From Bacteroidota bacterium (GTDB taxonomy: Bacteria > Bacteroidota > Bacteroidia > Cytophagales > Cyclobacteriaceae): 64,000 bases of DNA. The translations under genes were made by a program, and so were the position numbers. Under the pieces are notes generated by a model, which was given only the letters and a program-made list of their open reading frames with translations, was not told the DNA's origin and searched no databases. The stretch spans positions 1-64,000 of the forward strand of contig JACPVX010000045.1 of assembly GCA_016191555.1 (NCBI GenBank). Reading direction: 5' to 3'. Positions 1 to 64,000 of this stretch are shown here, one piece after another (position 1 is the stretch's first letter; every line of letters begins with the position of its first letter).

Positions 1-781
1 TATCTCTGTCTAGGTATGAAGTTCCGACCTTTAACCAAACTCCACAATCACTAGCAAGAAGATAATTTTTTGATGCCACCATTTTGCCATCCTGGAAACC
101 CTGAAACTGAACTTCCACATCTTTGTCATAAAGGTAATCGGCATTTTGGTTTGCAGCTATTGAAAGATTACCAGACTTCAATGCTGGATCACGAACTGGT
201 TTAACATCTTTATTATCTGAAATTCTAATCACCTTAAAATCGGTTATATCCACCTTAGACCCATCCGGATATAAGACATAAACAACAACATTGTTTCCAG
301 CATTTTCTTTCGTGCAAAATGAAGGTTCCATATCCTTGAGGCGCGTCACCTTCACCCAGTCGGTTTGGTTTTTAATCACCATTGTATCTCCCTTGATGGT
401 GTACTGCAGATCTCCTTTTAGAAAAGTATTTATCTGTGTCGAAAAGGAAGTGTCTTCATACCGTACGGCTTGACCTGAAGCCTTCGATGTTAATTTACCC
501 GCACTCGCCAGGCTCAGTTGGAACCCATAATAATTTCTCCAATTATCAATGGAAAGTTCGGCTGATTGATCGCTATTTTTTATAAACTTAAAAGAAACAA
601 TCTTCTCTGCTTTGGCATCACCAAACGAGGCTTCTGACAGTTCCCATCGGCCGATTAAATCATTCAATTGAAGTACTTGCTCCTTCTCGCAGGAAATGAG
701 TAATATGAAAACGAGTAGATAGGCATAGAATCTCATGCCGCAGGTAGTCTTCCGAACATTCTTAAATTTAACCGTATTCAT
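1..781 (-). CDS. Lipoprotein, C-terminus beyond the window edge
   Basis: An open frame runs leftward off the window with no stop in the 260 codons visible. The start is either the ATG at 781 or the ATG at 736; both lead into a hydrophobic segment ending in a lipobox (LLIS-C), so the protein is probably a lipid-anchored envelope protein. Just after the Cys the sequence reads LNDLIGRWELSEAS, which resembles the first strand of lipocalin-like lipoproteins common in Bacteroidota; the rest is beta-rich and not recognised. The gene is separated from etfA by about 85 bp and read in the same direction. Function unknown; the family suggestion is tentative. Confidence 0.7.
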   Translation of the reverse strand, partial: MNTVKFKNVRKTTCGMRFYAYLLVFILLISCEKEQVLQLNDLIGRWELSEASFGDAKAEKIVSFKFIKNSDQSAELSIDNWRNYYGFQLSLASAGKLTSKASGQAVRYEDTSFSTQINTFLKGDLQYTIKGDTMVIKNQTDWVKVTRLKDMEPSFCTKENAGNNVVVYVLYPDGSKVDITDFKVIRISDNKDVKPVRDPALKSGNLSIAANQNADYLYDKDVEVQFQGFQDGKMVASKNYLLASDCGVWLKVGTSYLDRD

Positions 782-865
782 ATAGCTAATCGTTTATGAA
801 GTTGACTAATCTGCTATCCTGTACTTGTTAATCACTGTTCAATCTAAGAATTATTATTCTAAAAT

Positions 866-1843
866 CTATTTCATTGATTTAACGGCCTCGGTTAATTTAG
901 GCAATACGTCAAAGGCATCGCCTACAATACCATAGTCGGCAGCTTTGAAGAAAGGTGCTTCCGGGTCTTTGTTAATCACCACGATGCACTTCGATGAGTT
1001 CACGCCTGCCAAATGCTGAATAGCTCCGGAAATACCAATGGCGATATAAAGTTGAGGTGCCACCTTCACACCGGTTTGCCCTACGTGCTCGTGGTGCGGT
1101 CTCCAGTTCATATCCGATACCGGTTTGCTACAGCCGGTGGCTGCGTGCAACGCCTTTGCTAAATCTTCCAAAATGCCCCAATGCTCCGGGCCCTTCATAC
1201 CTCTGCCGCCCGACACTACAATCTCTGCTTCCGGTAATAGAATATCGCCCGATGCTTTTTCGGTAGCGGTGATCTTCGTGGCAAAGTCCGCATCGCTCAG
1301 CGCTACAGAATAAGGTACAATTTGAGCGGTGCCGCCTACTTCTTTGGCTTCTGCCGCGTTCTTCTTAAGCACAATTACTTTTTTCTGATTCTTCATCTCT
1401 ACCATCGAAAATGCTTTGCCGGTGTAGATGCTGCGCTTTACTACAAAACCGGATGCCGTAGATGGCAATTCGACCACGTTCGATGCAAAACTTGCCTTGG
1501 CTTTGATCGCTACTTTCGCGCCTACCGGAGTAGCCAATGAAGAGTTGGCCAACACCAATACATCGGCATTTTCATCTTGCATGGCTTTCGCCAATACCGA
1601 TGCATACGCCTGAATAACAGGCTGGTCTAACTTGCTATCTGCCACGTGAAGCACCTTTTGTGCTCCGTATTTTCCGAGTGATTCCAGTTCAGAAGCGGCT
1701 ACCGTGCCCAACGCAATCGCGGTAACGCCACCGCCCATTAAATGCGCATAGGCAACTGCCTCTAAGGATGACTTTCTTACTTTACCCTCTCCTACTTCAA
1801 CAAATACTAAAACTGCCATATCGTTATTGATTAAAATGTTCAA
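866..1843 (-). CDS. etfA: Electron transfer flavoprotein subunit alpha
   Basis: 325 aa, the usual length for EtfA/FixB. It carries FAD and passes electrons from acyl-CoA dehydrogenases to the respiratory chain via ETF:quinone oxidoreductase. The C-terminal FAD-binding half is recognisable by the GGRGMKGPEHW segment, LYIAIGISGAIQHLAG, and VVINKDPEAPFFKAADYG. It lies 15 bp downstream of etfB on the same strand, the standard operon arrangement. Together with the acyl-CoA ligase near 29 kb this suggests fatty-acid beta-oxidation. No unusual features. Confidence 0.96.
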   Translation of the reverse strand: MNILINNDMAVLVFVEVGEGKVRKSSLEAVAYAHLMGGGVTAIALGTVAASELESLGKYGAQKVLHVADSKLDQPVIQAYASVLAKAMQDENADVLVLANSSLATPVGAKVAIKAKASFASNVVELPSTASGFVVKRSIYTGKAFSMVEMKNQKKVIVLKKNAAEAKEVGGTAQIVPYSVALSDADFATKITATEKASGDILLPEAEIVVSGGRGMKGPEHWGILEDLAKALHAATGCSKPVSDMNWRPHHEHVGQTGVKVAPQLYIAIGISGAIQHLAGVNSSKCIVVINKDPEAPFFKAADYGIVGDAFDVLPKLTEAVKSMK

Positions 1844-1858
1844 TTCAATTATCTAAAC

Positions 1859-2593
1859 TTATAAAACTTTTGCCTCTGTCTTCAAGAGGTTTACCAACTC
1901 GGATACGTTGTCGGCACTGATCATTTTCACCGCACCTTTAGGCGCAGGTAATTCAAACTTCTGTGTGACAACGGTTTTGTCGGATGACGTAGCTTCTACC
2001 ACTTTCAATGGCTTCGTTCGTGCCGACATGATACCACGCATATTCGGAATCTTCCATTCTGCGATGGGCTCCTGGCAACCGGCTACCAGTGGTAAGTTTG
2101 CTTCTACTGATTCTTTCCCGCCCTCAATCTCGCGCGACATTTTTACTTTCGTGCCTTCAATATCCAGTTTCATAACGGGTGACAACGATGGCATGCCCAA
2201 CAATTCGCCAACCATGGCATGAACAACGCCACCATTATAGTCGATGGACTCGCGGCCCATTAGAATTAAGTCATAGCCCTGTGCATTGGCCGCAATCTGA
2301 CTGGCCACGAAATAAGAATCAGTCGGTTCTGCGTTTACGCGAATGGCATCGTCTGCACCGATCGCCAGCGCTTTACGAATCGTGGGCTCGGTATCTGCCA
2401 GGCCAACATTGAGAACAGTAACGGTAGTGCCGGCAATGGATTCTTTCAACTCGATGGCGCGCGCCAAGGCATAGTCGTCATAAGGTCCGATGATGAACTG
2501 CACGCCATTGGTATCGAATTTGGTGCCACCATCCGTAAAGTTGATTTTGGAAGTGGTGTCGGGAACGTGAGAAATACAAACTAAGATCTTCAT
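1859..2593 (-). CDS. etfB: Electron transfer flavoprotein subunit beta
   Basis: 244 aa from the ATG at 2593 (MKILVCISHVPDT). A frame extension to 2608 exists, but the start chosen matches the family N-terminus. EtfB binds AMP and forms the heterodimer with EtfA. Family features visible are the N-terminal KILVCISHVPDT strand, YDDYALARAIELKE, and the recognition segment around PNMRGIMSARTKPL. First gene of a two-gene operon with etfA. The upstream 95 bp separates it from the divergent TPR gene and probably holds both promoters. Confidence 0.96.
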   Translation of the reverse strand: MKILVCISHVPDTTSKINFTDGGTKFDTNGVQFIIGPYDDYALARAIELKESIAGTTVTVLNVGLADTEPTIRKALAIGADDAIRVNAEPTDSYFVASQIAANAQGYDLILMGRESIDYNGGVVHAMVGELLGMPSLSPVMKLDIEGTKVKMSREIEGGKESVEANLPLVAGCQEPIAEWKIPNMRGIMSARTKPLKVVEATSSDKTVVTQKFELPAPKGAVKMISADNVSELVNLLKTEAKVL

Positions 2594-2703
2594 AGAATTG
2601 ATTAGCAAAATGATTTACAGAGAATTAACAAGCAAAACCTAAATTTGGCTCAAGATAAAGCATAAAATTCTAATTAAAACTGACAGAAACCTAAAAAAGT
2701 AGA

Positions 2704-3015
2704 ATGGACAACCAGCGGATAAAAATGCTACTCGATGGAGCGAAAGAAGAACCGAATGATCCCTTCTATCCGTATGGTCTGGCTTTGGAATATCTCGAGG
2801 CAGAGCCGATAAAATCGGTCGAGCTTTTAGAAAAGTTGCTTCAGTCGCATCCGGATTATTTACCTACTTACTACACCTTAGCTAAGCTATTCAGCATCAG
2901 CAACTCCGGGCGTGCGATCTCCATATTAGAAGCCGGTTTAGCACTGGCCGGGTCGCAAAAAAATTCGAAAGCGCAGCGGGAAATTCAATCGGCATTGGAT
3001 GAGTTGATGTACTGA
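2704..3015 (+). CDS. Small tetratricopeptide-repeat protein
   Basis: 103 aa, predicted soluble and cytoplasmic (no signal peptide). Two to three TPR-like helical hairpins can be seen: residues 4-35 (NDPFYPYGLALEYLEAE), 36-70 (HPDYLPTYYTLAKLFSI) and 71-100. Such small TPR proteins mediate protein contacts; the partner is unknown. Divergent from etfBA, and followed by the long 41-bp repeat array. Confident that it is a real gene from composition and family pattern, not of its role. Confidence 0.75.
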   Translation: MDNQRIKMLLDGAKEEPNDPFYPYGLALEYLEAEPIKSVELLEKLLQSHPDYLPTYYTLAKLFSISNSGRAISILEAGLALAGSQKNSKAQREIQSALDELMY

Positions 3016-3144
3016 TTGAAAATTCTTGTCAAGGCATCCATCTTATCATGTCTGGTTGATCAACATCTCAGCTACTTCATGCTTTTTCTGCTCCACCGGG
3101 TGGGCTTTCCATTTTATCTTCACCATCAGGTTTGTACTACCGAG

Positions 3145-3840
3145 CTTTTCGGATGAGTTCCATACTACGTTGGTCGTAATTCAGACCTTTTCGAATGATT
3201 TCAGACTATGCTGGTCATAATTCAGAGCTTTTCGGATGATTTCAGACTACGTTGGTCATAATTCAGACCTTTTCGGATGATTTCAGACTATGTTGGTCGT
3301 AATTTAGACCTTTTCGGATGATTTCAGACTACGTTGGCTGTAATTCAGACCTTTTCGAATGATTTCAGACTATGTTGGTCATAATTCAAATTGGATAAAA
3401 AATCATAGCATTTTGGATGATCCCAGCCCAAGGTGGTCTTAATTCAGCGTTTTTCGGGTGGTTTCAGTCCCAATTGGACATAAATCAGACCTTTTCGGAT
3501 GATTTCAGACTATGTTGGTCATAATTCAGACCTTTTCGGGTGATTTCCGTCCGAATTGGATAAAAAATCATGGCATTTTGGATGATCCCAGCCCAAGGTG
3601 GTCTCAATTCAGCGTTTTTCAGGTGGTTTCCGTCCGAATTGGACAAATGCTCATAGCATTTTGGATGACCTCAGACCCAGTTGGTTTTGAACTCCGACCT
3701 TTTCGGATGATCGTAAACCAAGGTGGTTCTTAATACAGCGCTTTTCGAATGGCTTCAGTCCAAAGTGGTCATCATTCAGACCTTTTCGGATGATCTTAGA
3801 CCAAGGTGGTTCTCAATTCAGAACTTTTCGCATGAATTTC
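3145..3840 (+). repeat. Array of ~17 degenerate 41-bp tandem repeats
   Basis: Non-coding. The unit starts CTTTTCGGATGATTTCAGAC and ends GTTGGTCATAATTCAGAC, 41 bp in all. Units at the left end are nearly identical; those from about 3390 onward diverge, and some gain 2-5 bases. A higher-order copy is visible: the stretch beginning ATTGGATAAAAAATCAT at 3390 recurs at 3555 (165 bp, four units) and in part at 3638. Each unit also contains TTCAGAC twice, suggesting an ancestral ~20-bp monomer. The 41-bp period is not a multiple of three and reading frames break, so it is not a protein repeat. There are no spacers, so it is not CRISPR. Strand assignment is arbitrary. Confidence 0.9.
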
Positions 3841-3932
3841 ATAAAAAAACATGCCAAATACATTCGACTTGGTAGGTAAGAGATACAAACTGCTCCTATT
3901 TTGAATCAAGTATCTTTTTTCAAATCGATCGA

Positions 3933-4487
3933 CTAATAGATCGACTTAATGTCGATGATCACATCGTGAGGTGCAGCGATATGTCCACCAAAATAAGGCC
4001 ATAGCTTGTAATAGGCACCCATGCCCGAGGCGTTTCCACGCTTAACCGTTACAGCCGGCAGGTTGTTTAAACGGAAGATGTACTGACCATCGGCCATCTC
4101 TATCTCGTAGTGATTGTATTCATTCAGTTCAACCACGCCCACAAATTGTTCCAGACGAACACCATTGGCATAGCAATACGCATATATCTCCAGGCGATCA
4201 TTAAACCACTGCCACGCAAACCGGGCGCTGTTATCGTGGGGAAGTGAATTCGAGTCGCAAAATCCCATCAGTTTATTCTTATCGGATTGAATGGATAGAT
4301 CCTTAAAATCATATTTCGCGGTCTCGTTAAACCGAGCTTCAAATGCCATGGTCTTACTCTGCAACGTTTCAGATACTCTCGGCCAGGAATAATGATCTCC
4401 TTTATAGGTTATGAATTGGCGGATGGGCTCGATTTCCGGCTCGCAACCCATCATCAAAATGAATACACTAACAAATACATGTGCCAT
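3933..4487 (-). CDS. Putative lipoprotein of unknown function
   Basis: 184 aa from the ATG at 4487, chosen because it starts directly before a lipoprotein signal (MAHVFVSVFILMMGC, lipobox LMMGC); the frame is open to an ATG at 4571, which would put 28 polar residues before the signal. The mature part is about 170 residues, rich in aromatic residues and predicted mostly beta. I do not recognise a family. The next gene downstream on the chromosome is the 41-bp array; upstream, 95 bp away, is another small exported protein. Confidence 0.6.
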   Translation of the reverse strand: MAHVFVSVFILMMGCEPEIEPIRQFITYKGDHYSWPRVSETLQSKTMAFEARFNETAKYDFKDLSIQSDKNKLMGFCDSNSLPHDNSARFAWQWFNDRLEIYAYCYANGVRLEQFVGVVELNEYNHYEIEMADGQYIFRLNNLPAVTVKRGNASGMGAYYKLWPYFGGHIAAPHDVIIDIKSIY

Positions 4488-4582
4488 GAGCAGGTGGTTG
4501 ACTCGTAAACTTTTCAAAATGGGTCTACCGTCTATTATCACTTCCGGGGTTGGTACGGTGGGGGTTTTCATAAGATGAAGGG

Positions 4583-5014
4583 TTAAAGTGAGAAGGTCAT
4601 TTTTAATTGAGCAGATGGATACGACATGCGCACGCTCATGAGTGCGGAGAAGCTTATCTTTTTTGAAAGCTGCAGCTCCGTCTCTAAGCCCGGCACTACC
4701 GCGATGAATATTTCATTCACTACTCCACATCGCGCGTTGGCATAGAAGGTTAACCTGTCTGCTTTGGCAAGGGGCGCAGACAAAGTAATGCCATAAAATG
4801 GATTCACTAATTGGCCACCGTCTCGTGTGTAGTTTAAAGATGCCTGATAGAAGCCACCCCATTGCCAGTGGCGTTTTGATTGTAGCACCAGGCCGAATCC
4901 ATACTGCGTGCCTGCCACTGTTTTTTCGATGCCGATGGCTGCTTTCAATGGCTGTGCGTAGACCTCACCTGCCATGAGTAAGCAACCGAGTAAGATAAAG
5001 TAGATAGTTTTCAT
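4583..5014 (-). CDS. Small exported beta-barrel-like protein
   Basis: 143 aa from the ATG at 5014 (MKTIYFILLGCLLMAGEVYA, a clear signal peptide ending at AQ). The open frame extends to 5074 but the signal peptide decides the start. The mature protein alternates hydrophobic and polar residues (GFGLVLQSKRHWQWGGFYQA, ending QLKMTFSL with a terminal aromatic and leucine), as in small outer-membrane barrels. Function unknown. It sits just after the broken barrel gene, so the two may derive from one cell-envelope locus. Confidence 0.6.
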   Translation of the reverse strand: MKTIYFILLGCLLMAGEVYAQPLKAAIGIEKTVAGTQYGFGLVLQSKRHWQWGGFYQASLNYTRDGGQLVNPFYGITLSAPLAKADRLTFYANARCGVVNEIFIAVVPGLETELQLSKKISFSALMSVRMSYPSAQLKMTFSL

Positions 5015-5076
5015 ACGATAATTGATTGAGGATATAAATAATTGGTTTGGTTTCGGTTCAAGAAGGTACTTCAATG

Positions 5077-5618
5077 CTACCGGATGGAGCCAAAACTGAT
5101 TCCTACCGACAGAGCTGAGAGATTCGAGGGGGTCGTTCCGTTGAATGACGCGTTCGATGATTGCGAAGAAATCAGTATGCCATAGTTTACCTCGGCAAAC
5201 AGATGGAGAAACATGTGTGTATCACTTTCCAATTGGTATTCCACACCGGTTGTAACATTGATAAATGTGGAGCCCGTCTTTCCAAGCATGGGTGAATCGG
5301 TATTGCTATAATTGGTTGACACCGGCTTTCCGTCATCATCGGTGGGTAAATAATACCCGTAGAACTTCGCTTGTTGGTAGGAAGCACCTACCGATACATA
5401 CGGCTCAAAGGTGTGGTACTTGATGGTCTTCAATCGAAGCAGATAGACCCCTGCGGAAACATTGCCTTGCAGCATGTAAATTTTGTAAGGCATGGAAGAG
5501 TTGGACTGGTACATGCCAGCCTTCCCTTTCACGTACATGAGTGTAAGCTCAACACAGTAAACACAATGAATAGAATCAATCCCTTGACGCTATTGTATTT
5601 GATCCTTTTAGTTGTCAT
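5077..5618 (-). pseudogene. Broken outer-membrane beta-barrel gene
   Basis: Two pieces of one gene in different frames. The ATG at 5618 opens a signal-peptide-like sequence (MTTKRIKYNSVKGLILF... ending LSLHSCT) that hits TGA at about 5532. The shifted frame beginning MYVKGKAGMYQ (ATG at 5538) then continues for 153 aa as the C-terminal part of a barrel (GVEYQLESDTHMFLHLFAE, ending ALSVGISFGSIR) and has no export signal of its own. A complete protein of this type would be expected to have 50-80 more residues between the two, so an internal deletion plus frameshift is the simplest reading. An alternative is a short real lipoprotein peptide and an unrelated ORF. Confidence 0.55.
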
Positions 5619-5890
5619 GGCTTTTTTTTGTTTTCGTTGGCTCAAAGGTGCGCTCATGAGCAGCAGTCAAACATCAGGGGATTACTGTTTTAGAAAAATC
5701 AGGGAAACACGGAGAACCTCCTTGTCTTCGTCTCATGATATGGAAACATGACCGTTTCTGATTTGAAATGGGGCCTTATGAATGATCGGGCTACGTGAAA
5801 CACGTAGTCAGCGAAAAGGAATTATCGTTCGATGAGGGCCAATGAGGATGATGAAAAAGAAGGGAAAATTGGAATGGCTACAGATATGGC

Positions 5891-6556
5891 CTAATCAATC
5901 GAGATGATTTGGTGTTTGATGGCATACTTGATGAGCTCAGCTGTGTTCTTCAATCCCAGCTTGTCGAGAATGTGTGTCTTGTGCGTTTCTACGGTGCGAA
6001 CGCTGATGAAAAGAGATTCGGCAATATCTTTATTGCCGATGCCCTTGGCGACTAATTCAAGTATTTCGCTTTCTCGCTGGGTAAGGCTCTCCGTAAATTT
6101 TCGTTCGTGCTTCTTCTCCCCTTTTTCCTTCAGATAGAAATCTTCAAAGATCAGTTTGGTAATCGCCTCTGTAAAATAGCGCTCGCCACGATACACCTGC
6201 CGAATCGCTTCGAGCAGCGTTTCCTGCGATGAATCTTTGGGAAGATACCCGTCTATTCCTGATTTAATACCGGCCGATACAAATTCCTTTCTTACCTCCA
6301 TCGAAAGAAGAATAACTTTGACGGAGCGGTCGCTTTCTTTTATCCAGCGTGTTGCTTCAATGCCCGATATGCCTTTCATGACAATATCCATCAGCACAAT
6401 ATCCGGATGAAGTGTTCGTGCCAAGCCGATGGCGTCTTCGCCACTGTTGCATTTGCCACAGATAGAGATGCCTTCCGCGTGTTCCAAAATGGATGCTATT
6501 CCATCTTGCACCAAGCGATGATCATCTACCAACAATACTTTAATCGAATCTTTCAT
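5891..6556 (-). CDS. LuxR/NarL-family response regulator
   Basis: 221 aa from the ATG at 6556 (MKDSIKVLLVDDH); the open frame reaches 6598 but would overlap the previous gene. Residues 1-120 form a receiver domain with acidic pair DDH, phospho-acceptor Asp in PDIVLMDIVM and Lys in YLPKDS. Residues 155-221 are the LuxR-type DNA-binding domain (LTQRESEILELVAKG, SVRTVETHKTHILDKL). Last gene of the seven-gene kinase/regulator cluster, 4 bp after the preceding receiver, so it is the likely transcriptional output of the cluster. Confidence 0.92.
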   Translation of the reverse strand: MKDSIKVLLVDDHRLVQDGIASILEHAEGISICGKCNSGEDAIGLARTLHPDIVLMDIVMKGISGIEATRWIKESDRSVKVILLSMEVRKEFVSAGIKSGIDGYLPKDSSQETLLEAIRQVYRGERYFTEAITKLIFEDFYLKEKGEKKHERKFTESLTQRESEILELVAKGIGNKDIAESLFISVRTVETHKTHILDKLGLKNTAELIKYAIKHQIISID

Positions 6557-6560
6557 ACGC

Positions 6561-6929
6561 TTATCCAGAGGGTAATAACTTCCAGACCGATTCAACAAGC
6601 AGTGAATTACTGCAAGGTTTTCTTAAATAGAGTGAAGCTCCGGCATCCAACCCTGACTTTTGATCTTCCGGAGATGATCGAGCCGACAGGATGATAATAG
6701 GTATTGACGAAGCTGCCTCTGCTCGAATATACTTGATCGCTTCCAGCCCGCTAAGCACGGGCATGATCATATCGGTGATAATTAAATCCGGCTTTTGCGT
6801 ATGAAAGAAATCAATCCCCATGCGCCCGTCTTTTGCCCAGATTATTTCAAATCCCTCCATGGCAAGAATGTCGCAAATCATTTCGCCCAGATCTTCGGTA
6901 TCTTCAATTAACAATATCTTCCACTTCAT
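6561..6929 (-). CDS. Single-domain response regulator (CheY-like)
   Basis: 122 aa, receiver domain only: acidic residues in IEDTED, phospho-acceptor Asp in PDLIITDMIMP, Thr/Ser equivalent in IIILSAR, and Lys in YLRKPCS. No output domain, so it acts by protein contact or as a phosphate shuttle. The ATG overlaps the stop of the upstream kinase by 4 bp (ATGA), a strong sign of translational coupling and of a kinase-receiver pair. Confidence 0.92.
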   Translation of the reverse strand: MKWKILLIEDTEDLGEMICDILAMEGFEIIWAKDGRMGIDFFHTQKPDLIITDMIMPVLSGLEAIKYIRAEAASSIPIIILSARSSPEDQKSGLDAGASLYLRKPCSNSLLVESVWKLLPSG

Positions 6930-8899
6930 ACGCTAATCGGTAGAATGACTTTGATGGTAGTACCTTCATCGATCTGGCTCTTTAATATCACCGAACCGTT
7001 GAGCGCCTCGGCTGCTTTTTTGATGATCGATAATCCTAACCCGGTGCCTGCGATGGAGTGGGTATTGCTGCCTCGATGGAATGGCTCGAACAACCGGAGC
7101 TGATCGTATTCTGAAATGCCAATGCCTTGGTCGATCACTTCTAACGTCAGCTTGTCTTCCTGCTGTTGTACATTTAATTGGATGCTCAATTTTTGGGGAG
7201 AGAATTTAATGGCATTGGTAAGCATGTTGGTAAGGATACTCTGAACGAGTTTTTCATCTGTTTCTATTACCTGCAAGGCCACATCATAATACAAATTGAT
7301 TTCATGCGTGTGGGTTGTGTTCTTTACATCCTCTATCAACTTGTCAATAAATTGCCGCAATGATACCACAGTCTTCATCACCGGAATGCTGTTGGTTTCG
7401 GTCCGTCCGGCCACGATGACATCATCTAATAGTGAAGTCATGTGCACCACCTGTTTCTCTATTTTTTTTAGCTTACTTCGTACGTCCTCATATGCTAGTT
7501 TTTCCAAATGATCGGAAAGAAAATTAGCTGCGAAATGGATAGTTGATAAGGGAGTGCGAAACTCATGCGATGCAATCGCCACGAATTGCTTTTTAATTTC
7601 CACCAGTTCTTTTTCTTTCTTCAGCGCAATTTTCAGCTCCTCCGTTCTTTCTTTTACTCTTTCTTCCAATGAGTTTCTATAATCGGTCAGTTCAGTAATA
7701 TCATGCCCTACGGCAATTAGCCCAACAATTTCGCCTGTTTCATTCTTACGAGGTGTGGCACTGATCAACAAAATATGTTGGTGACCATCTTGATGACTGT
7801 ATGCTAATTCTTGCTGATGAAACAACTCGCCTTGAAGTACTTTTGTGAAAATCGATTCGATTTTTTTTTGATCCATCGGATGAAAAAGAACGGTGGCAAT
7901 CTTTTTTCCAAGGATGTCATTCTTGTGGTAGCCCGTGGCGGTGCTGGCAAACGCATTCCACTCGTTTACATACAGATTTCTGTCGACTCCAATAATGATT
8001 GCATTGGCATTGGCAATTAAATCAGATAACTCACGGGCGATGGCTGTTATTTTGCTTTCATATTCTTTGTAGCGGGTAATGTCTGTTTCAACTGCCACCC
8101 AGCGCAATAGATTTTGCGCCTCGTCCAACACCGGGTTGATATTGATTTTTACCCAGTATTTTTCGCCCTGGCTCGTGTAGTTTAGAACTTCCTCGGTGAC
8201 TGCTCGCTGTTCTGAAATTCCTTTTCGGATTCGTGCCAGTGTGGCTTGATCGGTACCTGCGCCCTGCAGCATGCGCGGGGTTTTACCGAGCGATTCTTTC
8301 AACGAATATCCGGTGCGGTTAACAAAACCCTGATTGACCCACTCAATCTGCTGGTTGGGATCTGTAATGATGACGAGATTATCAGTTTTACTCGCCACCA
8401 TCGACAAACGATCGATTTCAGCCAAGCCCATCATGCGCTCATCAATATCCTGCATGGTTCCAATCATTCGCATGGGCACATTTTCATTATAGAGCACATA
8501 CACCCGATCGAAGATATGCCTGTAGCTGCCACTGGCACACTTAACGCGATAGATGCTACTCCACATGGGTTGTCGAGAAGCAAAGATGTTGGTAAGCTCG
8601 CCCATTACGTTGTCTCTTTCGGCCGGATGAATCAGCGAAAGCCAGGTAGTGTAATTTATTTCCTTATTATTCGGATAGCCAAAAAGACTTTGAAGGCCAT
8701 GATTCCAGATAATGGTACCTGATGGTAAATCACAATCTCGCATCGCCTCATTGCTGGCGCGGGTCAACCAATCAAATTTTTGATTGGCCATTTTCAACTT
8801 TTCAGACAGCTCCTTCACTAATTGAAAGTTCTGATTGGCTGAAAAAAAATTAGCGACCGTATCTTTAATTTTTCTGAACAAGGGTGCCTGTTTTAACAA
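6926..8899 (-). CDS. PAS-domain sensor histidine kinase
   Basis: 657 aa, no clear membrane segment. Order: N-terminal coil, PAS around residues 45-155, PAS 165-280, PAS 290-405, a coiled coil (SLEERVKERTEELK) and HisKA with the phospho-His in IASHEFRTPLSTIHF, then HATPase with N-box (NMLTNAIKFSP), G1 (DQGIGIS) and G2 (GTGLGLSI). The second PAS has the LOV-like stretch GKTPRMLQGAGTDQ, but the flavin-binding Cys of true LOV domains is Pro here, so it is probably not a blue-light sensor. Part of the seven-gene cluster; coupled to the CheY-like protein downstream. Confidence 0.93.
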   Translation of the reverse strand: MLKQAPLFRKIKDTVANFFSANQNFQLVKELSEKLKMANQKFDWLTRASNEAMRDCDLPSGTIIWNHGLQSLFGYPNNKEINYTTWLSLIHPAERDNVMGELTNIFASRQPMWSSIYRVKCASGSYRHIFDRVYVLYNENVPMRMIGTMQDIDERMMGLAEIDRLSMVASKTDNLVIITDPNQQIEWVNQGFVNRTGYSLKESLGKTPRMLQGAGTDQATLARIRKGISEQRAVTEEVLNYTSQGEKYWVKININPVLDEAQNLLRWVAVETDITRYKEYESKITAIARELSDLIANANAIIIGVDRNLYVNEWNAFASTATGYHKNDILGKKIATVLFHPMDQKKIESIFTKVLQGELFHQQELAYSHQDGHQHILLISATPRKNETGEIVGLIAVGHDITELTDYRNSLEERVKERTEELKIALKKEKELVEIKKQFVAIASHEFRTPLSTIHFAANFLSDHLEKLAYEDVRSKLKKIEKQVVHMTSLLDDVIVAGRTETNSIPVMKTVVSLRQFIDKLIEDVKNTTHTHEINLYYDVALQVIETDEKLVQSILTNMLTNAIKFSPQKLSIQLNVQQQEDKLTLEVIDQGIGISEYDQLRLFEPFHRGSNTHSIAGTGLGLSIIKKAAEALNGSVILKSQIDEGTTIKVILPISV

Positions 8900-8905
8900 A
8901 ACGAA

Positions 8906-9307
8906 CTACGCGATGATCTCTTTAATTTTATCCAGGGTCAATGGTTTGGAAATAAAATCCTTCACTGATTGATAGGTCTTCGACTTCTCAATATCTTCAG
9001 GAGCAATGGAAGACGTGAGCATCCATACTTTCGTTTTACTCAACACATGCTCGTGCAACCTTTCAAACTCGTTTAAGAATTCCCATCCATCCATTTGAGG
9101 CATATTGATATCCAGAAGAATAATATCGGGCAATTCCTGCAGATTGACATGTGCACAACTTTTGATATGCTCCAATGCTTCTTCCGGGTTGGTGAATGCG
9201 GTGATTTTACACTCAACGCTGATGCGTAATAGTTTTTCATTGATCATATTGGTGATTGCATCATCATCGACCAACAAAATCCGATTCTTTATCAGGGACT
9301 GTTCCAT
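8906..9307 (-). CDS. Single-domain response regulator
   Basis: 133 aa from the ATG at 9307 (MEQSLIKNRILLVDDDA); the open frame to 9391 would run deep into the preceding kinase gene. Receiver motifs: DDD at the start, phospho-acceptor Asp in IILLDINMP, Ser/Thr in WMLTSS, Lys in FISKPLT. It lacks an output domain. It lies 4 bp after one histidine kinase and 6 bp before the next, so it probably takes phosphate from the long kinase upstream. Confidence 0.9.
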   Translation of the reverse strand: MEQSLIKNRILLVDDDAITNMINEKLLRISVECKITAFTNPEEALEHIKSCAHVNLQELPDIILLDINMPQMDGWEFLNEFERLHEHVLSKTKVWMLTSSIAPEDIEKSKTYQSVKDFISKPLTLDKIKEIIA

Positions 9308-9311
9308 ACAT

Positions 9312-12300
9312 TCAGGGGAGATAAATCTTAAAAATAGTGCCTTCGTTGAGGGTGCTTTCAACCTCTGCATAACCTCCGAGCGACTCCGCATGGGTTTTCA
9401 CCAGATTGAGCCCCACTCCTTTTCCTGGAATGGCGTTTCCATGAAATCTTCGATAGAGTCCAAATACTTTTGCTCCGTACTTTTCCATGTCAATACCTTT
9501 TCCATTGTCCTGAACCGACAAACAAATAAAACGATCTTTTCGAGTGGTGCGAACAGCTATCCGAAGTGGACGAGCTGGATCTCGATACTTAATGGCGTTG
9601 GACACGAGATTGAACAAAATACTATACAAAAAACCTTTGATCGTCAATATTTCATGTGCTTCATTAAAATCATGGGTAATCAGCGCATGTGCCTCTGTGA
9701 TGGAGTATTCTAACACCTGCTTCACCTGATCCAGTGTTTTTTGAAATGAGACTAGCTCCTTCTTTTGATCGGTTGATTTTCCGGCTGATACAATGGTATT
9801 GATATCTTTTACCACACCATCGAGATTGGCTGCTTCCTCGGTAATCAAATGAACGAGTTCATTATTTTCATTTGGATCATTGCCGATAATGGATGCCAGG
9901 CCCATGATTTTAGCTACGTGGGCGCGCAAATTATGAGAGACGATATACGAGAACTGTTGTAGATTACTATTTTTAACTTGCAACATCTCAATCAACGCTG
10001 CTTTTTCGAGTTCTACTTTTTTTCGTTCGGTTATATCCTGATTAACTCCAAAATTTTTGATGGTTCTACCCTTGTCATCCTTCACGATCCTTAAATGAAC
10101 GGATATAAATCCAATTTCTCCATCCGAAAAAATAACACGATGCTCTGCTATAAAATTGAAGTCGGTGGTTACTGCTTCGCTTGCTTCTCTTATCGATCTG
10201 CTAACCAATTCAATGTCATCCGGGTGCACAAAGAGTTCCGCATAACGGGCTGAAGACATGGTATACCCCCCCACTGCCTCTGCGGTGGTTTTGAAAATGT
10301 TGTAGAATTGATCGTTGAACGTGAACAGATCATGAATCAAATCATACTCCCAATAACCCAGTCTGGCAATTTCCGCGGCAAGCGTTATCTCGCTATCTCT
10401 TCGTATGAGTGACGCTTCAAATTTCTTACGTTCTGTAATATCCTGCTCAATCGCCATGAATCCGGTGAGATGATGGTTACTATCATGCAATGGCTTCGCC
10501 TCAATATCCAGCCAATAAGGCCTGCCGGATTTACTGTAATTCAAAATCTCAGCGTGAAAACCGAGGCCTTTTCGAGCATGATCGCCCATCAAGTTAGATA
10601 CTGTTTTATCGGTATTGGCACCTTGTAAAAATTGTCCGGGCTTTTTACCAACCACTTCGCTAAACGTATACTCTGTAATTCGCTCAAAGCCTTTATTCAC
10701 CCATGTAATCCGCCCTTCCCGATCAGTTACCACTACAGCATTTACGGTAAGGCTCGCAACATCTGACAGCTTTTTATTTTCTTCTTCGATTTTCTTTTTC
10801 TCGGTAATATCCGTGACCATGGCAAGTGCTCCCTTGTACATTCCATCTTCATGAAACAATGGGTTGGCCGAAACATTGGCCCAAATTTCTTTACCGGATT
10901 TGGAAATATATTGCAGCTGATAGCGGTTTCCCTTTCCGCTCTGTCGGGTGCTGAAGGATTCTGCTATTTGTTTGGATTCATCATGCATGAAAAAGTAGGG
11001 AGCCTTACCCAGCATCTCTTCTTTTGAGTATTCCAGCAATTCACACATTTTACTATTTACAAAAGTAGTCTCATCGCGTTCATCCACTACCCAAATGCCT
11101 TCCTGGGCTGTCTCCACGATTTGCCGGTAGCGTTGCTCACTTTCCTCAATCTTTTTCCTCGCCAACACTTGCTCTGTTACATCGACACCGAAGTAAAATA
11201 TACCCGCCACATTCCCATCGGCATCGCGGTAGGGTTGTTCTAAAATATTTTGATAGATCGTCTTTGCCTGACCGTTGTTGTCCCGATCCAACTGAAATGC
11301 CATTTCGTTTACCCGGAAGGGCACTCCCGTTTCAAAGATGTTATCCAATAATCCAACAAGACCTTGGCTGACTAATTCCGGAAATACCTCAGCACCTGAT
11401 TTGCCTATAATATCACTTGCTTCTTTGCCACCGATTCGCAGATAATCCGGATTGGCGAATTCAAACACATGATTCTTTCCCTTTAAAATAGACATGCTGA
11501 CGGGCGCATTCATAAACAAATCCAATAGTCGCTTGCGCTCCATCGCTATTTCACGCTGTGCATTTTTTAGTTCTGTCACATCTTTAGCAATGCAATAGAT
11601 GATTCGTTCATTCTCTTCAAAGCGCGAAGACCAAAGCAGAGGTACCTTACTTCCATCTTTGCGTACAAACCGATTCTCAAAATTTGTAACACTATTTCCC
11701 TTCGAAACAAAATCGATAAACTCTTCCGATGCTGCTTTATCCTGAAAAAAAACGAAATCAATCATTTTTTTTCCTGCCAACTCTGCCGGTTGATATCCCC
11801 AAACAGTTGCGGATGCCGAGCTTACGTAAATAAATTGGCCTTTGTGATCGAGCGTACAAATGACGTCCATCGAGTTAGCATCAATATTGCGCAGCAGGAT
11901 CTCCGCCCTCTTGATCTTCTCCAGTGTTTGGTTTCGCTCGGTTACATCACGTGCTACGCCATATCTGATTCGGTCCACCTCGTCAAACTTTGCTGACCAC
12001 GAGAGAGTGACCAAAAAACCATTTTTGTGGCGATACCGATTTTCAAAATTTATTAGCGTGTTACCTTTCAACAACTCCGCTGCTAATTCAATGGTTTTCG
12101 GTTTGTCTTCAGCATAAATAAAATCATACATGCTCCTTCCAATCATGTCGGCAGGGGCATATCCTAGTATTTTTTCACTGGCCGCACTGACATGGAGGAA
12201 GTATCCCTCTTCGCTCACACTGCACATCATATCCAGCGAGTTCGCATCCATGTTCTGAAGTAATCTTGCGATCTTTTTCCTTTCCTGATCCAATCGGTGC

Positions 12301-12665
12301 TTGGCCAACACATTCTGTAGCGCAATGGGCAGGCGATTCATCCGGTCTTTTAAAATATAATCATCGGCACCTGCACGCATCGCTTCCACCGCAAATTCTT
12401 CTGATACCGTACCGGTTACTAACATGAAAGGAATTTTCATTTTAGTGGCCTGCAAAATCTTCAACGCTTCCATCGAGTTGAATGAAGGCAAGCTATGGTC
12501 ACTGATGATTACTTCCGGTTGAAACGAAGCTAGCGCTTCCGTATATTGCTTACGTGTTGAAACTAATTTCAGAACAAACTCAATCTGTGCCTCTTGCAAT
12601 ACCCGCTCAATTTGCTCCGCATCGGTAGGCTGATCTTCTAAATGAAGTATTTTTAGTTTCGACAT
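9312..12665 (-). CDS. Receiver-multi-PAS hybrid histidine kinase
   Basis: 1117 aa. Residues 1-125 are a receiver (EDQP, Asp in VIISDHSLP, Lys in YILKDRM). Six PAS-type units follow, starting near NMDANSLDMMCSV, NIDANSMDVICTL, FMNAPVSMSILKG, VETAQEGIWVVDE, LTVNAVVVTDREG and AARLGYWEYDL-like sequence. The kinase core has the His in YIVSHNLRAHVAKI and a HATPase (LVSNAIKYRDP, DNGKGID, GKGVGLNLV). The first two PAS units are so alike that they look like a recent duplication. The fifth has a LOV-like FLQGANTD without the Cys. A soluble, N-terminally receiver-controlled kinase. Confidence 0.92.
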   Translation of the reverse strand: MSKLKILHLEDQPTDAEQIERVLQEAQIEFVLKLVSTRKQYTEALASFQPEVIISDHSLPSFNSMEALKILQATKMKIPFMLVTGTVSEEFAVEAMRAGADDYILKDRMNRLPIALQNVLAKHRLDQERKKIARLLQNMDANSLDMMCSVSEEGYFLHVSAASEKILGYAPADMIGRSMYDFIYAEDKPKTIELAAELLKGNTLINFENRYRHKNGFLVTLSWSAKFDEVDRIRYGVARDVTERNQTLEKIKRAEILLRNIDANSMDVICTLDHKGQFIYVSSASATVWGYQPAELAGKKMIDFVFFQDKAASEEFIDFVSKGNSVTNFENRFVRKDGSKVPLLWSSRFEENERIIYCIAKDVTELKNAQREIAMERKRLLDLFMNAPVSMSILKGKNHVFEFANPDYLRIGGKEASDIIGKSGAEVFPELVSQGLVGLLDNIFETGVPFRVNEMAFQLDRDNNGQAKTIYQNILEQPYRDADGNVAGIFYFGVDVTEQVLARKKIEESEQRYRQIVETAQEGIWVVDERDETTFVNSKMCELLEYSKEEMLGKAPYFFMHDESKQIAESFSTRQSGKGNRYQLQYISKSGKEIWANVSANPLFHEDGMYKGALAMVTDITEKKKIEEENKKLSDVASLTVNAVVVTDREGRITWVNKGFERITEYTFSEVVGKKPGQFLQGANTDKTVSNLMGDHARKGLGFHAEILNYSKSGRPYWLDIEAKPLHDSNHHLTGFMAIEQDITERKKFEASLIRRDSEITLAAEIARLGYWEYDLIHDLFTFNDQFYNIFKTTAEAVGGYTMSSARYAELFVHPDDIELVSRSIREASEAVTTDFNFIAEHRVIFSDGEIGFISVHLRIVKDDKGRTIKNFGVNQDITERKKVELEKAALIEMLQVKNSNLQQFSYIVSHNLRAHVAKIMGLASIIGNDPNENNELVHLITEEAANLDGVVKDINTIVSAGKSTDQKKELVSFQKTLDQVKQVLEYSITEAHALITHDFNEAHEILTIKGFLYSILFNLVSNAIKYRDPARPLRIAVRTTRKDRFICLSVQDNGKGIDMEKYGAKVFGLYRRFHGNAIPGKGVGLNLVKTHAESLGGYAEVESTLNEGTIFKIYLP

Positions 12666-12692
12666 TGCTAGGGTTATTGAAATCAGTGTAAA

Positions 12693-13133
12693 CTAAACGG
12701 GCGGTTGATTGAGGAGTAGCCAATAGACACCTAAATCAGCCACCGCTTTATGAAATTCTTCAAAATCAACCGGTTTAACTATGTAACTATTGGCACCCAA
12801 TGCATAGCACGTTTTAATGTCCGGATCTTCTTTAGAAGAGGTAAGAATGACAACCGAAATTTCCTTTGTTAAGGGATTTGACTTGATGGCGGTTAGCACC
12901 TCTATGCCATTCACTTTGGGCATCTTTAAATCGAGCAGAATAACTTTAGGTTTTTTATCCACAACACGTCCCAAATGCTCGCCCGTACTAAAAAGATAGT
13001 CCAAGGCTTGCACGCCATTCTTTAAATGAAGAATCTGATTAGAGACTTTACTTCCTTTCAATGCCAAAATGGTCATCTCGGCATCATTTTCATTATCTTC
13101 TACTAAGAGTATTTCAATTTCTTGCTGTTTCAT
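12693..13133 (-). CDS. Rcp1-type single-domain response regulator
   Basis: 146 aa receiver with the features of the Rcp1/cyanobacterial phytochrome-partner group: VEDNENDAEMTILAL at the N-terminus, the long insert GVQALDYLFSTGEH, Asp in VILLDLKMPKVNG, TSS and Lys in SYIVKPVDFEEF. These usually take phosphate from soluble PAS/GAF kinases. It lies 24 bp after the 1017-aa kinase and 27 bp before the receiver-PAS kinase, inside the same operon, so it may link the two. Confidence 0.92.
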   Translation of the reverse strand: MKQQEIEILLVEDNENDAEMTILALKGSKVSNQILHLKNGVQALDYLFSTGEHLGRVVDKKPKVILLDLKMPKVNGIEVLTAIKSNPLTKEISVVILTSSKEDPDIKTCYALGANSYIVKPVDFEEFHKAVADLGVYWLLLNQPPV

Positions 13134-13157
13134 ATTTTTTCATATTAAATAATGATT

Positions 13158-16100
13158 CTATTTTTTTGGTTTCGGCAAACTGAAATAGAATGTGGCTCCC
13201 TTATTCAGCTCTCCTTCCGCCCATACCCTTCCGCCATGTTTATGGATGATGCGGGCTACAATGGCAAGCCCAACACCGGTTCCTTCAAACTCTTCTTGAC
13301 TGTGCAGTCGTTGAAAAATTTGAAATAATTTATTTTTATAGTTCATATCGAATCCCGTGCCATTGTCGGCTACAGAATAAACTACTTCACCTTGATCTTC
13401 TTTTGAAGTTATTACAACCACAGGCTTTACACCTTGAGATGAATATTTGGCTCCGTTACAGATATAGTTATGGAACACTTGCTTCAATAGTGCACGGTCG
13501 CCCCAGGCTGCATGAAGGCCCTTAATTATTATCTCTGTATTTGGCCAAGCTCCTTTCGCCTCTTCTGCCACATCGCTCGCTACTTGCTCCATATCAACTA
13601 AATCCTTTTGAACTTCCTTTTGTCCAAGGCGTGAAAATGAAAGCAAGTCGTCAATCAATTGCCCCATTCGTTTTGCATTACTACTCACCACATTCAAGAG
13701 GCGCTTACCATTGTCATCCAACGTCAAGTCATAATCCTTTAACAACATTTTAGAATACCCGTTAATCGCCCGCAATGGAGCCCGCAAATCGTGCGAGACA
13801 GAATAGGAAAAAGATTCAAGCTCTTGGTTAGCGATCTGCAATTCCGCGGTTCGCTTCATAATCTTTTCTTCCAACGTTGCATTCAATTCTTTTAAAGCTG
13901 CTTCGGCTTTTTTTCTGGCCGATATATCCTTAAAGAAAATCGACAATCCGTTATTAGTGGGGTAAGAACTTACTTCATACCATCTATTCAATTTCGGATA
14001 ATAGTCTTCAAAATGCATGGGTTGCTTTGTCTGCATCACCACATGATGATTTCGATAAGATATAGAATCTTCGCTATCCACAAATACCTGCCACAAGCCT
14101 TTACCAAGAATGTCATTTTTCTTGAGATCCAAATCTTGTTCGGCTACCCGGTTCCAGTACGTCACCACCCAATTTTGATCCACAGCAAAAAAAGCCTCAC
14201 CAATACTTTCGAGGATGGTGTTTTTTTCATTCAAAGTAATCAATACTTTTTCCGTCTGTTCTTTGACCCGTTGTTCCAATTCTTGATTTAATCGCTCTAT
14301 TGCAGCCTCTGCTTTTTTTCGTTCTGTAATATCAATAAGGGCAAACGCAAGGCCTGACTGGTTGTCAATTTCTATTTTCTCTGCGGTGCATAGGATTTCA
14401 ATCTTTTCTCCATTTGGTTTCACAAGCGTTTCTTCGATGTCATTTCCATAACCCCCATTGTTTAAAAGGCGGTTGATCAATTTATCACGTGCTTCTTGTC
14501 CGATGATGTTTACGTCTACGGACTTCTTTCCAATTAAGCTCTCTCGCTTGTAATTGGTTAATCGGCAGAATGTATCGTTGACGTGAATGAATTTACCTTC
14601 TGGAAGGCTGGTAATGGCAATGGCCACAGGGCTAAAATTAAAAATGGAGCTAAACCTTTTATTCGCCTGAATGATATCATCTTCCGCTTTCTTTCGGGCA
14701 GTAATGTCTCTGGCCAAAACTAAATTACCAACTAAGGCGGCCTTATCATCTTTGAGTTTAGAGGCTGTTGCCAGCACGTTGACAGGTCTTCCAGACTTGG
14801 TGTGATAGATCACTTCGCCTTGCCAGAAACCCTTCTCCGTAAATGCCTGCAGTATTTCATCTCTTGTAATATTAGGATAGACAACTTTCAAAAGTTCGGA
14901 TATGTTTTTTCCAAGCACTTCCTCGCTTTTCCATTCCAGCATACGCTCGGCCGTAGGATTCCAATGGGTAATCCGCGAATTGTTATCGGAAGACATCACC
15001 GCGTCTTGAATATTTTCAGCAAGGGTGGCCAAAAAAGTGACACCCTCTAACGTTGCAGATAATTTTGTTGCATGCTTTTCCGTCTCATCATTTTTGAATA
15101 ACAGTTCCTTGTTTGCCAGAAGTAGTTCTTCCACCCGTTTTTCCTGATCAGCGCTTTGGCTACTGAGTTCCGCGTTGGCAATCAGGAGTTGACCTAATTG
15201 TTTCTCCTTTTCTCCATTTTGCAGTTGCAGTTTTTTATTTGAGAGCGTCAATGCCTCAATACGATCTTCCTCTTCGCTACTAAGAGATACCAGTTTTTTA
15301 TTAGCCAACGCCAACCCTGCCAATTGATCTTCTTTTTCCTTGTTTTGAGAAATCAACTGATCATTAGCGATCAGTAATTCTTCTATTTGCTGCTCGCGCA
15401 ACTCCCTCTGCGCATTCAATTGATCATTCACTCGGATGGCATCTTTCAATGCCCTATGTTCCGTAAAATCTCGTAGTATTTTGGACGCACCAATAATCGT
15501 TCCATCACTTGTTTTGATGGGTGAGATCGTAAGGGACACCTGCACAGTTTTGCCATCCTTCCGTAGTCGCTCTGTTTCATAGTGATCTACGACCTCACCA
15601 CGTTCTATTTTTCCGATGATATTACTTTCCTCTTGAATAAGAGTACGTGGAATCAGTTTTGTGATGTTCTCACCAATCATTTCAGCCGAGGTGTAACCAA
15701 ACATTTTCTCAGCACCATGATTCCAGCTGGTAATTGTGCCATCGAGTGATTTGCTGAGGATGGCATCATCAGAATAATTGACAATCGAAGCGACTAGATC
15801 ATACCTTTCAACTAAGGTCTTGCGATCGGTGATGTCTGTACAAATGAAGATGTATTGATAAGGCTTTCCCGAATCATTCAAAAAGGGTACTGCCGTGGTA
15901 TCCACCCAATACGTCTTTCCATTCTTTGATTGATTCTTCAACTCTCCTTTCCATGTCTTACCTTTCGAGATGGTTTCCCACACGGTACTAAAGAAGCGTT
16001 TCGAATGTGCGTTGTGATCAAAAATCGGATAACTCGTTCCGATCAGTTCATCTCTGGTATAGTTCGAGATTTCGCAAAAAAGATCGTTCGCGTATTTAAT

Positions 16101-16211
16101 AATTCCATTTCCATCTGTTACGAGAAGAATGACCGTTTCTTGTAACGCATCTGTGAAGTTAGGAATAACTTGTTGCTCTTTTTGGATGACCTCATCGATC
16201 TGCTTTTTCAT
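13158..16211 (-). CDS. Multi-PAS histidine kinase with 21-residue repeat coil
   Basis: 1017 aa, soluble. PAS 1 about 15-130, PAS 2 about 135-255, then a coiled coil (274-378) of five 21-residue repeats, PAS 3 about 390-505, PAS 4 about 510-630, PAS 5 about 655-765, and a HisKA with the phospho-His in SYSVSHDLRAPLRAING. The HATPase has NYICNGAKYSS, DNGTGFDM and GTGVGLAIVARI; this is the class found in Rcp1-partner (phytochrome-like) kinases. First gene of the seven-gene cluster. A 205-bp upstream gap holds the TTTGTACTACATTT motif about 155 bp before the start. Confidence 0.93.
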   Translation of the reverse strand: MKKQIDEVIQKEQQVIPNFTDALQETVILLVTDGNGIIKYANDLFCEISNYTRDELIGTSYPIFDHNAHSKRFFSTVWETISKGKTWKGELKNQSKNGKTYWVDTTAVPFLNDSGKPYQYIFICTDITDRKTLVERYDLVASIVNYSDDAILSKSLDGTITSWNHGAEKMFGYTSAEMIGENITKLIPRTLIQEESNIIGKIERGEVVDHYETERLRKDGKTVQVSLTISPIKTSDGTIIGASKILRDFTEHRALKDAIRVNDQLNAQRELREQQIEELLIANDQLISQNKEKEDQLAGLALANKKLVSLSSEEEDRIEALTLSNKKLQLQNGEKEKQLGQLLIANAELSSQSADQEKRVEELLLANKELLFKNDETEKHATKLSATLEGVTFLATLAENIQDAVMSSDNNSRITHWNPTAERMLEWKSEEVLGKNISELLKVVYPNITRDEILQAFTEKGFWQGEVIYHTKSGRPVNVLATASKLKDDKAALVGNLVLARDITARKKAEDDIIQANKRFSSIFNFSPVAIAITSLPEGKFIHVNDTFCRLTNYKRESLIGKKSVDVNIIGQEARDKLINRLLNNGGYGNDIEETLVKPNGEKIEILCTAEKIEIDNQSGLAFALIDITERKKAEAAIERLNQELEQRVKEQTEKVLITLNEKNTILESIGEAFFAVDQNWVVTYWNRVAEQDLDLKKNDILGKGLWQVFVDSEDSISYRNHHVVMQTKQPMHFEDYYPKLNRWYEVSSYPTNNGLSIFFKDISARKKAEAALKELNATLEEKIMKRTAELQIANQELESFSYSVSHDLRAPLRAINGYSKMLLKDYDLTLDDNGKRLLNVVSSNAKRMGQLIDDLLSFSRLGQKEVQKDLVDMEQVASDVAEEAKGAWPNTEIIIKGLHAAWGDRALLKQVFHNYICNGAKYSSQGVKPVVVITSKEDQGEVVYSVADNGTGFDMNYKNKLFQIFQRLHSQEEFEGTGVGLAIVARIIHKHGGRVWAEGELNKGATFYFSLPKPKK
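15078..15392 (-). repeat. Five exact-length 21-residue coiled-coil repeats
   Basis: Within the 1017-aa kinase, residues 274-378 split into five units of exactly 21 residues (three heptads each). Each has the pattern (D/K)-x-(hydrophobic)-x-x-(L)-x-(L)-(A/S)-N-x-x-L and ends in two or three acidic residues, for example DQLAGLALANKKL at the start of unit 2. The regular length means in-frame duplication, and copy-number change would lengthen the signalling coil between PAS 2 and PAS 3 without breaking heptad phase. Confidence 0.8.
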
Positions 16212-16366
16212 GCATCTATCAGAAGCTTCACAAGGCTTCTACACTATATGAAAGTGAATGGAAAAATCAAGTGACAGCTGTTAGGGCATTGTCAGTTGAA
16301 AGCCTTACAACTTACCCAGAATTACTTTCAGTTTACCTAGTATAAAGCATGATAATCGTGTAGCGG

Positions 16367-16380
16367 TTTGTACTACATTT
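16367..16380 (+). promoter_or_regulatory. Shared TTTGTACTACATTT motif, kinase copy 1
   Basis: Lies about 155 bp upstream of the leftward 1017-aa kinase gene, in a 21-base context CGTGT-N-G-N-G-N-TTTGTACTACA that is 18/21 identical to the copy at 17549. An exact 14-base match in the other orientation occurs at 53036. Candidate operator or promoter part; the binding protein is unknown. Confidence 0.4.
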
Positions 16381-16416
16381 CGTTTAAAACGGATTGGAAA
16401 GTTTAAAAATGGCCCA

Positions 16417-17394
16417 CTAAACGGGTGATCCAAGAGGGAACTTCAAGAATACCTGGGTGCCAGTGCCTGGTTCACTAGTTACTTTTAGTGTGATACCCAG
16501 CCTCGTGGCACGTTCATACATGCCGATCAACCCCAAGCTCTCGTTACCATCAATAATGGCTGTATCGAACCCTTTGCCATCATCAACTATTGTTAATATA
16601 ATATCTGCTGATTTTTTCTCCAGCCTTGCTTCCACACGACTGGCAAAAGCGTGTCGCATGATGTTGGTTAATGTCTCCTGATAAATTCGGAAAACGCCAG
16701 TAGCCAATTGTCTGTCAACAATTAATTCTGACACATTTGAAGTGAAAATGCTGCGCACATTGGTGCGCCTGGCAAATTCAGCACTTTGCCATTCCAGCGC
16801 AGCAATTAACCCTAGGTCATCTAAAATACTGGGGCGAAGATCACTGGCAATTCTCCGAATGGTTTGCACCGCATTATCCATCAACGAAATCATATTGACT
16901 AGTTTTTCATGGATTGCTATTTCACCACTCCCTATTTTTTTTGAAAGCCACGCAGCATCCATCTTCAGGCCTGTCAGTTGCTGGCCCAATTCGTCATGAA
17001 TTTCGCGTGCAATTCGGGTTCGCTCTTCCTCCCGAACTTGCTCTAAATGAGAAATAAGATCGCTTTCTGCTTTGGATCGTTCGGTTATGTCAATCCCAAC
17101 TCCAATCAGGTAATTGCCTCCATTGAGGGTTAGCTTATGACTATTAAAATAGTAGGGGATTTTTCGCTTATCCTTCGTATACAAATGAGCCGTTGTTTCT
17201 TCGGAGCCACCTGAGAAGACTTTCTCGATTTTTCGTTTCATGATTTCTTTCTCCTCGCCCATGTAAAAATCAAGCGGGTGCATACGACTAATCTCCTTTG
17301 CATCGTAACCGGAAATAACTTCGAAGCTTTTACTCCAGCGGGTAAATCGCCATTGGTGGTCGTAAATAAAATAGAATATAGAAGCTCTTTCCAC
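16417..17394 (-). CDS. NarX-type PAS histidine kinase
   Basis: 325 aa. One PAS/PAC unit (about 5-110) and then a HisKA_3 dimerisation domain with the phospho-His in REIHDELGQQLTGLKMD, followed by a HATPase of the NarX/DegS class (IVDDGKGFD, SLGLIGMYERATRLG, EPGTGTQVFLKFP). It has no transmembrane segment. This class pairs with LuxR-type regulators; the partner is presumably the NarL-type gene at 17673, 278 bp upstream on the same strand. The TTTGTACTACA motif lies about 155 bp upstream. Confidence 0.92.
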   Translation of the reverse strand: MERASIFYFIYDHQWRFTRWSKSFEVISGYDAKEISRMHPLDFYMGEEKEIMKRKIEKVFSGGSEETTAHLYTKDKRKIPYYFNSHKLTLNGGNYLIGVGIDITERSKAESDLISHLEQVREEERTRIAREIHDELGQQLTGLKMDAAWLSKKIGSGEIAIHEKLVNMISLMDNAVQTIRRIASDLRPSILDDLGLIAALEWQSAEFARRTNVRSIFTSNVSELIVDRQLATGVFRIYQETLTNIMRHAFASRVEARLEKKSADIILTIVDDGKGFDTAIIDGNESLGLIGMYERATRLGITLKVTSEPGTGTQVFLKFPLGSPV

Positions 17395-17548
17395 TTTCCT
17401 TGCTCACTCTAAATATACGAATAATCTAGTTCCGTGATTTTTAAGAAAATTGATTCATACTACTTCTTATTCAGCAATGATAATGTTGTAAATAAGCGAG
17501 GACGGATAAGAACTGGAAGTAGTAGAATTCACGAAATGCGTGTCGTGT

Positions 17549-17559
17549 TTTGTACTACA
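17549..17559 (+). promoter_or_regulatory. Shared TTTGTACTACA motif, kinase copy 2
   Basis: Second copy of the motif, in the 278-bp gap upstream of the NarX-type kinase at the same relative distance and orientation as the copy before the 1017-aa kinase. The matched distance supports a functional site rather than chance. Confidence 0.4.
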
Positions 17560-17672
17560 AAAAGGATACAATTGATTAGCCATTTGGTGGCCAGATTTAT
17601 AGAATACAGGAAATAAGCCCTTGAAGTGACTTCATTCGAAAATTGCTCGCAACTAGTGATGGGTCCCGCCTT

Positions 17673-18299
17673 TTAAACGAGCCCATTATCAAGGGCATAG
17701 CGAGTAAGCTCTGCGTTATTGCTCAACGATAGTTTTTCTAATAGGCGAGCGCGATAGGTGCTAATCGTGTTGATGCTGAGTGAAATCTCATTCGCGATCT
17801 GAGTGGCTGTTTTTCCGGAGGCAATAAGTTGAAGGATTTGCATTTCCCGATCGGAAAGTATTTCAAAGAGATTCTCTTCTTGTGTTTGCGTTTGTGTCGT
17901 TGCCAGCTTCTCTGCCACTGCAGCAGAAATGTATTTTTTCCCAGACAAAACTCTCGTGACGGCACCTAATAGTTCATCGGTTGCAATCTCTTTGCTCAGA
18001 TAACCCGATGCACCTGCCTTCAATACGCGAATGGCGTATTGGTCTTCCGGGTAGGCGCTCAAAATCAGAATGGGTGTTTTGTTCCCATTGGCCCGAATCT
18101 GTTTTAATGTTTCGATACCATTTCGGCCCGGCATGGAAATATCCATCAAGATAATACTCCAAGCTTGTTTATTGATTTGATCAAGCACCTGCTGACCGTT
18201 GACAGCTTCGGTAATGGTAGCTACCGGGTAGCCTTCATGAATAAGCTCTACCAGGCCTTTCCGCACAATCGCATGATCATCGGCAATGAGTATATTCAT
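17673..18299 (-). CDS. NarL-type response regulator
   Basis: 208 aa. Receiver at residues 1-120 (IADDHAIV, Asp in IILMDISMPGRNG, LSA, Lys in YLSKEI) and a LuxR DNA-binding domain at about 145-205 (LSDREMQILQLIASG, SINTISTYRARLLEKL). The ATG is 2 bp after the stop of the degraded kinase upstream, showing that the regulator was once cotranscribed with that kinase. Today its likely partner is the NarX-type kinase downstream. Confidence 0.93.
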   Translation of the reverse strand: MNILIADDHAIVRKGLVELIHEGYPVATITEAVNGQQVLDQINKQAWSIILMDISMPGRNGIETLKQIRANGNKTPILILSAYPEDQYAIRVLKAGASGYLSKEIATDELLGAVTRVLSGKKYISAAVAEKLATTQTQTQEENLFEILSDREMQILQLIASGKTATQIANEISLSINTISTYRARLLEKLSLSNNAELTRYALDNGLV

Positions 18300-18301
18300 A
18301 A

Positions 18302-18545
18302 TTAGGAAGTAACTTTCGTTAATGTTAAAGGAATTTCCAAGACTACACGCGTACCAATTCCATGCTCGCTGGTCACTTCTAACTTCATACCCATCATCAG
18401 AGCACGTTCTAACATGCCTATCAAACCAAGGCTTTTTTGTGCATCCGCTGCCGGGGTATCAAAACCATGGCCATTATCACCAACAGTTTAAATGAACTCT
18501 GGAATGAGTTGATTGAAAGATAACTCTATTTTAACTAACAATGGC
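18302..18545 (-). pseudogene. C-terminal remnant of a NarX-type histidine kinase
   Basis: In one frame on the minus strand one can read LVKIELSFNQLIPEFI, then an in-frame TAA, then TVGDNGHGFD, SLGLIGMLERALMMGMKL and EVTSEHGIGTRVVLEIP, ending with TAA at 18302. This is the last third of a HATPase domain and matches the C-terminus of the intact kinase at 16417 segment by segment (VDDGKGFD, SLGLIGMYERATRLG). Sequence 5' of 18545 shows no further homology. So the kinase gene was lost by a 5' deletion and a nonsense change, while its regulator was kept. Confidence 0.8.
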
Positions 18546-18692
18546 CGAATTGGTCAGTTATTATCGAAAAGCGAATGCGCCTTGGATGGGTTTTTCAGAG
18601 CAAGTCTACCATGTAAAGGGCAAACTTCCGTCAAATCAAGCTTAACGAATAATTGCGAAGTTGTACAAACACGTTGAATTTACGCGCTTATG

Positions 18693-19688
18693 TTATCCAA
18701 CCTGAAACACAATCTTACCTACTTTGTTGGGTCGGGTAATATCTCCAAATGATTCCGCAATACGCGAGAACGGACGTATGGAATCTACCAGCGGGCGGAT
18801 CTGATGTTGCGATACGAACGCGAGCATTTCGTTGAACTCATGATCACTGCCCATGGTGGTGCCGACTAATGAAAGTTGATTCCAGAACATGCGATATAAA
18901 TCAATCTTAGCTGGCAGGCCATTGGTGGCACCGTAAAATACAATCTTCCCTTGCGGGCGAAGCATCTTAATGAAGTTGTTCAATTGATCGCCACCGGCAC
19001 TGTCGATCACTAAGTCAAAGCCTCCCTTCGTCTTCCACAGCTCTTCGTAGTTCACATGCTTCTTGTAGTTGTAAGCTCCTTTCGCGCCAAGCTTCAGTGC
19101 CTTTTCTATTTTCTCATCGCTACCCGAAGAGACATACACATTCGCTCCGGCTGCTTTGGCAAACAAGAATGCGAACTGGGCTACTCCTCCACCAAAACCG
19201 GAGATCAACACATTCTGTCCTGCTCTCAAACCACCTTTGCGGAACAACGCACGAAACGCGGTAAGTCCACCTAACGGCAAAGCGGAAGCTTGAAGAAAAT
19301 CTAAATGAAATGGTTTGTGATGTAAGCGGTCTACCGGAACCACCACGTATTCGGCAAACGTGCCATTCACCGGCATGCCTAGAATGGTGTATTTACCGGA
19401 CTGTATATCCAAATCAGGCCCCCAATCGATATTCGGGTTAATAATCACATCTTTGCCCACCCACGACTGATCGCTGTCCTCATGGACAGACTCTACCACT
19501 CCGGCACCATCGGAACCCAGAATGCCGCCAAACTTGATGTTGGGATATTTTCCTTCACGAATCCAATCGTCTCTGCGATTCAATGCCGTGGCTTTGATTT
19601 TTACCAATGCCTTGCCGGCAGATAGTGCTGGCACAGGTACTTCTTTCAATTCAATTTGACCGGGGCTGGTAAGAACAAGAGCTTTCAA
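18693..19688 (-). CDS. Zinc-independent MDR-family oxidoreductase (quinone oxidoreductase-like)
   Basis: 331 aa, a medium-chain dehydrogenase/reductase. The GroES-like domain covers about 1-120 (MKALVLTSPGQIELKEVPVP, TALNRRDDWIREG, GSDGAGVVE) and the Rossmann NADPH domain about 145-280 (VLISGFGGGVAQFAFLFAKA). The structural four-Cys zinc loop of alcohol dehydrogenases is absent, which favours a quinone or enone reductase. Substrate unknown. Stands alone, 70 bp downstream of dnaB on the same strand. Confidence 0.88.
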   Translation of the reverse strand: MKALVLTSPGQIELKEVPVPALSAGKALVKIKATALNRRDDWIREGKYPNIKFGGILGSDGAGVVESVHEDSDQSWVGKDVIINPNIDWGPDLDIQSGKYTILGMPVNGTFAEYVVVPVDRLHHKPFHLDFLQASALPLGGLTAFRALFRKGGLRAGQNVLISGFGGGVAQFAFLFAKAAGANVYVSSGSDEKIEKALKLGAKGAYNYKKHVNYEELWKTKGGFDLVIDSAGGDQLNNFIKMLRPQGKIVFYGATNGLPAKIDLYRMFWNQLSLVGTTMGSDHEFNEMLAFVSQHQIRPLVDSIRPFSRIAESFGDITRPNKVGKIVFQVG

Positions 19689-19757
19689 GTAAATTTTGAT
19701 TTAGGGTGTAATCAGTAATACACTCAAAACTAAAATCAAAATTGTGAAATCAAAAAT

Positions 19758-22307
19758 CTAGAATGGAGTTTCATCATCACCACCTGGAGGTAAGGCTGGC
19801 GGCTCATCTCGGAAGTTGTTCAACCGGCTTTCGCGGGTAATGCTACTCATCGGAGTAAAGCCATCCGGAGCATCGTAGTCGGCAAACTTGGTGTATTTGC
19901 CAATGAACTTGAGCTTCACATTTTCAAGCGATCCGTTTCGATGTTTGGCAATGATTACCTCGGCCATACCTTGTGTAGGTAGTCCTTCCTCATCGACAGT
20001 AATCTTGTAGTATTCAGGACGATACAAGAACATAACAATATCCGCGTCCTGTTCGATAGATCCTGATTCACGTAAGTCAGAAAGCTGCGGGCGCTTATCG
20101 CCACCACGTGTTTCCACCCCACGACTTAATTGAGAAAGTGCAATCACCGGAACGGAAAGTTCTTTGGCAATTCCTTTCAGGGCACGTGAGATAGAAGCAA
20201 TTTCTTGTTCGCGGTTACCACTCGCTTCGCCTTTCATCAACTGCAGGTAGTCAATAACTACTAATTGTATGTTGTGCTCGGCTTTTAATCTGCGGCACTT
20301 GGCACGTAATTCAAGAATGGATAATGCCGGAGTATCGTCAATAAAAATAGGTGCGCTGGAAAGTCGGTTGGTTTTGTGTACCAACTGCTGCCATTCAAAC
20401 TCGGCCAAGTTTCCTTTCTTAATTTTCTCCGATTCCAATTCGGCTTCTGCAGAGATCAAACGATTTACCAACTGAAGTGACGCCATCTCTAAGGAGAAGA
20501 TCGCCACTGCGTGATTGAACTCAACAGCTGCATTGCGTAAGGCAGAGACCACAAATGCCGTGTTATGTGTTACCGTCATGTCCTCTAACAGGAACAAGCG
20601 GTTGCCATCAATTTCAAAACCATAGAAGTCATCTACCTGGTCAAATTCGAGTTTGATGCCGGTATGGCGCCAATCAATAATCGAATTCCGTTCGCGTGCC
20701 TTTTTGCGTTCTACGCGCGTAGGAATGATATTTAAATTCCCGCTGATCCTTACGCGATAAACGTCTTCTTCAAAACCACGATCGGCAATGGTTGCTTTCT
20801 TAGTACGAATGGAGGTTTTAAACCCGAGTGTATCGCACAAAAACTTGATTTGCTTCGCTAGGTCTTCACGCTTTTGCGTGATCTCAAATACATGATATTC
20901 ACTATCATAATGACCATCGGCATCCAATAATCCGGCAAGAAGCTGCAGGCGATTGGCAGTAGAGTTTATCAGATAATCATTTGGAATGTGTTTGTTTTCT
21001 AAGACATTCAATTCACGCAGGGAAGCCTGTGTTGATCCGGATGTTTTGCCTCGCTGGCCGCTCGTAATTCCGAAACTACTTGTTTTTCCAGCCTGCTGAT
21101 ATTCTACCAATTCCAGTTCTAAATCATCCGCATAATTTTCCAAATACTGAATCACTTCGGCATCGGTGTTGGTAATTCGTGAACTATACGAATGCCCATC
21201 TCCTAGCCAAAGGCCCAGAAAATACGGTTCCAGTTTCAACGACTTCTCTTCAAACTCGACCGCAACCTTATATCCTTTATAGTTCGATTTAAACTTATCG
21301 GACTTTTGGAGGTAATCGCGAACTTCAATATTCAATACTTCACCATGTTCGTGCCCACCTTCGGTTCTACTTCTCTTCAATGATAGAATGTGCGACTCGT
21401 TTACACGATAAGAAATTCCATGATTTTGGTGAACCCAATACATGTTTTCTCTACCTCTGCCAATGGACAAAACCTTGCGAGGGGATGAATCATCGCCCAT
21501 CAAAAGATCCCCAACCACAACATCTTCTACTTTCTTCAACTCGCCAGTGAACATGAGCACTTTCGTGCCTTTGCCCAGGCACTTACCCATACCGGGCCGC
21601 GCTGCGATAATCACCAAATCCGACTTCTGCCAACCGGAAGTCACACGATCTAGTCGCGAGAAACCACTCGGAATTCCTGTAAGGCCATCTTTGTGATTTT
21701 TCTTCTCCTGCAATTCCTGAATCGCCCGGTACATCAACGACTTCATGTTGTCGTAGTTCTTGCGCAGGTTCGAATCTGAAATTTGGAATATGGATTGTTC
21801 GGTCTTATCTAATAATTCGAATACATCTGTGGTATCCTCGTATGCATCCTGATGAACTTGGGAAGCAATTTGAATCAAGTCGCGCTTGATGGCCATCTCG
21901 ATGATGATACGCGCATGATATTCGATGTTCGCAGCCGAACTGACTTTGGAAGTAAGTTCAGCGATGTAGTAAGCCCCTCCTACCAATTCGAGTTTGGCGT
22001 TCTTCCGCAACTGCGCCACCACGGTGCGCATATCCACCGGCTCCGATGCTTTAAACAAGTCAATGATGGCGGTGAAAATCTCTTTGTGCTGTTCTTTGTA
22101 GAAATGATCGGGACGCAAGAACTCAACCACTGCGGTGAGGGCGTTCTTCTCCAGCATTAAGGCGCCCAAAATGGCTTCTTCCAAATCAACGGCCTGAGGT
22201 GGTAACTTACCTAAACTCTCGGAGATATCTCTCGCTAAAAGTTTAGATCTGTTACCGGTTCCGCTCATCACAGAACCTAACCTCGTTGGCGTTGACCGCT
22301 GCTCCAT
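19758..22307 (-). CDS. dnaB: Replicative DNA helicase with intein
   Basis: 849-aa precursor. Extein N: residues 1-242, with the DnaB N-terminal domain (PQAVDLEEAILGALML) and the start of the RecA-like domain, ending in the P-loop ARPGMGK. Residues 243-582 are an intein. Extein C: 583-849, starting TAFVVSALRNAA, with Walker B (LVVIDYLQLM), SRALKGIAKELSVPVIALSQLSR and the arginine region. After splicing the helicase is 509 aa, the normal length. It unwinds DNA at the replication fork as a hexamer. DnaA-box-like sites lie just upstream in the gap to the divergent transporter. Confidence 0.97.
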   Translation of the reverse strand: MEQRSTPTRLGSVMSGTGNRSKLLARDISESLGKLPPQAVDLEEAILGALMLEKNALTAVVEFLRPDHFYKEQHKEIFTAIIDLFKASEPVDMRTVVAQLRKNAKLELVGGAYYIAELTSKVSSAANIEYHARIIIEMAIKRDLIQIASQVHQDAYEDTTDVFELLDKTEQSIFQISDSNLRKNYDNMKSLMYRAIQELQEKKNHKDGLTGIPSGFSRLDRVTSGWQKSDLVIIAARPGMGKCLGKGTKVLMFTGELKKVEDVVVGDLLMGDDSSPRKVLSIGRGRENMYWVHQNHGISYRVNESHILSLKRSRTEGGHEHGEVLNIEVRDYLQKSDKFKSNYKGYKVAVEFEEKSLKLEPYFLGLWLGDGHSYSSRITNTDAEVIQYLENYADDLELELVEYQQAGKTSSFGITSGQRGKTSGSTQASLRELNVLENKHIPNDYLINSTANRLQLLAGLLDADGHYDSEYHVFEITQKREDLAKQIKFLCDTLGFKTSIRTKKATIADRGFEEDVYRVRISGNLNIIPTRVERKKARERNSIIDWRHTGIKLEFDQVDDFYGFEIDGNRLFLLEDMTVTHNTAFVVSALRNAAVEFNHAVAIFSLEMASLQLVNRLISAEAELESEKIKKGNLAEFEWQQLVHKTNRLSSAPIFIDDTPALSILELRAKCRRLKAEHNIQLVVIDYLQLMKGEASGNREQEIASISRALKGIAKELSVPVIALSQLSRGVETRGGDKRPQLSDLRESGSIEQDADIVMFLYRPEYYKITVDEEGLPTQGMAEVIIAKHRNGSLENVKLKFIGKYTKFADYDAPDGFTPMSSITRESRLNNFRDEPPALPPGGDDETPF
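20562..21581 (-). mobile_element. DnaB P-loop intein with LAGLIDADG endonuclease
   Basis: 1020 bp, 340 residues in frame, inserted between the Lys and Thr of the Walker A GKT, so unspliced protein cannot bind ATP. Splicing residues: Cys1 (CLGKGTKVLM), C-terminal His-Asn (TVTHN) and Thr at +1. Block F/G is VDDFYGFEIDGNRLFLLED. Block B reads VNESHIL, with Asn where Thr is usual. Two dodecapeptide endonuclease motifs are intact: FLGLWLGDGHS and LLAGLLDADGHYD, each with its acidic residue, so homing could still be active. The insertion point is a known DnaB intein site class. Confidence 0.95.
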
Positions 22308-22387
22308 ACTTTGTGGTTGTTGGTATTGAGTTGCTTTTTAATTGGGAGGACAAACCTACAGCAACTCATTTAACTTCAATATACAAG

Positions 22388-22411
22388 TTATCCATGTTGA
22401 ATTGTGGATAA
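22388..22411 (+). promoter_or_regulatory. Pair of DnaA-box-like sequences upstream of dnaB
   Basis: TTATCCATG at 22388 (7/9 to the DnaA box) and TGTGGATAA at 22403, which is a perfect TTATCCACA on the minus strand, 15 bp apart and 81-104 bp upstream of dnaB. Could mean DnaA control of dnaB. A single perfect nonamer can also arise by chance. Confidence 0.35.
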
Positions 22412-22519
22412 CATTTAGCCCGCGCAATCGAAAATCATCATTCAATTTATCAACATGCTCTTTGTCAACACTATAAACTATTTTGTCTATTTTTAGCTCG
22501 AATCTAAAACCAAATTGGC

Positions 22520-23917
22520 GTGAGCGAACTTATTAGCACTATTGCAACCGGAGTGTGGACTCCCATTCTTTTCTTATTAATTCTAGGCGGACTCTTTTTC
22601 TTCTTCTACTCTGGCTTCATTCATTATAAACACTTCTTTCACTCCATCGCCATTTTAAAAGGCAAGTTTCACAATCCCAATGATCCGGGGCAAATCAGTC
22701 CATACGAAGCATTATCAACGGCACTCGCCTCCACCGTGGGAATGGGTAACATTGCAGGTGTTGCTGCAGCGATCAGCATTGGAGGACCTGGTGCTTTGTT
22801 CTGGATGTGGGTCACCGCCTTTGTGGGCATGTCTACCAACTTCTTTACCAGCACCTTATCCGTGATGTATCGCGGCAAAGATTCGGCAGGAACTATTCAA
22901 GGCGGGCCCATGTATGTAATTCGTGAGGCATTAGGTAAACCATTCTATCCATTAGCGGTTTTGTTCTGCTTGTGCGCGATGATCGGTTGTCTTCCGATCT
23001 TTCAGGCAAACCAGTTAACTCAAGCTATCATCGACATCGGCTTCTCTTCGTTTGACTTCAAATCATCTACATTCAACCTTCTAGGGTTCGAAATCAATTC
23101 ATTGAAATTTATCATTGGATCGGTTCTGATGATTATTTCTGCGATTGTGATTATTGGTGGCATTCAGCGCATTGGCAGTTGGGCCGGTAAAATGGTGCCG
23201 CTGATGATTGTGATCTACTTCTTTTCTGTCCTAGCCATTTTAGTAGTAAACATCACCGAAGTGCCTCATTACCTATGGATGATTATTACCGATGCATTTA
23301 CCGCTACACATTTCCATGGCGATCCACTTTTAGGTGGAGTAGTTGGAGGATTGATTGTGGCAGGTGTGCGGAGAGCTTCTTTCTCGAACGAAGCCGGCAT
23401 TGGCACTGCACCCATGGCGCTTGGTGCTTCGCAAAGCACTGAACCGATTCGTGAAGGCTTGGTATCAATGCTCAGTCCCGCAATTGATACCTTGATTGTT
23501 TGCACATTGACAGCGTTAGCAATTCTGGTAACCGGTGTGTGGCAAACGTCCGGAGCCAGCGGTGTTACGTTAACAGCCACTGCCTTTCAAACTTCCTTGC
23601 CGGGAGTTGGAAAGTATCTTCTTTTAATTTGTGCGTTCTTCTTTGCCATTACTTCGCTCTTCTCTTACTCCTATTACGGCAACAAAGCCTTGTCATTTTT
23701 GATTGGAGTGAAAGCCGGACGGTATTATGATTACTTCTACTTAGCTACCATTGTTTTCGGAGCAGTCGCTTCCATGGCTGATGTGATGAATGTTATTGAT
23801 GTGGCGTATGCATTGATGGCAATTCCTACTATGGTGTCAGGATTTATTCTGGCGCCTAAAGTGTTAGCAGAAGCCAAGTCGTATTTTAGAAGAATGAAGG
23901 AGGAAGGCAATTTGTAA
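22520..23917 (+). CDS. Sodium:alanine symporter (AGCS family)
   Basis: 465 aa with about 10-11 membrane helices. Starts with GTG at 22520. AGCS hallmarks: GNIAGVAAAISIGGPGALFW, AGTIQGGPMYVIRE, and SNEAGIGTAPMALGAS. Carries sodium-coupled uptake of alanine, glycine or similar amino acids. Divergent from dnaB, and its 3' end touches the convergent 475-aa gene with no gap (23917/23918). Confidence 0.94.
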   Translation: MSELISTIATGVWTPILFLLILGGLFFFFYSGFIHYKHFFHSIAILKGKFHNPNDPGQISPYEALSTALASTVGMGNIAGVAAAISIGGPGALFWMWVTAFVGMSTNFFTSTLSVMYRGKDSAGTIQGGPMYVIREALGKPFYPLAVLFCLCAMIGCLPIFQANQLTQAIIDIGFSSFDFKSSTFNLLGFEINSLKFIIGSVLMIISAIVIIGGIQRIGSWAGKMVPLMIVIYFFSVLAILVVNITEVPHYLWMIITDAFTATHFHGDPLLGGVVGGLIVAGVRRASFSNEAGIGTAPMALGASQSTEPIREGLVSMLSPAIDTLIVCTLTALAILVTGVWQTSGASGVTLTATAFQTSLPGVGKYLLLICAFFFAITSLFSYSYYGNKALSFLIGVKAGRYYDYFYLATIVFGAVASMADVMNVIDVAYALMAIPTMVSGFILAPKVLAEAKSYFRRMKEEGNL

Positions 23918-25345
23918 TTAAGCAGGAAGCGGATTGGCGATTGTTTTTGGATAATCGAACAATCCGTTTTCTTTAATGGCTTCTTCCACTTTGTGTGGTA
24001 CAAATTTTTCCCAACCGCTCTCTCCTTTCCGGATCATGGCAAGCACATTATCTGAAATGATATTCAAGTTGCCCACGTTGGCATCGTGAATGTCTTCCAT
24101 CTTATTGTTGTCCATTAAATAGCGAAACAGGTTTTTCAAATTATCCGGAAGTTCGCTTTCAAAATTATCGAGTGTAAAAAGTGTGTTATCCTTACGGAGA
24201 GCCGGGTAAATGTACAGTTTGATGTTTGAACCGAACAAAGAAGCGAAGCACTCTAATATTCCACCCCAGATTTTCTCATAGGTTTTTTCGTCAAATACTT
24301 TTTGAAGTGCATAAACGCCCATTACCATGGCAATCTTCTTGCCTTTGGTAATCTTTGATAGGTAGTCCACCAACTTGTAGTATTCAAAGTAATTGGAGAT
24401 CAATACATTTTGTCCGAGGGAACAAATGATATCTGCTCGATTCAAAAAGTCTTTTTCATCGATCGATCCGTCTAAACTCAAATCATTCAGCGTAAGCTCG
24501 GTAAGCGTTACAATTTTTGATCTTTCTACATCCGATTCTTTTTTGAAAAGACGTAGCGAAGAAAGAAGCATGTCGACATTCACGTGAGTAACAGGGCGAA
24601 AACGTCCACGTAACACCAACACATTTTTCTTATACAGATATTCAGACGGCTGCATTACTTGCCCATCGGGGCCAAACATGGCTGCTTTGGTCAACCCGTT
24701 CTTCACCAACTTCAAAGCCATCAACCGATTATCCACATGTTGAAAATCAGGGCCGTGAATTCGAAACATATCCACTTCAATGCGTCTGGTGGTAAGCCCA
24801 TCTAATAACGATAAGATGATCTGTTCCGGGTCTGTTAAGAACATACACGCATGCAACAAGTTAACGCCCACAATTCCTAGAGACACTTGTTGCTGTAGCG
24901 GATCGTTGTCATGCATTTTCACATGGATCACGCAATCATTGGGCGTTGAGTTGGGCGATAATTGAAACCGAAGTCCAATCCAGCCATGCCCTTGGTTAGT
25001 ACGTTCAAAATTCAGAACCTCCACCGTATCCGCGAAAGCGAAAAAACGAGTTTCTTGAATGCGATGCGGAAGTCGCTCTGGCAACAGCGGATATTCATGA
25101 GCAAGCATGCGCATCAGGCGATCTTCGCACACATACCGATCTCCCACACCATAAATCGCATCGGAGAACTTCATGTCGTAGGCAGACATGGTTTTGGCAA
25201 TGGTGCCAGAGGCTCCGCCTACTTTAAAGAAGTTTGCAGCTACTTCTTGCCCTGCTCCGATTTCTGCAAATGAACCGTATATCGACTTGCTGAGGTTAAT
25301 ACTTAATGCCTTCTCTTGGGTGGTCAACTTCTTGCGCTCTTCCAT
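23918..25345 (-). CDS. Conserved hypothetical protein, 475 aa
   Basis: A cytoplasmic-looking protein with no signal peptide or membrane segment. The N-terminus, KALSINLSKSIYGSFAEIGAGQEVAANFF, is a pattern I recall as strongly conserved across Bacteroidota in proteins of this length, sometimes labelled nicotinate-nucleotide adenylyltransferase. I see no HxGH or other nucleotidyltransferase motif, so that label is not supported here. The protein is divergently oriented from a sodium transporter and convergent with another. Real gene; function not known. Confidence 0.85.
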   Translation of the reverse strand: MEERKKLTTQEKALSINLSKSIYGSFAEIGAGQEVAANFFKVGGASGTIAKTMSAYDMKFSDAIYGVGDRYVCEDRLMRMLAHEYPLLPERLPHRIQETRFFAFADTVEVLNFERTNQGHGWIGLRFQLSPNSTPNDCVIHVKMHDNDPLQQQVSLGIVGVNLLHACMFLTDPEQIILSLLDGLTTRRIEVDMFRIHGPDFQHVDNRLMALKLVKNGLTKAAMFGPDGQVMQPSEYLYKKNVLVLRGRFRPVTHVNVDMLLSSLRLFKKESDVERSKIVTLTELTLNDLSLDGSIDEKDFLNRADIICSLGQNVLISNYFEYYKLVDYLSKITKGKKIAMVMGVYALQKVFDEKTYEKIWGGILECFASLFGSNIKLYIYPALRKDNTLFTLDNFESELPDNLKNLFRYLMDNNKMEDIHDANVGNLNIISDNVLAMIRKGESGWEKFVPHKVEEAIKENGLFDYPKTIANPLPA

Positions 25346-25446
25346 GATCTAATTCGTGCTTAAATATCTCCTTAATAGATGCGATTTACAACGTTTTTTT
25401 GATGCTATGGGTTTAACGTGCTATTTTGCCAAACAATTGTAAGTCT

Positions 25447-26829
25447 ATGGCAAATAGAGGAAGTTTTTCCAATAAAATTGGGTTCATTTTAGCAGCTGCT
25501 GGTTCGGCTGTCGGATTGGGTAACATCTGGCGCTTTCCCTATCTGGCCGGACAAAACGGTGGTGCTGCCTTTTTGGTGATCTACCTGATTTGCATTTTTA
25601 CTTTGTGCTTCCCTGTGATGATTGGTGAAATCGCCATCGGGCGTAAAGCCCAAAGTGATGCGTATGGATCGTATCAAAAGTTGGGTGGTGGCAAGTGGGG
25701 CTACTTGGGCTTGTTCGGAATTATAGCTGGGGTTTTCATTCTCTCCTTTTACAACGTTGTGGCTGGTTGGGCATTTGGATACTTTCTGGAAATCACATTT
25801 GGAACTTTATTAGATGAGCAAGATTTTGGCGCATTCTTCGGATCATACATTAATAATGTCGGTATCATCAGTGTATTTTCGATTGGTTTTATGGTGCTGA
25901 CAGCACTTGTAGTTTCACAGGGTGTTCAAAAGGGAATTGAGAAAGCGAATAAGATCATGATGCCATCCCTTTACTTAATTCTCATCGGACTTATCATTTA
26001 TAGCTTAACATTGCCGAATGCGATTGAGGGGGTTAAGTTTTATCTGGTTCCGAACCTGAGTGAAATCAATACACAAACCTTATTCGATGGTTTACGTCAG
26101 GCGTTCTTCTCACTTTCACTTGGCATGGGTACATTGATGACCTACGGCTCGTATGTTGATAAAAATCAGAACATCGTTTCATCCGCTGCTGTGATTTCCA
26201 TTGCCGATACTTCGGTTGCATTTTTGGCTGGGCTCATGGTTTTCCCAATGGTAGCAGCTGTTGGAGCCTATGATGTGAATGGACCAAGCTTAGTGTTTGT
26301 GGTCTTGACCAATGTATTCTCGAGTATGGGCCCGATTGTGGGCAGACTCGTAGGAGGTTCATTCTTCCTATTGTTATGCTTCGCAGCACTTACTTCTACA
26401 ATATCATTGCTGGAAGTACCAGTGGCTTATTTAGTTGATCAAAAGAAAATGCCTCGGAAGCCGGTTGTTTGGGGTACGGCTGCACTGATTTTTGTAATTG
26501 GAATCCCCAGCTTATTGAGCATGGGGAAAGTGGAGTTCTTAACCCACTTACCGTTTTATAAAGACCGCGATTTCCTCACATTCGTATCGGATATGTGCGA
26601 TCTGAGCTTAACCATTGGCGGTTGCATGCTTTGTATCTTCATTCGCTACAAGTGGAAGATTGAAAACATGAACGAAGAATTGGCAATCGGCAATGCCGGC
26701 TACATGAATTCGTACCTACGCAAGTACGTGAGCTTCTCGATTATGTGGGTATGCCCTATCCTACTAGGGATATTGTCGGTGTTGATTCTGTTTGATAAGT
26801 TCTTTGGAATTGAACTGATCTTCGGCTAA
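25447..26829 (+). CDS. Sodium-dependent neurotransmitter-symporter (NSS) family transporter
   Basis: 460 aa from the ATG at 25447 (MANRGSFSNKIGFILAAAGS); a TTG at 25426 is possible but unlikely. The NSS signature is complete: GSAVGLGNIWRFPYLAGQNG in helix 1, with unwound-helix residues for sodium and substrate. About 11-12 membrane helices. Bacterial members such as LeuT and TnaT take up amino acids. The paired position with the AGCS symporter around one conserved gene suggests an amino-acid uptake neighbourhood, but not a single operon. Confidence 0.94.
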   Translation: MANRGSFSNKIGFILAAAGSAVGLGNIWRFPYLAGQNGGAAFLVIYLICIFTLCFPVMIGEIAIGRKAQSDAYGSYQKLGGGKWGYLGLFGIIAGVFILSFYNVVAGWAFGYFLEITFGTLLDEQDFGAFFGSYINNVGIISVFSIGFMVLTALVVSQGVQKGIEKANKIMMPSLYLILIGLIIYSLTLPNAIEGVKFYLVPNLSEINTQTLFDGLRQAFFSLSLGMGTLMTYGSYVDKNQNIVSSAAVISIADTSVAFLAGLMVFPMVAAVGAYDVNGPSLVFVVLTNVFSSMGPIVGRLVGGSFFLLLCFAALTSTISLLEVPVAYLVDQKKMPRKPVVWGTAALIFVIGIPSLLSMGKVEFLTHLPFYKDRDFLTFVSDMCDLSLTIGGCMLCIFIRYKWKIENMNEELAIGNAGYMNSYLRKYVSFSIMWVCPILLGILSVLILFDKFFGIELIFG

Positions 26830-26831
26830 GA

Positions 26832-27272
26832 CTACTTCTTTGCAATAAAGGTTTCTAAGGCGTATTCGCGCATTTCGTCCCATTCATCAGGAGCGGGTGC
26901 TTTGCCTTTTTCAAATACTTCGGTTAAAAGCCACTTCACGATTTCTTTCTTGTATTGGAATTGTTTGGCCACGTCTTCGCAGAAAGCCACCTCTTTCTTT
27001 TCAACTATGCCATCGGCAAATACAATCAACATGAGATCATACAACACATTCATCTTGTCATGGTGATTGTTTGGCACATTTACTTTGAATTTTTCGTTGC
27101 TATCCATGATGGCCTTTACCTGGCGCTCTTTTAAGCCATAGCGTTTACCTATTTTGTAGATAACGGCTTCTTCTTTCTCGTGTACATGACCATCGGCCTT
27201 TGCCAACGCCAAGAGGTTTTTGATATGATCTTTCTTATACGATAGATACTGATTTTCAAAAAAGCCGATCAT
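26832..27272 (-). CDS. TerB-like / DjlA N-terminal-domain protein
   Basis: 146 aa, all-helical. The pattern ALAKADGHVHEKEEAVIYKIGKR followed by LMLIVFADGIVEKKEVAFCE has the two Asp/Glu-bearing helices of the TerB fold, which bind metal and act as protein scaffolds in tellurite-resistance and chaperone systems. No other ter genes are nearby, so a link to tellurite is not implied. Convergent with the NSS transporter (2 bp apart). Confidence 0.8.
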   Translation of the reverse strand: MIGFFENQYLSYKKDHIKNLLALAKADGHVHEKEEAVIYKIGKRYGLKERQVKAIMDSNEKFKVNVPNNHHDKMNVLYDLMLIVFADGIVEKKEVAFCEDVAKQFQYKKEIVKWLLTEVFEKGKAPAPDEWDEMREYALETFIAKK

Positions 27273-27356
27273 GGGAATTTACGGTTTAAGATGTGATGTA
27301 AGAATAATTTTAACTGAAATATGATTTACAACTATTGAATTTATAAGCTACCCAAA

Positions 27357-28451
27357 TTAGTCAACCCATTCTGCTACAAACAAATTGGTGTTGCGCGTGC
27401 CTCCGTTGTTTCGGTTCGATGAAAAGATGATTTTCTTTCCATCGGGCGAAAACATCGGAAACGAGTCAAACACCTGGTCGTACGAAATCTGCTCAAGTCC
27501 GCTGCCATCGGTATTAATCATAAACAAATTGAACTCAAAGCCTCTTTTTCCTTTGTGGTTGGAGCTGAAAATGATCTTCTTACCGGAGGGATGATAGAAC
27601 GGTGCCCAGTTGGCCTTGCCCAAATTCGTCAATTGTTTCAAATCAGAGCCATCGACATTGCAGGTGAAAATTTCCATTTGCGTTGGCGCTACTAAACCTT
27701 GTTTCAGGTAATCGAGGTATTCTTTTTTGGCTTCCTCGGTGGTAAAGCGTGACGCACGAAAAACAATTTTCTTCCCATCGGGTGAGAAGAAGGCGCCACC
27801 ATCATAGCCAACTTCATTTGTGATTTGCTTGACGTTTTTACCATCAATGTCCATGGTGTACAAATCCAAATCCCCGTTGCGGGTAGAGGTAAACACAATC
27901 TTATCTCCTTTCGGGGATACAGTAGCTTCGGCATCATAACCGGGTGTTTTTGTCAATTGCTTCAGTTGTTTTCCGTTCAGGTCGGCCACGAAAATATCAT
28001 AGCTGTCATAAATCGGCCACAGGTACTTTCCACCAGGGGTGCGCTCTACGTCTTTCGGGCAATCCTTACCTCCTAAATGTGTGGACGCATAAAGAATCGT
28101 CTTGTTTCCCGGAAGGAAAAAAGAACAGGTAGTTCTACCCTGTCCGGTGCTGATTAGTGTTGGCTTTTTAGAACCGTCACTTAGATCCATTCCTTCGGTA
28201 GGCATATAAAAAATCTGATCGCAGTTAAGTCCCCAGGCTTTATTGTTCGACTGAAAGCTCACCATTTTGCTATCAAAACTCCAATACGCTTCGGCATTGT
28301 CGCCACCAAAGGTTAGCTGGCGCAGGTTTTTGAAATGTTTCTCTTCGCTATAGCGCAAAGAGTCTACATCCGAACTTAAAGAGGTGGTAGCTGATCGAAA
28401 TGAAAACAGGGCAACAGCCGCAGCGAAAACGAAAACAAGTATGAATCTCAT
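27357..28451 (-). CDS. Exported TolB-like WD40/PD40 beta-propeller protein
   Basis: 364 aa from the ATG at 28451 (MRFILVFVFAAAVALFSFRS, a signal peptide). The rest repeats a 40-50-residue PD40 unit whose clearest copies are SPKGDKIVFTSTRNGDLDLY, SPDGKKIVFRASR, HPSGKKIIFSSNHKG and SPDGKKIIFSSNRN. This predicts a periplasmic beta-propeller of five to six blades. Similar proteins bind peptidoglycan-associated or protease partners, but no domain here gives an enzyme activity. Lies 8 bp after the acyl-CoA ligase stop position on the same strand, probably cotranscribed. Confidence 0.87.
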   Translation of the reverse strand: MRFILVFVFAAAVALFSFRSATTSLSSDVDSLRYSEEKHFKNLRQLTFGGDNAEAYWSFDSKMVSFQSNNKAWGLNCDQIFYMPTEGMDLSDGSKKPTLISTGQGRTTCSFFLPGNKTILYASTHLGGKDCPKDVERTPGGKYLWPIYDSYDIFVADLNGKQLKQLTKTPGYDAEATVSPKGDKIVFTSTRNGDLDLYTMDIDGKNVKQITNEVGYDGGAFFSPDGKKIVFRASRFTTEEAKKEYLDYLKQGLVAPTQMEIFTCNVDGSDLKQLTNLGKANWAPFYHPSGKKIIFSSNHKGKRGFEFNLFMINTDGSGLEQISYDQVFDSFPMFSPDGKKIIFSSNRNNGGTRNTNLFVAEWVD

Positions 28452-28477
28452 AGATAAGTTAAAACACAAAGATATAA

Positions 28478-30157
28478 TTAAGCTGCTTTCGCTGTTTCTT
28501 CTTCCTTCAAAGTTCGTCTCAAAATTTTGCCCACGTTGGTTTTGGGCAGTTCGGTTCTGAACTCGAAGTACTTAGGCACTTTATAATTGGTCAGGTTTTC
28601 GTGACAGAATTTTTTCAATTCTTCTTCCGTCAGGCTTTGATCCTTCTTCACAATAAAGGCTTTGATTACTTCGCCTGATTTCGCATCGGCAACGCCAATG
28701 GCGGCTACTTCTAATACTTTGGGGTGGCCGGCCAATACATTCTCAATTTCATTGGGGAACACGTTGAAACCAGATACTTTAATCATGTCTTTCTTGCGAT
28801 CCACTATCTTGAAATAGCCATCCGCATCCATCAAACCAATGTCACCTGTGCGAAACCATTCATTATTAAAGAATACGCCATCATTGTCTTTTTGCCAGTA
28901 GCCACGCATCACCTGCGGGCCACGGGCGCAAATTTCACCAGTCTCTCCTTGCGCCAGCTGCTTACCATCATCATCAAAAATGGCCACTTCGGTGCTTGGC
29001 ATCGGTATACCAATGGTACCTCGCTTGTGATTTCCCACCAATGGGTTGCAGCAAAGTACCGGAGAAGTTTCACTGAGTCCGTAACCTTCTACCAGTGGAC
29101 TCTTCGTAATTTCTTCCCACTTGATGGCAACGGCATCTTGCACCGCCATACCACCACCAACAGCACCCTTTAATTTTGAAAAGTCGCAGGTGGCAAAATC
29201 CGGATTGTTTATTAACCCATTGAATAATGTATTCACTCCGGTGATGATCGAAAATTGATACTTCTTGATCTCCTTTACAAATCCAGGAATATCGCGTGGA
29301 TTGGTAATCAACACGTTGCGCAAGCCTTTGTGAAACATCAATACGCCATTCACAGTGAAAGCAAAAATGTGGTACAATGGCAACGCGGTAATCACAATCT
29401 GTTGTTCATTCGGGGTTAGTAAAGGGCCGAACCAATGCGAAATCATCATGTTGTGCGCAATGATGTTTCGGTGCGATAGTTGCGCTCCCTTAGAAATTCC
29501 TGTTGTTCCTCCGGTGTACTGCAACACGGCCACATCTTCCACATCAATGGCTGGTTTCTTCAAAGTCTGGCTTGCACCTTTTGATAAAACCGATTTGAAT
29601 GAAATAGCGGTGGGCAGACTGTAATCCGGCACCAATTTCTTGATGCGTTTCACCACGAAGTTGACAATCGCTCCTTTCACAAATCCAAGCATATCGCCCA
29701 TATCGGTAACGATGATGTGTTTTACGTTAACGCGATCTTGAATCTGTTGCAGGTTGTGAGCAAAGTTCGAGACAATGACGATGGCTGAAATACCGGCATC
29801 TTTAAACTGATGCTCCATTTCACGTGGAGTATATAACGGATTGGTATTGACCACGATGAGCCCTGCTTTTAGTGAGCCAATCATGGCAATTGGAAACTGA
29901 AGCAGATTGGGCATTTGGATAGCAATACGTTCGCCCTTCTTTAACCCCAATCCATTTTGAAGATAGGCAGCAAAGTTGGTCGATAGGCGGTCTACCTCGC
30001 CATAGGTGATTTTGCCACCCATGTTCTCAAAAGCAATTCGATCAGCGTATTTTTTACAAGCTGTTTCAAACAACTCGGGCAACGAAGAAAATTCGAGTGG
30101 TTGAAGTTGTTGCGGAATGCCGGGTGGGTAATTTTTAAACCAAGGAAATGAGTTCAT
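28478..30157 (-). CDS. fadD: Long-chain fatty acid-CoA ligase
   Basis: 559 aa, the size of bacterial FadD. AMP-binding signature QYTGGTTGISKGAQLSHRN (about 215-235), the core EGYGLSETSP, GEICARGPQVMRGYW, and the C-terminal catalytic Lys in TNVGKILRRTL. Activates fatty acids to acyl-CoA with ATP, feeding beta-oxidation, consistent with etfAB in the window. Followed downstream by the propeller gene, and preceded by the tRNA-like gene and its terminator, which isolates its promoter region. Confidence 0.94.
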   Translation of the reverse strand: MNSFPWFKNYPPGIPQQLQPLEFSSLPELFETACKKYADRIAFENMGGKITYGEVDRLSTNFAAYLQNGLGLKKGERIAIQMPNLLQFPIAMIGSLKAGLIVVNTNPLYTPREMEHQFKDAGISAIVIVSNFAHNLQQIQDRVNVKHIIVTDMGDMLGFVKGAIVNFVVKRIKKLVPDYSLPTAISFKSVLSKGASQTLKKPAIDVEDVAVLQYTGGTTGISKGAQLSHRNIIAHNMMISHWFGPLLTPNEQQIVITALPLYHIFAFTVNGVLMFHKGLRNVLITNPRDIPGFVKEIKKYQFSIITGVNTLFNGLINNPDFATCDFSKLKGAVGGGMAVQDAVAIKWEEITKSPLVEGYGLSETSPVLCCNPLVGNHKRGTIGIPMPSTEVAIFDDDGKQLAQGETGEICARGPQVMRGYWQKDNDGVFFNNEWFRTGDIGLMDADGYFKIVDRKKDMIKVSGFNVFPNEIENVLAGHPKVLEVAAIGVADAKSGEVIKAFIVKKDQSLTEEELKKFCHENLTNYKVPKYFEFRTELPKTNVGKILRRTLKEEETAKAA

Positions 30158-30249
30158 AATAACGTATTTGAAACAGAACCCAATTAGGTTAAAAATGTTG
30201 CGCGAAGCAATCGTTTGTTATGGTGTATTGAATAAAATGTGGCTTTTCA

Positions 30250-30287
30250 GCAAAATAAAAAAGCCCTCCTGAAATCAGGAAGGCTTT
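30250..30287 (-). terminator. Intrinsic terminator of the tRNA-like gene
   Basis: Minus-strand hairpin AAGCC-A-TCCTGA / TCAGGA-C-GGCTT (one internal mismatch) followed by TTTTATTTTG. It begins 2-3 bases after the acceptor stem of the tRNA-like RNA, so it defines the 3' end of that transcript. Confidence 0.8.
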
Positions 30288-30289
30288 GC

Positions 30290-30435
30290 TGTAGAGGAAG
30301 GGTTCGAACCTTCACGGGGAAGTTAGCTGCAAGGCACTAAGAAAACATTTAGTGGTCAACCCATTACCTTGCGTTTGTCCTTTGCTCCCCACCCCCGAGA
30401 CAGGAGGGCTTGTCTGCCAATTTCAACACCCTACA
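30290..30435 (-). tRNA. tRNA-like RNA, Asp(GUC)-like anticodon, giant variable arm
   Basis: 146 nt, twice the normal length. Acceptor stem 7 bp (TGTAGGG / CTCTACA, one G-T). D-arm: TTG / CAA stem with a Leu/Ser-type loop (AAATTGGCAGA). Anticodon arm: CCCTC / GGGGG with 7-nt loop CTGTCTC, reading GUC; the loop is one base from the usual tRNA-Asp CTGTCAC, and the discriminator is G, as in Asp. T-arm perfect: GAAGG-TTCGAAC-CCTTC. The variable region is about 77 nt and folds with GGGGAG/CTTCCCC, GCAAGG/CCTTGC and ACTAA/TTAGT stems. Base 37 is a pyrimidine, unusual for a working tRNA. No full 3' CCA is encoded. It has its own promoter and terminator. Confidence 0.6.
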
Positions 30436-30450
30436 TTGTAAATTATGATA

Positions 30451-30482
30451 CAAATTAACGCATTACCTGATGTAATAGTCAA
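30451..30482 (-). promoter_or_regulatory. Promoter of the tRNA-like gene
   Basis: Minus strand TTG (30482-30480), 21-bp spacer, TTAATTTG (30458-30451): one base from the Bacteroidota -33/-7 pattern TTG-N(19-21)-TAnnTTTG. It predicts a start near 30444, about 9 nt before the acceptor stem. Confidence 0.55.
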
Positions 30483-30526
30483 CAATACATATAAATTATT
30501 ACAATATTTATAATGATATAGCAATT

Positions 30527-30540
30527 TAAATGTACATTTA
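30527..30540. promoter_or_regulatory. Perfect 14-bp palindrome before the Lrp gene
   Basis: TAAATGTACATTTA, 20 bp upstream of the Lrp-type start codon and about 45 bp upstream of the tRNA-like gene promoter on the other strand. AT-rich dyads are typical operator sites of Lrp/AsnC regulators, which often autoregulate; the assignment is inference. Confidence 0.45.
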
Positions 30541-30559
30541 TTAAAATTTCAATTTCATT

Positions 30560-31027
30560 ATGCCCAAGAATTATCAACTTGACAATACAGATCTCAGAAT
30601 TTTGGAGATTCTGATGCAGGATGCGAAACGACCCTATACGGAAGTAGCTAAAAAGGTCAATGTTTCGCAGGGAACCATTCATGTACGGATGGCCAAAATG
30701 GAAGAAGCCGGCATTCTCGACAAAACAACCCTCAAAATCAATTACGCCAATCTCGGATACGACATTACAGCCTTCATCGGTATCTATTTGGAAAAGAGCG
30801 CTTTGTATGACAAGGTATTGACGAAACTCAAGGACATCCCTGAAATCGTAAGTATCCACTATACCACCGGCAACTACTCGATGTTTCTAAAAATCCATTG
30901 CCGGGATACCAATCACTTGAAAGAGGTTTTGCACGACAAAATGCAGCAAGTAGAAGGAATAGAGCGAACCGAAACCATGATATCACTCGAAGAAAGCTTA
31001 GACCGCAACTTGAAGCTGGTCAGCTAA
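30560..31027 (+). CDS. Lrp/AsnC-family transcriptional regulator
   Basis: 155 aa. N-terminal helix-turn-helix at about 6-60 (LDNTDLRILEILMQDAKRPY, VSQGTIHVRMAKMEEAGIL) and a C-terminal RAM ligand-binding domain at about 70-150 (GIYLEKSALYDKVLTKL, HYTTGNYSMFLKIHCRD). Such proteins form octamers and respond to amino acids. It sits between the tRNA-like gene and the suf operon; control of suf is possible but not shown. Confidence 0.92.
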   Translation: MPKNYQLDNTDLRILEILMQDAKRPYTEVAKKVNVSQGTIHVRMAKMEEAGILDKTTLKINYANLGYDITAFIGIYLEKSALYDKVLTKLKDIPEIVSIHYTTGNYSMFLKIHCRDTNHLKEVLHDKMQQVEGIERTETMISLEESLDRNLKLVS

Positions 31028-31113
31028 ATAATTTTACTGTTTAAAGAACCTTAAAACCCGTTTATTGTTCTTATTTTTGACTTTCTATTTAAAATTAGTC
31101 TAAATAGGTTGGA

Positions 31114-32559
31114 ATGAGCAAAGACAATCAGGTTCTGGAGGAGTTTACATCCAAAGAATACGAGCACGGCTGGAATGTAAATTTGGAAGCAGATGAAGCA
31201 CCCAAAGGCTTGAGCGAAGATACGGTGCGTTTTATCTCAGCCAAAAAGAATGAACCTGCATGGCTCTTGGAGTGGCGCCTGAAGGCCTATCGTCAATGGG
31301 AGAAAATGGCTGAGCCAACGTGGGCTAATGTTCATCACCCTCAAATCAATTATCAAGACATTATCTACTACTCCGCTCCCAAGCAAAAGAAAAGCATCAG
31401 TGGGCTGGATGAGGTTGATCCTGAGTTGATTAAGACTTTCGAGAAGTTAGGAATCTCGATCACCGAACAAAAACGATTAACAGGCGTAGCGGTAGATGCT
31501 GTTATCGATAGCGTTTCAGTTGCTACCACCTTCAAGGAAACATTGGGTGAATTAGGAATCATCTTCTGCTCTTTCAGCGAAGCGGTTAAGGAACATCCGG
31601 AGTTAATTAAGAAATACTTGGGCTCGGTTGTGCCCATGAACGATAATTACTTTGCAGCTTTGAATTCGGCTGTGTTCTCAGACGGTTCGTTCTGCTACAT
31701 TCCAAAAGGCGTTCGTTGCCCGATGGAGTTATCTACCTACTTCCGAATCAACGCGGCCAATACAGGGCAGTTCGAACGAACTTTGATCATCGCAGATGAA
31801 GGTTCGTATGTCAGTTACCTGGAAGGTTGCACCGCTCCTATGCGCGATGAAAATCAATTACACGCAGCGGTAGTTGAGCTTTACGCGATGAAGGATGCCG
31901 AAATCAAATATTCAACGGTTCAAAACTGGTATCCGGGAGATAAAAACGGAAAAGGCGGGATCTACAACTTCGTGACGAAACGCGGACTTTGCTTTGGCGA
32001 CCATTCAAAGATTTCGTGGACACAAGTAGAAACGGGGTCGGCCATTACGTGGAAGTATCCTTCGTGTGTGTTGAAAGGGGATTATTCGATGGGTGAATTT
32101 TACTCCGTGGCAGTTACTAACAACTACCAGCAAGCAGACACCGGCACGAAGATGATTCACATTGGTAAAAACACCAAGTCACGTATTGTGTCGAAGGGAA
32201 TTTCTGCCGGAAAATCACAGAATAGCTACCGCGGTCAAGTGCATATTATGAAGCGTGCGTCTAATGCGCGCAATTTCTCTCAGTGCGACTCTTTGCTAAT
32301 GGGTGATCAGTGCGGAGCACACACGTTCCCTTACATTGATGTTGAAAATCAAACTGCACGTATTGAACACGAGGCTACGACTTCGAAAATTGGCGAAGAC
32401 CAGATCTTCTACTGCCTGCAGCGCGGTATTGACGAAGAAGCCGCAGTGGCTTTAATTGTGAATGGCTATGCCAAAGAAGTTTTGAATCAGTTGCCGATGG
32501 AGTTTGCGGTAGAAGCACAAAAACTATTAGCACTGACCTTAGAAGGAAGTGTTGGTTAA
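31114..32559 (+). CDS. sufB: Fe-S cluster scaffold SufB
   Basis: 481 aa, full length. Core of the SufBC2D scaffold on which Fe-S clusters are assembled in the cytoplasm. Characteristic segments: [49 protein letters not shown] and [16 protein letters not shown], with the conserved Cys and His toward the C-terminus. First gene of the suf operon; a possible -7 element TATTTTTG lies at 31072-31079. Confidence 0.97.
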
Positions 32560-32577
32560 TTATTGAATTTGAACTCT

Positions 32578-33333
32578 ATGTTATCTATAAAAAATTTACA
32601 GGCCAGCATTGGCGAGAAAGAGATTCTAAAAGGAATCAATCTAGAAGTAAATGCCGGTGAGGTGCACGCCATCATGGGACCCAACGGTTCCGGAAAAAGT
32701 ACGCTGGCATCGGTGCTGGCTGGTCGTGAAGATTACGAAGTGACTGGTGGCGAAGTTGAATTCAACGGAAAGAATATTCTGGAATTGGATCCTAGCGATC
32801 GCGCAGCGGAAGGTATTTTCCTCGCGTTTCAATACCCTGTAGAAATTCCGGGTGTTAGCACCATCAACTTCATGAAAACGGCTGTGAATAAAATTCGCCA
32901 ATACCGTGGACAAAGTCCACTCGATGCAGTTGCCTTTCTGCAATTGATGAAAGAAAAAATGAAGTTGGTTGAAATTGATCAATCACTACTCAGTCGTTCG
33001 TTGAATGAAGGTTTTTCGGGAGGTGAAAAGAAACGTAACGAGATTTTCCAGATGGCGATGCTTGAGCCTAAGTTGTCCATCTTAGATGAGACAGACTCCG
33101 GCCTGGATATCGATGCCTTAAAAATTGTGGCGAATGGTGTAAACTCATTGCGCTCAAAAAACAACGCCACGATTGTGGTGACTCACTATCAGCGACTTTT
33201 AGATTACATCGTACCTGATTACGTGCATGTGCTCTATAAAGGAAAAATTGTAAAATCCGGAACGAAAGAGCTGGCCAAAGAACTGGAAGCTAAAGGTTAC
33301 GATTGGATTAAAAATGAAGTAGCCCTCGCTTAA
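32578..33333 (+). CDS. sufC: Fe-S assembly ATPase SufC
   Basis: 251 aa from the ATG at 32578 (MLSIKNLQASIGEKEILKG). ABC-type ATPase with Walker A (GPNGSGKST), Q-loop (LAFQYPVEIPG), a signature SGGEKKRNEIFQM and Walker B (LSILDETDSGLD). It binds SufB and SufD and drives their rearrangement during cluster assembly. 18 bp after sufB and 3 bp before sufD. Confidence 0.97.
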   Translation: MLSIKNLQASIGEKEILKGINLEVNAGEVHAIMGPNGSGKSTLASVLAGREDYEVTGGEVEFNGKNILELDPSDRAAEGIFLAFQYPVEIPGVSTINFMKTAVNKIRQYRGQSPLDAVAFLQLMKEKMKLVEIDQSLLSRSLNEGFSGGEKKRNEIFQMAMLEPKLSILDETDSGLDIDALKIVANGVNSLRSKNNATIVVTHYQRLLDYIVPDYVHVLYKGKIVKSGTKELAKELEAKGYDWIKNEVALA

Positions 33334-33336
33334 TGT

Positions 33337-34638
33337 ATGACTACTGCTACTGAATCCATATTGAAACAAATTTTAGAGAGCTCCACTCCTGCTTACTTTG
33401 ATAAGGGAAACGAAGCTCGTAAAAAAGCGTTTGCCCAACTTTCAGAAATTGGATTGCCTACATCCAAATCAGAAGAGTATCGATTTACACCAATCACCAA
33501 AGCACTGGAGAAAAGGTTTACGTGGACAAGCTCCTCTCCTGCTTCTGAAGCGATTTCAATCGATTCATTTTTACCAGCTATTGGTGATACACACCTAATC
33601 GTTTTCACGAATGGTCGTTTCGCTAAACATCTTTCGAAACTTGATGGATTAGAATCGAATGTAGTCGTATCGACTTTTGAAGATGCAGACTTAAAAACAA
33701 AATCTGTTATTCAATCGCTGCTAGGAACGATCAGCAAAACAGAAGATCCATTTGCAGCTATGAACAGCGCCTTCTATCAGGAGGGAATTTTTATTCATGT
33801 TCCGGCTAATATCCAAGTAGCCAAGCCCATTTTGGTTTTACACATCAACGATGCACAAGCGAAACAAGTAATTGCTCATACACGATTGCTCGTTTCTATC
33901 GAAAAAGGTAGCGATTTATCCATCATCGAAAAATCAGATTCGCTGGGAACGCAGCCTTGCTTACACACCTTTACGGAAGAGATGATCGTAGCAGAAAGCG
34001 CTACTTTGGACTATTGCAAAATTCAAAACGATTCAGGCTCAACACATCAGGTTTCAAATACCTTCATCACGCAAGCAGATAACAGTCGGGTGAACACATT
34101 TACGCTTACGCTGAATGGCCAGATCATCCGAAACAATTTGACCATTCAAATCAATGGCGAACAGTGCGAGTCGCATTTTAATGGATTGTATCTGGTGAAT
34201 GGAAACACATTGGTAGATAATCACACTGTAGTCGATCATCAAAAGCCCAATTCATTCAGCAATGAAATGTATAAGGGCATTATGGACGATCAGGCCAAAG
34301 GTGTTTTCAATGGAAAAATCTACGTTCGGCCACATGCTCAAAAAACGAATGCGTTTCAATCCAACCGAAATATTCTGATGAGCGAATCGGCCACCATCAA
34401 CACCAAACCGCAATTAGAGATTTGGGCTGATGATGTGAAGTGTTCACACGGATGTACCACCGGTCAATTGGATGAAGAAGCACTTTTCTATTTGCAGGCC
34501 CGTGGCATTCCTTACGCCTCCGCTAAAGCGATGTTATTGTATGCCTTTGCCTTGGATGTATTGACAGTTATTAAAAACGAAAACTTAAAAGCCCATTTGG
34601 ATCAGTTGATTTCGGAGAGGCTCCATAAAAACTTTTGA
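33337..34638 (+). CDS. sufD: Fe-S assembly protein SufD
   Basis: 433 aa. Family features: TSKSEEYRFTPI near the N-terminus, a right-handed beta-helix centre, and the C-terminal block SHGCTTGQLDEEALFYLQARG common to SufB and SufD. Forms the SufBC2D complex and helps iron entry. Read through from sufC. Confidence 0.96.
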   Translation: MTTATESILKQILESSTPAYFDKGNEARKKAFAQLSEIGLPTSKSEEYRFTPITKALEKRFTWTSSSPASEAISIDSFLPAIGDTHLIVFTNGRFAKHLSKLDGLESNVVVSTFEDADLKTKSVIQSLLGTISKTEDPFAAMNSAFYQEGIFIHVPANIQVAKPILVLHINDAQAKQVIAHTRLLVSIEKGSDLSIIEKSDSLGTQPCLHTFTEEMIVAESATLDYCKIQNDSGSTHQVSNTFITQADNSRVNTFTLTLNGQIIRNNLTIQINGEQCESHFNGLYLVNGNTLVDNHTVVDHQKPNSFSNEMYKGIMDDQAKGVFNGKIYVRPHAQKTNAFQSNRNILMSESATINTKPQLEIWADDVKCSHGCTTGQLDEEALFYLQARGIPYASAKAMLLYAFALDVLTVIKNENLKAHLDQLISERLHKNF

Positions 34639-34639
34639 T

Positions 34640-35881
34640 ATGAGTGCCGTGCTCGCACCTACGTTGAATATTCAAAAAATCAGAGAAGAGTTTCCGATTC
34701 TCCATCAACTGGTGAACGGCAAACCACTGATCTACTTTGACAACGCAGCTACTAATCAGAAACCAAAAAGAGTCATTCAGGCGCTCACCAATTATTACCA
34801 AAACGACAACGCTAATATTCACCGCGGTATCCATACATTAGCCGAAAGAGCGACTCGTGCCTATGAAGACACCCGTTTGGCGATGCGAGCGTTTATTCAT
34901 GCCGAGCACAGCGAAGAAATCATTTTCACACGTGGCGTTACTGAAAGCATCAATCTCGTAGCATCTTCTTACGGCAGAGCTTTTTTGAAAGAAGGTGATG
35001 AAATTATTATCTCCGGATTAGAGCATCATTCCAATATTGTTCCGTGGCAACTGATCGCGGAAGAAAAGAAGGCAGTCATTCGGGTAATCAATATCACTCC
35101 CTCCGGAGAAATCGATCTGGATCATTTCAAATCATTGCTCAACTCAAAAACTAAAATTGTAGCCGTCAATCATGCGTCCAACAGTTTAGGAACCATTAAT
35201 CCCGTTAAAGAAATCATTTCTCTCGCGCATGAATTCGGTGCAGTGGTGTTGATTGACGGAGCTCAGGCATCGGCGCACTTGCCGATAGATGTAGTTGAGT
35301 TAGATTGTGATTTTTATTGCATCTCCTCACACAAAATGTACGGCCCTACCGGCACCGGAATTTTGTATGGAAAAAAGGAGTTGTTAGAGAAAATGCCTCC
35401 TTACATGGGCGGTGGTGAAATGATCAAAAATGTGTCGTTCGCCAAAACGACTTACAATGACCTTCCCTACAAATTTGAGGCGGGCACGCCTAATATTGCC
35501 GATGTAGTAGGGCTTAAAGAAGCGATTGATTTTATCAACGATTTAGGCAAAGAAAATATCGCAGCTCATGAACATGAGTTGTTGGCGTATGCTGCGCATC
35601 GTTTAACTGAAATCCCATCCGTTCGATTGATTGGAACGGCATCACAAAAAGTAAGTGTGCAGTCGTTTGTCATTGAGGGAATCCATCCGTTTGATATCGG
35701 GCAGATGTTAGATGCGCGCGGTATTGCGGTAAGAACCGGGCACCATTGCACGCAGCCCTTGATGGAGCATTTTGGATTAGAAGGAACGGTGCGAGCTTCG
35801 TTTTCTGTTTATAATACAAAAGAGGAAATCGACAGCATGATAGATGGTTTAAAAAGAATCATTGGATTTTTACAAAAATGA
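34640..35881 (+). CDS. sufS: Cysteine desulfurase SufS
   Basis: 413 aa, PLP-dependent group II desulfurase that takes sulfur from cysteine. PLP Lys in CISSHKMYGPTGTG, the catalytic Cys in RTGHHCTQPLMEHFG, and substrate Asn/His in NHASNSLGTINP. The ATG starts 1 bp after the sufD stop. Its partner SufE overlaps the 3' end. Confidence 0.97.
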   Translation: MSAVLAPTLNIQKIREEFPILHQLVNGKPLIYFDNAATNQKPKRVIQALTNYYQNDNANIHRGIHTLAERATRAYEDTRLAMRAFIHAEHSEEIIFTRGVTESINLVASSYGRAFLKEGDEIIISGLEHHSNIVPWQLIAEEKKAVIRVINITPSGEIDLDHFKSLLNSKTKIVAVNHASNSLGTINPVKEIISLAHEFGAVVLIDGAQASAHLPIDVVELDCDFYCISSHKMYGPTGTGILYGKKELLEKMPPYMGGGEMIKNVSFAKTTYNDLPYKFEAGTPNIADVVGLKEAIDFINDLGKENIAAHEHELLAYAAHRLTEIPSVRLIGTASQKVSVQSFVIEGIHPFDIGQMLDARGIAVRTGHHCTQPLMEHFGLEGTVRASFSVYNTKEEIDSMIDGLKRIIGFLQK

Positions 35882-36309
35882 CCATCAACCAAACCCAAGA
35901 TCAGATTATCAGCGAATTTTCCCTGTTGGATGGCGACATGGAAATGACGGTATTCTACATCATGGAGTTAGGTCAGAAATTGCCGGAAATGAATCCAATC
36001 GATAAAACGGAGTTGAATGAAGTAAAAGGCTGCCAATCGAAAGTTTGGTTAACAGCTAATATTGAAAACAACGGTCTTCAATTTTCTGCCGATAGCAACA
36101 CCGCTATCACGAAAGGGTTGGTAAGTTTATTGGTTCGAATTTTCAATGGTCAAAGTCCGGATGAAATTTTATCAGCGGATCTATACTTCATGAAAAAAAT
36201 TGGCATGGAACGCTTTATCGGGACGCAACGTTCCAATGGTTTTGCCTCCATGATTAAGCAGATTAAGATGTATGCTGTTGCATTTAAAGCTCAATTGACC
36301 GCTAACTAA
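35878..36309 (+). CDS. sufE: Sulfur acceptor SufE
   Basis: 143 aa. Takes the persulfide from SufS through the Cys in EVKGCQSKVWL and passes it to SufB. ATG overlaps the sufS stop by 4 bp. Typical SufE length and fold (FNGQSPDEILSADLYFMKKIG). Confidence 0.95.
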   Translation: MTINQTQDQIISEFSLLDGDMEMTVFYIMELGQKLPEMNPIDKTELNEVKGCQSKVWLTANIENNGLQFSADSNTAITKGLVSLLVRIFNGQSPDEILSADLYFMKKIGMERFIGTQRSNGFASMIKQIKMYAVAFKAQLTAN

Positions 36310-36656
36310 TGGAAGAAGTTACTATCAATAATGTAAATTCATCGGAAACCGGCATTAACCTGCGGGATAAGGTGCTGGCAGCTATTAAAATGGTCTACGA
36401 CCCGGAAATTCCAGTAGATGTTTACGAATTAGGCCTCATTTATGAGATCAATATCTTCCCTGTAAATAATGTGTTCATCCGAATGACGCTTACTTCACCG
36501 TCTTGTCCGTCAGCTGAGGTTATTCCGGGAGAAGTAGAACAACGAATCAGAGAAATTGAGGGCATTAATGATGTGAAGGTGGAAATTACGTTTGACCCAC
36601 CCTACTCTCAAGACATGATGAGTGAAGCGGCTAAATTGGAACTAGGTTTTATGTAA
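36309..36656 (+). CDS. SUF-linked MIP18/DUF59 Fe-S assembly factor
   Basis: 115 aa. DUF59 family: VYDPEIPVDVYELGLIYEI, LTSPSCPSAEVIPGEVEQRI with the conserved Cys, and VEITFDPPYSQDMMSE. Bacterial members (SufT-like, PaaD-like) help to mature or transfer Fe-S clusters. The start codon overlaps the sufE stop by one base, so it is clearly part of the operon. Called SufT in some genomes; I leave the symbol blank because SufT lineages differ. Confidence 0.92.
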   Translation: MEEVTINNVNSSETGINLRDKVLAAIKMVYDPEIPVDVYELGLIYEINIFPVNNVFIRMTLTSPSCPSAEVIPGEVEQRIREIEGINDVKVEITFDPPYSQDMMSEAAKLELGFM

Positions 36657-36714
36657 ATCTGTTATAACAATCGTCTAAATATAAATTCAACCTTAAATAA
36701 TCCTAACAAATCAT

Positions 36715-37131
36715 ATGTATCCCGAACACTTAGTTGCCCCGATGCGCACCGATTTAACGGTGGCCGGATTTACAGAATTAAAAACTGCTGATGCTGTTGA
36801 TCAGGAATTGAAAGACCAGAAAGGAACTACCCTGTTGGTGATCAATTCCGTTTGTGGCTGTGCTGCCGGTGCGGCACGCCCAGGAATTAAATGGGCGCTG
36901 CAAAATTCTGAAAAGAAGCCTGCTCACCTGACTACTGTATTTGCTGGAGTCGATAAAGAAGCCGTTTCAAAAGCAAGAGAATACACTCTTCCTTATCCTC
37001 CGTCCTCACCTGCCATTGCATTGTTTAAAGATGGCGAGTTGGTGCACTTTGTAGAGCGTCATCACATTGAAGGCAGAAATGCACAAATGATAGGCCAACA
37101 TTTAGTTGAAGTGTTTGACGAATTCTGCTAA
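36715..37131 (+). CDS. Bacilliredoxin (BrxA/BrxB family)
   Basis: 138 aa. YphP/YqiW family with the CGC motif in VINSVCGCAAGAARPG and the C-terminal HFVERHHIEGRNAQMI block. Bacilliredoxins remove bacillithiol from protein Cys residues. Most Bacteroidota of this group are expected to use bacillithiol, which would fit. Last gene of the suf transcription unit, 58 bp after the DUF59 gene, followed by a strong terminator. Confidence 0.92.
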   Translation: MYPEHLVAPMRTDLTVAGFTELKTADAVDQELKDQKGTTLLVINSVCGCAAGAARPGIKWALQNSEKKPAHLTTVFAGVDKEAVSKAREYTLPYPPSSPAIALFKDGELVHFVERHHIEGRNAQMIGQHLVEVFDEFC

Positions 37132-37153
37132 ACCGTGCTGAAAGTAAATAACC

Positions 37154-37182
37154 AAGAGCCCGAATCATCGGGCTCTTTTTAT
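37154..37182 (+). terminator. Intrinsic terminator after the suf operon
   Basis: Perfect 10-bp stem AAGAGCCCGA / TCGGGCTCTT with loop ATCA and a T-run. The T-run overlaps the stop codon of the convergent antiporter. Confidence 0.9.
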
Positions 37183-38771
37183 TTTGTTTCTAACTCTAAA
37201 TCGATCCGGGCATCTTCCAGATCCAATTCATACTCCAGCTTGCGCAACGCTTCTGCGCTGATTTGCTTTTCCTTGGCCAAATTTTCGAGTAATACGCGCT
37301 CGCGGGAAATTAAATCGCGTTGTATTTTATGAAACTCTTTGATTTCATCTTCAGTAAGCTTGTTGTCAACATTCTTATTCAACCGCTGAATACGTAACTC
37401 ATACTTTGATTTGATCTGTGCGAGCACCGCATCGTTCAGGCCAAGCGAATAGTTCTCCTCAATGTGCTCGATGACCGAAGTTGCGATTCGGAAACGCGCA
37501 TGATCTTCTTCAATCCGTCCACCGGCATCTTCTTTGATACCCAGCTTTCTCACCAATGCTGGCAGTGTGGTGCCTTGGATTACCAACGTGGCAAAGATCA
37601 CTGCAAAAGTCAAAAAGATGATCAGGTCACGATTTGGAAAGGGTGTTTTGTCGTCAAACGCCAAGGGTAATGCCAGAGCTGCCGCTAGCGAAACCACACC
37701 CCGCATCCCGGACCAGGCTACGATAGAAACTGATCGGATGTTGGTTTCAGGTTCGCGCTGGCGAATTCCTTTGCTCAGCCATCTGGGGATATATGCTCCT
37801 GGGAAAACCCAAATAATGCGCGCAATGATGGTGGCAATGCTTACCAAAAAACCATACCACAGCAACGTGCCGAATGAATGATCTTGAATATGCGACAAAA
37901 CCGTGCGCAGTTGTAATCCGATAAGAATAAAGATGACCCCATTCAAAATAAAAGTAACCGTATCCCAGGTAGAATAGGCTTGTATTCTGGATTGATGTGA
38001 AAAAATCTTAGAAGAACGCTGACTTAAAAAGAGTCCACAGGCAACCACAGCCAATACACCGGAAACATGAATTCGCTCTGCCAACAAGTAAGCGATGTAG
38101 GGAGTAATAAATGTCAGTGTTGTATCAGTAGTTGGGTTATTCGGTGTGATGCGGTGAATCCAGAAAAGCAATTGTCCGACTAAAAGACCAATGATGATTC
38201 CAACCCCAGCCACATAAATGAAGTTGATGGTTGCTAACCAAAAAATGAAAGTCCCTGTGGCTGTCGCCAAGATGGCGTAGCGCATGGCAATTAGGCCAGT
38301 CGCATCATTTACCAGACTCTCACCTTCAAGAATGGTGATTAAACGCTTGGGCACCCCCAACCCCTTTGTTGCGGCAGTAGCGGCCACGGCATCAGGAGGA
38401 GAAATGATCGCTCCGAGCACAAATGATTCCGCCCACCCAAATCCGGGAATGAATGTATGCGCAACAAATGCCACCAATGTGGTAGTAAACAATACACAAC
38501 CAAATGCCAGTAATGATATGGGGCGACTAGCCGTTTTGAAATCATCCCAGGAAGTAGTCCATGCAGCCGAATAAAGTGCCGGTGGCAAGAAGATCAGAAA
38601 GACTACGTCTGGATTGAGCTCAACCATTGGTAAGTTGGGAATGAGCCCTATGACAATGCCAGCAAGTACCAATAAGACAGGATAAGGAACTTTGATTCGG
38701 TCAGTTACTTCGGCCAACGCGGTAACAACTGCTAATAATAGAATGATGATGGTAATATTTTCGAAATGCAT
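37179..38771 (-). CDS. Na+/H+ antiporter, CPA1 family
   Basis: 530 aa. About 12 membrane helices over residues 1-410 and a charged C-terminal cytoplasmic tail of ~110 residues. CPA1 motifs are visible: LIPNLPMVELNPDVVFLIFL, AIISPPDAVAA and LEGESLVNDATGLIAMR with the transport Asp residues. Exchanges protons for sodium or similar cations. Convergent with the suf operon. The tail is longer than in minimal members. Confidence 0.93.
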   Translation of the reverse strand: MHFENITIIILLLAVVTALAEVTDRIKVPYPVLLVLAGIVIGLIPNLPMVELNPDVVFLIFLPPALYSAAWTTSWDDFKTASRPISLLAFGCVLFTTTLVAFVAHTFIPGFGWAESFVLGAIISPPDAVAATAATKGLGVPKRLITILEGESLVNDATGLIAMRYAILATATGTFIFWLATINFIYVAGVGIIIGLLVGQLLFWIHRITPNNPTTDTTLTFITPYIAYLLAERIHVSGVLAVVACGLFLSQRSSKIFSHQSRIQAYSTWDTVTFILNGVIFILIGLQLRTVLSHIQDHSFGTLLWYGFLVSIATIIARIIWVFPGAYIPRWLSKGIRQREPETNIRSVSIVAWSGMRGVVSLAAALALPLAFDDKTPFPNRDLIIFLTFAVIFATLVIQGTTLPALVRKLGIKEDAGGRIEEDHARFRIATSVIEHIEENYSLGLNDAVLAQIKSKYELRIQRLNKNVDNKLTEDEIKEFHKIQRDLISRERVLLENLAKEKQISAEALRKLEYELDLEDARIDLELETK

Positions 38772-38971
38772 AGCTGCTATGAATCATGAAATGAACGAAA
38801 GTCTTACTCTTGACAGAGTGTTTTTCCGGCCCACGTCACTTATTAAATTGATAATAATAAACAATGGAAAAGTAGTAGCTAATTCTTCCGAATGCAACGG
38901 CCACAACAATTTTCAATTTAATAATTAGTTAACCGAACCTTTTTGAGGGATGCTTGTTTTAACTTTGATTG

Positions 38972-39382
38972 ATGAAAATAGCCGTATCCCGTAAAGAACA
39001 TTTCAACGCAGCACATCGCTTGTTCAATCCTGCATGGAGCAACGAAAAGAACAACACCGTATTTGGCAAGTGCAACAACCCCAATTATCACGGCCATAAT
39101 TATGAGTTAATTGTTACACTGATTGGCGAACCCGATCCGGAAACAGGCTATGTCTATGATTTGAAGCTGTTGAGCGACATAATAAATGAGCATGTTCTAA
39201 AACAATTTGATCACAAAAACCTTAATTTAGATACCACCTTCTTTGCCAACCTAAACCCTACCGCTGAAAATATAGCGGTAGTCATCTGGACGATTTTGAG
39301 GGAGCGAATAGAGAGCCAATACGAACTAAAAATCAAGTTGTATGAGACCGAAAGAAATTTCGTTGAATATCCTGCCCATTAA
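38972..39382 (+). CDS. 6-pyruvoyl-tetrahydropterin synthase / QueD-like enzyme
   Basis: 136 aa from the ATG at 38972 (a TTG at 38969 also in frame). Zinc His residues in HFNAAHRLF and NYHGHNYEL, catalytic Cys in FGKCNN, and the FDHKNLN motif. Family members make 6-pyruvoyl- or 6-carboxy-tetrahydropterin. With folE directly downstream, it sits in a tetrahydropterin or queuosine pathway; which of the two cannot be told from this window. Confidence 0.93.
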   Translation: MKIAVSRKEHFNAAHRLFNPAWSNEKNNTVFGKCNNPNYHGHNYELIVTLIGEPDPETGYVYDLKLLSDIINEHVLKQFDHKNLNLDTTFFANLNPTAENIAVVIWTILRERIESQYELKIKLYETERNFVEYPAH

Positions 39383-40028
39383 GCCACACGAAGAAGATGA
39401 CATGGACCATGTGTCGTCATCGCACGATACACCGCTACGTGCCGATGCGTTTGACTTAACGGACGACCAGAAGATTGAGAAAATCGAAGTTCACTTTCGT
39501 GAGATTATGCAAGTGCTCGGACTCGATTTATCAGACGATAGCTTGAAAGGTACACCCAAGCGTGTAGCCAAAATGTATGTGCAGGAAGCTTTCAGCGGCT
39601 TAAATCCTTCCAATCGTCCGAGCACCCGATTATTCGAAAATAAATACAATTACGATCAGATGCTGGTCGAGAAAGACATTACTTTCTTCTCGCATTGCGA
39701 GCATCATTTCGTGCCGATCTATGGCAAAGTACACGTGGCTTATTTCTCTTCAGGCAAGGTGATTGGGCTCTCAAAAATCAATCGGTTTGTTCAATATTTC
39801 GCTAAACGTCCGCAAGTGCAGGAACGTCTTACTGTGCAGATTGGCAAGGAGTTAGAGCGCGTTTTAAACACCAAGGATGTGGGGGTAGTGGTAGACGCAA
39901 ACCACATGTGCGTAGCTTCCCGGGGCGTAAGTGATACAAATAGCAAAACAGGAACGGCTTATTTTTCCGGCAAATTCCGCGAAGAAAACACCAAGCGCGA
40001 TTTCTTGAATTATATCAACACCCGATAG
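39342..40028 (+). CDS. folE: GTP cyclohydrolase I
   Basis: 228 aa from the ATG at 39342, overlapping the previous gene by 41 bp; an alternative ATG at 39402 would give 208 aa and no overlap, and I cannot decide between them. Catalytic core: zinc ligands in SHCEHHFVPIYGKVHVAYF and NHMCVASRG, and VQERLTVQIGKEL. Makes dihydroneopterin triphosphate from GTP, the substrate of the adjacent pterin synthase. Confidence 0.95.
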   Translation: MRPKEISLNILPIKPHEEDDMDHVSSSHDTPLRADAFDLTDDQKIEKIEVHFREIMQVLGLDLSDDSLKGTPKRVAKMYVQEAFSGLNPSNRPSTRLFENKYNYDQMLVEKDITFFSHCEHHFVPIYGKVHVAYFSSGKVIGLSKINRFVQYFAKRPQVQERLTVQIGKELERVLNTKDVGVVVDANHMCVASRGVSDTNSKTGTAYFSGKFREENTKRDFLNYINTR

Positions 40029-40144
40029 TACCGCTCCTATTTCGAGCGCTAAGAAAATACCATTTGTAATCGGAATATTATAGGTCAAATCCTTTAAATC
40101 TCACCTAATTTTGTAGATTAGCGACATCATTTAATCTACAAATT

Positions 40145-42676
40145 ATGGTATTCGATTTAGACATGATTAAGGCCACCTATAAGGCTATGCCGGGCCGAAT
40201 TGCGAAAGCTAGAAAATTGGTAGGTAAGCCTCTTACCTTGGCCGAGAAAATCCTCTATTCTCATCTTCACGCTGAGCAAAAACTCGAGAACTTTGGAAGA
40301 GGAAAATCATATGTAGATTTTGCCCCCGATCGCGTAGCAATGCAAGATGCTACCGCGCAGATGGCATTGCTTCAATTTATGTCGGCCGGCAGACCCAAGG
40401 TTGCTGTACCTTCTACTGTCCATTGCGATCACCTCATCACAGCCAAAGTTGGTGCTGCTGATGATTTAAGTTTTGCTAACACCGAAAGCAAGGAAGTATT
40501 TGATTTCCTTTCTTCTGTTTCTACCAAATATGGATTAGGGTTCTGGAAGCCGGGCGCTGGTATCATTCACCAAGTGGTGTTAGAGAATTATGCTTTCCCG
40601 GGAGGAATGATGATTGGAACCGACTCACATACCGTGAATGCCGGTGGATTAGGCATGGTAGCGATTGGCGTTGGCGGTGCCGATGCAGTGGATGTGATGG
40701 CAGGCATGGCTTGGGAATTGAAGTTTCCTAAACTGATAGGTATTAAGTTAACGGGCAAACTCAACGGCTGGACTTCAGCCAAAGATGTGATTTTAAAAGT
40801 GGCTGGCATCCTCACCGTAAAAGGTGGAACAGGCGCTATTGTTGAATATTTTGGAGAAGGTGCTACCTCAATGAGTTGCACGGGAAAAGGAACGATCTGT
40901 AACATGGGTGCAGAAATTGGTGCTACCACTTCTACATTCGGTTATGACGAATCCATGAGCCGTTATTTAGTAGCTACTGGCCGTGCGGAAGTAGCAAAGA
41001 TGGCCGATAAGATTAAGAAAGACCTGACAGGTGATCCTGAGGTTTACGCCAATCCTGAAAAGTACTTTGACCAAGTGATTGAAATCAATTTATCCGAACT
41101 GGAGCCACACTTGAATGGTCCGTTTACTCCTGATTTGGCTACTCCCATTTCAAAGTTGAAAGAAGAGGCAGCTAAGAATGGCTGGCCTACCAAAGTAGAA
41201 GTAGGTTTGATTGGTTCATGTACCAACTCTTCCTACGAAGATATCGCTCGCGCAGCCAGTTTGGCAAGACAAGTTTCAGCCAAAGGGTTGAAGACCAAAG
41301 CGTTGTTTACAATCACGCCTGGTTCCGAACAGGTTCGCTATACCATTGAGCGCGATGGCTTTATCGAAACTTTCGACAAGATCGGTGCAAAGGTATTTGC
41401 GAACGCATGTGGACCATGTATTGGTATGTGGGCTCGCGTAGGGGCTGATCGTAAGGAGAAAAATACAATCGTTCATTCTTTCAATAGAAACTTCCAATCA
41501 CGCAATGACGGTAATCCAAACACGTATGCGTTTGTTGGTTCTCCAGAACTGGTAACAGCCTTGGCGATTGCCGGAGATTTGAACTTCAATCCGCTCACCG
41601 ATTATCTTACCAACGAGCAAGGTGAACAAGTAAAGCTTGACCCTCCTACCGGAGATGAACTTCCTAAAAAAGGATTTGATGTAAAAGACCCAGGTTTCAT
41701 TGCTCCGGCAAAAGACGGCAGCAGCGTAATCGTAAAAGTAAGCCCTGATTCGGACCGCTTACAATTGTTGGAACCATTCGCCCCTTGGGAAGGAACCGAT
41801 CTTAAAGCTTTGCGATTGTTAATCAAAGCCAAAGGAAAATGTACTACCGATCATATCTCCATGGCAGGTAAATGGTTAAAATACCGCGGTCATTTGGATA
41901 ACATTTCAAACAACTTGCTAATTGGAGCAACCAACTTCTTCAACGAGAAGATCAATAGTGTAAAGAATGGCCTGACAGGCGAACACGATGAAGTACCGAA
42001 AGTACAGCGTTCGTACAAAGCCAAAGGCATTGGAAGCATTGTGGTTGGTGATGAAAACTATGGCGAAGGCTCTTCTCGCGAGCACGCAGCCATGGAGCCA
42101 CGTTTCCTCGGGGTTCGCGCGATTTTGGTGAAGTCATTTGCCCGTATCCACGAAACCAACTTGAAGAAACAAGGTATGTTGGCTCTGACCTTCGCGAACA
42201 AAGAAGATTACAATAAGATTTTAGAAGACGACCGGATCGATATCAATGGTTTGACTACATTTTCGCCTGACAAACCTTTGACACTGACATTAAACCACGT
42301 GGATGGCAAGAAAGAAACCATCACTGTGAATCACACTTATAATGCCAGTCAAATTGAATGGTTCAAAGCAGGCTCGGCATTAAATAAAATGGGTTCTGCT
42401 CCTGCTAAAAAAGCTGCTCCTGTAGCTAAGAAATCATCTTCTGCTAAAAAATCTGCGCCAGTCAAAAAAGCAGCACCTAAAAAATCATCACCAGCTAAAA
42501 AAGTATCTGCGAAAAAGGTGGTGAAAAAGGTTGCTCCTAAAAAAGTGGTGAAGAAGGCGGTAGCTAAGAAATTAGTAAAGAAAGCTGTTAAGAAAACGGT
42601 TGCTAAAAAAGCAGTTAAGAAAGCTGCTAAACCGGCAAAGAAATCTGCTAAAAAAGCGGCAAAGAAGAAAAAGTAA
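40145..42676 (+). CDS. acn: Aconitate hydratase with lysine-rich C-terminal tail
   Basis: 843 aa. Residues 1-750 are a complete mitochondrial-type aconitase: cluster Cys in [11 protein letters not shown] and ACGPCIGMW, and the mobile swivel domain with [14 protein letters not shown]. Converts citrate to isocitrate in the TCA cycle and needs a 4Fe-4S cluster. Residues 751-843 are an unrelated basic tail. A possible -7 element TAATTTTG lies at 40106-40113. Frame and stop are clean, so the tail belongs to the reading frame. A terminator follows directly. Confidence 0.96.
42395..42673 (+). repeat. Histone-H1-like Lys/Ala/Pro tail coding region
   Basis: The last 93 codons of the aconitase gene encode only Lys, Ala, Val, Ser, Pro, Thr and a few others: 39 of 93 residues are Lys, mostly as KK pairs spaced 3-5 residues apart ([14 protein letters not shown]). 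The pattern equals that of bacterial histone-H1-like (Hc1/AlgP-type) proteins and eukaryotic H1 tails. The DNA is a run of AAA/AAG-GCT codons prone to slippage, so copy number may vary. Confidence 0.9.
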
Positions 42677-42698
42677 CTTCTACTCAATAATCAAAAAG

Positions 42699-42728
42699 AA
42701 AGGCTTCCGATTTGGGAAGCCTTTTCTT
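42699..42728. terminator. Bidirectional terminator between aconitase and protease
   Basis: Stem AAGGCTTCC / GGAAGCCTT with a 6-nt loop (GATTTG) and T-rich flanks on both sides, between convergent genes. Confidence 0.85.
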
Positions 42729-42744
42729 TTAAGGTTTGGTTTTG

Positions 42745-44778
42745 TTAGCCTATTCTCTTGGTCAAGATTTCTGAGAGAATCAATAAGCCTTCACGTAGTA
42801 CTTCATCGTCCATTTTTTGAAGATCATTTACCGGCAATCCTTCTTTAGAGGTTAGCTTCGTATCTAACTTGGCTTGCGCCTTCTTTTTGTCTGTTTCTTC
42901 CATTTCCTTCTTGCGAACTGTTTCGTTCAAAGAAATCTTTGTCTCCGATAAGTTCTTTTTCAACTCTTCCGTATCCTGAATGTACTTCTTCAGATTGGTG
43001 TCAAATTTTGAGCGATCCTGATAAGACTTATTCAACTTGGCGATCAACTTCTCATTAATATCATTGTTACGCTGGAAGGCAGCGGCTTTAATCACATCCC
43101 AAGGTAAAGCACTTGGGCTGGCACTTTCTCCATACTGCGATGCATCTAAAGCACTTGGCAAAAGTACATCCGGAGTTACACCTTTGTGTTGTGTGCTGCT
43201 GCCTGTCACACGATAGAACTTCTGGAAAGTAACTTTTAACTCACCAATTGGTTCTTTATCATTGATGAATTTCTTAAGATCTATTACTGACTGCACCGTT
43301 CCTTTTCCATAGGTAGTCTCCCCTACAATCACACCTCGCTGATAATCCTGAATGGCGCCTGCAAAAATTTCAGAAGCCGAAGCACTGAATCTGTTGGTTA
43401 ACACTACGAGCGGTCCGGAGTAAAATACGCCATTGTCATCATCGGGTAAAACGTCTACCCGGTTTGTGCTGCTTTTCACTTGCACCACCGGTCCATCCTT
43501 TATGAACAATCCCGTCAAATCCACCGCCTCAGGCAACGAACCGCCTCCGTTGTTTCTTAAATCCATCACAATGCCGTCTACACCTTCAGCCTTCAGTTCT
43601 CCAATCAATTTTTTCACATCGCGAGTTGTACTTCGATAATCATTATCTCCGCGTTGGTAGGCCTCATAATCCATATAAAAGCTAGGCAGCGTAATTACCC
43701 CAAGCTTTTGCTCTTTTCCATCAGATTGGTAGTTAATCACACTTTTTTTAGCCGCTTGATCTTCCAATTTCACCTTGTCGCGCACTAATACAATTTCTTG
43801 TGTTGCACCTCCAATACCGGTAGCTCCCGGGATAATTTGCAGGCGAACCACGGTTCCTTTTGGACCTTTAATCAACTTAACTACATCATCGATTCGCCAG
43901 CCAATCACATCCACCATGCTGCCCTCTGTGCCTTGCGCCACGCCAGTAATAAAATCATTGTTATGGAGTAAGCCCGATTTGTCAGCGGGGCCGCCCGGCA
44001 TCACGCGAGCTACCTTGGTATAGTCATTTTCAGTTTGAAGCTGAGCACCGATACCCTCCAATGACAAGCTCATACTTTGCTTGAACAGATCAGAAGCTTT
44101 GGGTGAGAAATAATTGGTGTGGGGATCGTACGCTTCCGTAATCGAATTCATGTAAAGGCTGAAAACGTCCTCAGAATTGAACTGAACTACCGATTTTTCA
44201 AAACGCTCAAAACGCTTCTTTAAGGTTTCTTTGATCTCTTCCGGCTTTTTGCCAGCCAACTTTAAGCTGAGTGCCTGGCTTTTGATGACTTTGCGCCAAA
44301 TTTCATTCAACTCCTTAGAATTCTTAGCCCAAGGTTCTTTTTCACGGTTGGTCTCGTAAAACTCATTGATTGCGTAATTGTGCTCTGCGTTGATCAGTGT
44401 ATTGAGAACATAATTCATTCGTTCGAAATAGCGCTTTCTAAACACCGTATAAATTTCGAAGGCGGGAGTAACGTTTTCGGTGCGGGTGAGGTCATCGATC
44501 GACTTACGGTACTTCTCAAACGACTTAACATCCGAATCTAAAAAGTAGGTACGATTATTATCCAATTCCTGAATGTATCGATCCAAGATGACCGATGACA
44601 ACGAGTCATTCAACTGAATTTTGCGGTAATGATTATGGTCTAAAATATAGGAGATCGTACGAGCTTCCTTGCCATAAACCGGTTTTGATTTCAGCTCCAG
44701 CGTATCCTGACGGCTGGCAAAAACCTGCACAGAGGCAGTTAATAAAAGAGCAATCAAAAATCTATTCTTATTTATCAT
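42745..44778 (-). CDS. prc: Carboxy-terminal processing (tail-specific) protease, S41
   Basis: 677 aa. Signal peptide (MINKNRFLIALLLTASVQVFA), so periplasmic. N-terminal helical domain to about 215, PDZ domain about 225-325 (GIGAQLQ, MPGGPADKSG), S41 core with catalytic Ser in NRFSASASEIFAGA and Lys in TYGKGTVQS, and a C-terminal DUF3340-like coil rich in Lys/Glu. Trims or degrades periplasmic proteins, as Prc/Tsp does in E. coli. Confidence 0.94.
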   Translation of the reverse strand: MINKNRFLIALLLTASVQVFASRQDTLELKSKPVYGKEARTISYILDHNHYRKIQLNDSLSSVILDRYIQELDNNRTYFLDSDVKSFEKYRKSIDDLTRTENVTPAFEIYTVFRKRYFERMNYVLNTLINAEHNYAINEFYETNREKEPWAKNSKELNEIWRKVIKSQALSLKLAGKKPEEIKETLKKRFERFEKSVVQFNSEDVFSLYMNSITEAYDPHTNYFSPKASDLFKQSMSLSLEGIGAQLQTENDYTKVARVMPGGPADKSGLLHNNDFITGVAQGTEGSMVDVIGWRIDDVVKLIKGPKGTVVRLQIIPGATGIGGATQEIVLVRDKVKLEDQAAKKSVINYQSDGKEQKLGVITLPSFYMDYEAYQRGDNDYRSTTRDVKKLIGELKAEGVDGIVMDLRNNGGGSLPEAVDLTGLFIKDGPVVQVKSSTNRVDVLPDDDNGVFYSGPLVVLTNRFSASASEIFAGAIQDYQRGVIVGETTYGKGTVQSVIDLKKFINDKEPIGELKVTFQKFYRVTGSSTQHKGVTPDVLLPSALDASQYGESASPSALPWDVIKAAAFQRNNDINEKLIAKLNKSYQDRSKFDTNLKKYIQDTEELKKNLSETKISLNETVRKKEMEETDKKKAQAKLDTKLTSKEGLPVNDLQKMDDEVLREGLLILSEILTKRIG

Positions 44779-44806
44779 AACACTTTTCTACTTACTATAG
44801 CGAATC

Positions 44807-45703
44807 CTATACCAATTTATCAAAGTCAAATTCGGAAAGAAACTTCTGCGCTTCTTCTACCGATGAAAACTCAAACGTTTTTTTCTGGCCAAGGTTAGAA
44901 TGCACATCCATCTTGATTAGTTCAATATTCTTCGGGTTTCCTTTCCGCTTCGGCTTCTGGTTCTTATAATCTTCAGCTTCCTTGCGGGAAATGGTGAATT
45001 GCGTGGCTCTCACATTCTTGCAATACGCACATTGATAGTGCTTTAGAAGTTCACGCGGACTTCCATCTTCATTTCGTTCCACGATTTCTTCGCGCTGCAC
45101 TTTCATGGTATAAAATCCACAATTGTTACACTGAAGGGCTACCAGATGTCCCTGGTATTTCTCAATCTTCACATCGCCTGTTTTCTCATCAACCCATACA
45201 TCATAGTCTATAGAGAAAAGGTTTTCCTCCGCTTGCATACCTTCATCCAAGTGAACGTCTTCTTCATCTTCGCTCAACAACCGCATTTTACTACCCGTTT
45301 TGGGGTTAATGCGTGGTGTATAGCGTAATCTTCTCAGCTTAAAGTTTAACACAGTAGGGTAGTAATATTCAAGCACTAATGATGCCACATAACCAATCAA
45401 TGTGGCCGCACAGACGGAAATAAAGAGTCGAACGATGAACCAAATGCCAATGCCACCATTGTTATCCTGACCATATAAATTAACGGCAAAGGCAGCCGCA
45501 AAACCAATGAGATAATAGAACCATTTATACCATTTTACTTCATTGAGATTGATGTAATCGTGTTTCTCCTTTAAGTCGCTGATGGTAGATACCCGTAACT
45601 TGTAAACCAGGTACACAACGATTGCCAAAGCAACCATTACAATGGCACCAATAATCATGGAAGTATACCAGAGGGCTAGAAATCCGTCACTACTTTTAGT
45701 CAT
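44807..45703 (-). CDS. Membrane protein with C-terminal zinc-ribbon-like domain
   Basis: 298 aa from the ATG at 45703 (MTKSSDGF). Three membrane helices: about 8-32, 62-82 and 90-115. The cytoplasmic part has four Cys in a ribbon-like arrangement: CNNCGFYTMKV and, about 33 residues later, CAYCKN, which would bind one zinc ion. The end is acidic and hydrophobic (EEAQKFLSEFDFDKLV). I do not recognise a family. It lies 28 bp upstream of the prc start region on the same strand, so possibly cotranscribed. Confidence 0.75.
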   Translation of the reverse strand: MTKSSDGFLALWYTSMIIGAIVMVALAIVVYLVYKLRVSTISDLKEKHDYINLNEVKWYKWFYYLIGFAAAFAVNLYGQDNNGGIGIWFIVRLFISVCAATLIGYVASLVLEYYYPTVLNFKLRRLRYTPRINPKTGSKMRLLSEDEEDVHLDEGMQAEENLFSIDYDVWVDEKTGDVKIEKYQGHLVALQCNNCGFYTMKVQREEIVERNEDGSPRELLKHYQCAYCKNVRATQFTISRKEAEDYKNQKPKRKGNPKNIELIKMDVHSNLGQKKTFEFSSVEEAQKFLSEFDFDKLV

Positions 45704-45932
45704 ATCAATCAATATTTTTTTAAATATAAAGATATTTACAGCACCACATAAAATCAGGTAATGGCTGCATCACCCACCGATGTTTCACCGTTTTAGTTAT
45801 ACTAAGCAAACGCCAGAAAGCCCCTAAATGAGGTGTTTTAAATGGTTTTAAAAAATATTGTGCATTTTTACACATAAATAGTTGCTTTAGTGAAACAATA
45901 GGATGTATAATTGTGTATTAATACACAGTAAT

Positions 45933-46181
45933 ATGACAGACTTCGAAAAGCGAAAATTGGAAATGGAGCTGAAAAATTTCACCTCCAAGAATTTTGAGAA
46001 GCCAAGTGATTGTCGAAATGCGGCTCAGATCAGATTCTATGTCAGAGAGTTATGCAACAAAATTGAAGAGTATGAAACGCGCTTCAATTATGTTCCATCT
46101 TGGGCTTATTCGCTGTTGTCGCAATACACCGCTGTGCAAAATCGCATGGTTCACATTGAATTTGTTAAAACCTATGCATAA
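45933..46181 (+). CDS. Small hypothetical protein
   Basis: 82 aa from the ATG at 45933 (MTDFEKRKLEMELKNFTSKN); the frame also has an ATG at 45903. Predicted helical, charged, soluble. Composition and codon use look real, and it is closely followed by another small gene. No family recognised. About 190 bp upstream is gene-free. Confidence 0.5.
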   Translation: MTDFEKRKLEMELKNFTSKNFEKPSDCRNAAQIRFYVRELCNKIEEYETRFNYVPSWAYSLLSQYTAVQNRMVHIEFVKTYA

Positions 46182-46187
46182 GAGGGT

Positions 46188-46415
46188 ATGAAGTACATCC
46201 CCTCTCCTATTCCGATCAAATACGACTATATGTATAGTGCTACTGCCAATAAATCGGGCAGAATGCAATATCATAAGGTTCGGCCAGGGGTCAGCAAACT
46301 TCGAATTCCCCGTCAGGAATTTATTAAGGCATTTAATGATATGGCTATTCTGGCTATTAATCCCATCCAACTACGAGGTCAGGACATCGTGTTTCAACTT
46401 GAATTTTATGTATAG
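46188..46415 (+). CDS. Small hypothetical protein
   Basis: 75 aa, starting 6 bp after the previous small gene, so the two form a pair. Tyr- and Arg-rich N-terminal half (KYIPSPIPIKYDYMYSA) and a short ending QLEFYV. No signal peptide or membrane segment. Not recognised. The 3' end almost meets the convergent MazG-like gene. Confidence 0.45.
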   Translation: MKYIPSPIPIKYDYMYSATANKSGRMQYHKVRPGVSKLRIPRQEFIKAFNDMAILAINPIQLRGQDIVFQLEFYV

Positions 46416-46416
46416 C

Positions 46417-46884
46417 TTATTTGAAAAACTGGTCCAGATCCGCTGGCGAGTAATTGACCGACTTAATCGTTTTGTTGTCATTTTTCCGATATACCAACCA
46501 TTTCCCGCCTTCCTGCTTGTAGTAGCATTCAGTTCCATCTTTCCGTTTATAAAAGGCCACCGTTTCAATCGCTTCGGCCTCTGAGTTACATGCCTTGCTC
46601 ATATTCGAGCGCTGCACTTCTTCAAACAACGCGTTAAACTTACCACCCAGACCGAACTCCAGTATCGCGCCCGAAAGGACATACTGCAAATCACATAGTG
46701 CATCGGCAATTTCTACAATGTCCTTGTTCGCGATTCCTACCTCTAACTCCTTTAACTCTTCAGCTAAGAGTGCCACCCTCAATTTGCAACGCGATTCATC
46801 GGGGACGGTGGGGGTTGGCAAAATAGGATGCTTAAAGGTTTGATGAAATTCGGCTACGAGGTTAAGTGAATCAGGTTGCTGCAT
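46417..46884 (-). CDS. MazG/PRA-PH-like nucleoside triphosphate pyrophosphohydrolase
   Basis: 155 aa. The helical all-alpha NTP-PPase pattern is visible: FHQTFKHP, then LLAEELKELEVGI (E-E-x-x-E metal site) and EIADALCDLQYVLSGAI (the second acidic D-x-x-D helix). The family cleaves nucleoside triphosphates, often house-cleaning damaged nucleotides. The C-terminal 45 residues look like an added small beta domain (YYKQEGGKWLVYRKNDNKT). Confidence 0.8.
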   Translation of the reverse strand: MQQPDSLNLVAEFHQTFKHPILPTPTVPDESRCKLRVALLAEELKELEVGIANKDIVEIADALCDLQYVLSGAILEFGLGGKFNALFEEVQRSNMSKACNSEAEAIETVAFYKRKDGTECYYKQEGGKWLVYRKNDNKTIKSVNYSPADLDQFFK

Positions 46885-47032
46885 GGTTTCTTTTAATTAA
46901 AGCTTAAAGCAAGCAAAAATAAATTCCAACCGAAAGTAATTCTTGAACTTTAGTCTCAATACCATAAACCAATTGACTTACAGCAATTTATGATTAATCA
47001 ATCAGAACATACTTCGACTAAATTTTAGTGTC

Positions 47033-47060
47033 TTGATGTGATGACCAAGACTTATATTTG
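47033..47060 (+). promoter_or_regulatory. Probable tyrS promoter
   Basis: TTG at 47033-47035, 17-bp spacer, perfect TATATTTG (47053-47060), 38 bp before the tyrS ATG. The spacer is at the short end for Bacteroidota. Confidence 0.4.
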
Positions 47061-47097
47061 CGGCTCAGAATCAGGAAAGTCCTGCTGAACCGATCGA

Positions 47098-48387
47098 ATG
47101 AAGACGAACTTTGTTGAAGAACTACGCTGGCGCGGAATGGTGCACGACATCATGCCTGGAACCGAAGAATTGCTAAAGAAGGAAATGGTCTCTGGCTATA
47201 TAGGGTTCGACCCAACGGCAGATTCACTACACATTGGTAATCTTGTTCAGATTATGACGCTGGTTCATTTTCAGACGGCCGGACATAAGCCATTTGCTTT
47301 GGTAGGTGGTGCTACGGGGATGGTGGGCGATCCTTCGGGAAAATCAGCGGAGCGCAATCTCCTATCCGAAGAACAACTGAACCACAACCTCGCGGGTGTC
47401 AAAAAGCAACTGCAGAAGTTCCTCAACTTTGAAAGCGGCCCCAACAAAGCTGAGATGGTGAACAACTACGAATGGTTCAAGAATTTCCATTTCCTCGACT
47501 TCATCCGCGATGTGGGCAAGCACATTACAGTGAACTATATGATGTCCAAAGATTCGGTTCAAAAGCGACTAGAAACCGGTCTTTCGTTTACCGAGTTTAG
47601 TTACCAATTGGTGCAGGGGTATGACTTCTATTGGTTGTATGCCAACAAGAACTGCCTCCTGCAAATGGGTGGTTCTGACCAGTGGGGCAACATTGTAACG
47701 GGCACAGAATTGATCCGCAGAAAAGCCGAAGGAGAAGCTTTTGCACTCACCACTCCCCTCATCAAAAAGGCAGATGGAACGAAGTTCGGAAAGTCGGAAC
47801 AAGGCAATGTATGGCTCGACCCGAATCGAACATCCGCATATAAGTTTTATCAATATTGGCTCAATGCATCCGATGAAGATGCGGCTAACTTTATCAAGAT
47901 ATTTACCCAACGCTCAAAAGAAGAAATTGAAGCACTGGTAGCAGAGCATCAACTTTCACCGGGTGAGCGCAAACTGCAGAAAGAGTTAGCGAAAGACATC
48001 ACGATACGGGTTCATTCCGAGGAAGCGTTTGAGACCGCTTTAAAAGCATCGTCTTTACTATTTGGAAGTTCTACTACCGAAGACTTGATAAGTTTGGATG
48101 AAGCCACTCTATTATCCGTTTTGGAAGGTGTGCCACAGGCCGTCATCTCTAAGTCAGCCTATGAGCAATGCAATTCTGCGATCGAGCTCCTTTCTGAAAC
48201 TACGCAAAACATCATCTTCCCCTCCAAAGGCGAAGCCCGCAAAATGATCCAAGCCGGAGGTGTGAGTATCAATAAATCAAAAGTAGTCGATGGAAATGCA
48301 AAGCCTGACTTGCCATTGCTTCACAATAAATTTTTGCTGGCTCAAAAAGGCAAGAAGAATTATTTCCTGATTGAAGTTAAAGATTGA
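47098..48387 (+). CDS. tyrS: Tyrosine-tRNA ligase
   Basis: 429 aa, TyrRS of the bacterial type. Class I signatures: HIGN in [10 protein letters not shown], and KFGKS in [13 protein letters not shown]. Tyrosine pocket region [15 protein letters not shown]-terminal S4 RNA-binding domain begins near [14 protein letters not shown]. Charges tRNA-Tyr. Confidence 0.97.
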
Positions 48388-48389
48388 TC

Positions 48390-49025
48390 ATGCAGGTAAC
48401 CTGGAAGGATGCTGTTAGCAACAAAGCGTTCAATGTCTATTTGTTGTTGAATATCATTGCCTTAATTGGCTTCATCGTTATACTACCTGGCTATTTCAAT
48501 AATGTGATTCAGCCGAAGCCGGGCATCCAGTTGAATGATTGGTTCATGAACCTATTTGCTCCGAGAGACTGGTCGAACATAATTTTCATCATCATATTTG
48601 CCGCCCCCGCCCTATTCTTTATCGCGAACTTTAAAAACCCATTGGCTGTCTTACTAAGTTTACAATGCTACGTCATTGTGAACTACCTGCGCATCGCCTC
48701 GATCTATCTGTTTACATTGGAAGCACCTGACGGCCTGATTGCCTTAACAGATCCATTTCTGGCAAAGGTCGCCTATGGTGGCAACGCGGTCTTTGTGAAA
48801 GATCTTTTCTTTTCAGGGCACACCAGCACCCTGGCCATCGTTTATTTTATTGAAAAAAAGAAAAGCCTTAAAACAATCCTTCTTATCTCAACTCTTTTGG
48901 TGGGATTGTTGTTGATATGGCAACGCGTGCATTATTCCATTGATATTCTTGGTGCATGGGTTATCACTTGGTTGGTTTACAAGGCCATACAACGTCTGAA
49001 CAGCCGAACTCTTTTCATCGATTAA
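48390..49025 (+). CDS. PAP2-superfamily membrane phosphatase-like protein
   Basis: 211 aa from the ATG at 48390; a TTG at 48384 overlaps tyrS. Five to six membrane helices. PAP2 active-site pieces: FSGHTSTL (motif 2) and RVHYSIDILGAW (motif 3, His and Asp). The first Lys/Arg motif is not clear. Probable lipid phosphatase or sphingomyelin-synthase-like enzyme; substrate unknown. Read on from tyrS. Confidence 0.75.
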   Translation: MQVTWKDAVSNKAFNVYLLLNIIALIGFIVILPGYFNNVIQPKPGIQLNDWFMNLFAPRDWSNIIFIIIFAAPALFFIANFKNPLAVLLSLQCYVIVNYLRIASIYLFTLEAPDGLIALTDPFLAKVAYGGNAVFVKDLFFSGHTSTLAIVYFIEKKKSLKTILLISTLLVGLLLIWQRVHYSIDILGAWVITWLVYKAIQRLNSRTLFID

Positions 49026-49147
49026 TGTCTGTTTCGTGGGGCTAGAATTAAAAAAATGCCTTTTTTTGAACTGAATTCGCATACTTGCGTTTATAATTTT
49101 GTTAAAATTAGTTTAACTTTGACGTTGATTTAAGTTAATGTAGTACT

Positions 49148-50005
49148 ATGGAGTTGAATGGAGTAGCAGCCAAAAATGGCACACATAAGAAATCACTAAA
49201 TAACTATCCTGAATTTACTTTAGGAGATATTCTTACAGACGAGCAAAAAGACTTCTTTGAAAAAAACGGATTCATCCATTTCAAGAATTTCATTTCCAAA
49301 GAGACCGTTAACACCTTGTTGCGCGAAGCGGAGAAAATTCAAGATGAGTGGGTGAACCAAGGCTACAAGATGATCAACGGAGTGCCCATCAAATATGGCA
49401 CCGACATCACCGGCAAAAAAATTGTACAGCGCTTCGCATTTTTAAATCAGCACAGTTCCGTTTTCTCTGATTTATTGAAGGATCAAAGGCTAAAAGCCCT
49501 TTTTGATTTTATCGGTACGGATGATTGCCGCATTGGCGAAACAGAAAAAGACGGATTAGTATTTAATCATTACATCAATACCGAGGAAAGTAATTATAGC
49601 CAGTTAGGCTGGCATACAGACGCTTTACGCGATGTTTTCTACGGACAAAAAATCCTTCCCATGTTGAATGTGGGGATTCATTTGGATAACTCGACTACCG
49701 ATAATGGCGGTCTTCGCTTGATACCTGGAACACACAACCAGGGATTGCGCACACTCCTATTCAAAAAGTTTTATTTCTTAAGCCACAAGCCAGACAAAAA
49801 TGAAATTGGTTTGAATGTTGAGCCAGGTGATTTGACTGTCCATGATGGTCGTTTGTGGCATCGTGTGGCGCGTTCTCCTTTTATTGGAGAAAAGAGTCGC
49901 AGACGAGTTATGTATGTTCCTATCATCACGGGAAAATTCACACCACGCACAGAAAATAGCAAGCCGTTGTTTTATCAACGACTTATCTCTCTCACCAATA
50001 AGTAA
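49148..50005 (+). CDS. Phytanoyl-CoA dioxygenase (PhyH) family protein
   Basis: 285 aa. Iron(II)/2-oxoglutarate dioxygenase of the PhyH family. Metal site: HxD in LGWHTDALRD and the distal His in HDGRLWHRVARS; the Arg for 2-oxoglutarate follows in SRRRVMYV. Core motif GGLRLIPGTHNQG. Substrate unknown. 5 bp upstream of an SDR gene, so they form an operon. A second PhyH domain is fused to a WYL regulator 5 kb away. Confidence 0.88.
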   Translation: MELNGVAAKNGTHKKSLNNYPEFTLGDILTDEQKDFFEKNGFIHFKNFISKETVNTLLREAEKIQDEWVNQGYKMINGVPIKYGTDITGKKIVQRFAFLNQHSSVFSDLLKDQRLKALFDFIGTDDCRIGETEKDGLVFNHYINTEESNYSQLGWHTDALRDVFYGQKILPMLNVGIHLDNSTTDNGGLRLIPGTHNQGLRTLLFKKFYFLSHKPDKNEIGLNVEPGDLTVHDGRLWHRVARSPFIGEKSRRRVMYVPIITGKFTPRTENSKPLFYQRLISLTNK

Positions 50006-50010
50006 CCTAT

Positions 50011-50781
50011 ATGGCCTACGCCTTAGTAACCGGTGCCAGCGGTGGCATTGGTTTGGAATTAGCCCGAGAGTTGGCCAAGAGAAAAATTGATCTTTTACTA
50101 ATTGCGCGATCTTCTTCCCGACTGGAAGAGATTTGTAAGGAATTTCGTGCTACTTATTCCATCAAGGCAGAATACCTGAGCGTTGATTTAAGTCTTCCCG
50201 ATGCAGTTACTCAAATTGAAAACTGGATCACTAAGAATTCATTCCCAGTGAACATTTTGATCAATAATGCCGGTTATGGCATTTGGGGACGAGTGGATGC
50301 CACTTCTAAAGAGAGCCTCAACAACATGATGCAACTCAATATGATTGTGGTGACCAATCTGTGTCACGCATTGATACCTGAGTTGAAGAAACACGCACAA
50401 TCGTATATTCTAAATGTAGCCAGCACAGCAGCCTATCAAGCAGTGCCGACTTTAGCTACGTATGCAGCTACCAAAGCGTTTGTCCTGTTGTTTACCCGTG
50501 GTTTGCGTTTGGAGCTTGAGAATACTTCCATCTCTGTAACATGTCTGAGTCCGGGAGCTACTTCAACCAACTTCATTGACCGTGCAGGCATGGAATCGCT
50601 GAAAGAGAAGGCGGAGAAATTCAGCATGAAAGCCGAAGAGGTTGCTAAAATTGGAATAGAAGGAATGTTTAATAAAAAGGCCGAAATCCTTCCGGGCTTT
50701 GTCAACTGGATATCCGTTCAGCTTACTTATCTGGTACCCAAGTTTATTCCCGAAAAGATTGCGGCCGGTTTATACAAGTAG
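50011..50781 (+). CDS. Short-chain dehydrogenase/reductase
   Basis: 256 aa, classical SDR. NAD(P) motif TGASGGIGLELAREL, NNAGYG, and catalytic Ser-Tyr-Lys: NVASTAAYQ, with Tyr/Lys in YAATKAF. C-terminal part is slightly hydrophobic. Second gene of the PhyH-SDR pair, suggesting lipid or carbonyl metabolism. Its stop is 1 bp from the convergent AAA-M41 gene. Confidence 0.9.
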   Translation: MAYALVTGASGGIGLELARELAKRKIDLLLIARSSSRLEEICKEFRATYSIKAEYLSVDLSLPDAVTQIENWITKNSFPVNILINNAGYGIWGRVDATSKESLNNMMQLNMIVVTNLCHALIPELKKHAQSYILNVASTAAYQAVPTLATYAATKAFVLLFTRGLRLELENTSISVTCLSPGATSTNFIDRAGMESLKEKAEKFSMKAEEVAKIGIEGMFNKKAEILPGFVNWISVQLTYLVPKFIPEKIAAGLYK

Positions 50782-50782
50782 T

Positions 50783-52855
50783 TTACACTTGCATTTCATA
50801 GCACTCCCGCAGTAATTCATCTACAGCCGAAGTTTCAAACTGTTTCAGTTGCTTTTGAAGCATGGTATTGAAAGCATAATAGTTTTCTTTCTTTACAAAG
50901 GCAGCTTGGTTCATCCACTCTTCCGCTCCGTATTTCACCACATATTCTTCAATCTGTGTTTCTTCCATCCGCGAATGCGTAGTGAGGTACTCCGACAGTT
51001 TCAAAAGCAAAAGCTTGTTTCGCTTCATCAATTGCATGGCTTCCACCTCGCACACTTTGATCAGCTCCAACGCTTCGACTTCGTACTTCTGGTTCACTAA
51101 AAACACATCATCATTGTTAGTCGTCTTGATCGCCATGTGAATCGGGTCCTTCCCCATCGCGTAGTTTCTCACCGCCTTATTGGCTAATGATGACGCTTCT
51201 TCAATATCGGCATACACACCGGTGCTGGTAAAAGACTCACCAAAAATCAACTTCTCAGCTACATATCCACCCAGTGTAATGATGATATCCTTTCGTAGCG
51301 TATCACGGGTAACGGGTCCCTTCGGGAAGTTGATTTGGCAAAATCCTTCTTCGGAATCGGAAGCCGTGCGTGATACGATCAATGCCGGAATGATATGCAA
51401 AGTGGCTACAGCTAATACTGCATGACCTGCCTCGTGCACCGCAACGTGCGCCTGAATTTCGGGGTCACAGCTCTTGCGTAAGTTTTCCAATTTCAAAACC
51501 GCTTCATCGCTGATGGTTTTAATAAATTGATTCTGTTCATCACGCAGTTCAAAATAAAAATGCTGCTGCTCATAATACCAGCGAATGTTTTTCACAGGCA
51601 GATTTTCTTCCAACAGCATCACAGCCATTTTGCTGATGCGCGACTCGACCAGATTCTTAATCGTAGTAAAAATAGGGCGTGTGCCTTGCGATGGAAACAC
51701 ACCTTCGGCATAAATCACATCGGTTACGGAAGAATCAAACTGAATATTCCACGCAAATTGTTGCTCTACAAATTGTGCAATGCGATCAAATTGCATCTCA
51801 ATCAATTGGCGAAACTGCGCCTGATTGAATGACCGATAGATGATGTGGTTGTTTCCTAAACGTGCCACTTGCTCCGGACGAAATCGTTTTTTCAACGCCC
51901 GCTTGATATTCGCAATAGTGATTTTTGATGTTTCTTCATAAAAATCATCGGCACTCATATCCGGATTCATGTTATGACTCATGCGGTAGGCTTCATCTAA
52001 ATTGCCCAGAATAAAAATCAACGATCGGGAAAGATCTAATTCCCGTGTAGCTGATCGCATCTTCATAGCATTAAGTATGTGATTGGCCAATTCTTGTAAT
52101 GAAGAATCGGAAACTATGCGCTTCACATCTTCTTTCGTGATTTCACTTTCAACCATCAAGCCTCGCATTCCTTCCAGAAAATCCGCTGAAATAAAATAGT
52201 CTTTGTTGATCGTCCGATAGCGTTGATCATGATTATCGAAGTAAAATCCTTCAAAAATAGTTACAAACCATTCTTCCTCTGCCACAACAACTCCCTGCTC
52301 GAGGCGAACACCCACACGCAGTGCTTTCTCTATTCGCTTCAAACAACTTTCTGCGCGAAAGAGATAAAAGCTGTTGTTGCCCGGTGTATGAGAAATTTTG
52401 CCCGAGTCAATCAACTCCCAGATCACCCGCAGTTTATCTTTACCCAACTCTTCACCATTCTGATTAAGTGTGCGGGCAAATTGAAATTCATCTAAACACA
52501 ACACGGCTGGTTTGCCATCAAAAAAATCCATGTCGTCAGTTAAGATGTTTTTCAACCAGGATGCAGAATCAGATTCAAACTCGCCCATATCGATGTGTGC
52601 GAAAAGTTGTTTGTATTCCAGCAATTCAATTAAACGCTGGACTAATGCAGTTTTACCGGAACCCGTCAATCCCCATAAATTAATCACCGTTGGACGTAAT
52701 TGTGCTTCGGGAAAAAGGTACCATGGCATCAACAAAGAAATCACTTCATCGATAATGGCATCCAGACCTAAAAATTGTTTTTTCAATGCATCCGACACCT
52801 CGCGTAGTTTTTGCCGCTTGGTAATCAGATCATGATAATTTGTATTTGTACTCAT
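50783..52855 (-). CDS. Clp-type AAA+ ATPase fused to FtsH-type M41 protease
   Basis: 690 aa from the ATG at 52855. No membrane segment, unlike FtsH. ATPase: Walker A GLTGSGKT (62-69), Walker B VLCLDEF, sensor 1 in FILGNLDEAYR, an Arg finger-like KKRFRPEQVARLG, and sensor 2 in QGTRPIFTTIKNLVESR. The last two match the ClpB/ClpA D2-small pattern, not the FtsH AAA module. Peptidase: HEAGH zinc motif (474-478), GPVTRDTLRKDIIITLGGYV and the third-ligand segment STGVYADIEEASS, as in FtsH M41. So it is a soluble ATP-driven zinc protease with a mixed pedigree. It is divergent from the tRNA-like region. Confidence 0.85.
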   Translation of the reverse strand: MSTNTNYHDLITKRQKLREVSDALKKQFLGLDAIIDEVISLLMPWYLFPEAQLRPTVINLWGLTGSGKTALVQRLIELLEYKQLFAHIDMGEFESDSASWLKNILTDDMDFFDGKPAVLCLDEFQFARTLNQNGEELGKDKLRVIWELIDSGKISHTPGNNSFYLFRAESCLKRIEKALRVGVRLEQGVVVAEEEWFVTIFEGFYFDNHDQRYRTINKDYFISADFLEGMRGLMVESEITKEDVKRIVSDSSLQELANHILNAMKMRSATRELDLSRSLIFILGNLDEAYRMSHNMNPDMSADDFYEETSKITIANIKRALKKRFRPEQVARLGNNHIIYRSFNQAQFRQLIEMQFDRIAQFVEQQFAWNIQFDSSVTDVIYAEGVFPSQGTRPIFTTIKNLVESRISKMAVMLLEENLPVKNIRWYYEQQHFYFELRDEQNQFIKTISDEAVLKLENLRKSCDPEIQAHVAVHEAGHAVLAVATLHIIPALIVSRTASDSEEGFCQINFPKGPVTRDTLRKDIIITLGGYVAEKLIFGESFTSTGVYADIEEASSLANKAVRNYAMGKDPIHMAIKTTNNDDVFLVNQKYEVEALELIKVCEVEAMQLMKRNKLLLLKLSEYLTTHSRMEETQIEEYVVKYGAEEWMNQAAFVKKENYYAFNTMLQKQLKQFETSAVDELLRECYEMQV

Positions 52856-53035
52856 TGTTAAGCTCAATAAAAAGTAAATAAAGAGCTACTCCTTGCTATC
52901 GACAGCTTAATAGACATCAATGCGAACTAGAACAATAACAATTGTCCGAGAGCAACTTGTCAGATAAATGTGAGTAAAGGAAATAGCGAATCGATCAGTT
53001 GAGAAATCTCAACTAATAGCTACTTGCGGATATGT

Positions 53036-53049
53036 AAATGTAGTACAAA
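53036..53049 (-). promoter_or_regulatory. Shared TTTGTACTACATTT motif, protease copy
   Basis: Minus-strand TTTGTACTACATTT, 14/14 identical to the copy at 16367, about 180 bp upstream of the AAA-M41 gene. The rest of the 52856-53221 gap shows only AT-rich DNA with no ORF. Confidence 0.35.
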
Positions 53050-53221
53050 CATAATTTCTTCTTTAATAAGTGTGATAAGAAGAACAGTGACACAAAAGTA
53101 TGCTGAGTTTTTTAATTCTTCCTAACATCATTGAGAATTTATTTTTCCGAAGAGTTCATGGCAACTATCTATGCAGCCTTTTTGCGCAGAAGAAATAAAC
53201 TTAACTTTTCATCTTGAGCAC

Positions 53222-53253
53222 TTGTTTGGTCGAATATGCTCCTGTTATATTTG
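53222..53253 (+). promoter_or_regulatory. Consensus promoter of the 29-codon ORF
   Basis: TTG (53222-53224), 21-bp spacer, perfect TATATTTG (53246-53253). The predicted start is 0-3 nt before the ATG at 53261, so the transcript would be nearly leaderless. Confidence 0.6.
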
Positions 53254-53260
53254 CACCATC

Positions 53261-53350
53261 ATGAACAAGAACCAATCACTTTTTAATCATTATCGCATGC
53301 CGAGTATACGTTTTGAGTATTCGGAAAGTCTGCGCGTGGTTAAGATTTGA
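53261..53350 (+). CDS. Candidate 29-residue peptide
   Basis: MNKNQSLFNHYRMPSIRFEY... ending SLRVVKI, 29 aa. Supported by a perfect promoter directly upstream and an intrinsic terminator 28 bp downstream, i.e. a complete tiny transcription unit; the sequence itself is not recognised. Basic and amphipathic. Could be a regulatory leader peptide (attenuation before the tRNA-like region), a toxin, or chance. Confidence 0.4.
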   Translation: MNKNQSLFNHYRMPSIRFEYSESLRVVKI

Positions 53351-53377
53351 GTTTGATTATACATTATCAAAAACAAA

Positions 53378-53406
53378 AACCCCGGGTCAGACACTCGGGG
53401 TTTTTT
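53378..53406 (+). terminator. Terminator after the 29-codon ORF
   Basis: Stem AACCCCG / CGGGGTT with an 11-nt loop, followed by TTTTTT. Ends the small transcript 45 bp before the first tRNA-like element, or attenuates read-through into it. Confidence 0.85.
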
Positions 53407-53450
53407 GTTGCCTGACACACCAATCTATCCTGAGCTGATTCGAAAGATGA

Positions 53451-53527
53451 CGAGACATATCGGCTCACGCTTATATCGTGTAGAAACCGTAACTGGTTAC
53501 ATGATGGTTCGAATCCATCTGTCTCGA
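53451..53527 (+). tRNA. tRNA-like element A (perfect acceptor and T-arm)
   Basis: Acceptor CGAGACA / TGTCTCG (7/7) with A as discriminator, and a perfect T-arm GATGG-TTCGAAT-CCATC. No D-arm is found. The first internal hairpin, CACG/CGTG with a 7-nt loop CTTATAT (U33 present; anticodon position UAU), could be the anticodon arm, and AACC/GGTT a variable arm. No encoded CCA. Either a D-armless odd tRNA or a degenerate copy. Confidence 0.5.
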
Positions 53528-53537
53528 CTTAATTTAT

Positions 53538-53610
53538 TGGAGATTAAGCTAACTAAGTAGAAGCGTCCCGTTGAAGCCGGGAAGGACTGGAGCATTACCA
53601 GTAATCTCCA
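53538..53610 (+). tRNA. tRNA-like element B (cloverleaf with abnormal T-loop)
   Basis: 11 bp after element A, same strand. Acceptor TGGAGAT / ATCTCCA (extendable to 9 bp), D-stem GCT/AGC, anticodon arm TCCCG-TTGAAGC-CGGGA (5 bp, 7-nt loop, U33, anticodon GAA), and a T-stem ACTGG/CCAGT whose loop is AGCATTA instead of TTCRANY. The D-loop lacks GG. All stems pair but the loops are non-canonical, so it is a structured mimic rather than an ordinary tRNA-Phe. Confidence 0.35.
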
Positions 53611-53762
53611 CTTAGCCCTGGTGGCGGTGATGTGATAGCATAGCAAGCAGACAAATGCGTAGCGTTTCGCTAAGATCGAAGTTGAAATCTTCCACATCAC
53701 GCTCATTCTCATTTCGAGCGGCATGAATGCGTTACATGGTGATGAATATTTGTGCAGGAAGA

Positions 53763-53833
53763 GAAGACAGAAGGCTTCGAACCCTCACTCTGTTGGTTCG
53801 TAGCCAACTGATTTTCCATTAATCTATGTCTTC
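53763..53833 (-). tRNA. tRNA-Arg(ACG)-like gene C
   Basis: 71 nt, full cloverleaf. Acceptor GAAGACA / TGTCTTC (7/7), D-stem GAT/ATC with GG in the loop, anticodon arm GTTGG-CTACGAA-CCAAC. The loop CTACGAA is identical to that of ordinary bacterial tRNA-Arg(ACG). T-arm GAGGG-TTCGAAG-CCTTC (one G-T). No CCA is encoded, and the discriminator position is T, which is odd for Arg. The most tRNA-like of the cluster. Confidence 0.6.
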
Positions 53834-54154
53834 TTTGAAATTGTTCTTCATGTAAAGAAAGAAGTCTGAACCATCTCCTCATCACCCTGCGGAAGAATGC
53901 TTGAATAAAAACTCTGCCGATACTGTTTCTTATCGCGCGCTAAGCAGCGGACCATAAGAAAGAGAATGGTTGGCTTTTACCAATGGCCTTCTTGCAAAGC
54001 AAAACAACAAGTGTGCAGTCAGTGCTAGGGCGCTAACTGATTGCACTGAGGTGTCTCAAACTTCTTTTGAGCGGGCTGTTTTTAAGGAAGTCAACCCAAC
54101 TTCCGCATGGAGGATTTACCCGTCCATTACTCACCAAACGAGTCTCAATTTACA
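53834..54154. other. Hairpin-rich gene-free stretch inside the tRNA-like cluster
   Basis: No ORF with support. Strong hairpins: 54013-54046 (GTGCAGTCAGT / ACTGATTGCAC, 11 bp, one G-T), 54055-54071 (CTCAAA/TTTGAG) and a GGAAGT/ACTTCC stem with 7-nt loop near 54090. Some may be decayed tRNA arms. Also to the left, 53628-53698 is enclosed by GTGATGTG/CACATCAC with three inner arms. Confidence 0.35.
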
Positions 54155-54212
54155 GTTGAGAGCGGGATTCGAACCCGCGTTTACTGTTGCTCTACCATTG
54201 AGCTATCTTAAA
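54155..54212 (-). pseudogene. tRNA remnant D lacking its anticodon arm
   Basis: Minus strand: canonical D-arm GCTC-AATGGTA-GAGC preceded by TA, and a perfect T-arm GCGGG-TTCGAAT-CCCGC. Only 10 nt (AACAGTAAAC) lie between them where about 23 are needed, so the anticodon arm is missing. The acceptor strands TTTAAGA / TCTCAAC pair in 5 of 7. A further hairpin TCTCAA-CTGTAAA-TTGAGA follows at about 54143-54161; its loop equals a tRNA-Tyr(GUA) anticodon loop. Confidence 0.55.
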
Positions 54213-54332
54213 GAGAAGGATTCGAACCTTCAACCCACAGATAAGGAAACAACTCTCCGTCAAAGCAGCATATTGTCACCTATTTTCGTGACAACACTAT
54301 GGGGTTTTCCGAAGCCCGCATCCGGTCTTTGA
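54208..54332 (-). other. tRNA-like element E (long, T-arm perfect)
   Basis: T-arm GAAGG-TTCGAAT-CCTTC followed by TCTTTAA. The best 5' partner, TCAAAGA, is about 110 nt upstream (one mismatch), giving an unusually long element of 125 nt. In between are CCG/CGG, a stem AACCC-CATAG / CTGTGGGTT and the 7-bp hairpin TTGTCAC/GTGACAA. Shares 5 bases with element D. Pairing of the two ends is a guess. Confidence 0.3.
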
Positions 54333-54563
54333 CTTATCATCTTTCCCCGTTTCATTTCAAGCCTTTCGCCTGAAAGAAAGTCTTTACCGGTTGCCCGGAA
54401 TATCTTTTTATGTTTTGTTCATTCATTTCTGTTCAAAAGCCACTCCGACCAATTTCGGAGTGGCGCCCGCTTTCTCTTATCACGCAACAAAATTGACCTG
54501 CTGCTGCGCAGTCTATTTGCGCACACAAATTATTTTCAATACTTTTTCCAAAATATTATTCTC
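54333..54563. other. Gene-free stretch before the WYL-PhyH gene
   Basis: Contains a perfect 10-bp hairpin GCCACTCCGA / TCGGAGTGGC at 54439-54464. On the minus strand it is followed by TTTTG, so it could be a terminator facing left; on the plus strand it could be an operator for the WYL-PhyH gene. Nothing else recognisable. Confidence 0.45.
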
Positions 54564-56288
54564 ATGCCGGTAAACCGCAATGCTCTAATTCGCTTTCGTA
54601 CGATTGATGAATGTCTCAAAAACCGACAGCGCAGATGGACACTCCAAGATTTAATTGACGCTTGCTCGGAAGCTCTTTATGAATATGAAGGCATTGATAA
54701 AGGGGTGAGCCGCAGAACCGTGCAAATGGATTTGCAATTGATGCGCAGCGACAAGCTGGGATACAATGCACCGATTCAAGTGTTGGAGAAGAAATATTAT
54801 ACGTATGAAGATCCCAACTATTCCATTACCGACATTCCTCTCACCAAACAAGATTTAGGCAAGCTGACAGAAGTGGTGGAAATACTCCGGCAATTCAAAG
54901 GGTTTAGTCACTTTCAGGAACTGAGTGGCATGGTGCAGCGACTCGAAAACAAAATCCACACAGCCAAAACCAATCAGGAGCCGATCATCGACTTTGAAAA
55001 GAATGATCACCTGAAAGGACTCGAACATATTGAAACGCTCTATCAAACCATTCTACAAAAGAATGCAGTAGAACTTACGTACCAAAGTTTCAGAGCCAAG
55101 GAGGCTTCGACATTTGCATTTCATGCTTATTACTTAAAAGAATACCGCAATCGCTGGTTTGTGCTAGGTAATAAAGGTAAAAATGCACCTATTCTTACAC
55201 TCGCTCTTGATCGGATCATTTCTATTGAAGAATCACCTATTAAGTATATAGAACGAAAAGGTTTTCATCCGGCCGAATATTTTAATCATGTGATTGGTGT
55301 AACTGTAGAACCCACTACCCTACCGGAAGAAATAAGAATCTTTGCCGACCGCGACACCGCTCCTTACATTGCTACCAAGCCGATCCATCATAGTCAGCAG
55401 ATTATTGACGAGCAACCGCATGGAACTATCTTTTCTTTGCACGTGCAACTCAACTTTGAATTAGAACGTGAGTTGCTTGGCTTTGGCGACCGCATCAAAG
55501 TATTAAGCCCCGAACGCCTGAAGCGAAGAATCAAAGAAAAATATGAACACGCTCTGGATTTGTATCAATATGAGTTCACGAATACTTCTATTGCGAGCGA
55601 ACTGAAGAAGTTTTATCACAAGGGATTTGCCATGCTTCGCTATGTTTATACACGCAAGGAGCTCAATCAAATTAAAACAACGATTGATCATTACTTTAAG
55701 AATAATCCTGAGAAAGAGGCGTATTCGATCAGACGTTTACTCGTTGCCATCCCCGAACTAAAATCAGTGGTGTTGAATGCCAACTTAAATTCTATTCTAA
55801 AGAAGATTCATCCGGACTTACGTTTGTCGAAAGCTATTTTCTTTGACAAAACTCCGGATAGCAATTGGTATGTCACGTGGCATCAGGATATCACCATTAA
55901 TGTTACTCAGAAGAAAGAAACAGAAGGTTATTCCGGTTGGTCGAAGAAAGATGGATTCTTTAGTGTTTGTCCACCCGAAGATGTTTTAAAAAACACCGTC
56001 ACTATTCGAATTCATCTAGATGATGCAGATGATTATAATGGAGCACTGAAAGTAATTCCAGGCTCACACAACAAAAAGTTAAGCGATGCTGAGATTCAGT
56101 TGATCACTCAAAATAGTCTAGCCTATGATTGTGTGATACGAGCAGGCGGTATTAACCTGATGCGGCCTCTCCTACTTCATGCGTCAGCCAAGGCTATCAA
56201 TCAAAAACACAGACGAGTGATTCATCTGGAGTTTACTTCAGCACAATTGCCGGAGGGATTGACATGGGCGGAAAAGCTATCGATCTAA
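54564..56288 (+). CDS. WYL regulator fused to a PhyH-type dioxygenase
   Basis: 574 aa. Residues 1-85 are a winged HTH (RRWTLQDLIDACSEALYEYE, VSRRTVQMDLQLMR), 150-230 a WYL domain (AVELTYQSFRAKE, HAYYLKEYRNRWFVLG) and 240-335 a WYL C-terminal extension. Residues 340-574 are a PhyH-like dioxygenase with HxD at H440/D442 (TWHQDITINV), NGALKVIPGSHN and distal H539 with R550/R551 (LLLHAS, HRRVIHLEF). WYL proteins are ligand- and nucleic-acid-sensing regulators, often in defence loci; fusion to a dioxygenase is unusual. Frame is continuous, with no stop or gap at the junction. Confidence 0.85.
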   Translation: MPVNRNALIRFRTIDECLKNRQRRWTLQDLIDACSEALYEYEGIDKGVSRRTVQMDLQLMRSDKLGYNAPIQVLEKKYYTYEDPNYSITDIPLTKQDLGKLTEVVEILRQFKGFSHFQELSGMVQRLENKIHTAKTNQEPIIDFEKNDHLKGLEHIETLYQTILQKNAVELTYQSFRAKEASTFAFHAYYLKEYRNRWFVLGNKGKNAPILTLALDRIISIEESPIKYIERKGFHPAEYFNHVIGVTVEPTTLPEEIRIFADRDTAPYIATKPIHHSQQIIDEQPHGTIFSLHVQLNFELERELLGFGDRIKVLSPERLKRRIKEKYEHALDLYQYEFTNTSIASELKKFYHKGFAMLRYVYTRKELNQIKTTIDHYFKNNPEKEAYSIRRLLVAIPELKSVVLNANLNSILKKIHPDLRLSKAIFFDKTPDSNWYVTWHQDITINVTQKKETEGYSGWSKKDGFFSVCPPEDVLKNTVTIRIHLDDADDYNGALKVIPGSHNKKLSDAEIQLITQNSLAYDCVIRAGGINLMRPLLLHASAKAINQKHRRVIHLEFTSAQLPEGLTWAEKLSI

Positions 56289-56291
56289 ATT

Positions 56292-57812
56292 TTACTTATA
56301 CTCAATTGACAACAAGGCTAGTAATTTTTCTGCAGGTACTCCAAACGCAATCCCCTCTATCCCAGTACCAACAAGCTTCGAATTAACTAATCCAACTATC
56401 TGCCCCTTCGAGGAGACAATCGGCCCTCCGCTATTTCCAGGATTCACACTAACGTCTGTTTGAATTAAATCAACGTTTCCCAGATTTCTTAGACCTGAGA
56501 CGATACCCTTAGTAAGGGTTTGCCCTAATTCAATTGACGTTGGTGTTCCGATAGCATATACTTCCTGTCCCACTTCATATTCACGATTGGAAGGCACTTT
56601 GAACTTGCTTTCAAATTGACCTTCAACTTTTATCAACGCGATATCAGCAGCTTCATTGGCGCGAACAAAACGACCTTTCTTTTTAGTGCCATTCTTGAAT
56701 ATCACTTCGACTTCATCATTTCCGGCTACAACGTGGAATGCGGTCAGTATGTACCCATCATTGGATACGATACACCCACTACCATGGCCTTCAGGAGAAA
56801 CTATGGTAACTGTGGCGCTCTGTGCAGATTCAAGGGAATTCGAAGATGGCCCATTTCCATCAATCAAAAGTTTGTCGAGTATAGCAGTGCCTTCCTTTTC
56901 GGCCTGAATAAGCTTTCGAACATCGGGGGCATCTAGGAATTTATAAAAAGAACCTGTTATAGCGTCTTCTACAGATTCAATCATGGTAGCTCGACTACTA
57001 TAGTGTAGGTCATAGGAAAATTGCCCTGAAACAGCTGATAAGGTCTGCTTCATTCTTTCTAGACCGTAAACATCCACCAACCTCCAATCAATAGTTACAC
57101 TAGCAACCAGACATACACGGGTGTAAGAGTTTGCCCATATTTCTTTGAAAGTCAGTTTATTTATACTGGCATTAATATATAATGTATTGGTTTTCGTTTG
57201 TAAAATTTTACTTGTCGAATCTGAAAAATTATTTTTAGTTAAGATTCGATTTAGTACATCAGTGAAAATGGTATTTTCAATTTCTACCTCTTCACTAGCT
57301 TCGATCGTTTTTCTGGCTTTTTTACCTTTTTTATACCCATAAGCTAAATACCTCTCTATTTTAAAATCCTCCTTTTTTAAATTAACCGCTGTGGTCTTAA
57401 GAAATAAGTACTTTTCGTCCTTCTTTCTTCTTACAATTTTAAGAGAAGGCGTTGCAGCTATTCTCCTATCAAAATCCCAGCTTTTCATACCATTATCAGT
57501 CAATGGGGGCAGCAGCAAAATACCAAAAGGCACAACCGACAGCATATAAAATGGAGATTTTGTGTGTTGATAAACGGCAACCCGTTCTGATTTATAGCCT
57601 TCAGCATCCACCCGAATTTCTTTTACCTTAAAATCACGTTTTAGTCTCACACCCACTACATCGCCTTTTCCGGCATAGACATCATCAACATAGACCTTTG
57701 CTCCCGGAAGTTGAGTTGTAACCGTTGACTTTTGATTCTTACCATTTAAAATACTGGCGCAACTACCCAGAATAAAAATTAAACTTAAAAACGATAGTCC
57801 TTTAAAACGCAT
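56292..57812 (-). CDS. Lipoprotein trypsin-like serine protease with PEGA-like N-domain
   Basis: 506 aa. Lipobox FILGSC-A (residue 18), so anchored to a membrane, facing the periplasm or outside. A PEGA-like beta domain follows (PGAKVYVDDVYAGKGD, IRVDAEGYKSERV). Residues 130-315 are not recognised. The C-terminal 180 residues are a DegP/S1C-type trypsin fold with catalytic His (LTAFHVVAG), Asp (AADIALIKVE) and Ser (NPGNSGGPIV). No PDZ domain. Convergent with the WYL-PhyH gene. Confidence 0.87.
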   Translation of the reverse strand: MRFKGLSFLSLIFILGSCASILNGKNQKSTVTTQLPGAKVYVDDVYAGKGDVVGVRLKRDFKVKEIRVDAEGYKSERVAVYQHTKSPFYMLSVVPFGILLLPPLTDNGMKSWDFDRRIAATPSLKIVRRKKDEKYLFLKTTAVNLKKEDFKIERYLAYGYKKGKKARKTIEASEEVEIENTIFTDVLNRILTKNNFSDSTSKILQTKTNTLYINASINKLTFKEIWANSYTRVCLVASVTIDWRLVDVYGLERMKQTLSAVSGQFSYDLHYSSRATMIESVEDAITGSFYKFLDAPDVRKLIQAEKEGTAILDKLLIDGNGPSSNSLESAQSATVTIVSPEGHGSGCIVSNDGYILTAFHVVAGNDEVEVIFKNGTKKKGRFVRANEAADIALIKVEGQFESKFKVPSNREYEVGQEVYAIGTPTSIELGQTLTKGIVSGLRNLGNVDLIQTDVSVNPGNSGGPIVSSKGQIVGLVNSKLVGTGIEGIAFGVPAEKLLALLSIEYK

Positions 57813-58235
57813 ATTAAACCTATTAACAGATTAGCAATTCTCTAAACTTCGATTGGAGGAAACTGAATGACGTCAATCCTATTCCCCATCGCTGCTTTAC
57901 CTTTACATTTAACAAGCAATATACATTCACTTATGTATATTTAACACAAAACATAAAAAATAATCGCTTGTCTTTTAAGTGATTTATACCATTCAAAAGG
58001 ATGAAGGTATCTCATCGTAAACAAAGGCGCATGTGATAGTTGCTATGGTAACAATTCTAGTTGATCAGAATCCCTCGTTGCCGTATTACAAAAATTTCTC
58101 TTCACTCGCATTCGTCAGGCACAAGATCAGGTAAACCCGATCTGATCCTTCAACGGGTTCTGTTTTTTGATGAATGACATCTATTAAATGCCAGTGTACA
58201 TATTCTTCTTTTCAACAATTAGAAATCCCTCTACC
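57813..58235 (+). other. Gene-free gap with a rightward terminator-like element
   Basis: No ORF. At 58134-58159 AACCCG/CGGGTT with a 14-nt loop is followed by CTGTTTTTTG, as in a rightward intrinsic terminator. A second hairpin GATCAG/CTGATC (58125-58130 / 58142-58147) encloses the AACCCG arm in its loop and cannot form at the same time. No coding gene precedes it in this direction, so a small RNA from this gap is possible. Confidence 0.4.
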
Positions 58236-60416
58236 CTATGAAATTGCTCTGATTCCTTCCCGATCGATGGGGATGGTGACGGTAAAGATGGTGCCAACTT
58301 CAAATTCACTCTCTACCTGAATGGTTCCGTTCATCAACTTCAATGCTTTCATAACGAGATACAAACCAATTCCATTTCCCTTGGATTGCTCCGATCCTCT
58401 GAAATACATATCAAAAATCCTGTTCAGGTATTGAGGTTGAATTCCGATGCCATTATCCTGAACGGTAATCACTATTACATCCTTTGTTTGTGATGTCGTC
58501 ACCCGAATGAAGCCCTTCTTCTCCATTTTCTTTTGAAAGCGAATGGCATTCTCAATTAAATTCAAAAGCACCACCCGCAGCAGGCTGTTACTAAAATAAC
58601 CACCTACCTCCGGTTGTTGTTCATATTCAAAATCTATCTCATCAGCCAGCAGATCGTCTTTATATCGCTCTTCCACCTGATCAATAATCCAGTCAGGGCG
58701 AATCCAACTCTTGTCTTCTATTGGTCGATTGACGTGATAGGCCATTTGTAATTTGGCGAGCATACTGTCCATTTCAGATGCCGTCTTCACCACTGATTCA
58801 AACAGAAATTTTAAGTCCTTGCTGCTTTCTGAATATCGGGATACACGCTCCAATCCTAATAAGGTAGAGATGGGCCTGCGAATATCATGCGATGCATGGT
58901 AAAGAAAAGTATCCAGTTCCTGATTTAAGGTTTGCAAGTCAGCTGTTCTCTTCTGCACTCGTTCTTCTAACTCTTCCACATTGCCTTGCACCATTTGATT
59001 TTGCTCTTGCAAGAGTTGGCTCTGTGCCTCGAGTGCAATATTCTTACTTTCAATCTCATCTCGCTGCAAACGAATAATCTCCTTTTGCTTTTTGACACGC
59101 TTGTAGTTAAAGAAAAAGTAAATCAAGAAGGAAGCTCCCAGAATAATAACCGTTACCGAAGCGATGATGAGCCACTTTTGATTATCAATTTGTCTGTTCT
59201 TAATGGCATTTTCTTGTAACAGCAGCGATACTTCGTTTTGCTTTTTCTTTAGTTCGTACTGTGCTTTTACCTGCGAAGTACTCAACAGTTTTTCTTCGTA
59301 GTTAATAGAATCTTTTTTGCCCATGTACGCTTTTAATTCTTCATAGGCACTGCGATAACTACCGCTTAGATAATGAAACCGCGATGATGTTTCCAACAGC
59401 TTTGCCTGGACAAAGTGGGAGTCGTACGATTCGAGCTTTCCTAAAATGACGGCCGTGTCGAGGTAGTGTTTTGCTTTCGCTAAGTCGCCTTTTTCAATCC
59501 ATGCGTCACACAACGAACAAGCTGCAACGGTGGCGCTGGAGTATACTTTGAATTGCACGCTGACTTCAAAATCTTTTTTTATCATTTTAAGTGCCTCTTC
59601 TGTCTTACCCATCTTTATGAGCAGTAGTCCTTTGTTGCCATTGATTAATCCTTGCCAAAAGACATTGTTCAATTGACTGGCCAACAGATAGGCGCTGTCA
59701 TAAGCTTTCAATCCTTCTTTCTGGCGAGACAATCCACCGTAAGACAGGCCAGCGGTATTCCAGCCGCTCATCATGAAAAACAAGAGTTCGTTGGTAATGG
59801 AGTCTTTCGGTAGCTTCGCTAAACATGCTTTCTGTTGACTGAAATCATGCAGCGCTCCTTCAAAGTTGGCCGTCTTATAATTTATAATCGATGCCTCGTA
59901 GTTGCTGATGAGTGCTTTGGCATACAGATGTCTTGCTTCAAAAATCTCCAGTGCCTGATAGATATACTTAAGGCTCTCCGTGAGCATTGCTTCATTTTGA
60001 TAGATCAATGCAATCTGTTGTAGCGTGACGCCTATCTGTAGTTGTGAATCTGTCTGCTTTGCTTTTTTGTATGCCAGCTGCAGAAACTGTAATGCCTCGG
60101 CTTGCATTTTTCGTTCTTCATAAAACTTGCCGATTCGCTGCAAAGCAAAAATAATTCCCTCTGTGGCAGGCGCCTGTTCATAATAAGAAAGAAGTTTAAT
60201 GGCTTTTACCTTGAGTTGATTAGCCGGAAGAAGCTCTAAGGCAGAAAAGTAGTTACTAAAGTCGGCCTCTGCGTAATGTGTAGCTTGGACAAACTCTTCG
60301 TCTGCACGATCCAGTTGTGCTATGCCATCGTTTGCATGGCAACAGCACCATACGATCATGAGGCATACAATCAGGGGGTTGGCCTGAAAGCGATTTAGGT
60401 TGGGGTGTAGAGCCAT
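58236..60416 (-). CDS. TPR-containing sensor histidine kinase
   Basis: 726 aa. Signal peptide (PLIVCLMIVWCCCHA), a periplasmic TPR domain to about residue 390 (six or so repeats), one membrane helix (WLIIASVTVIILGASFLIYF), a coiled coil, HisKA with the His in YHASHDIRRPISTLLG and HATPase (NLIENAIRF, DNGIGIQP, GNGIGLYLV). Common Bacteroidota architecture, sensing through TPR contacts. No partner regulator is adjacent. Confidence 0.93.
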   Translation of the reverse strand: MALHPNLNRFQANPLIVCLMIVWCCCHANDGIAQLDRADEEFVQATHYAEADFSNYFSALELLPANQLKVKAIKLLSYYEQAPATEGIIFALQRIGKFYEERKMQAEALQFLQLAYKKAKQTDSQLQIGVTLQQIALIYQNEAMLTESLKYIYQALEIFEARHLYAKALISNYEASIINYKTANFEGALHDFSQQKACLAKLPKDSITNELLFFMMSGWNTAGLSYGGLSRQKEGLKAYDSAYLLASQLNNVFWQGLINGNKGLLLIKMGKTEEALKMIKKDFEVSVQFKVYSSATVAACSLCDAWIEKGDLAKAKHYLDTAVILGKLESYDSHFVQAKLLETSSRFHYLSGSYRSAYEELKAYMGKKDSINYEEKLLSTSQVKAQYELKKKQNEVSLLLQENAIKNRQIDNQKWLIIASVTVIILGASFLIYFFFNYKRVKKQKEIIRLQRDEIESKNIALEAQSQLLQEQNQMVQGNVEELEERVQKRTADLQTLNQELDTFLYHASHDIRRPISTLLGLERVSRYSESSKDLKFLFESVVKTASEMDSMLAKLQMAYHVNRPIEDKSWIRPDWIIDQVEERYKDDLLADEIDFEYEQQPEVGGYFSNSLLRVVLLNLIENAIRFQKKMEKKGFIRVTTSQTKDVIVITVQDNGIGIQPQYLNRIFDMYFRGSEQSKGNGIGLYLVMKALKLMNGTIQVESEFEVGTIFTVTIPIDREGIRAIS

Positions 60417-61001
60417 TCAGTTCGTAACCAAAGATAAAAAACTTCGATGAATTGAAGTTATAAATCCGCTGAAACAAACGTGTTGAAGTTGTAACAATCG
60501 ACTAATTTTTATAAGGACAGAAAGATTCTCAGAGGGCGAACCTGTAATAAAGTACTTTATCCAACTGAAATCAATAGTCTACCCCATAAATGGGGTATGT
60601 ATGAATCAAATAATTGTGTCACTAAAGAATGGATAACAAGCCTCTTTTCTTTAATGTTATTAACTGTGATTTCAATCAGGAAGTCTCTCTCCAATTGAGA
60701 CACGTGTATTTAAAACATAAAAGTAACTGCTACCCTTGTGTTGGTAGATCCTAACCTCCTAATTCCAAAAACGCGCCTATTGATTCGCGGGCGTGGAATC
60801 ATCTACCTACCTGCCGCGGCAGTTACTTCTTTGCCCTATTAAAGAACATACTTTTCCTTGATCGCTTACCTAACTTGCTAATTCTGATATTTGGAACCTG
60901 GTCAAAAAATACATCGCCATCAATTGATGATCGTCCCGTTGATTCAAAATACGTTAGCGCTACTTGGTATGTTGATCACCTATCCAAATAGGTACAAGAA
61001 T
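60417..61001. other. Gene-free gap between kinase and contractile-tail genes
   Basis: 585 bp without a supported ORF. Holds a small perfect inverted repeat TACCCCAT/ATGGGGTA near 60577 and the nested inverted repeat listed separately. Contractile-tail operons usually continue past the tube gene; here nothing coding follows. Confidence 0.7.
60721..60828. repeat. Nested inverted repeat, 108 bp
   Basis: Four stems inside one another: AAGTAACTGC/GCAGTTACTT (10 bp, 60721-60730 with 60819-60828), GGTAGAT/ATCTACC (7 bp), ATTCCA/TGGAAT (6 bp) and CGCG/CGCG. The arms are separated by asymmetric bulges. Could be a structured RNA, the terminus of a small non-autonomous element, or a barrier after the tail operon. 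Confidence 0.6.
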
Positions 61002-61469
61002 TTAATTGCCGTATTTGATCGTCACGCCTTCATGGGCAATCTCAATGCTATCAATAGCAACCTCATTGCCATCTGATTTCAGGTCTGTGGCACTAACTTT
61101 CGTAGGCCACGCGTTGTTCAGTGTCCACGTCACAATTACTTGATCGTTCTGATCCAACAGCTTAATGACAACAGCCAATCGCTCGATGGTGTTCATTTTA
61201 ATCTGACTGTACCACGTCCAGAATAAAGCGTCATTGGCAAAAATGCCACGCTTCATCGTTACATTTCCATACTTCGCAATGCCCGGCATTTTTACGGTAG
61301 AGAAATTGCGACTGTTTGAATCGCGGTATTCAATGATTTGTGTTTCGGCATCTAAGCCCGACACTTCCTGAAAGGATAGGTTGGTTTGTTTCGTACCCCA
61401 GTCAACCGAGAACCTAAACTTCGGTGTAGGCCAAGGGGCGCCCGGTGTTGTTTCTTGATGATCTGCCAT
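61002..61469 (-). CDS. Contractile-system tail tube protein (T4 gp19-like)
   Basis: 155 aa, the size of contractile-system inner tube proteins. Typical features: KFRFSVDWGTKQTNLSFQEV, LDAETQIIEYRDSN, and GNVTMKRGIFANDALFWTWY. Tubes of stacked hexamers lie inside the sheath. Third visible gene of a DUF4255-sheath-tube set; the distance to the sheath gene is 45 bp. Confidence 0.9.
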   Translation of the reverse strand: MADHQETTPGAPWPTPKFRFSVDWGTKQTNLSFQEVSGLDAETQIIEYRDSNSRNFSTVKMPGIAKYGNVTMKRGIFANDALFWTWYSQIKMNTIERLAVVIKLLDQNDQVIVTWTLNNAWPTKVSATDLKSDGNEVAIDSIEIAHEGVTIKYGN

Positions 61470-61514
61470 GGTGTTGTGTATTCAAATTGTCGTGAGTCTG
61501 TGAATAGAAATAAT

Positions 61515-63068
61515 TTAAGATTTAGCCAGGTGTTGCACCACCGACAAAACAATAAATTCAGCAGGACGCGCGATCGCAATGAGAATGGTGACACGCATAT
61601 ATCCATCCAGGACATCCTGCGGAGCCATGGTCACTCCCAATCCTATCTCCACTTTAAAGGCAGCATCGGGCGATGATCCCTGCAAGGCTCCTTCTTTCCA
61701 TAAATTGGTTAAGAAGTTGGTCAGCATGCTTTTTACAGAGTTCCAGGTGGTGGAAACGTTGGCTTCAAATACATAAGATCGCAAGGCAAGTTTAACCGAT
61801 TGCTCAATCATGGTAGCGGTTCTGCGCACATTGATATAGCGCCAGTCCTGGCTGTTGCCATCGAGTGTTCTGGCACCCCACAACAACACTCCCTGGCCAG
61901 GGAAGAATCGAAAAGCATTGACGGATTTACCACTTACCGCATCCACGTTCAATCCACTCTGATCATCGTCATTTAATTGCATCGTCAGATTGGTGACACC
62001 CACGGGCGAAACGTTAGCAGGGGCATTCCAAACTCCTCTGGATGCATCGACATGACTAAACACACCGGCAACAATACCACTAGGTGGCAAGGTATTTATT
62101 TGTTCTAAAATGATGGCCAGCAATGATGCATAGACTTTGCTCGCCATCATGAACGCTTGATTATTTTGACGCACTGAAAGTGAATTACCACTCTTGATGG
62201 AGTTAATGATTTCAGCCGCTACCGGATTAGGGCTTGTCGCGGGATTTAAGATGTCCATCAGCACCGACACATCTCCACCATTGATGTTAGTGTAATCTAC
62301 CTGATCAATCGACATGGCGGTGGTGTTCAAATAAGGAAAGTAGGCCGCTCCATATTTTAAACCATTGTTGCGGGTGGCGTTTCTGAATTTGGTAATATCA
62401 TCTACCCACAATTGTGGATCCGGCTCGCGTCCGCCTTTTACATCGATGACCGTCATGGATGTTTGCAGGTCGCTGTTTTGCAATAACATCTCTTCTATTA
62501 AAGTAGAGTACTCGGCATCGGATAGTAAGGTGGACTCCGGTGCGACATACATCGTTACATCTTCAAACTTTTTCAATACTTGCAAAGCTGATTGAAAGTC
62601 GGCCAGTTTTACGTTGACGTTGATCATTTCTTCTCCCGCGTTAATGGGTGTGTTGGTGGCGGCTCCGTAGGTACCCAGCGAAACGATGTAGGCTACTCCC
62701 CCGCCATTTTGAAAAAACATCGCCACACTATTATAGAGATAGTAGATGGTGCCGGGGTCGGGCTCAATGGTGTAGAGGTCGCCATTGAATGAATATGATT
62801 TTCCGGCAGCCGGTGCTTTCTTCTGCTTTGTCAAATAATACGATGGCAAATAGGGTTTAGCCAACGGATCGGGGTTCAAAAAGAATGTATTAAAATCCTC
62901 CATCGAAGTAATTCGTGTCGGCTTCATGACAGAAGACGTGCCTTCGTAGGTAGCATAAGGTGTATAACCGATAAAGGCAGGAATTGCTGTGGCTACGGGA
63001 ACCACGGAATTGGGAAATGCATTTATCTCTTGAACGTAAACACCCGGAGTCTTCCAATCTTTGCTCAT
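61515..63068 (-). CDS. Contractile tail sheath protein
   Basis: 517 aa. N-terminus MSKDWKTPGVYVQEINAFPN and PVATAIPAFIGYTPYATYEG are characteristic of phage/eCIS sheath subunits. The C-terminus (GALQGSSPDAAFKVEIGLGV, VTILIAIARPAEFIVL) is the conserved sheath core that contacts neighbours. Contraction drives the tube through a target membrane. Only one sheath gene is visible, where some systems have two or three. Confidence 0.93.
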   Translation of the reverse strand: MSKDWKTPGVYVQEINAFPNSVVPVATAIPAFIGYTPYATYEGTSSVMKPTRITSMEDFNTFFLNPDPLAKPYLPSYYLTKQKKAPAAGKSYSFNGDLYTIEPDPGTIYYLYNSVAMFFQNGGGVAYIVSLGTYGAATNTPINAGEEMINVNVKLADFQSALQVLKKFEDVTMYVAPESTLLSDAEYSTLIEEMLLQNSDLQTSMTVIDVKGGREPDPQLWVDDITKFRNATRNNGLKYGAAYFPYLNTTAMSIDQVDYTNINGGDVSVLMDILNPATSPNPVAAEIINSIKSGNSLSVRQNNQAFMMASKVYASLLAIILEQINTLPPSGIVAGVFSHVDASRGVWNAPANVSPVGVTNLTMQLNDDDQSGLNVDAVSGKSVNAFRFFPGQGVLLWGARTLDGNSQDWRYINVRRTATMIEQSVKLALRSYVFEANVSTTWNSVKSMLTNFLTNLWKEGALQGSSPDAAFKVEIGLGVTMAPQDVLDGYMRVTILIAIARPAEFIVLSVVQHLAKS

Positions 63069-63143
63069 AGTTGTTCTTTATTCTTTTTTGTGAACGGGTA
63101 CGATGATCTCAGCTATCGATTTTTCCTCTTTACACGGAACCAT

Positions 63144-63797
63144 TCAGGAAATTGAAGATAAGTCCGATGCGCGAGCTTCAAATGAAAGCGTACGCACTTT
63201 AAATACTACTGATGGCATGTACCTGACTCCCATCGCACCCCACAAACTTTGCCGTTGATGTTCATTTAAATTGATCAGTTCAAATTTGAGTTCGTGAATG
63301 TGGTTATCTAATGAAGGCGTGTTATCACCATTAAATATATTTTTAGCTTGAAAGAAGTAGATCGTTTCCGATAAGTACTTCAATCCTTCATCGTAGTTGG
63401 GCGCTTCAAATACAGCCGTGATCAGGACATCGAGGTTGAAGTGATAAGGAACGTTCGCTGGCTTTTTGGTGAGGTGGTTCTTCCGATTTGAAGATTTGCT
63501 GATGACATATTCCAGGTTAATTAAAGACAGCACCATTTGATTGCGGCTGTTCTCGGCAATGCTTCCATCCTGCACTACGATTGAATTGACTACGGCTGCC
63601 CTGTGTCCATCCACTTTGAATCGCGCTACTAAATAGTCGTTCAATTCGTTGGCTACGGTGTGTAATGCATGGTATATCATTTTTTTTTGTACTAATGAAC
63701 TTGATCGGTCTCTTCTAAATTTGACGTAACGATGTAAAAACTTGCTGATTATTTTCTGATCGTACACACGATATCTACCATTGCTTTTCCAACTCAA
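63144..63797 (-). CDS. DUF4255 (Pvc16-like tail-terminator) protein
   Basis: 217 aa. The block MIYHALHTVANELNDYLVARF and NQMVLSLINLEYVISK, with YHFNLDVLITAVF and MGVRYMPSVVFKVRTL, matches the DUF4255 family that caps contractile injection systems. The first in-frame ATG at 63797 is used; a later ATG (MIYHALHT, about 63680) is an alternative and may be the true start because the ~38 extra residues are basic. Sits upstream of the sheath gene, as in Bacteroidota eCIS loci. Confidence 0.88.
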   Translation of the reverse strand: MSWKSNGRYRVYDQKIISKFLHRYVKFRRDRSSSLVQKKMIYHALHTVANELNDYLVARFKVDGHRAAVVNSIVVQDGSIAENSRNQMVLSLINLEYVISKSSNRKNHLTKKPANVPYHFNLDVLITAVFEAPNYDEGLKYLSETIYFFQAKNIFNGDNTPSLDNHIHELKFELINLNEHQRQSLWGAMGVRYMPSVVFKVRTLSFEARASDLSSIS

Positions 63798-63979
63798 TCG
63801 AATTCTGCCAATAGCCTATTGTATTCAATAATTGAAGTTAACGGATTAATGCTAAAATCCAATTCCATCAACAAAAATTCGGAACTTCCATTTCTTTCGG
63901 TGATATTTATAAAAGGCTGCAACATCAACATGGACATACTTCTGCTCGTTATCAAGTTTGCTTTTATTCCGTTATTCAT
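63794..63979 (-). CDS. Small hypothetical protein upstream of DUF4255
   Basis: 61 aa, stop overlapping the ATG of the DUF4255 gene by 4 bp, suggesting coupling. Sequence ends LTSIIEYNRLLAEFD. Not recognised. May be a coding gene of the same operon or an N-terminal part of a different frame; its 5' flank reaches the window edge. Confidence 0.4.
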   Translation of the reverse strand: MNNGIKANLITSRSMSMLMLQPFINITERNGSSEFLLMELDFSINPLTSIIEYNRLLAEFD

Positions 63980-64000
63980 TGTGACGGTCTATTGTCTATT

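Follow-up and report, generated by a model that had tools for sequence, protein, structure and literature searches.

Conserved tRNA-like RNAs behind a predicted leader and terminator in a Bacteroidota locus whose relatives carry RNA-repair genes

Background

What use could a bacterium have for tRNA-like elements that lack arms or standard loops? The question is raised by the window, i.e. the whole 64,000-nucleotide stretch of Bacteroidota DNA analysed here, where the first-pass annotation had described a cluster of such elements as either decaying and possibly phage-derived, or as selected tRNA mimics in a locus for the sensing or repair of cleaved tRNA. Both long tRNA arrays and RtcB are known in bacteria, and to our knowledge there is no clear account of how tRNA damage is sensed. 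No published description of the locus was found in the open-licence literature. New here are a conserved family of tRNA-like RNAs missed by ARAGORN in the window, a Y-RNA-like RNA near RtcB in Bacteroidota, and a unit of promoter, short leader ORF and terminator ahead of E1-E3 and of the arrays of relatives (E1-E3 are described below).

Results

Positions 53451-54350 encode three RNAs on the plus strand (E1, E2 and E3), with a tRNA-Arg(ACG) and a composite RNA (T54) on the minus strand. Our computations show E1-E3 and T54 to be both structured and conserved. The window has four copies of the T-arm pattern GGTTCRANYCC where 0.55 would be expected, three of them inside this region; the T-arm of tRNA-Arg is a variant missed by this pattern. 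The T-arms noted earlier are thus above chance, but the four do not stand for separate RNAs, since those at 54162 and 54215 both belong to T54, the helices of which covary in one alignment. The sole ARAGORN call in the region is tRNA-Arg(ACG) at 53761-53833 (minus strand), with an Rfam tRNA score of 60.2 bits, which bears out the complete gene annotated at first. The Rfam cut-off of 29 bits is also passed by E1 (53451-53527, plus strand) and by 54154-54212 (minus strand, 41.7 bits); the latter had been listed as an element without an anticodon arm and is indeed tRNA-like, but it is a part of T54 and not an RNA of its own. A cloverleaf with D-, anticodon and T-arms and standard loops is found in tRNA-Arg(ACG) and in none of E1, E2 and E3. 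All five RNAs are kept in the same order in the close relatives L107 and L109, with 93-99% identity.

E1 is a D-armless tRNA-like RNA with the loop CTTATAT (Rfam tRNA score 31.8 bits), in agreement with the element with acceptor and T-arm annotated there, and is probably derived from tRNA-Ile(UAU). It has 21 nhmmer matches, 15 of them distinct; 7 of its 19 pairs are changed on both sides and its covariation score is above all 500 shuffles. Two nested models of its pairing fit about equally, with covariation scores of 0.265 and 0.276.

E2 (53538-53611, plus strand) resembles tRNA-Phe(GAA), with D- and T-loops that are non-canonical but conserved. The cloverleaf with an unusual T-loop reported earlier is therefore real, but the loop is a conserved variant and not a corruption, since 14 of the 15 aligned sequences, all of them relatives, have AGCGTTA and the window has AGCATTA. 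There are 22 nhmmer matches to E2 (17 distinct); E2 is 88-99% identical in six genomes of two other genera, and ARAGORN calls the relatives Phe(gaa). As for E1, 7 of 19 pairs are changed on both sides, with a score above all 500 shuffles. Palindromic inserts are present within the anticodon loop of the E2 relatives in L073 and L075. The E2 model matches 14 of 390 genomes, i.e. the window's own, seven strong non-self ones and six weak ones (34-39 bits), which lie where ARAGORN calls Val(gac) and were set aside.

The third plus-strand element, E3 (53627-53700), had been overlooked. It combines an 8-bp acceptor, an invariant hairpin, a variable hairpin and a T-arm, and has 21 nhmmer matches (15 distinct) and 11 of 22 pairs changed on both sides, again with a covariation score above all 500 shuffles. 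We recognise no anticodon in E3, and this makes it less likely to take part in decoding.

T54 is a Y-RNA-like RNA that lies upstream of Band-7 in relatives and is kept here without a following Band-7 gene. Its 3' domain (54150-54263, minus strand) has a YrlA-like permuted tRNA fold consisting of a T-arm, a closed acceptor-like hairpin and a D-arm, inside a second T-arm and a weak outer stem, which is paired in 65% of cells. Its 5' domain (54264-54350, minus strand) adds two covarying helices of the same RNA, so that structured RNA reaches at least to 54350, past the end at 54332 given at first. Across 20 sequences 19 of 27 pairs are changed on both sides and the score is above all 500 shuffles; helices 2-5, which include the permuted T-arm, acceptor and D-arm module, are paired in 95-100% of cells and each has pairs changed on both sides. 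The score with the YrlA family (RF02553) is 33.6 bits in the window, below the Rfam gathering score of 69 bits, and 41.7, 43.4 and 40.7 bits in L110, L113 and L171, the last two having further YrlA matches beside T54 (40.5 and 50.0 bits, respectively). The covariance model of T54 is unspecific: it matches 364 of 390 genomes, often over 150-190 nt as two neighbouring ordinary tRNAs would. We therefore kept to the 20 best matches and their surroundings. Among the 19 best non-self matches, 17 have Band-7 just downstream and two are tandem tRNAs. No TAnnTTTG box was found within 200 nt upstream of T54 in any of the 20. A 120-aa ORF in 53970-54332 overlaps T54 and has no Pfam match, and the segment was rejected as coding.

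Compensatory changes are thus found in all four odd RNAs, the observation by which the first-pass annotation had proposed to recognise selected mimics. The number of further pair types is not above shuffles, 147, 141 and 194 of 500 shuffles being as high for T54, E3 and E1, respectively. Each genome is used once in alignment A2, with L110 in place of L031 and without L153 (tandem tRNAs). A3 is without L073 and L075 and A5 without L111 because of inserts; A3-A5 are without second fetches of the same genomes (L110=L031, L112=L067, L116=L069, L117=L077, L119=L070). L114, closely related to L077, is present in A3 and A5 but not in A4, and four Flavobacteriia sequences whose 5' type differs are absent from A6. 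E1-E3 recur inside the tRNA arrays of other genera, and some elements in L073, L075 and L111 are interrupted by inserts. Given the conservation across genera and the compensatory stem changes, we reject decay for the elements taken together. A phage origin is not supported: of 50,697 phage records compared by blastn, two had matches, of 46 query bases and with 3% of the region covered.

The E1-E2-E3 transcript is preceded by a predicted promoter, a leader ORF and an intrinsic terminator, all within 53225-53406 on the plus strand. The promoter TTTG-N17-TATATTTG (53225-53253) has a TAnnTTTG box at the same position in L107, L109 and L031, and the leader ORF, MNKNQSLFNHYRMPSIRFEYSESLRVVKI with its stop codon (53261-53350), has the motif PS[IL]RF in common with these three loci. 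The rho-independent terminator between leader and E1 (53375-53406) is an inverted repeat followed by a T-run. We found the same arrangement at the starts of 25 of 78 tRNA clusters, and at 21 of the 42 clusters of three or more, compared with 0/390 shuffled sequences and 8/1308 random windows. The other 21 of these 42, including the Flavobacteriia arrays inspected, have no detectable leader. Rfam leader matches in the window are weak and below the cut-off.

Across operons, the residues of the leaders track the tRNAs encoded downstream. In 12 operons, of which 10 were hand-picked for the first permutation test from 24 distinct leaders to limit relatedness, and two (L184, and L267 with one of its two leaders used) were added later and had not passed the earlier stricter rule, 109 of 345 leader residues fall in the operon's own isotype set against 59.7 expected. 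The sum of z is 26.4 against 8.6 +/- 3.5 when permuted, with none of 200,000 permutations as high, and p is 1.25e-4 without L265 and L271, whose leaders contain a matched Leu run and FFFCC, respectively. All 24 distinct leaders together, which are not independent, give 236/710 against 145.9 expected. The isotype sets took E1 as Ile and E2 as Phe and left out E3, unassigned calls and, because of its palindromic insert, the ARAGORN Gly(ccc) of L069. In the window itself, leader and tRNAs show no significant match (4/28 residues against 0.12 expected, z 0.34), nor do they in L031 (3/29). In 8 of 10 representatives the 3' end of the leader is complementary to the 5' half of the terminator beyond mononucleotide shuffles (p <= 0.05), a pairing helped by the self-complementary CCCGGG; the antiterminator pairing in the window has z -2.08 and p 0.05 on such simple shuffles.

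A second leader lies before the gene for an AAA+ ATPase-peptidase M41 (FtsH-like) protein (50783-52867, minus strand; Pfam M41 and ClpB_D2-small). It would encode the 10-aa peptide MFVLHLHIRK (53020-53052, minus strand, stop codon included), behind a Bacteroidota-type -7 promoter box TACTTTTG (53093-53100, minus strand), the consensus of which we take to be TAnnTTTG; a hairpin formed by an inverted repeat (52994-53017, minus strand) separates the peptide from the gene. In relatives, a possible hairpin was seen by eye in the corresponding position ahead of RtcB2. The pattern M[LF]V..LHI.. gave 17 hits in 1.95 Mb, which include repeat fetches of the same genomes, and 16 of them precede RtcB2 (13) or AAA-M41 (3) by 167-238 nt; shuffled sequence gave six hits, anywhere. 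An AAA-M41 homolog with 68% identity directly follows the second RtcB in L031, and the gene also directly follows RtcB in L077, L100, L103 and L105, while only five of 80 WYL-PhyH loci have it.

These 80 loci are defined by relatives of the WYL-WCX-PhyH regulator-like protein (54564-56288, plus strand; Pfam), which is divergent from T54. We found 347 stretches that encode such a relative and kept 80 loci, whose fetched flanks contain RtcB in 63, Band-7 in 31, RlaP in 24 and any ARAGORN tRNA in 36. In relatives, RNAs of the E1-E3 and T54 types often lie in or near the RNA-repair locus. The seven genomes of the order sample with strong non-self E2 matches all encode a WYL relative (110 of 390 overall do); in these genomes E2 and the WYL relative are on different contigs or 34-50 kb apart, so the linkage is not tight everywhere. 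TROVE was found in 6 of 11 genomes searched, at about 7 kb or less from the array in two, and was found neither in the window's genome G000 (77% complete) nor in four others. The earlier proposal of a tRNA-repair locus is thus supported by relatives, which carry RtcB, RlaP, Band-7 and Ro60/TROVE, but not by the window itself, where no RtcB or Band-7 gene was found; its genome has two RtcB genes, both on contig C9 and none on the window's contig C55.

The loci of relatives have up to 17 ARAGORN tRNAs, compared with only E1-E3, Arg and T54 in the window, where tRNA-Arg(ACG) has 88% identity with the one that L031 carries between Band-7 and RtcB. All 144 canonical array tRNAs keep U33. Compared with same-anticodon housekeeping tRNAs, all from one genome (G072), only 40% of their anticodon-stem positions are common, and positions 32, 37 and 38 are equal in 102, 99 and 105 of the 144 rows. 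These rows include related loci and one or more tRNAs that lie outside arrays (L111 17072); two Ile(UAU) tRNAs with no housekeeping equivalent are not among them. The T-loop motif is present in 119/146 array and 39/41 housekeeping tRNAs, and the D-loop GG in 142/146 and 40/41.

Discussion

We consider it fairly probable that the window holds a stress-RNA locus of Bacteroidota in a reduced yet maintained form, in which leader-stall attenuation controls substitute tRNA-like RNAs. When tRNAs are cleaved or uncharged, the ribosome would stall in the leader, the terminator would then fail to form, and the substitutes would be made. The second leader, of the form M[LF]VLxLHI.. and placed upstream of AAA-M41 here and of RtcB2 elsewhere, could switch on repair and proteolysis under a similar stress. 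The unusual bodies of the substitutes may shield them from nucleases that cut normal tRNAs. We lean, by a narrower measure of confidence, to the more specific view of a self-matching switch: the leader spells the amino acids of the encoded tRNAs so that a tRNA shortage calls up its own replacement, a parallel leader serves RtcB and AAA-M41, and E1-E3 and T54 are the part retained in the window. A leader reading the very tRNAs it controls would, if true, be a simple answer to the problem of damage sensing.

An alternative that we regard as unlikely is that E1-E3 and T54 are selected decoys or sensors, which take no part in decoding and instead bind nucleases that cut tRNA, the WYL protein, RtcB or Ro60; an anticodon-like loop or elbow would be kept for binding, and the array would be bait or signal and not a spare set of tRNAs. 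The missing anticodon of E3 and D-arm of E1, the palindromic anticodon-loop inserts in L073 and L075, and U33 being kept while the anticodon stems diverge all fit such a role, and the authors of one study suggest that YrlA may inhibit an anticodon nuclease (PMC7790460). The match of leader codons to encoded isotypes speaks against it, as it suggests that the products relieve the shortage being sensed, and so does the fact that most array tRNAs of relatives look complete in both loops. It is very improbable that these are ordinary supernumerary tRNA genes, odd but working, with the leader and terminator as incidental upstream transcription units: variant T-loops do occur in ordinary tRNAs, e.g. 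ATCGTGC in the housekeeping Met(cat), as called, of G072, but the leader layout exceeds the shuffled controls, its codons match and linkage to RtcB loci is repeated. Least credible of all is a functionless remnant of a larger array, which the short tRNA set of the window, a locus without Band-7 or RtcB, and the disrupting inserts would allow, but which the compensatory changes, the conserved odd loops, the high identity in relatives and the conserved promoter box, leader and terminator contradict.

The reading of substitute RNAs under attenuation can be compared with four known systems. The trn operon of Anabaena PCC 7120 is likewise a supernumerary tRNA array: TrcR represses its 26 tRNAs until translational stress relieves the repression, the operon being silent before, and rtcB and a slipin gene are among the genes that rise in the trcR deletion mutant (PMC10272220). 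There a ribbon-helix-helix repressor acts on dispersed genes, whereas here the genes are linked, the protein is WYL-PhyH, control by leader and terminator is predicted and tRNA arms are missing from several of the RNAs; many supernumerary tRNAs are found in some relatives, but not in the window itself. The rsr-yrlBA-rtcBA locus of Salmonella (YrlA, Ro60/Rsr, RtcB) also has a Y-RNA-like permuted tRNA near RtcB genes. Unlike YrlA, T54 scores below the YrlA cut-off, lies upstream of Band-7 in relatives, has a second T-arm and a 5' domain of its own, and is present also in genomes where TROVE was not found. Phage tRNAs evade anticodon nucleases via loop mutations (PMC10264068), and the idea of nuclease-insensitive substitutes is shared; here the RNAs are on bacterial chromosomes, the loops are largely kept and the stems differ. 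The his, thr and leu attenuators have the same promoter, residue-enriched leader ORF (across operons in our case), antiterminator potential and intrinsic terminator, and differ in that the controlled products here would be the tRNAs themselves.

Anatomy and conservation of the RNA elements

The RNA elements lie between the gene of an FtsH-like AAA+ ATPase-peptidase M41 protein, AAA-M41 (50783-52867, minus strand, by Pfam), and that of a WYL-WCX-PhyH regulator-like protein, WYL-PhyH (54564-56288, plus strand, by Pfam), on a 115 kb contig of a 4.1 Mb genome that is 77% complete. One ORF of at least 100 aa is found between the two genes, and this 120-aa frame has no Pfam match. ARAGORN calls a single gene in the region, the tRNA-Arg(ACG) already claimed by the first-pass annotation, and Rfam reports two further, incomplete tRNAs above cut-off and a sub-threshold match to the bacterial Y RNA YrlA. 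Read alongside its homologs, the region yields three tRNA-like RNAs on the plus strand, E1 (53451-53527), E2 (53538-53611) and E3 (53627-53700). On the minus strand, like the Arg tRNA, is one composite RNA, T54 (54150-54263), which the 120-aa ORF overlaps and whose 5' domain extends to at least 54350. Between T54 and the Arg tRNA, positions 53834-54149 match L107 at 93% and L109 at 89%; this interval includes an imperfect inverted repeat, and neither a gene with a Pfam domain nor an Rfam family was found in it.

The elements are conserved in relatives. The close relatives L107 and L109 have every one of them in the same order with 93-99% identity. The congeneric genome G034 encodes E1, E2 and E3 in the window order, divergent from a second RtcB (RtcB2) and AAA-M41, and its Arg(ACG), located between Band-7 and RtcB, is 88% identical to that of the window; Band-7 and a Pro tRNA occupy the space between T54 and Arg there. 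Some part of the E1-E3 stretch was matched in 10 of 196 sampled family genomes, including the window's own. E2 has matches of 73-79 bases with 88-99% identity in six genomes from two other genera, and weaker ones in three genomes of a third genus. Over the fetched loci nhmmer collected 21 sequences of E1 (15 distinct), 22 of E2 (17), 21 of E3 (15) and 23 of T54 (21).

Covariation of the stems

Covariation of the stems in relatives had been set beforehand as the test, and we observed compensatory changes in E1, E2, E3 and T54, all four of which are structured by this measure. In T54 (20 sequences) 91.5% of the cells are paired and 19 of 27 pairs changed on both sides, with a covariation score of 0.465 versus 0.206 when shuffled and at most 0.158 when slid. 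The corresponding values are 99.6%, 7/19 and 0.262 versus 0.103 for E2 (15 sequences), 99.7%, 11/22 and 0.481 versus 0.202 for E3 (15 sequences), and 99.2%, 7/19 and 0.265 versus 0.111 for E1 (14 sequences). None of 500 shuffles equalled the real score for any element, the shuffles ignoring the kinship of the aligned sequences. The count of further pair types showed no excess over shuffles for T54, E3 and E1. The two helices of the T54 5' domain (16 sequences) are 99.1% paired, with 5/7 pairs changed on both sides and a score of 0.540 versus 0.208. The D-arm and T-arm stems of E2 and the first hairpin of E3 are uninformative here because they never vary.

Derivation of the elements

E1 is probably a D-armless derivative of tRNA-Ile(UAU), given its loop CTTATA(C/T), its Arg(tct) neighbour in L068, and its similarity to the Ile(tat) tRNAs that adjoin Arg(tct) in L235 and L237. 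In three arrays ARAGORN classes more distant relatives of E2, whose own loop is TTGAAGC, as Phe(gaa). The E2 elbow, with positions assigned by eye, has G18/U55 replaced by A18/G55 and U54/A58 by A54/U58; L234, L235 and L237 retain G18 and U55, unlike E2. E3 consists of an acceptor, one invariant hairpin, one freely varying hairpin and a T-arm, with no anticodon recognisable on inspection. T54 has the YrlA topology, i.e. T-arm, closed acceptor-like hairpin and D-arm in a module closed by a covarying stem, plus a second T-arm outside it. The YrlA scores at T54 are 41.7 (L110), 43.4 (L113) and 40.7 bits (L171), with additional matches beside it of 40.5 (L113) and 50.0 bits (L171), against a cut-off of 69. 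Palindromes like CCCGATAG..ATCGGG are inserted in tRNA-like genes of relatives (L073 3824-3913; L075 9877-9972; L111 3642-3736; L069 9108-9200), in E2 within the anticodon loop.

Leaders and their match to the arrays

Upstream of E1, all on the plus strand, are a promoter box (53225-53253), a leader ORF of 29 residues (53261-53350) and a GC-rich terminator (53375-53406), as read from the sequence. This layout precedes 25 of 78 tRNA-cluster starts in relatives, and 21 of 42 for clusters with at least three tRNAs, versus 0/390 shuffled and 8/1308 random windows; it was not found at the inspected Flavobacteriia arrays, nor at L268, L270, L070 and L073.

The leader residues track the tRNAs encoded downstream across operons, some operons having no match. 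L265 encodes the Phe-like E2 and four Leu tRNAs behind the leader MKTQLLFSLYLFLLSAQDGVN, which differs by three synonymous changes in its sister locus L266. Likewise, L271 (E2 and a Cys tRNA) has MILIQNIFFFCCSPDFIRPEEDLY, L069 (Pro, Gln, His, Arg and Ser tRNAs) has MNKRHSHSSYRQPQPSQQDREDELCMPE, and L267 (Lys, Asn, Trp, Asp, Phe, Tyr and Ser tRNAs) has MKSNQNTYKNFNDSSFSWTPQPRAICIDI and MKTMKQHNHNYSFSDWGFFWSDVPTKGDGIYT. Over 12 operons, 109 of 345 leader residues belong to the operon's own tRNA set, where local protein composition predicts 59.7. When the leaders were permuted among these operons, the observed sum was reached in 0 of 200,000 trials (p = 1.25e-4 without L265 and L271; p = 4.5e-5 in the initial test on 10 operons). 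The leaders of the window (4/28 residues, z 0.34) and L031 (3/29) do not match their tRNAs, and the first leader of L069, L111, L076 and the second leader of L118 are not significant singly. Against simple shuffles, 8 of 10 representatives show a better potential for pairing of the final 75 nt of the leader ORF with the terminator 5' half (p <= 0.05; window p 0.05), a property that an antiterminator would require.

A shorter leader, made up of a promoter box, a 10-residue peptide of about M(L/F)VLxLHIxx and a possible hairpin, precedes two genes: AAA-M41 in the window, and RtcB2 both in relatives and elsewhere in the window's genome. Scanning 1.95 Mb, which includes duplicate genomes (L110 = L031, L117 = L077) and near relatives, gave 17 such peptides. 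An RtcB2 or AAA-M41 gene lies 167-238 nt downstream of 16 of these, and the shuffled control yielded six matches at any position.

The locus in relatives

Searching with an alignment of seven WYL-PhyH proteins located 347 stretches that code for a relative. The flanks of the best 80, some ending early at contig ends, contain RtcB (63/80), Band-7 (31/80), RlaP (24/80), AAA-M41 (5/80) and ARAGORN tRNAs (36/80). With the self match left out, 17 of the 19 top matches of the T54 model are closely followed, on the same strand, by Band-7. In the order sample, seven genomes besides the window's match E2 strongly; all of them have a WYL relative, on a different contig or 34-50 kb from E2. The window's genome has two RtcB genes side by side on another contig; RlaP and the TROVE domain of Ro60-type proteins were not found in this 77% complete genome. 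Of 11 genomes searched, six encode TROVE proteins, and in two of these six the gene is no more than some 7 kb from the array.

A HigBA-like toxin-antitoxin pair, its toxin scoring below the Pfam cut-off, lies beside the array in 6/6 loci (L067, L068, L069, L071, L072, L077). A DUF4180 gene directly follows E2-E3 in the first five and is absent there from L077, where the gene of an RNA_ligase-family protein (PF09414, 12007-12702) separates the array from the RtcB2-AAA-M41 pair; L070, L114 and L118 have homologs of this protein close to their arrays. The PhyH domain residues H440, D442 and H539 of WYL-PhyH are kept in 7/7 aligned proteins and resemble a Fe(II)/2-oxoglutarate triad, hence WYL-PhyH could have oxygenase activity besides a regulatory role.

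Elsewhere in the window, some 5 kb away from WYL-PhyH, a contractile injection-type cluster (61002-63797) encodes a T4-like tail tube (gp19), a tail sheath and a Pvc16_N protein consecutively, and a DnaB helicase (19758-22307) contains an in-frame intein with Hint and LAGLIDADG homing endonuclease domains.

A possible mechanism and comparison with known systems

The anatomy, conservation and covariation of the elements and the residue match across operons are computed results. The most likely mechanism is that a ribosome would stall on the leader when particular tRNAs run short, that transcription would then continue into the array through putative antitermination, and that the short leader would regulate RtcB2 and AAA-M41 in parallel; the RNA products and WYL-PhyH would presumably each have a function in this response. 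The canonical array tRNAs of relatives keep U33 in 144/144 and positions 32, 37 and 38 in 102, 99 and 105 of 144. Compared with the housekeeping tRNAs of one genome, their anticodon stems are 40% identical and their bodies 61%. This pattern is compatible with substitutes that nucleases would read poorly; decoys, or simple long divergence, would fit it too.

In the open-licence literature searched we found no description of leader-peptide attenuation of tRNA operons or arrays. In Anabaena a TrcR-repressed operon of 26 tRNAs is silent until translational stress, and mutation of trcR raises rtcB and a slipin gene (PMC10272220). The Y RNAs and Ro60 of Salmonella are encoded together with RtcB, and YrlA was suggested by the authors as a possible anticodon nuclease inhibitor (PMC7790460). 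The window locus would work like a mixture of the two. By the features tested it belongs to neither class: it is too small to count as a long array, its Y-like RNA does not reach the cut-off for YrlA, and its control elements are different.
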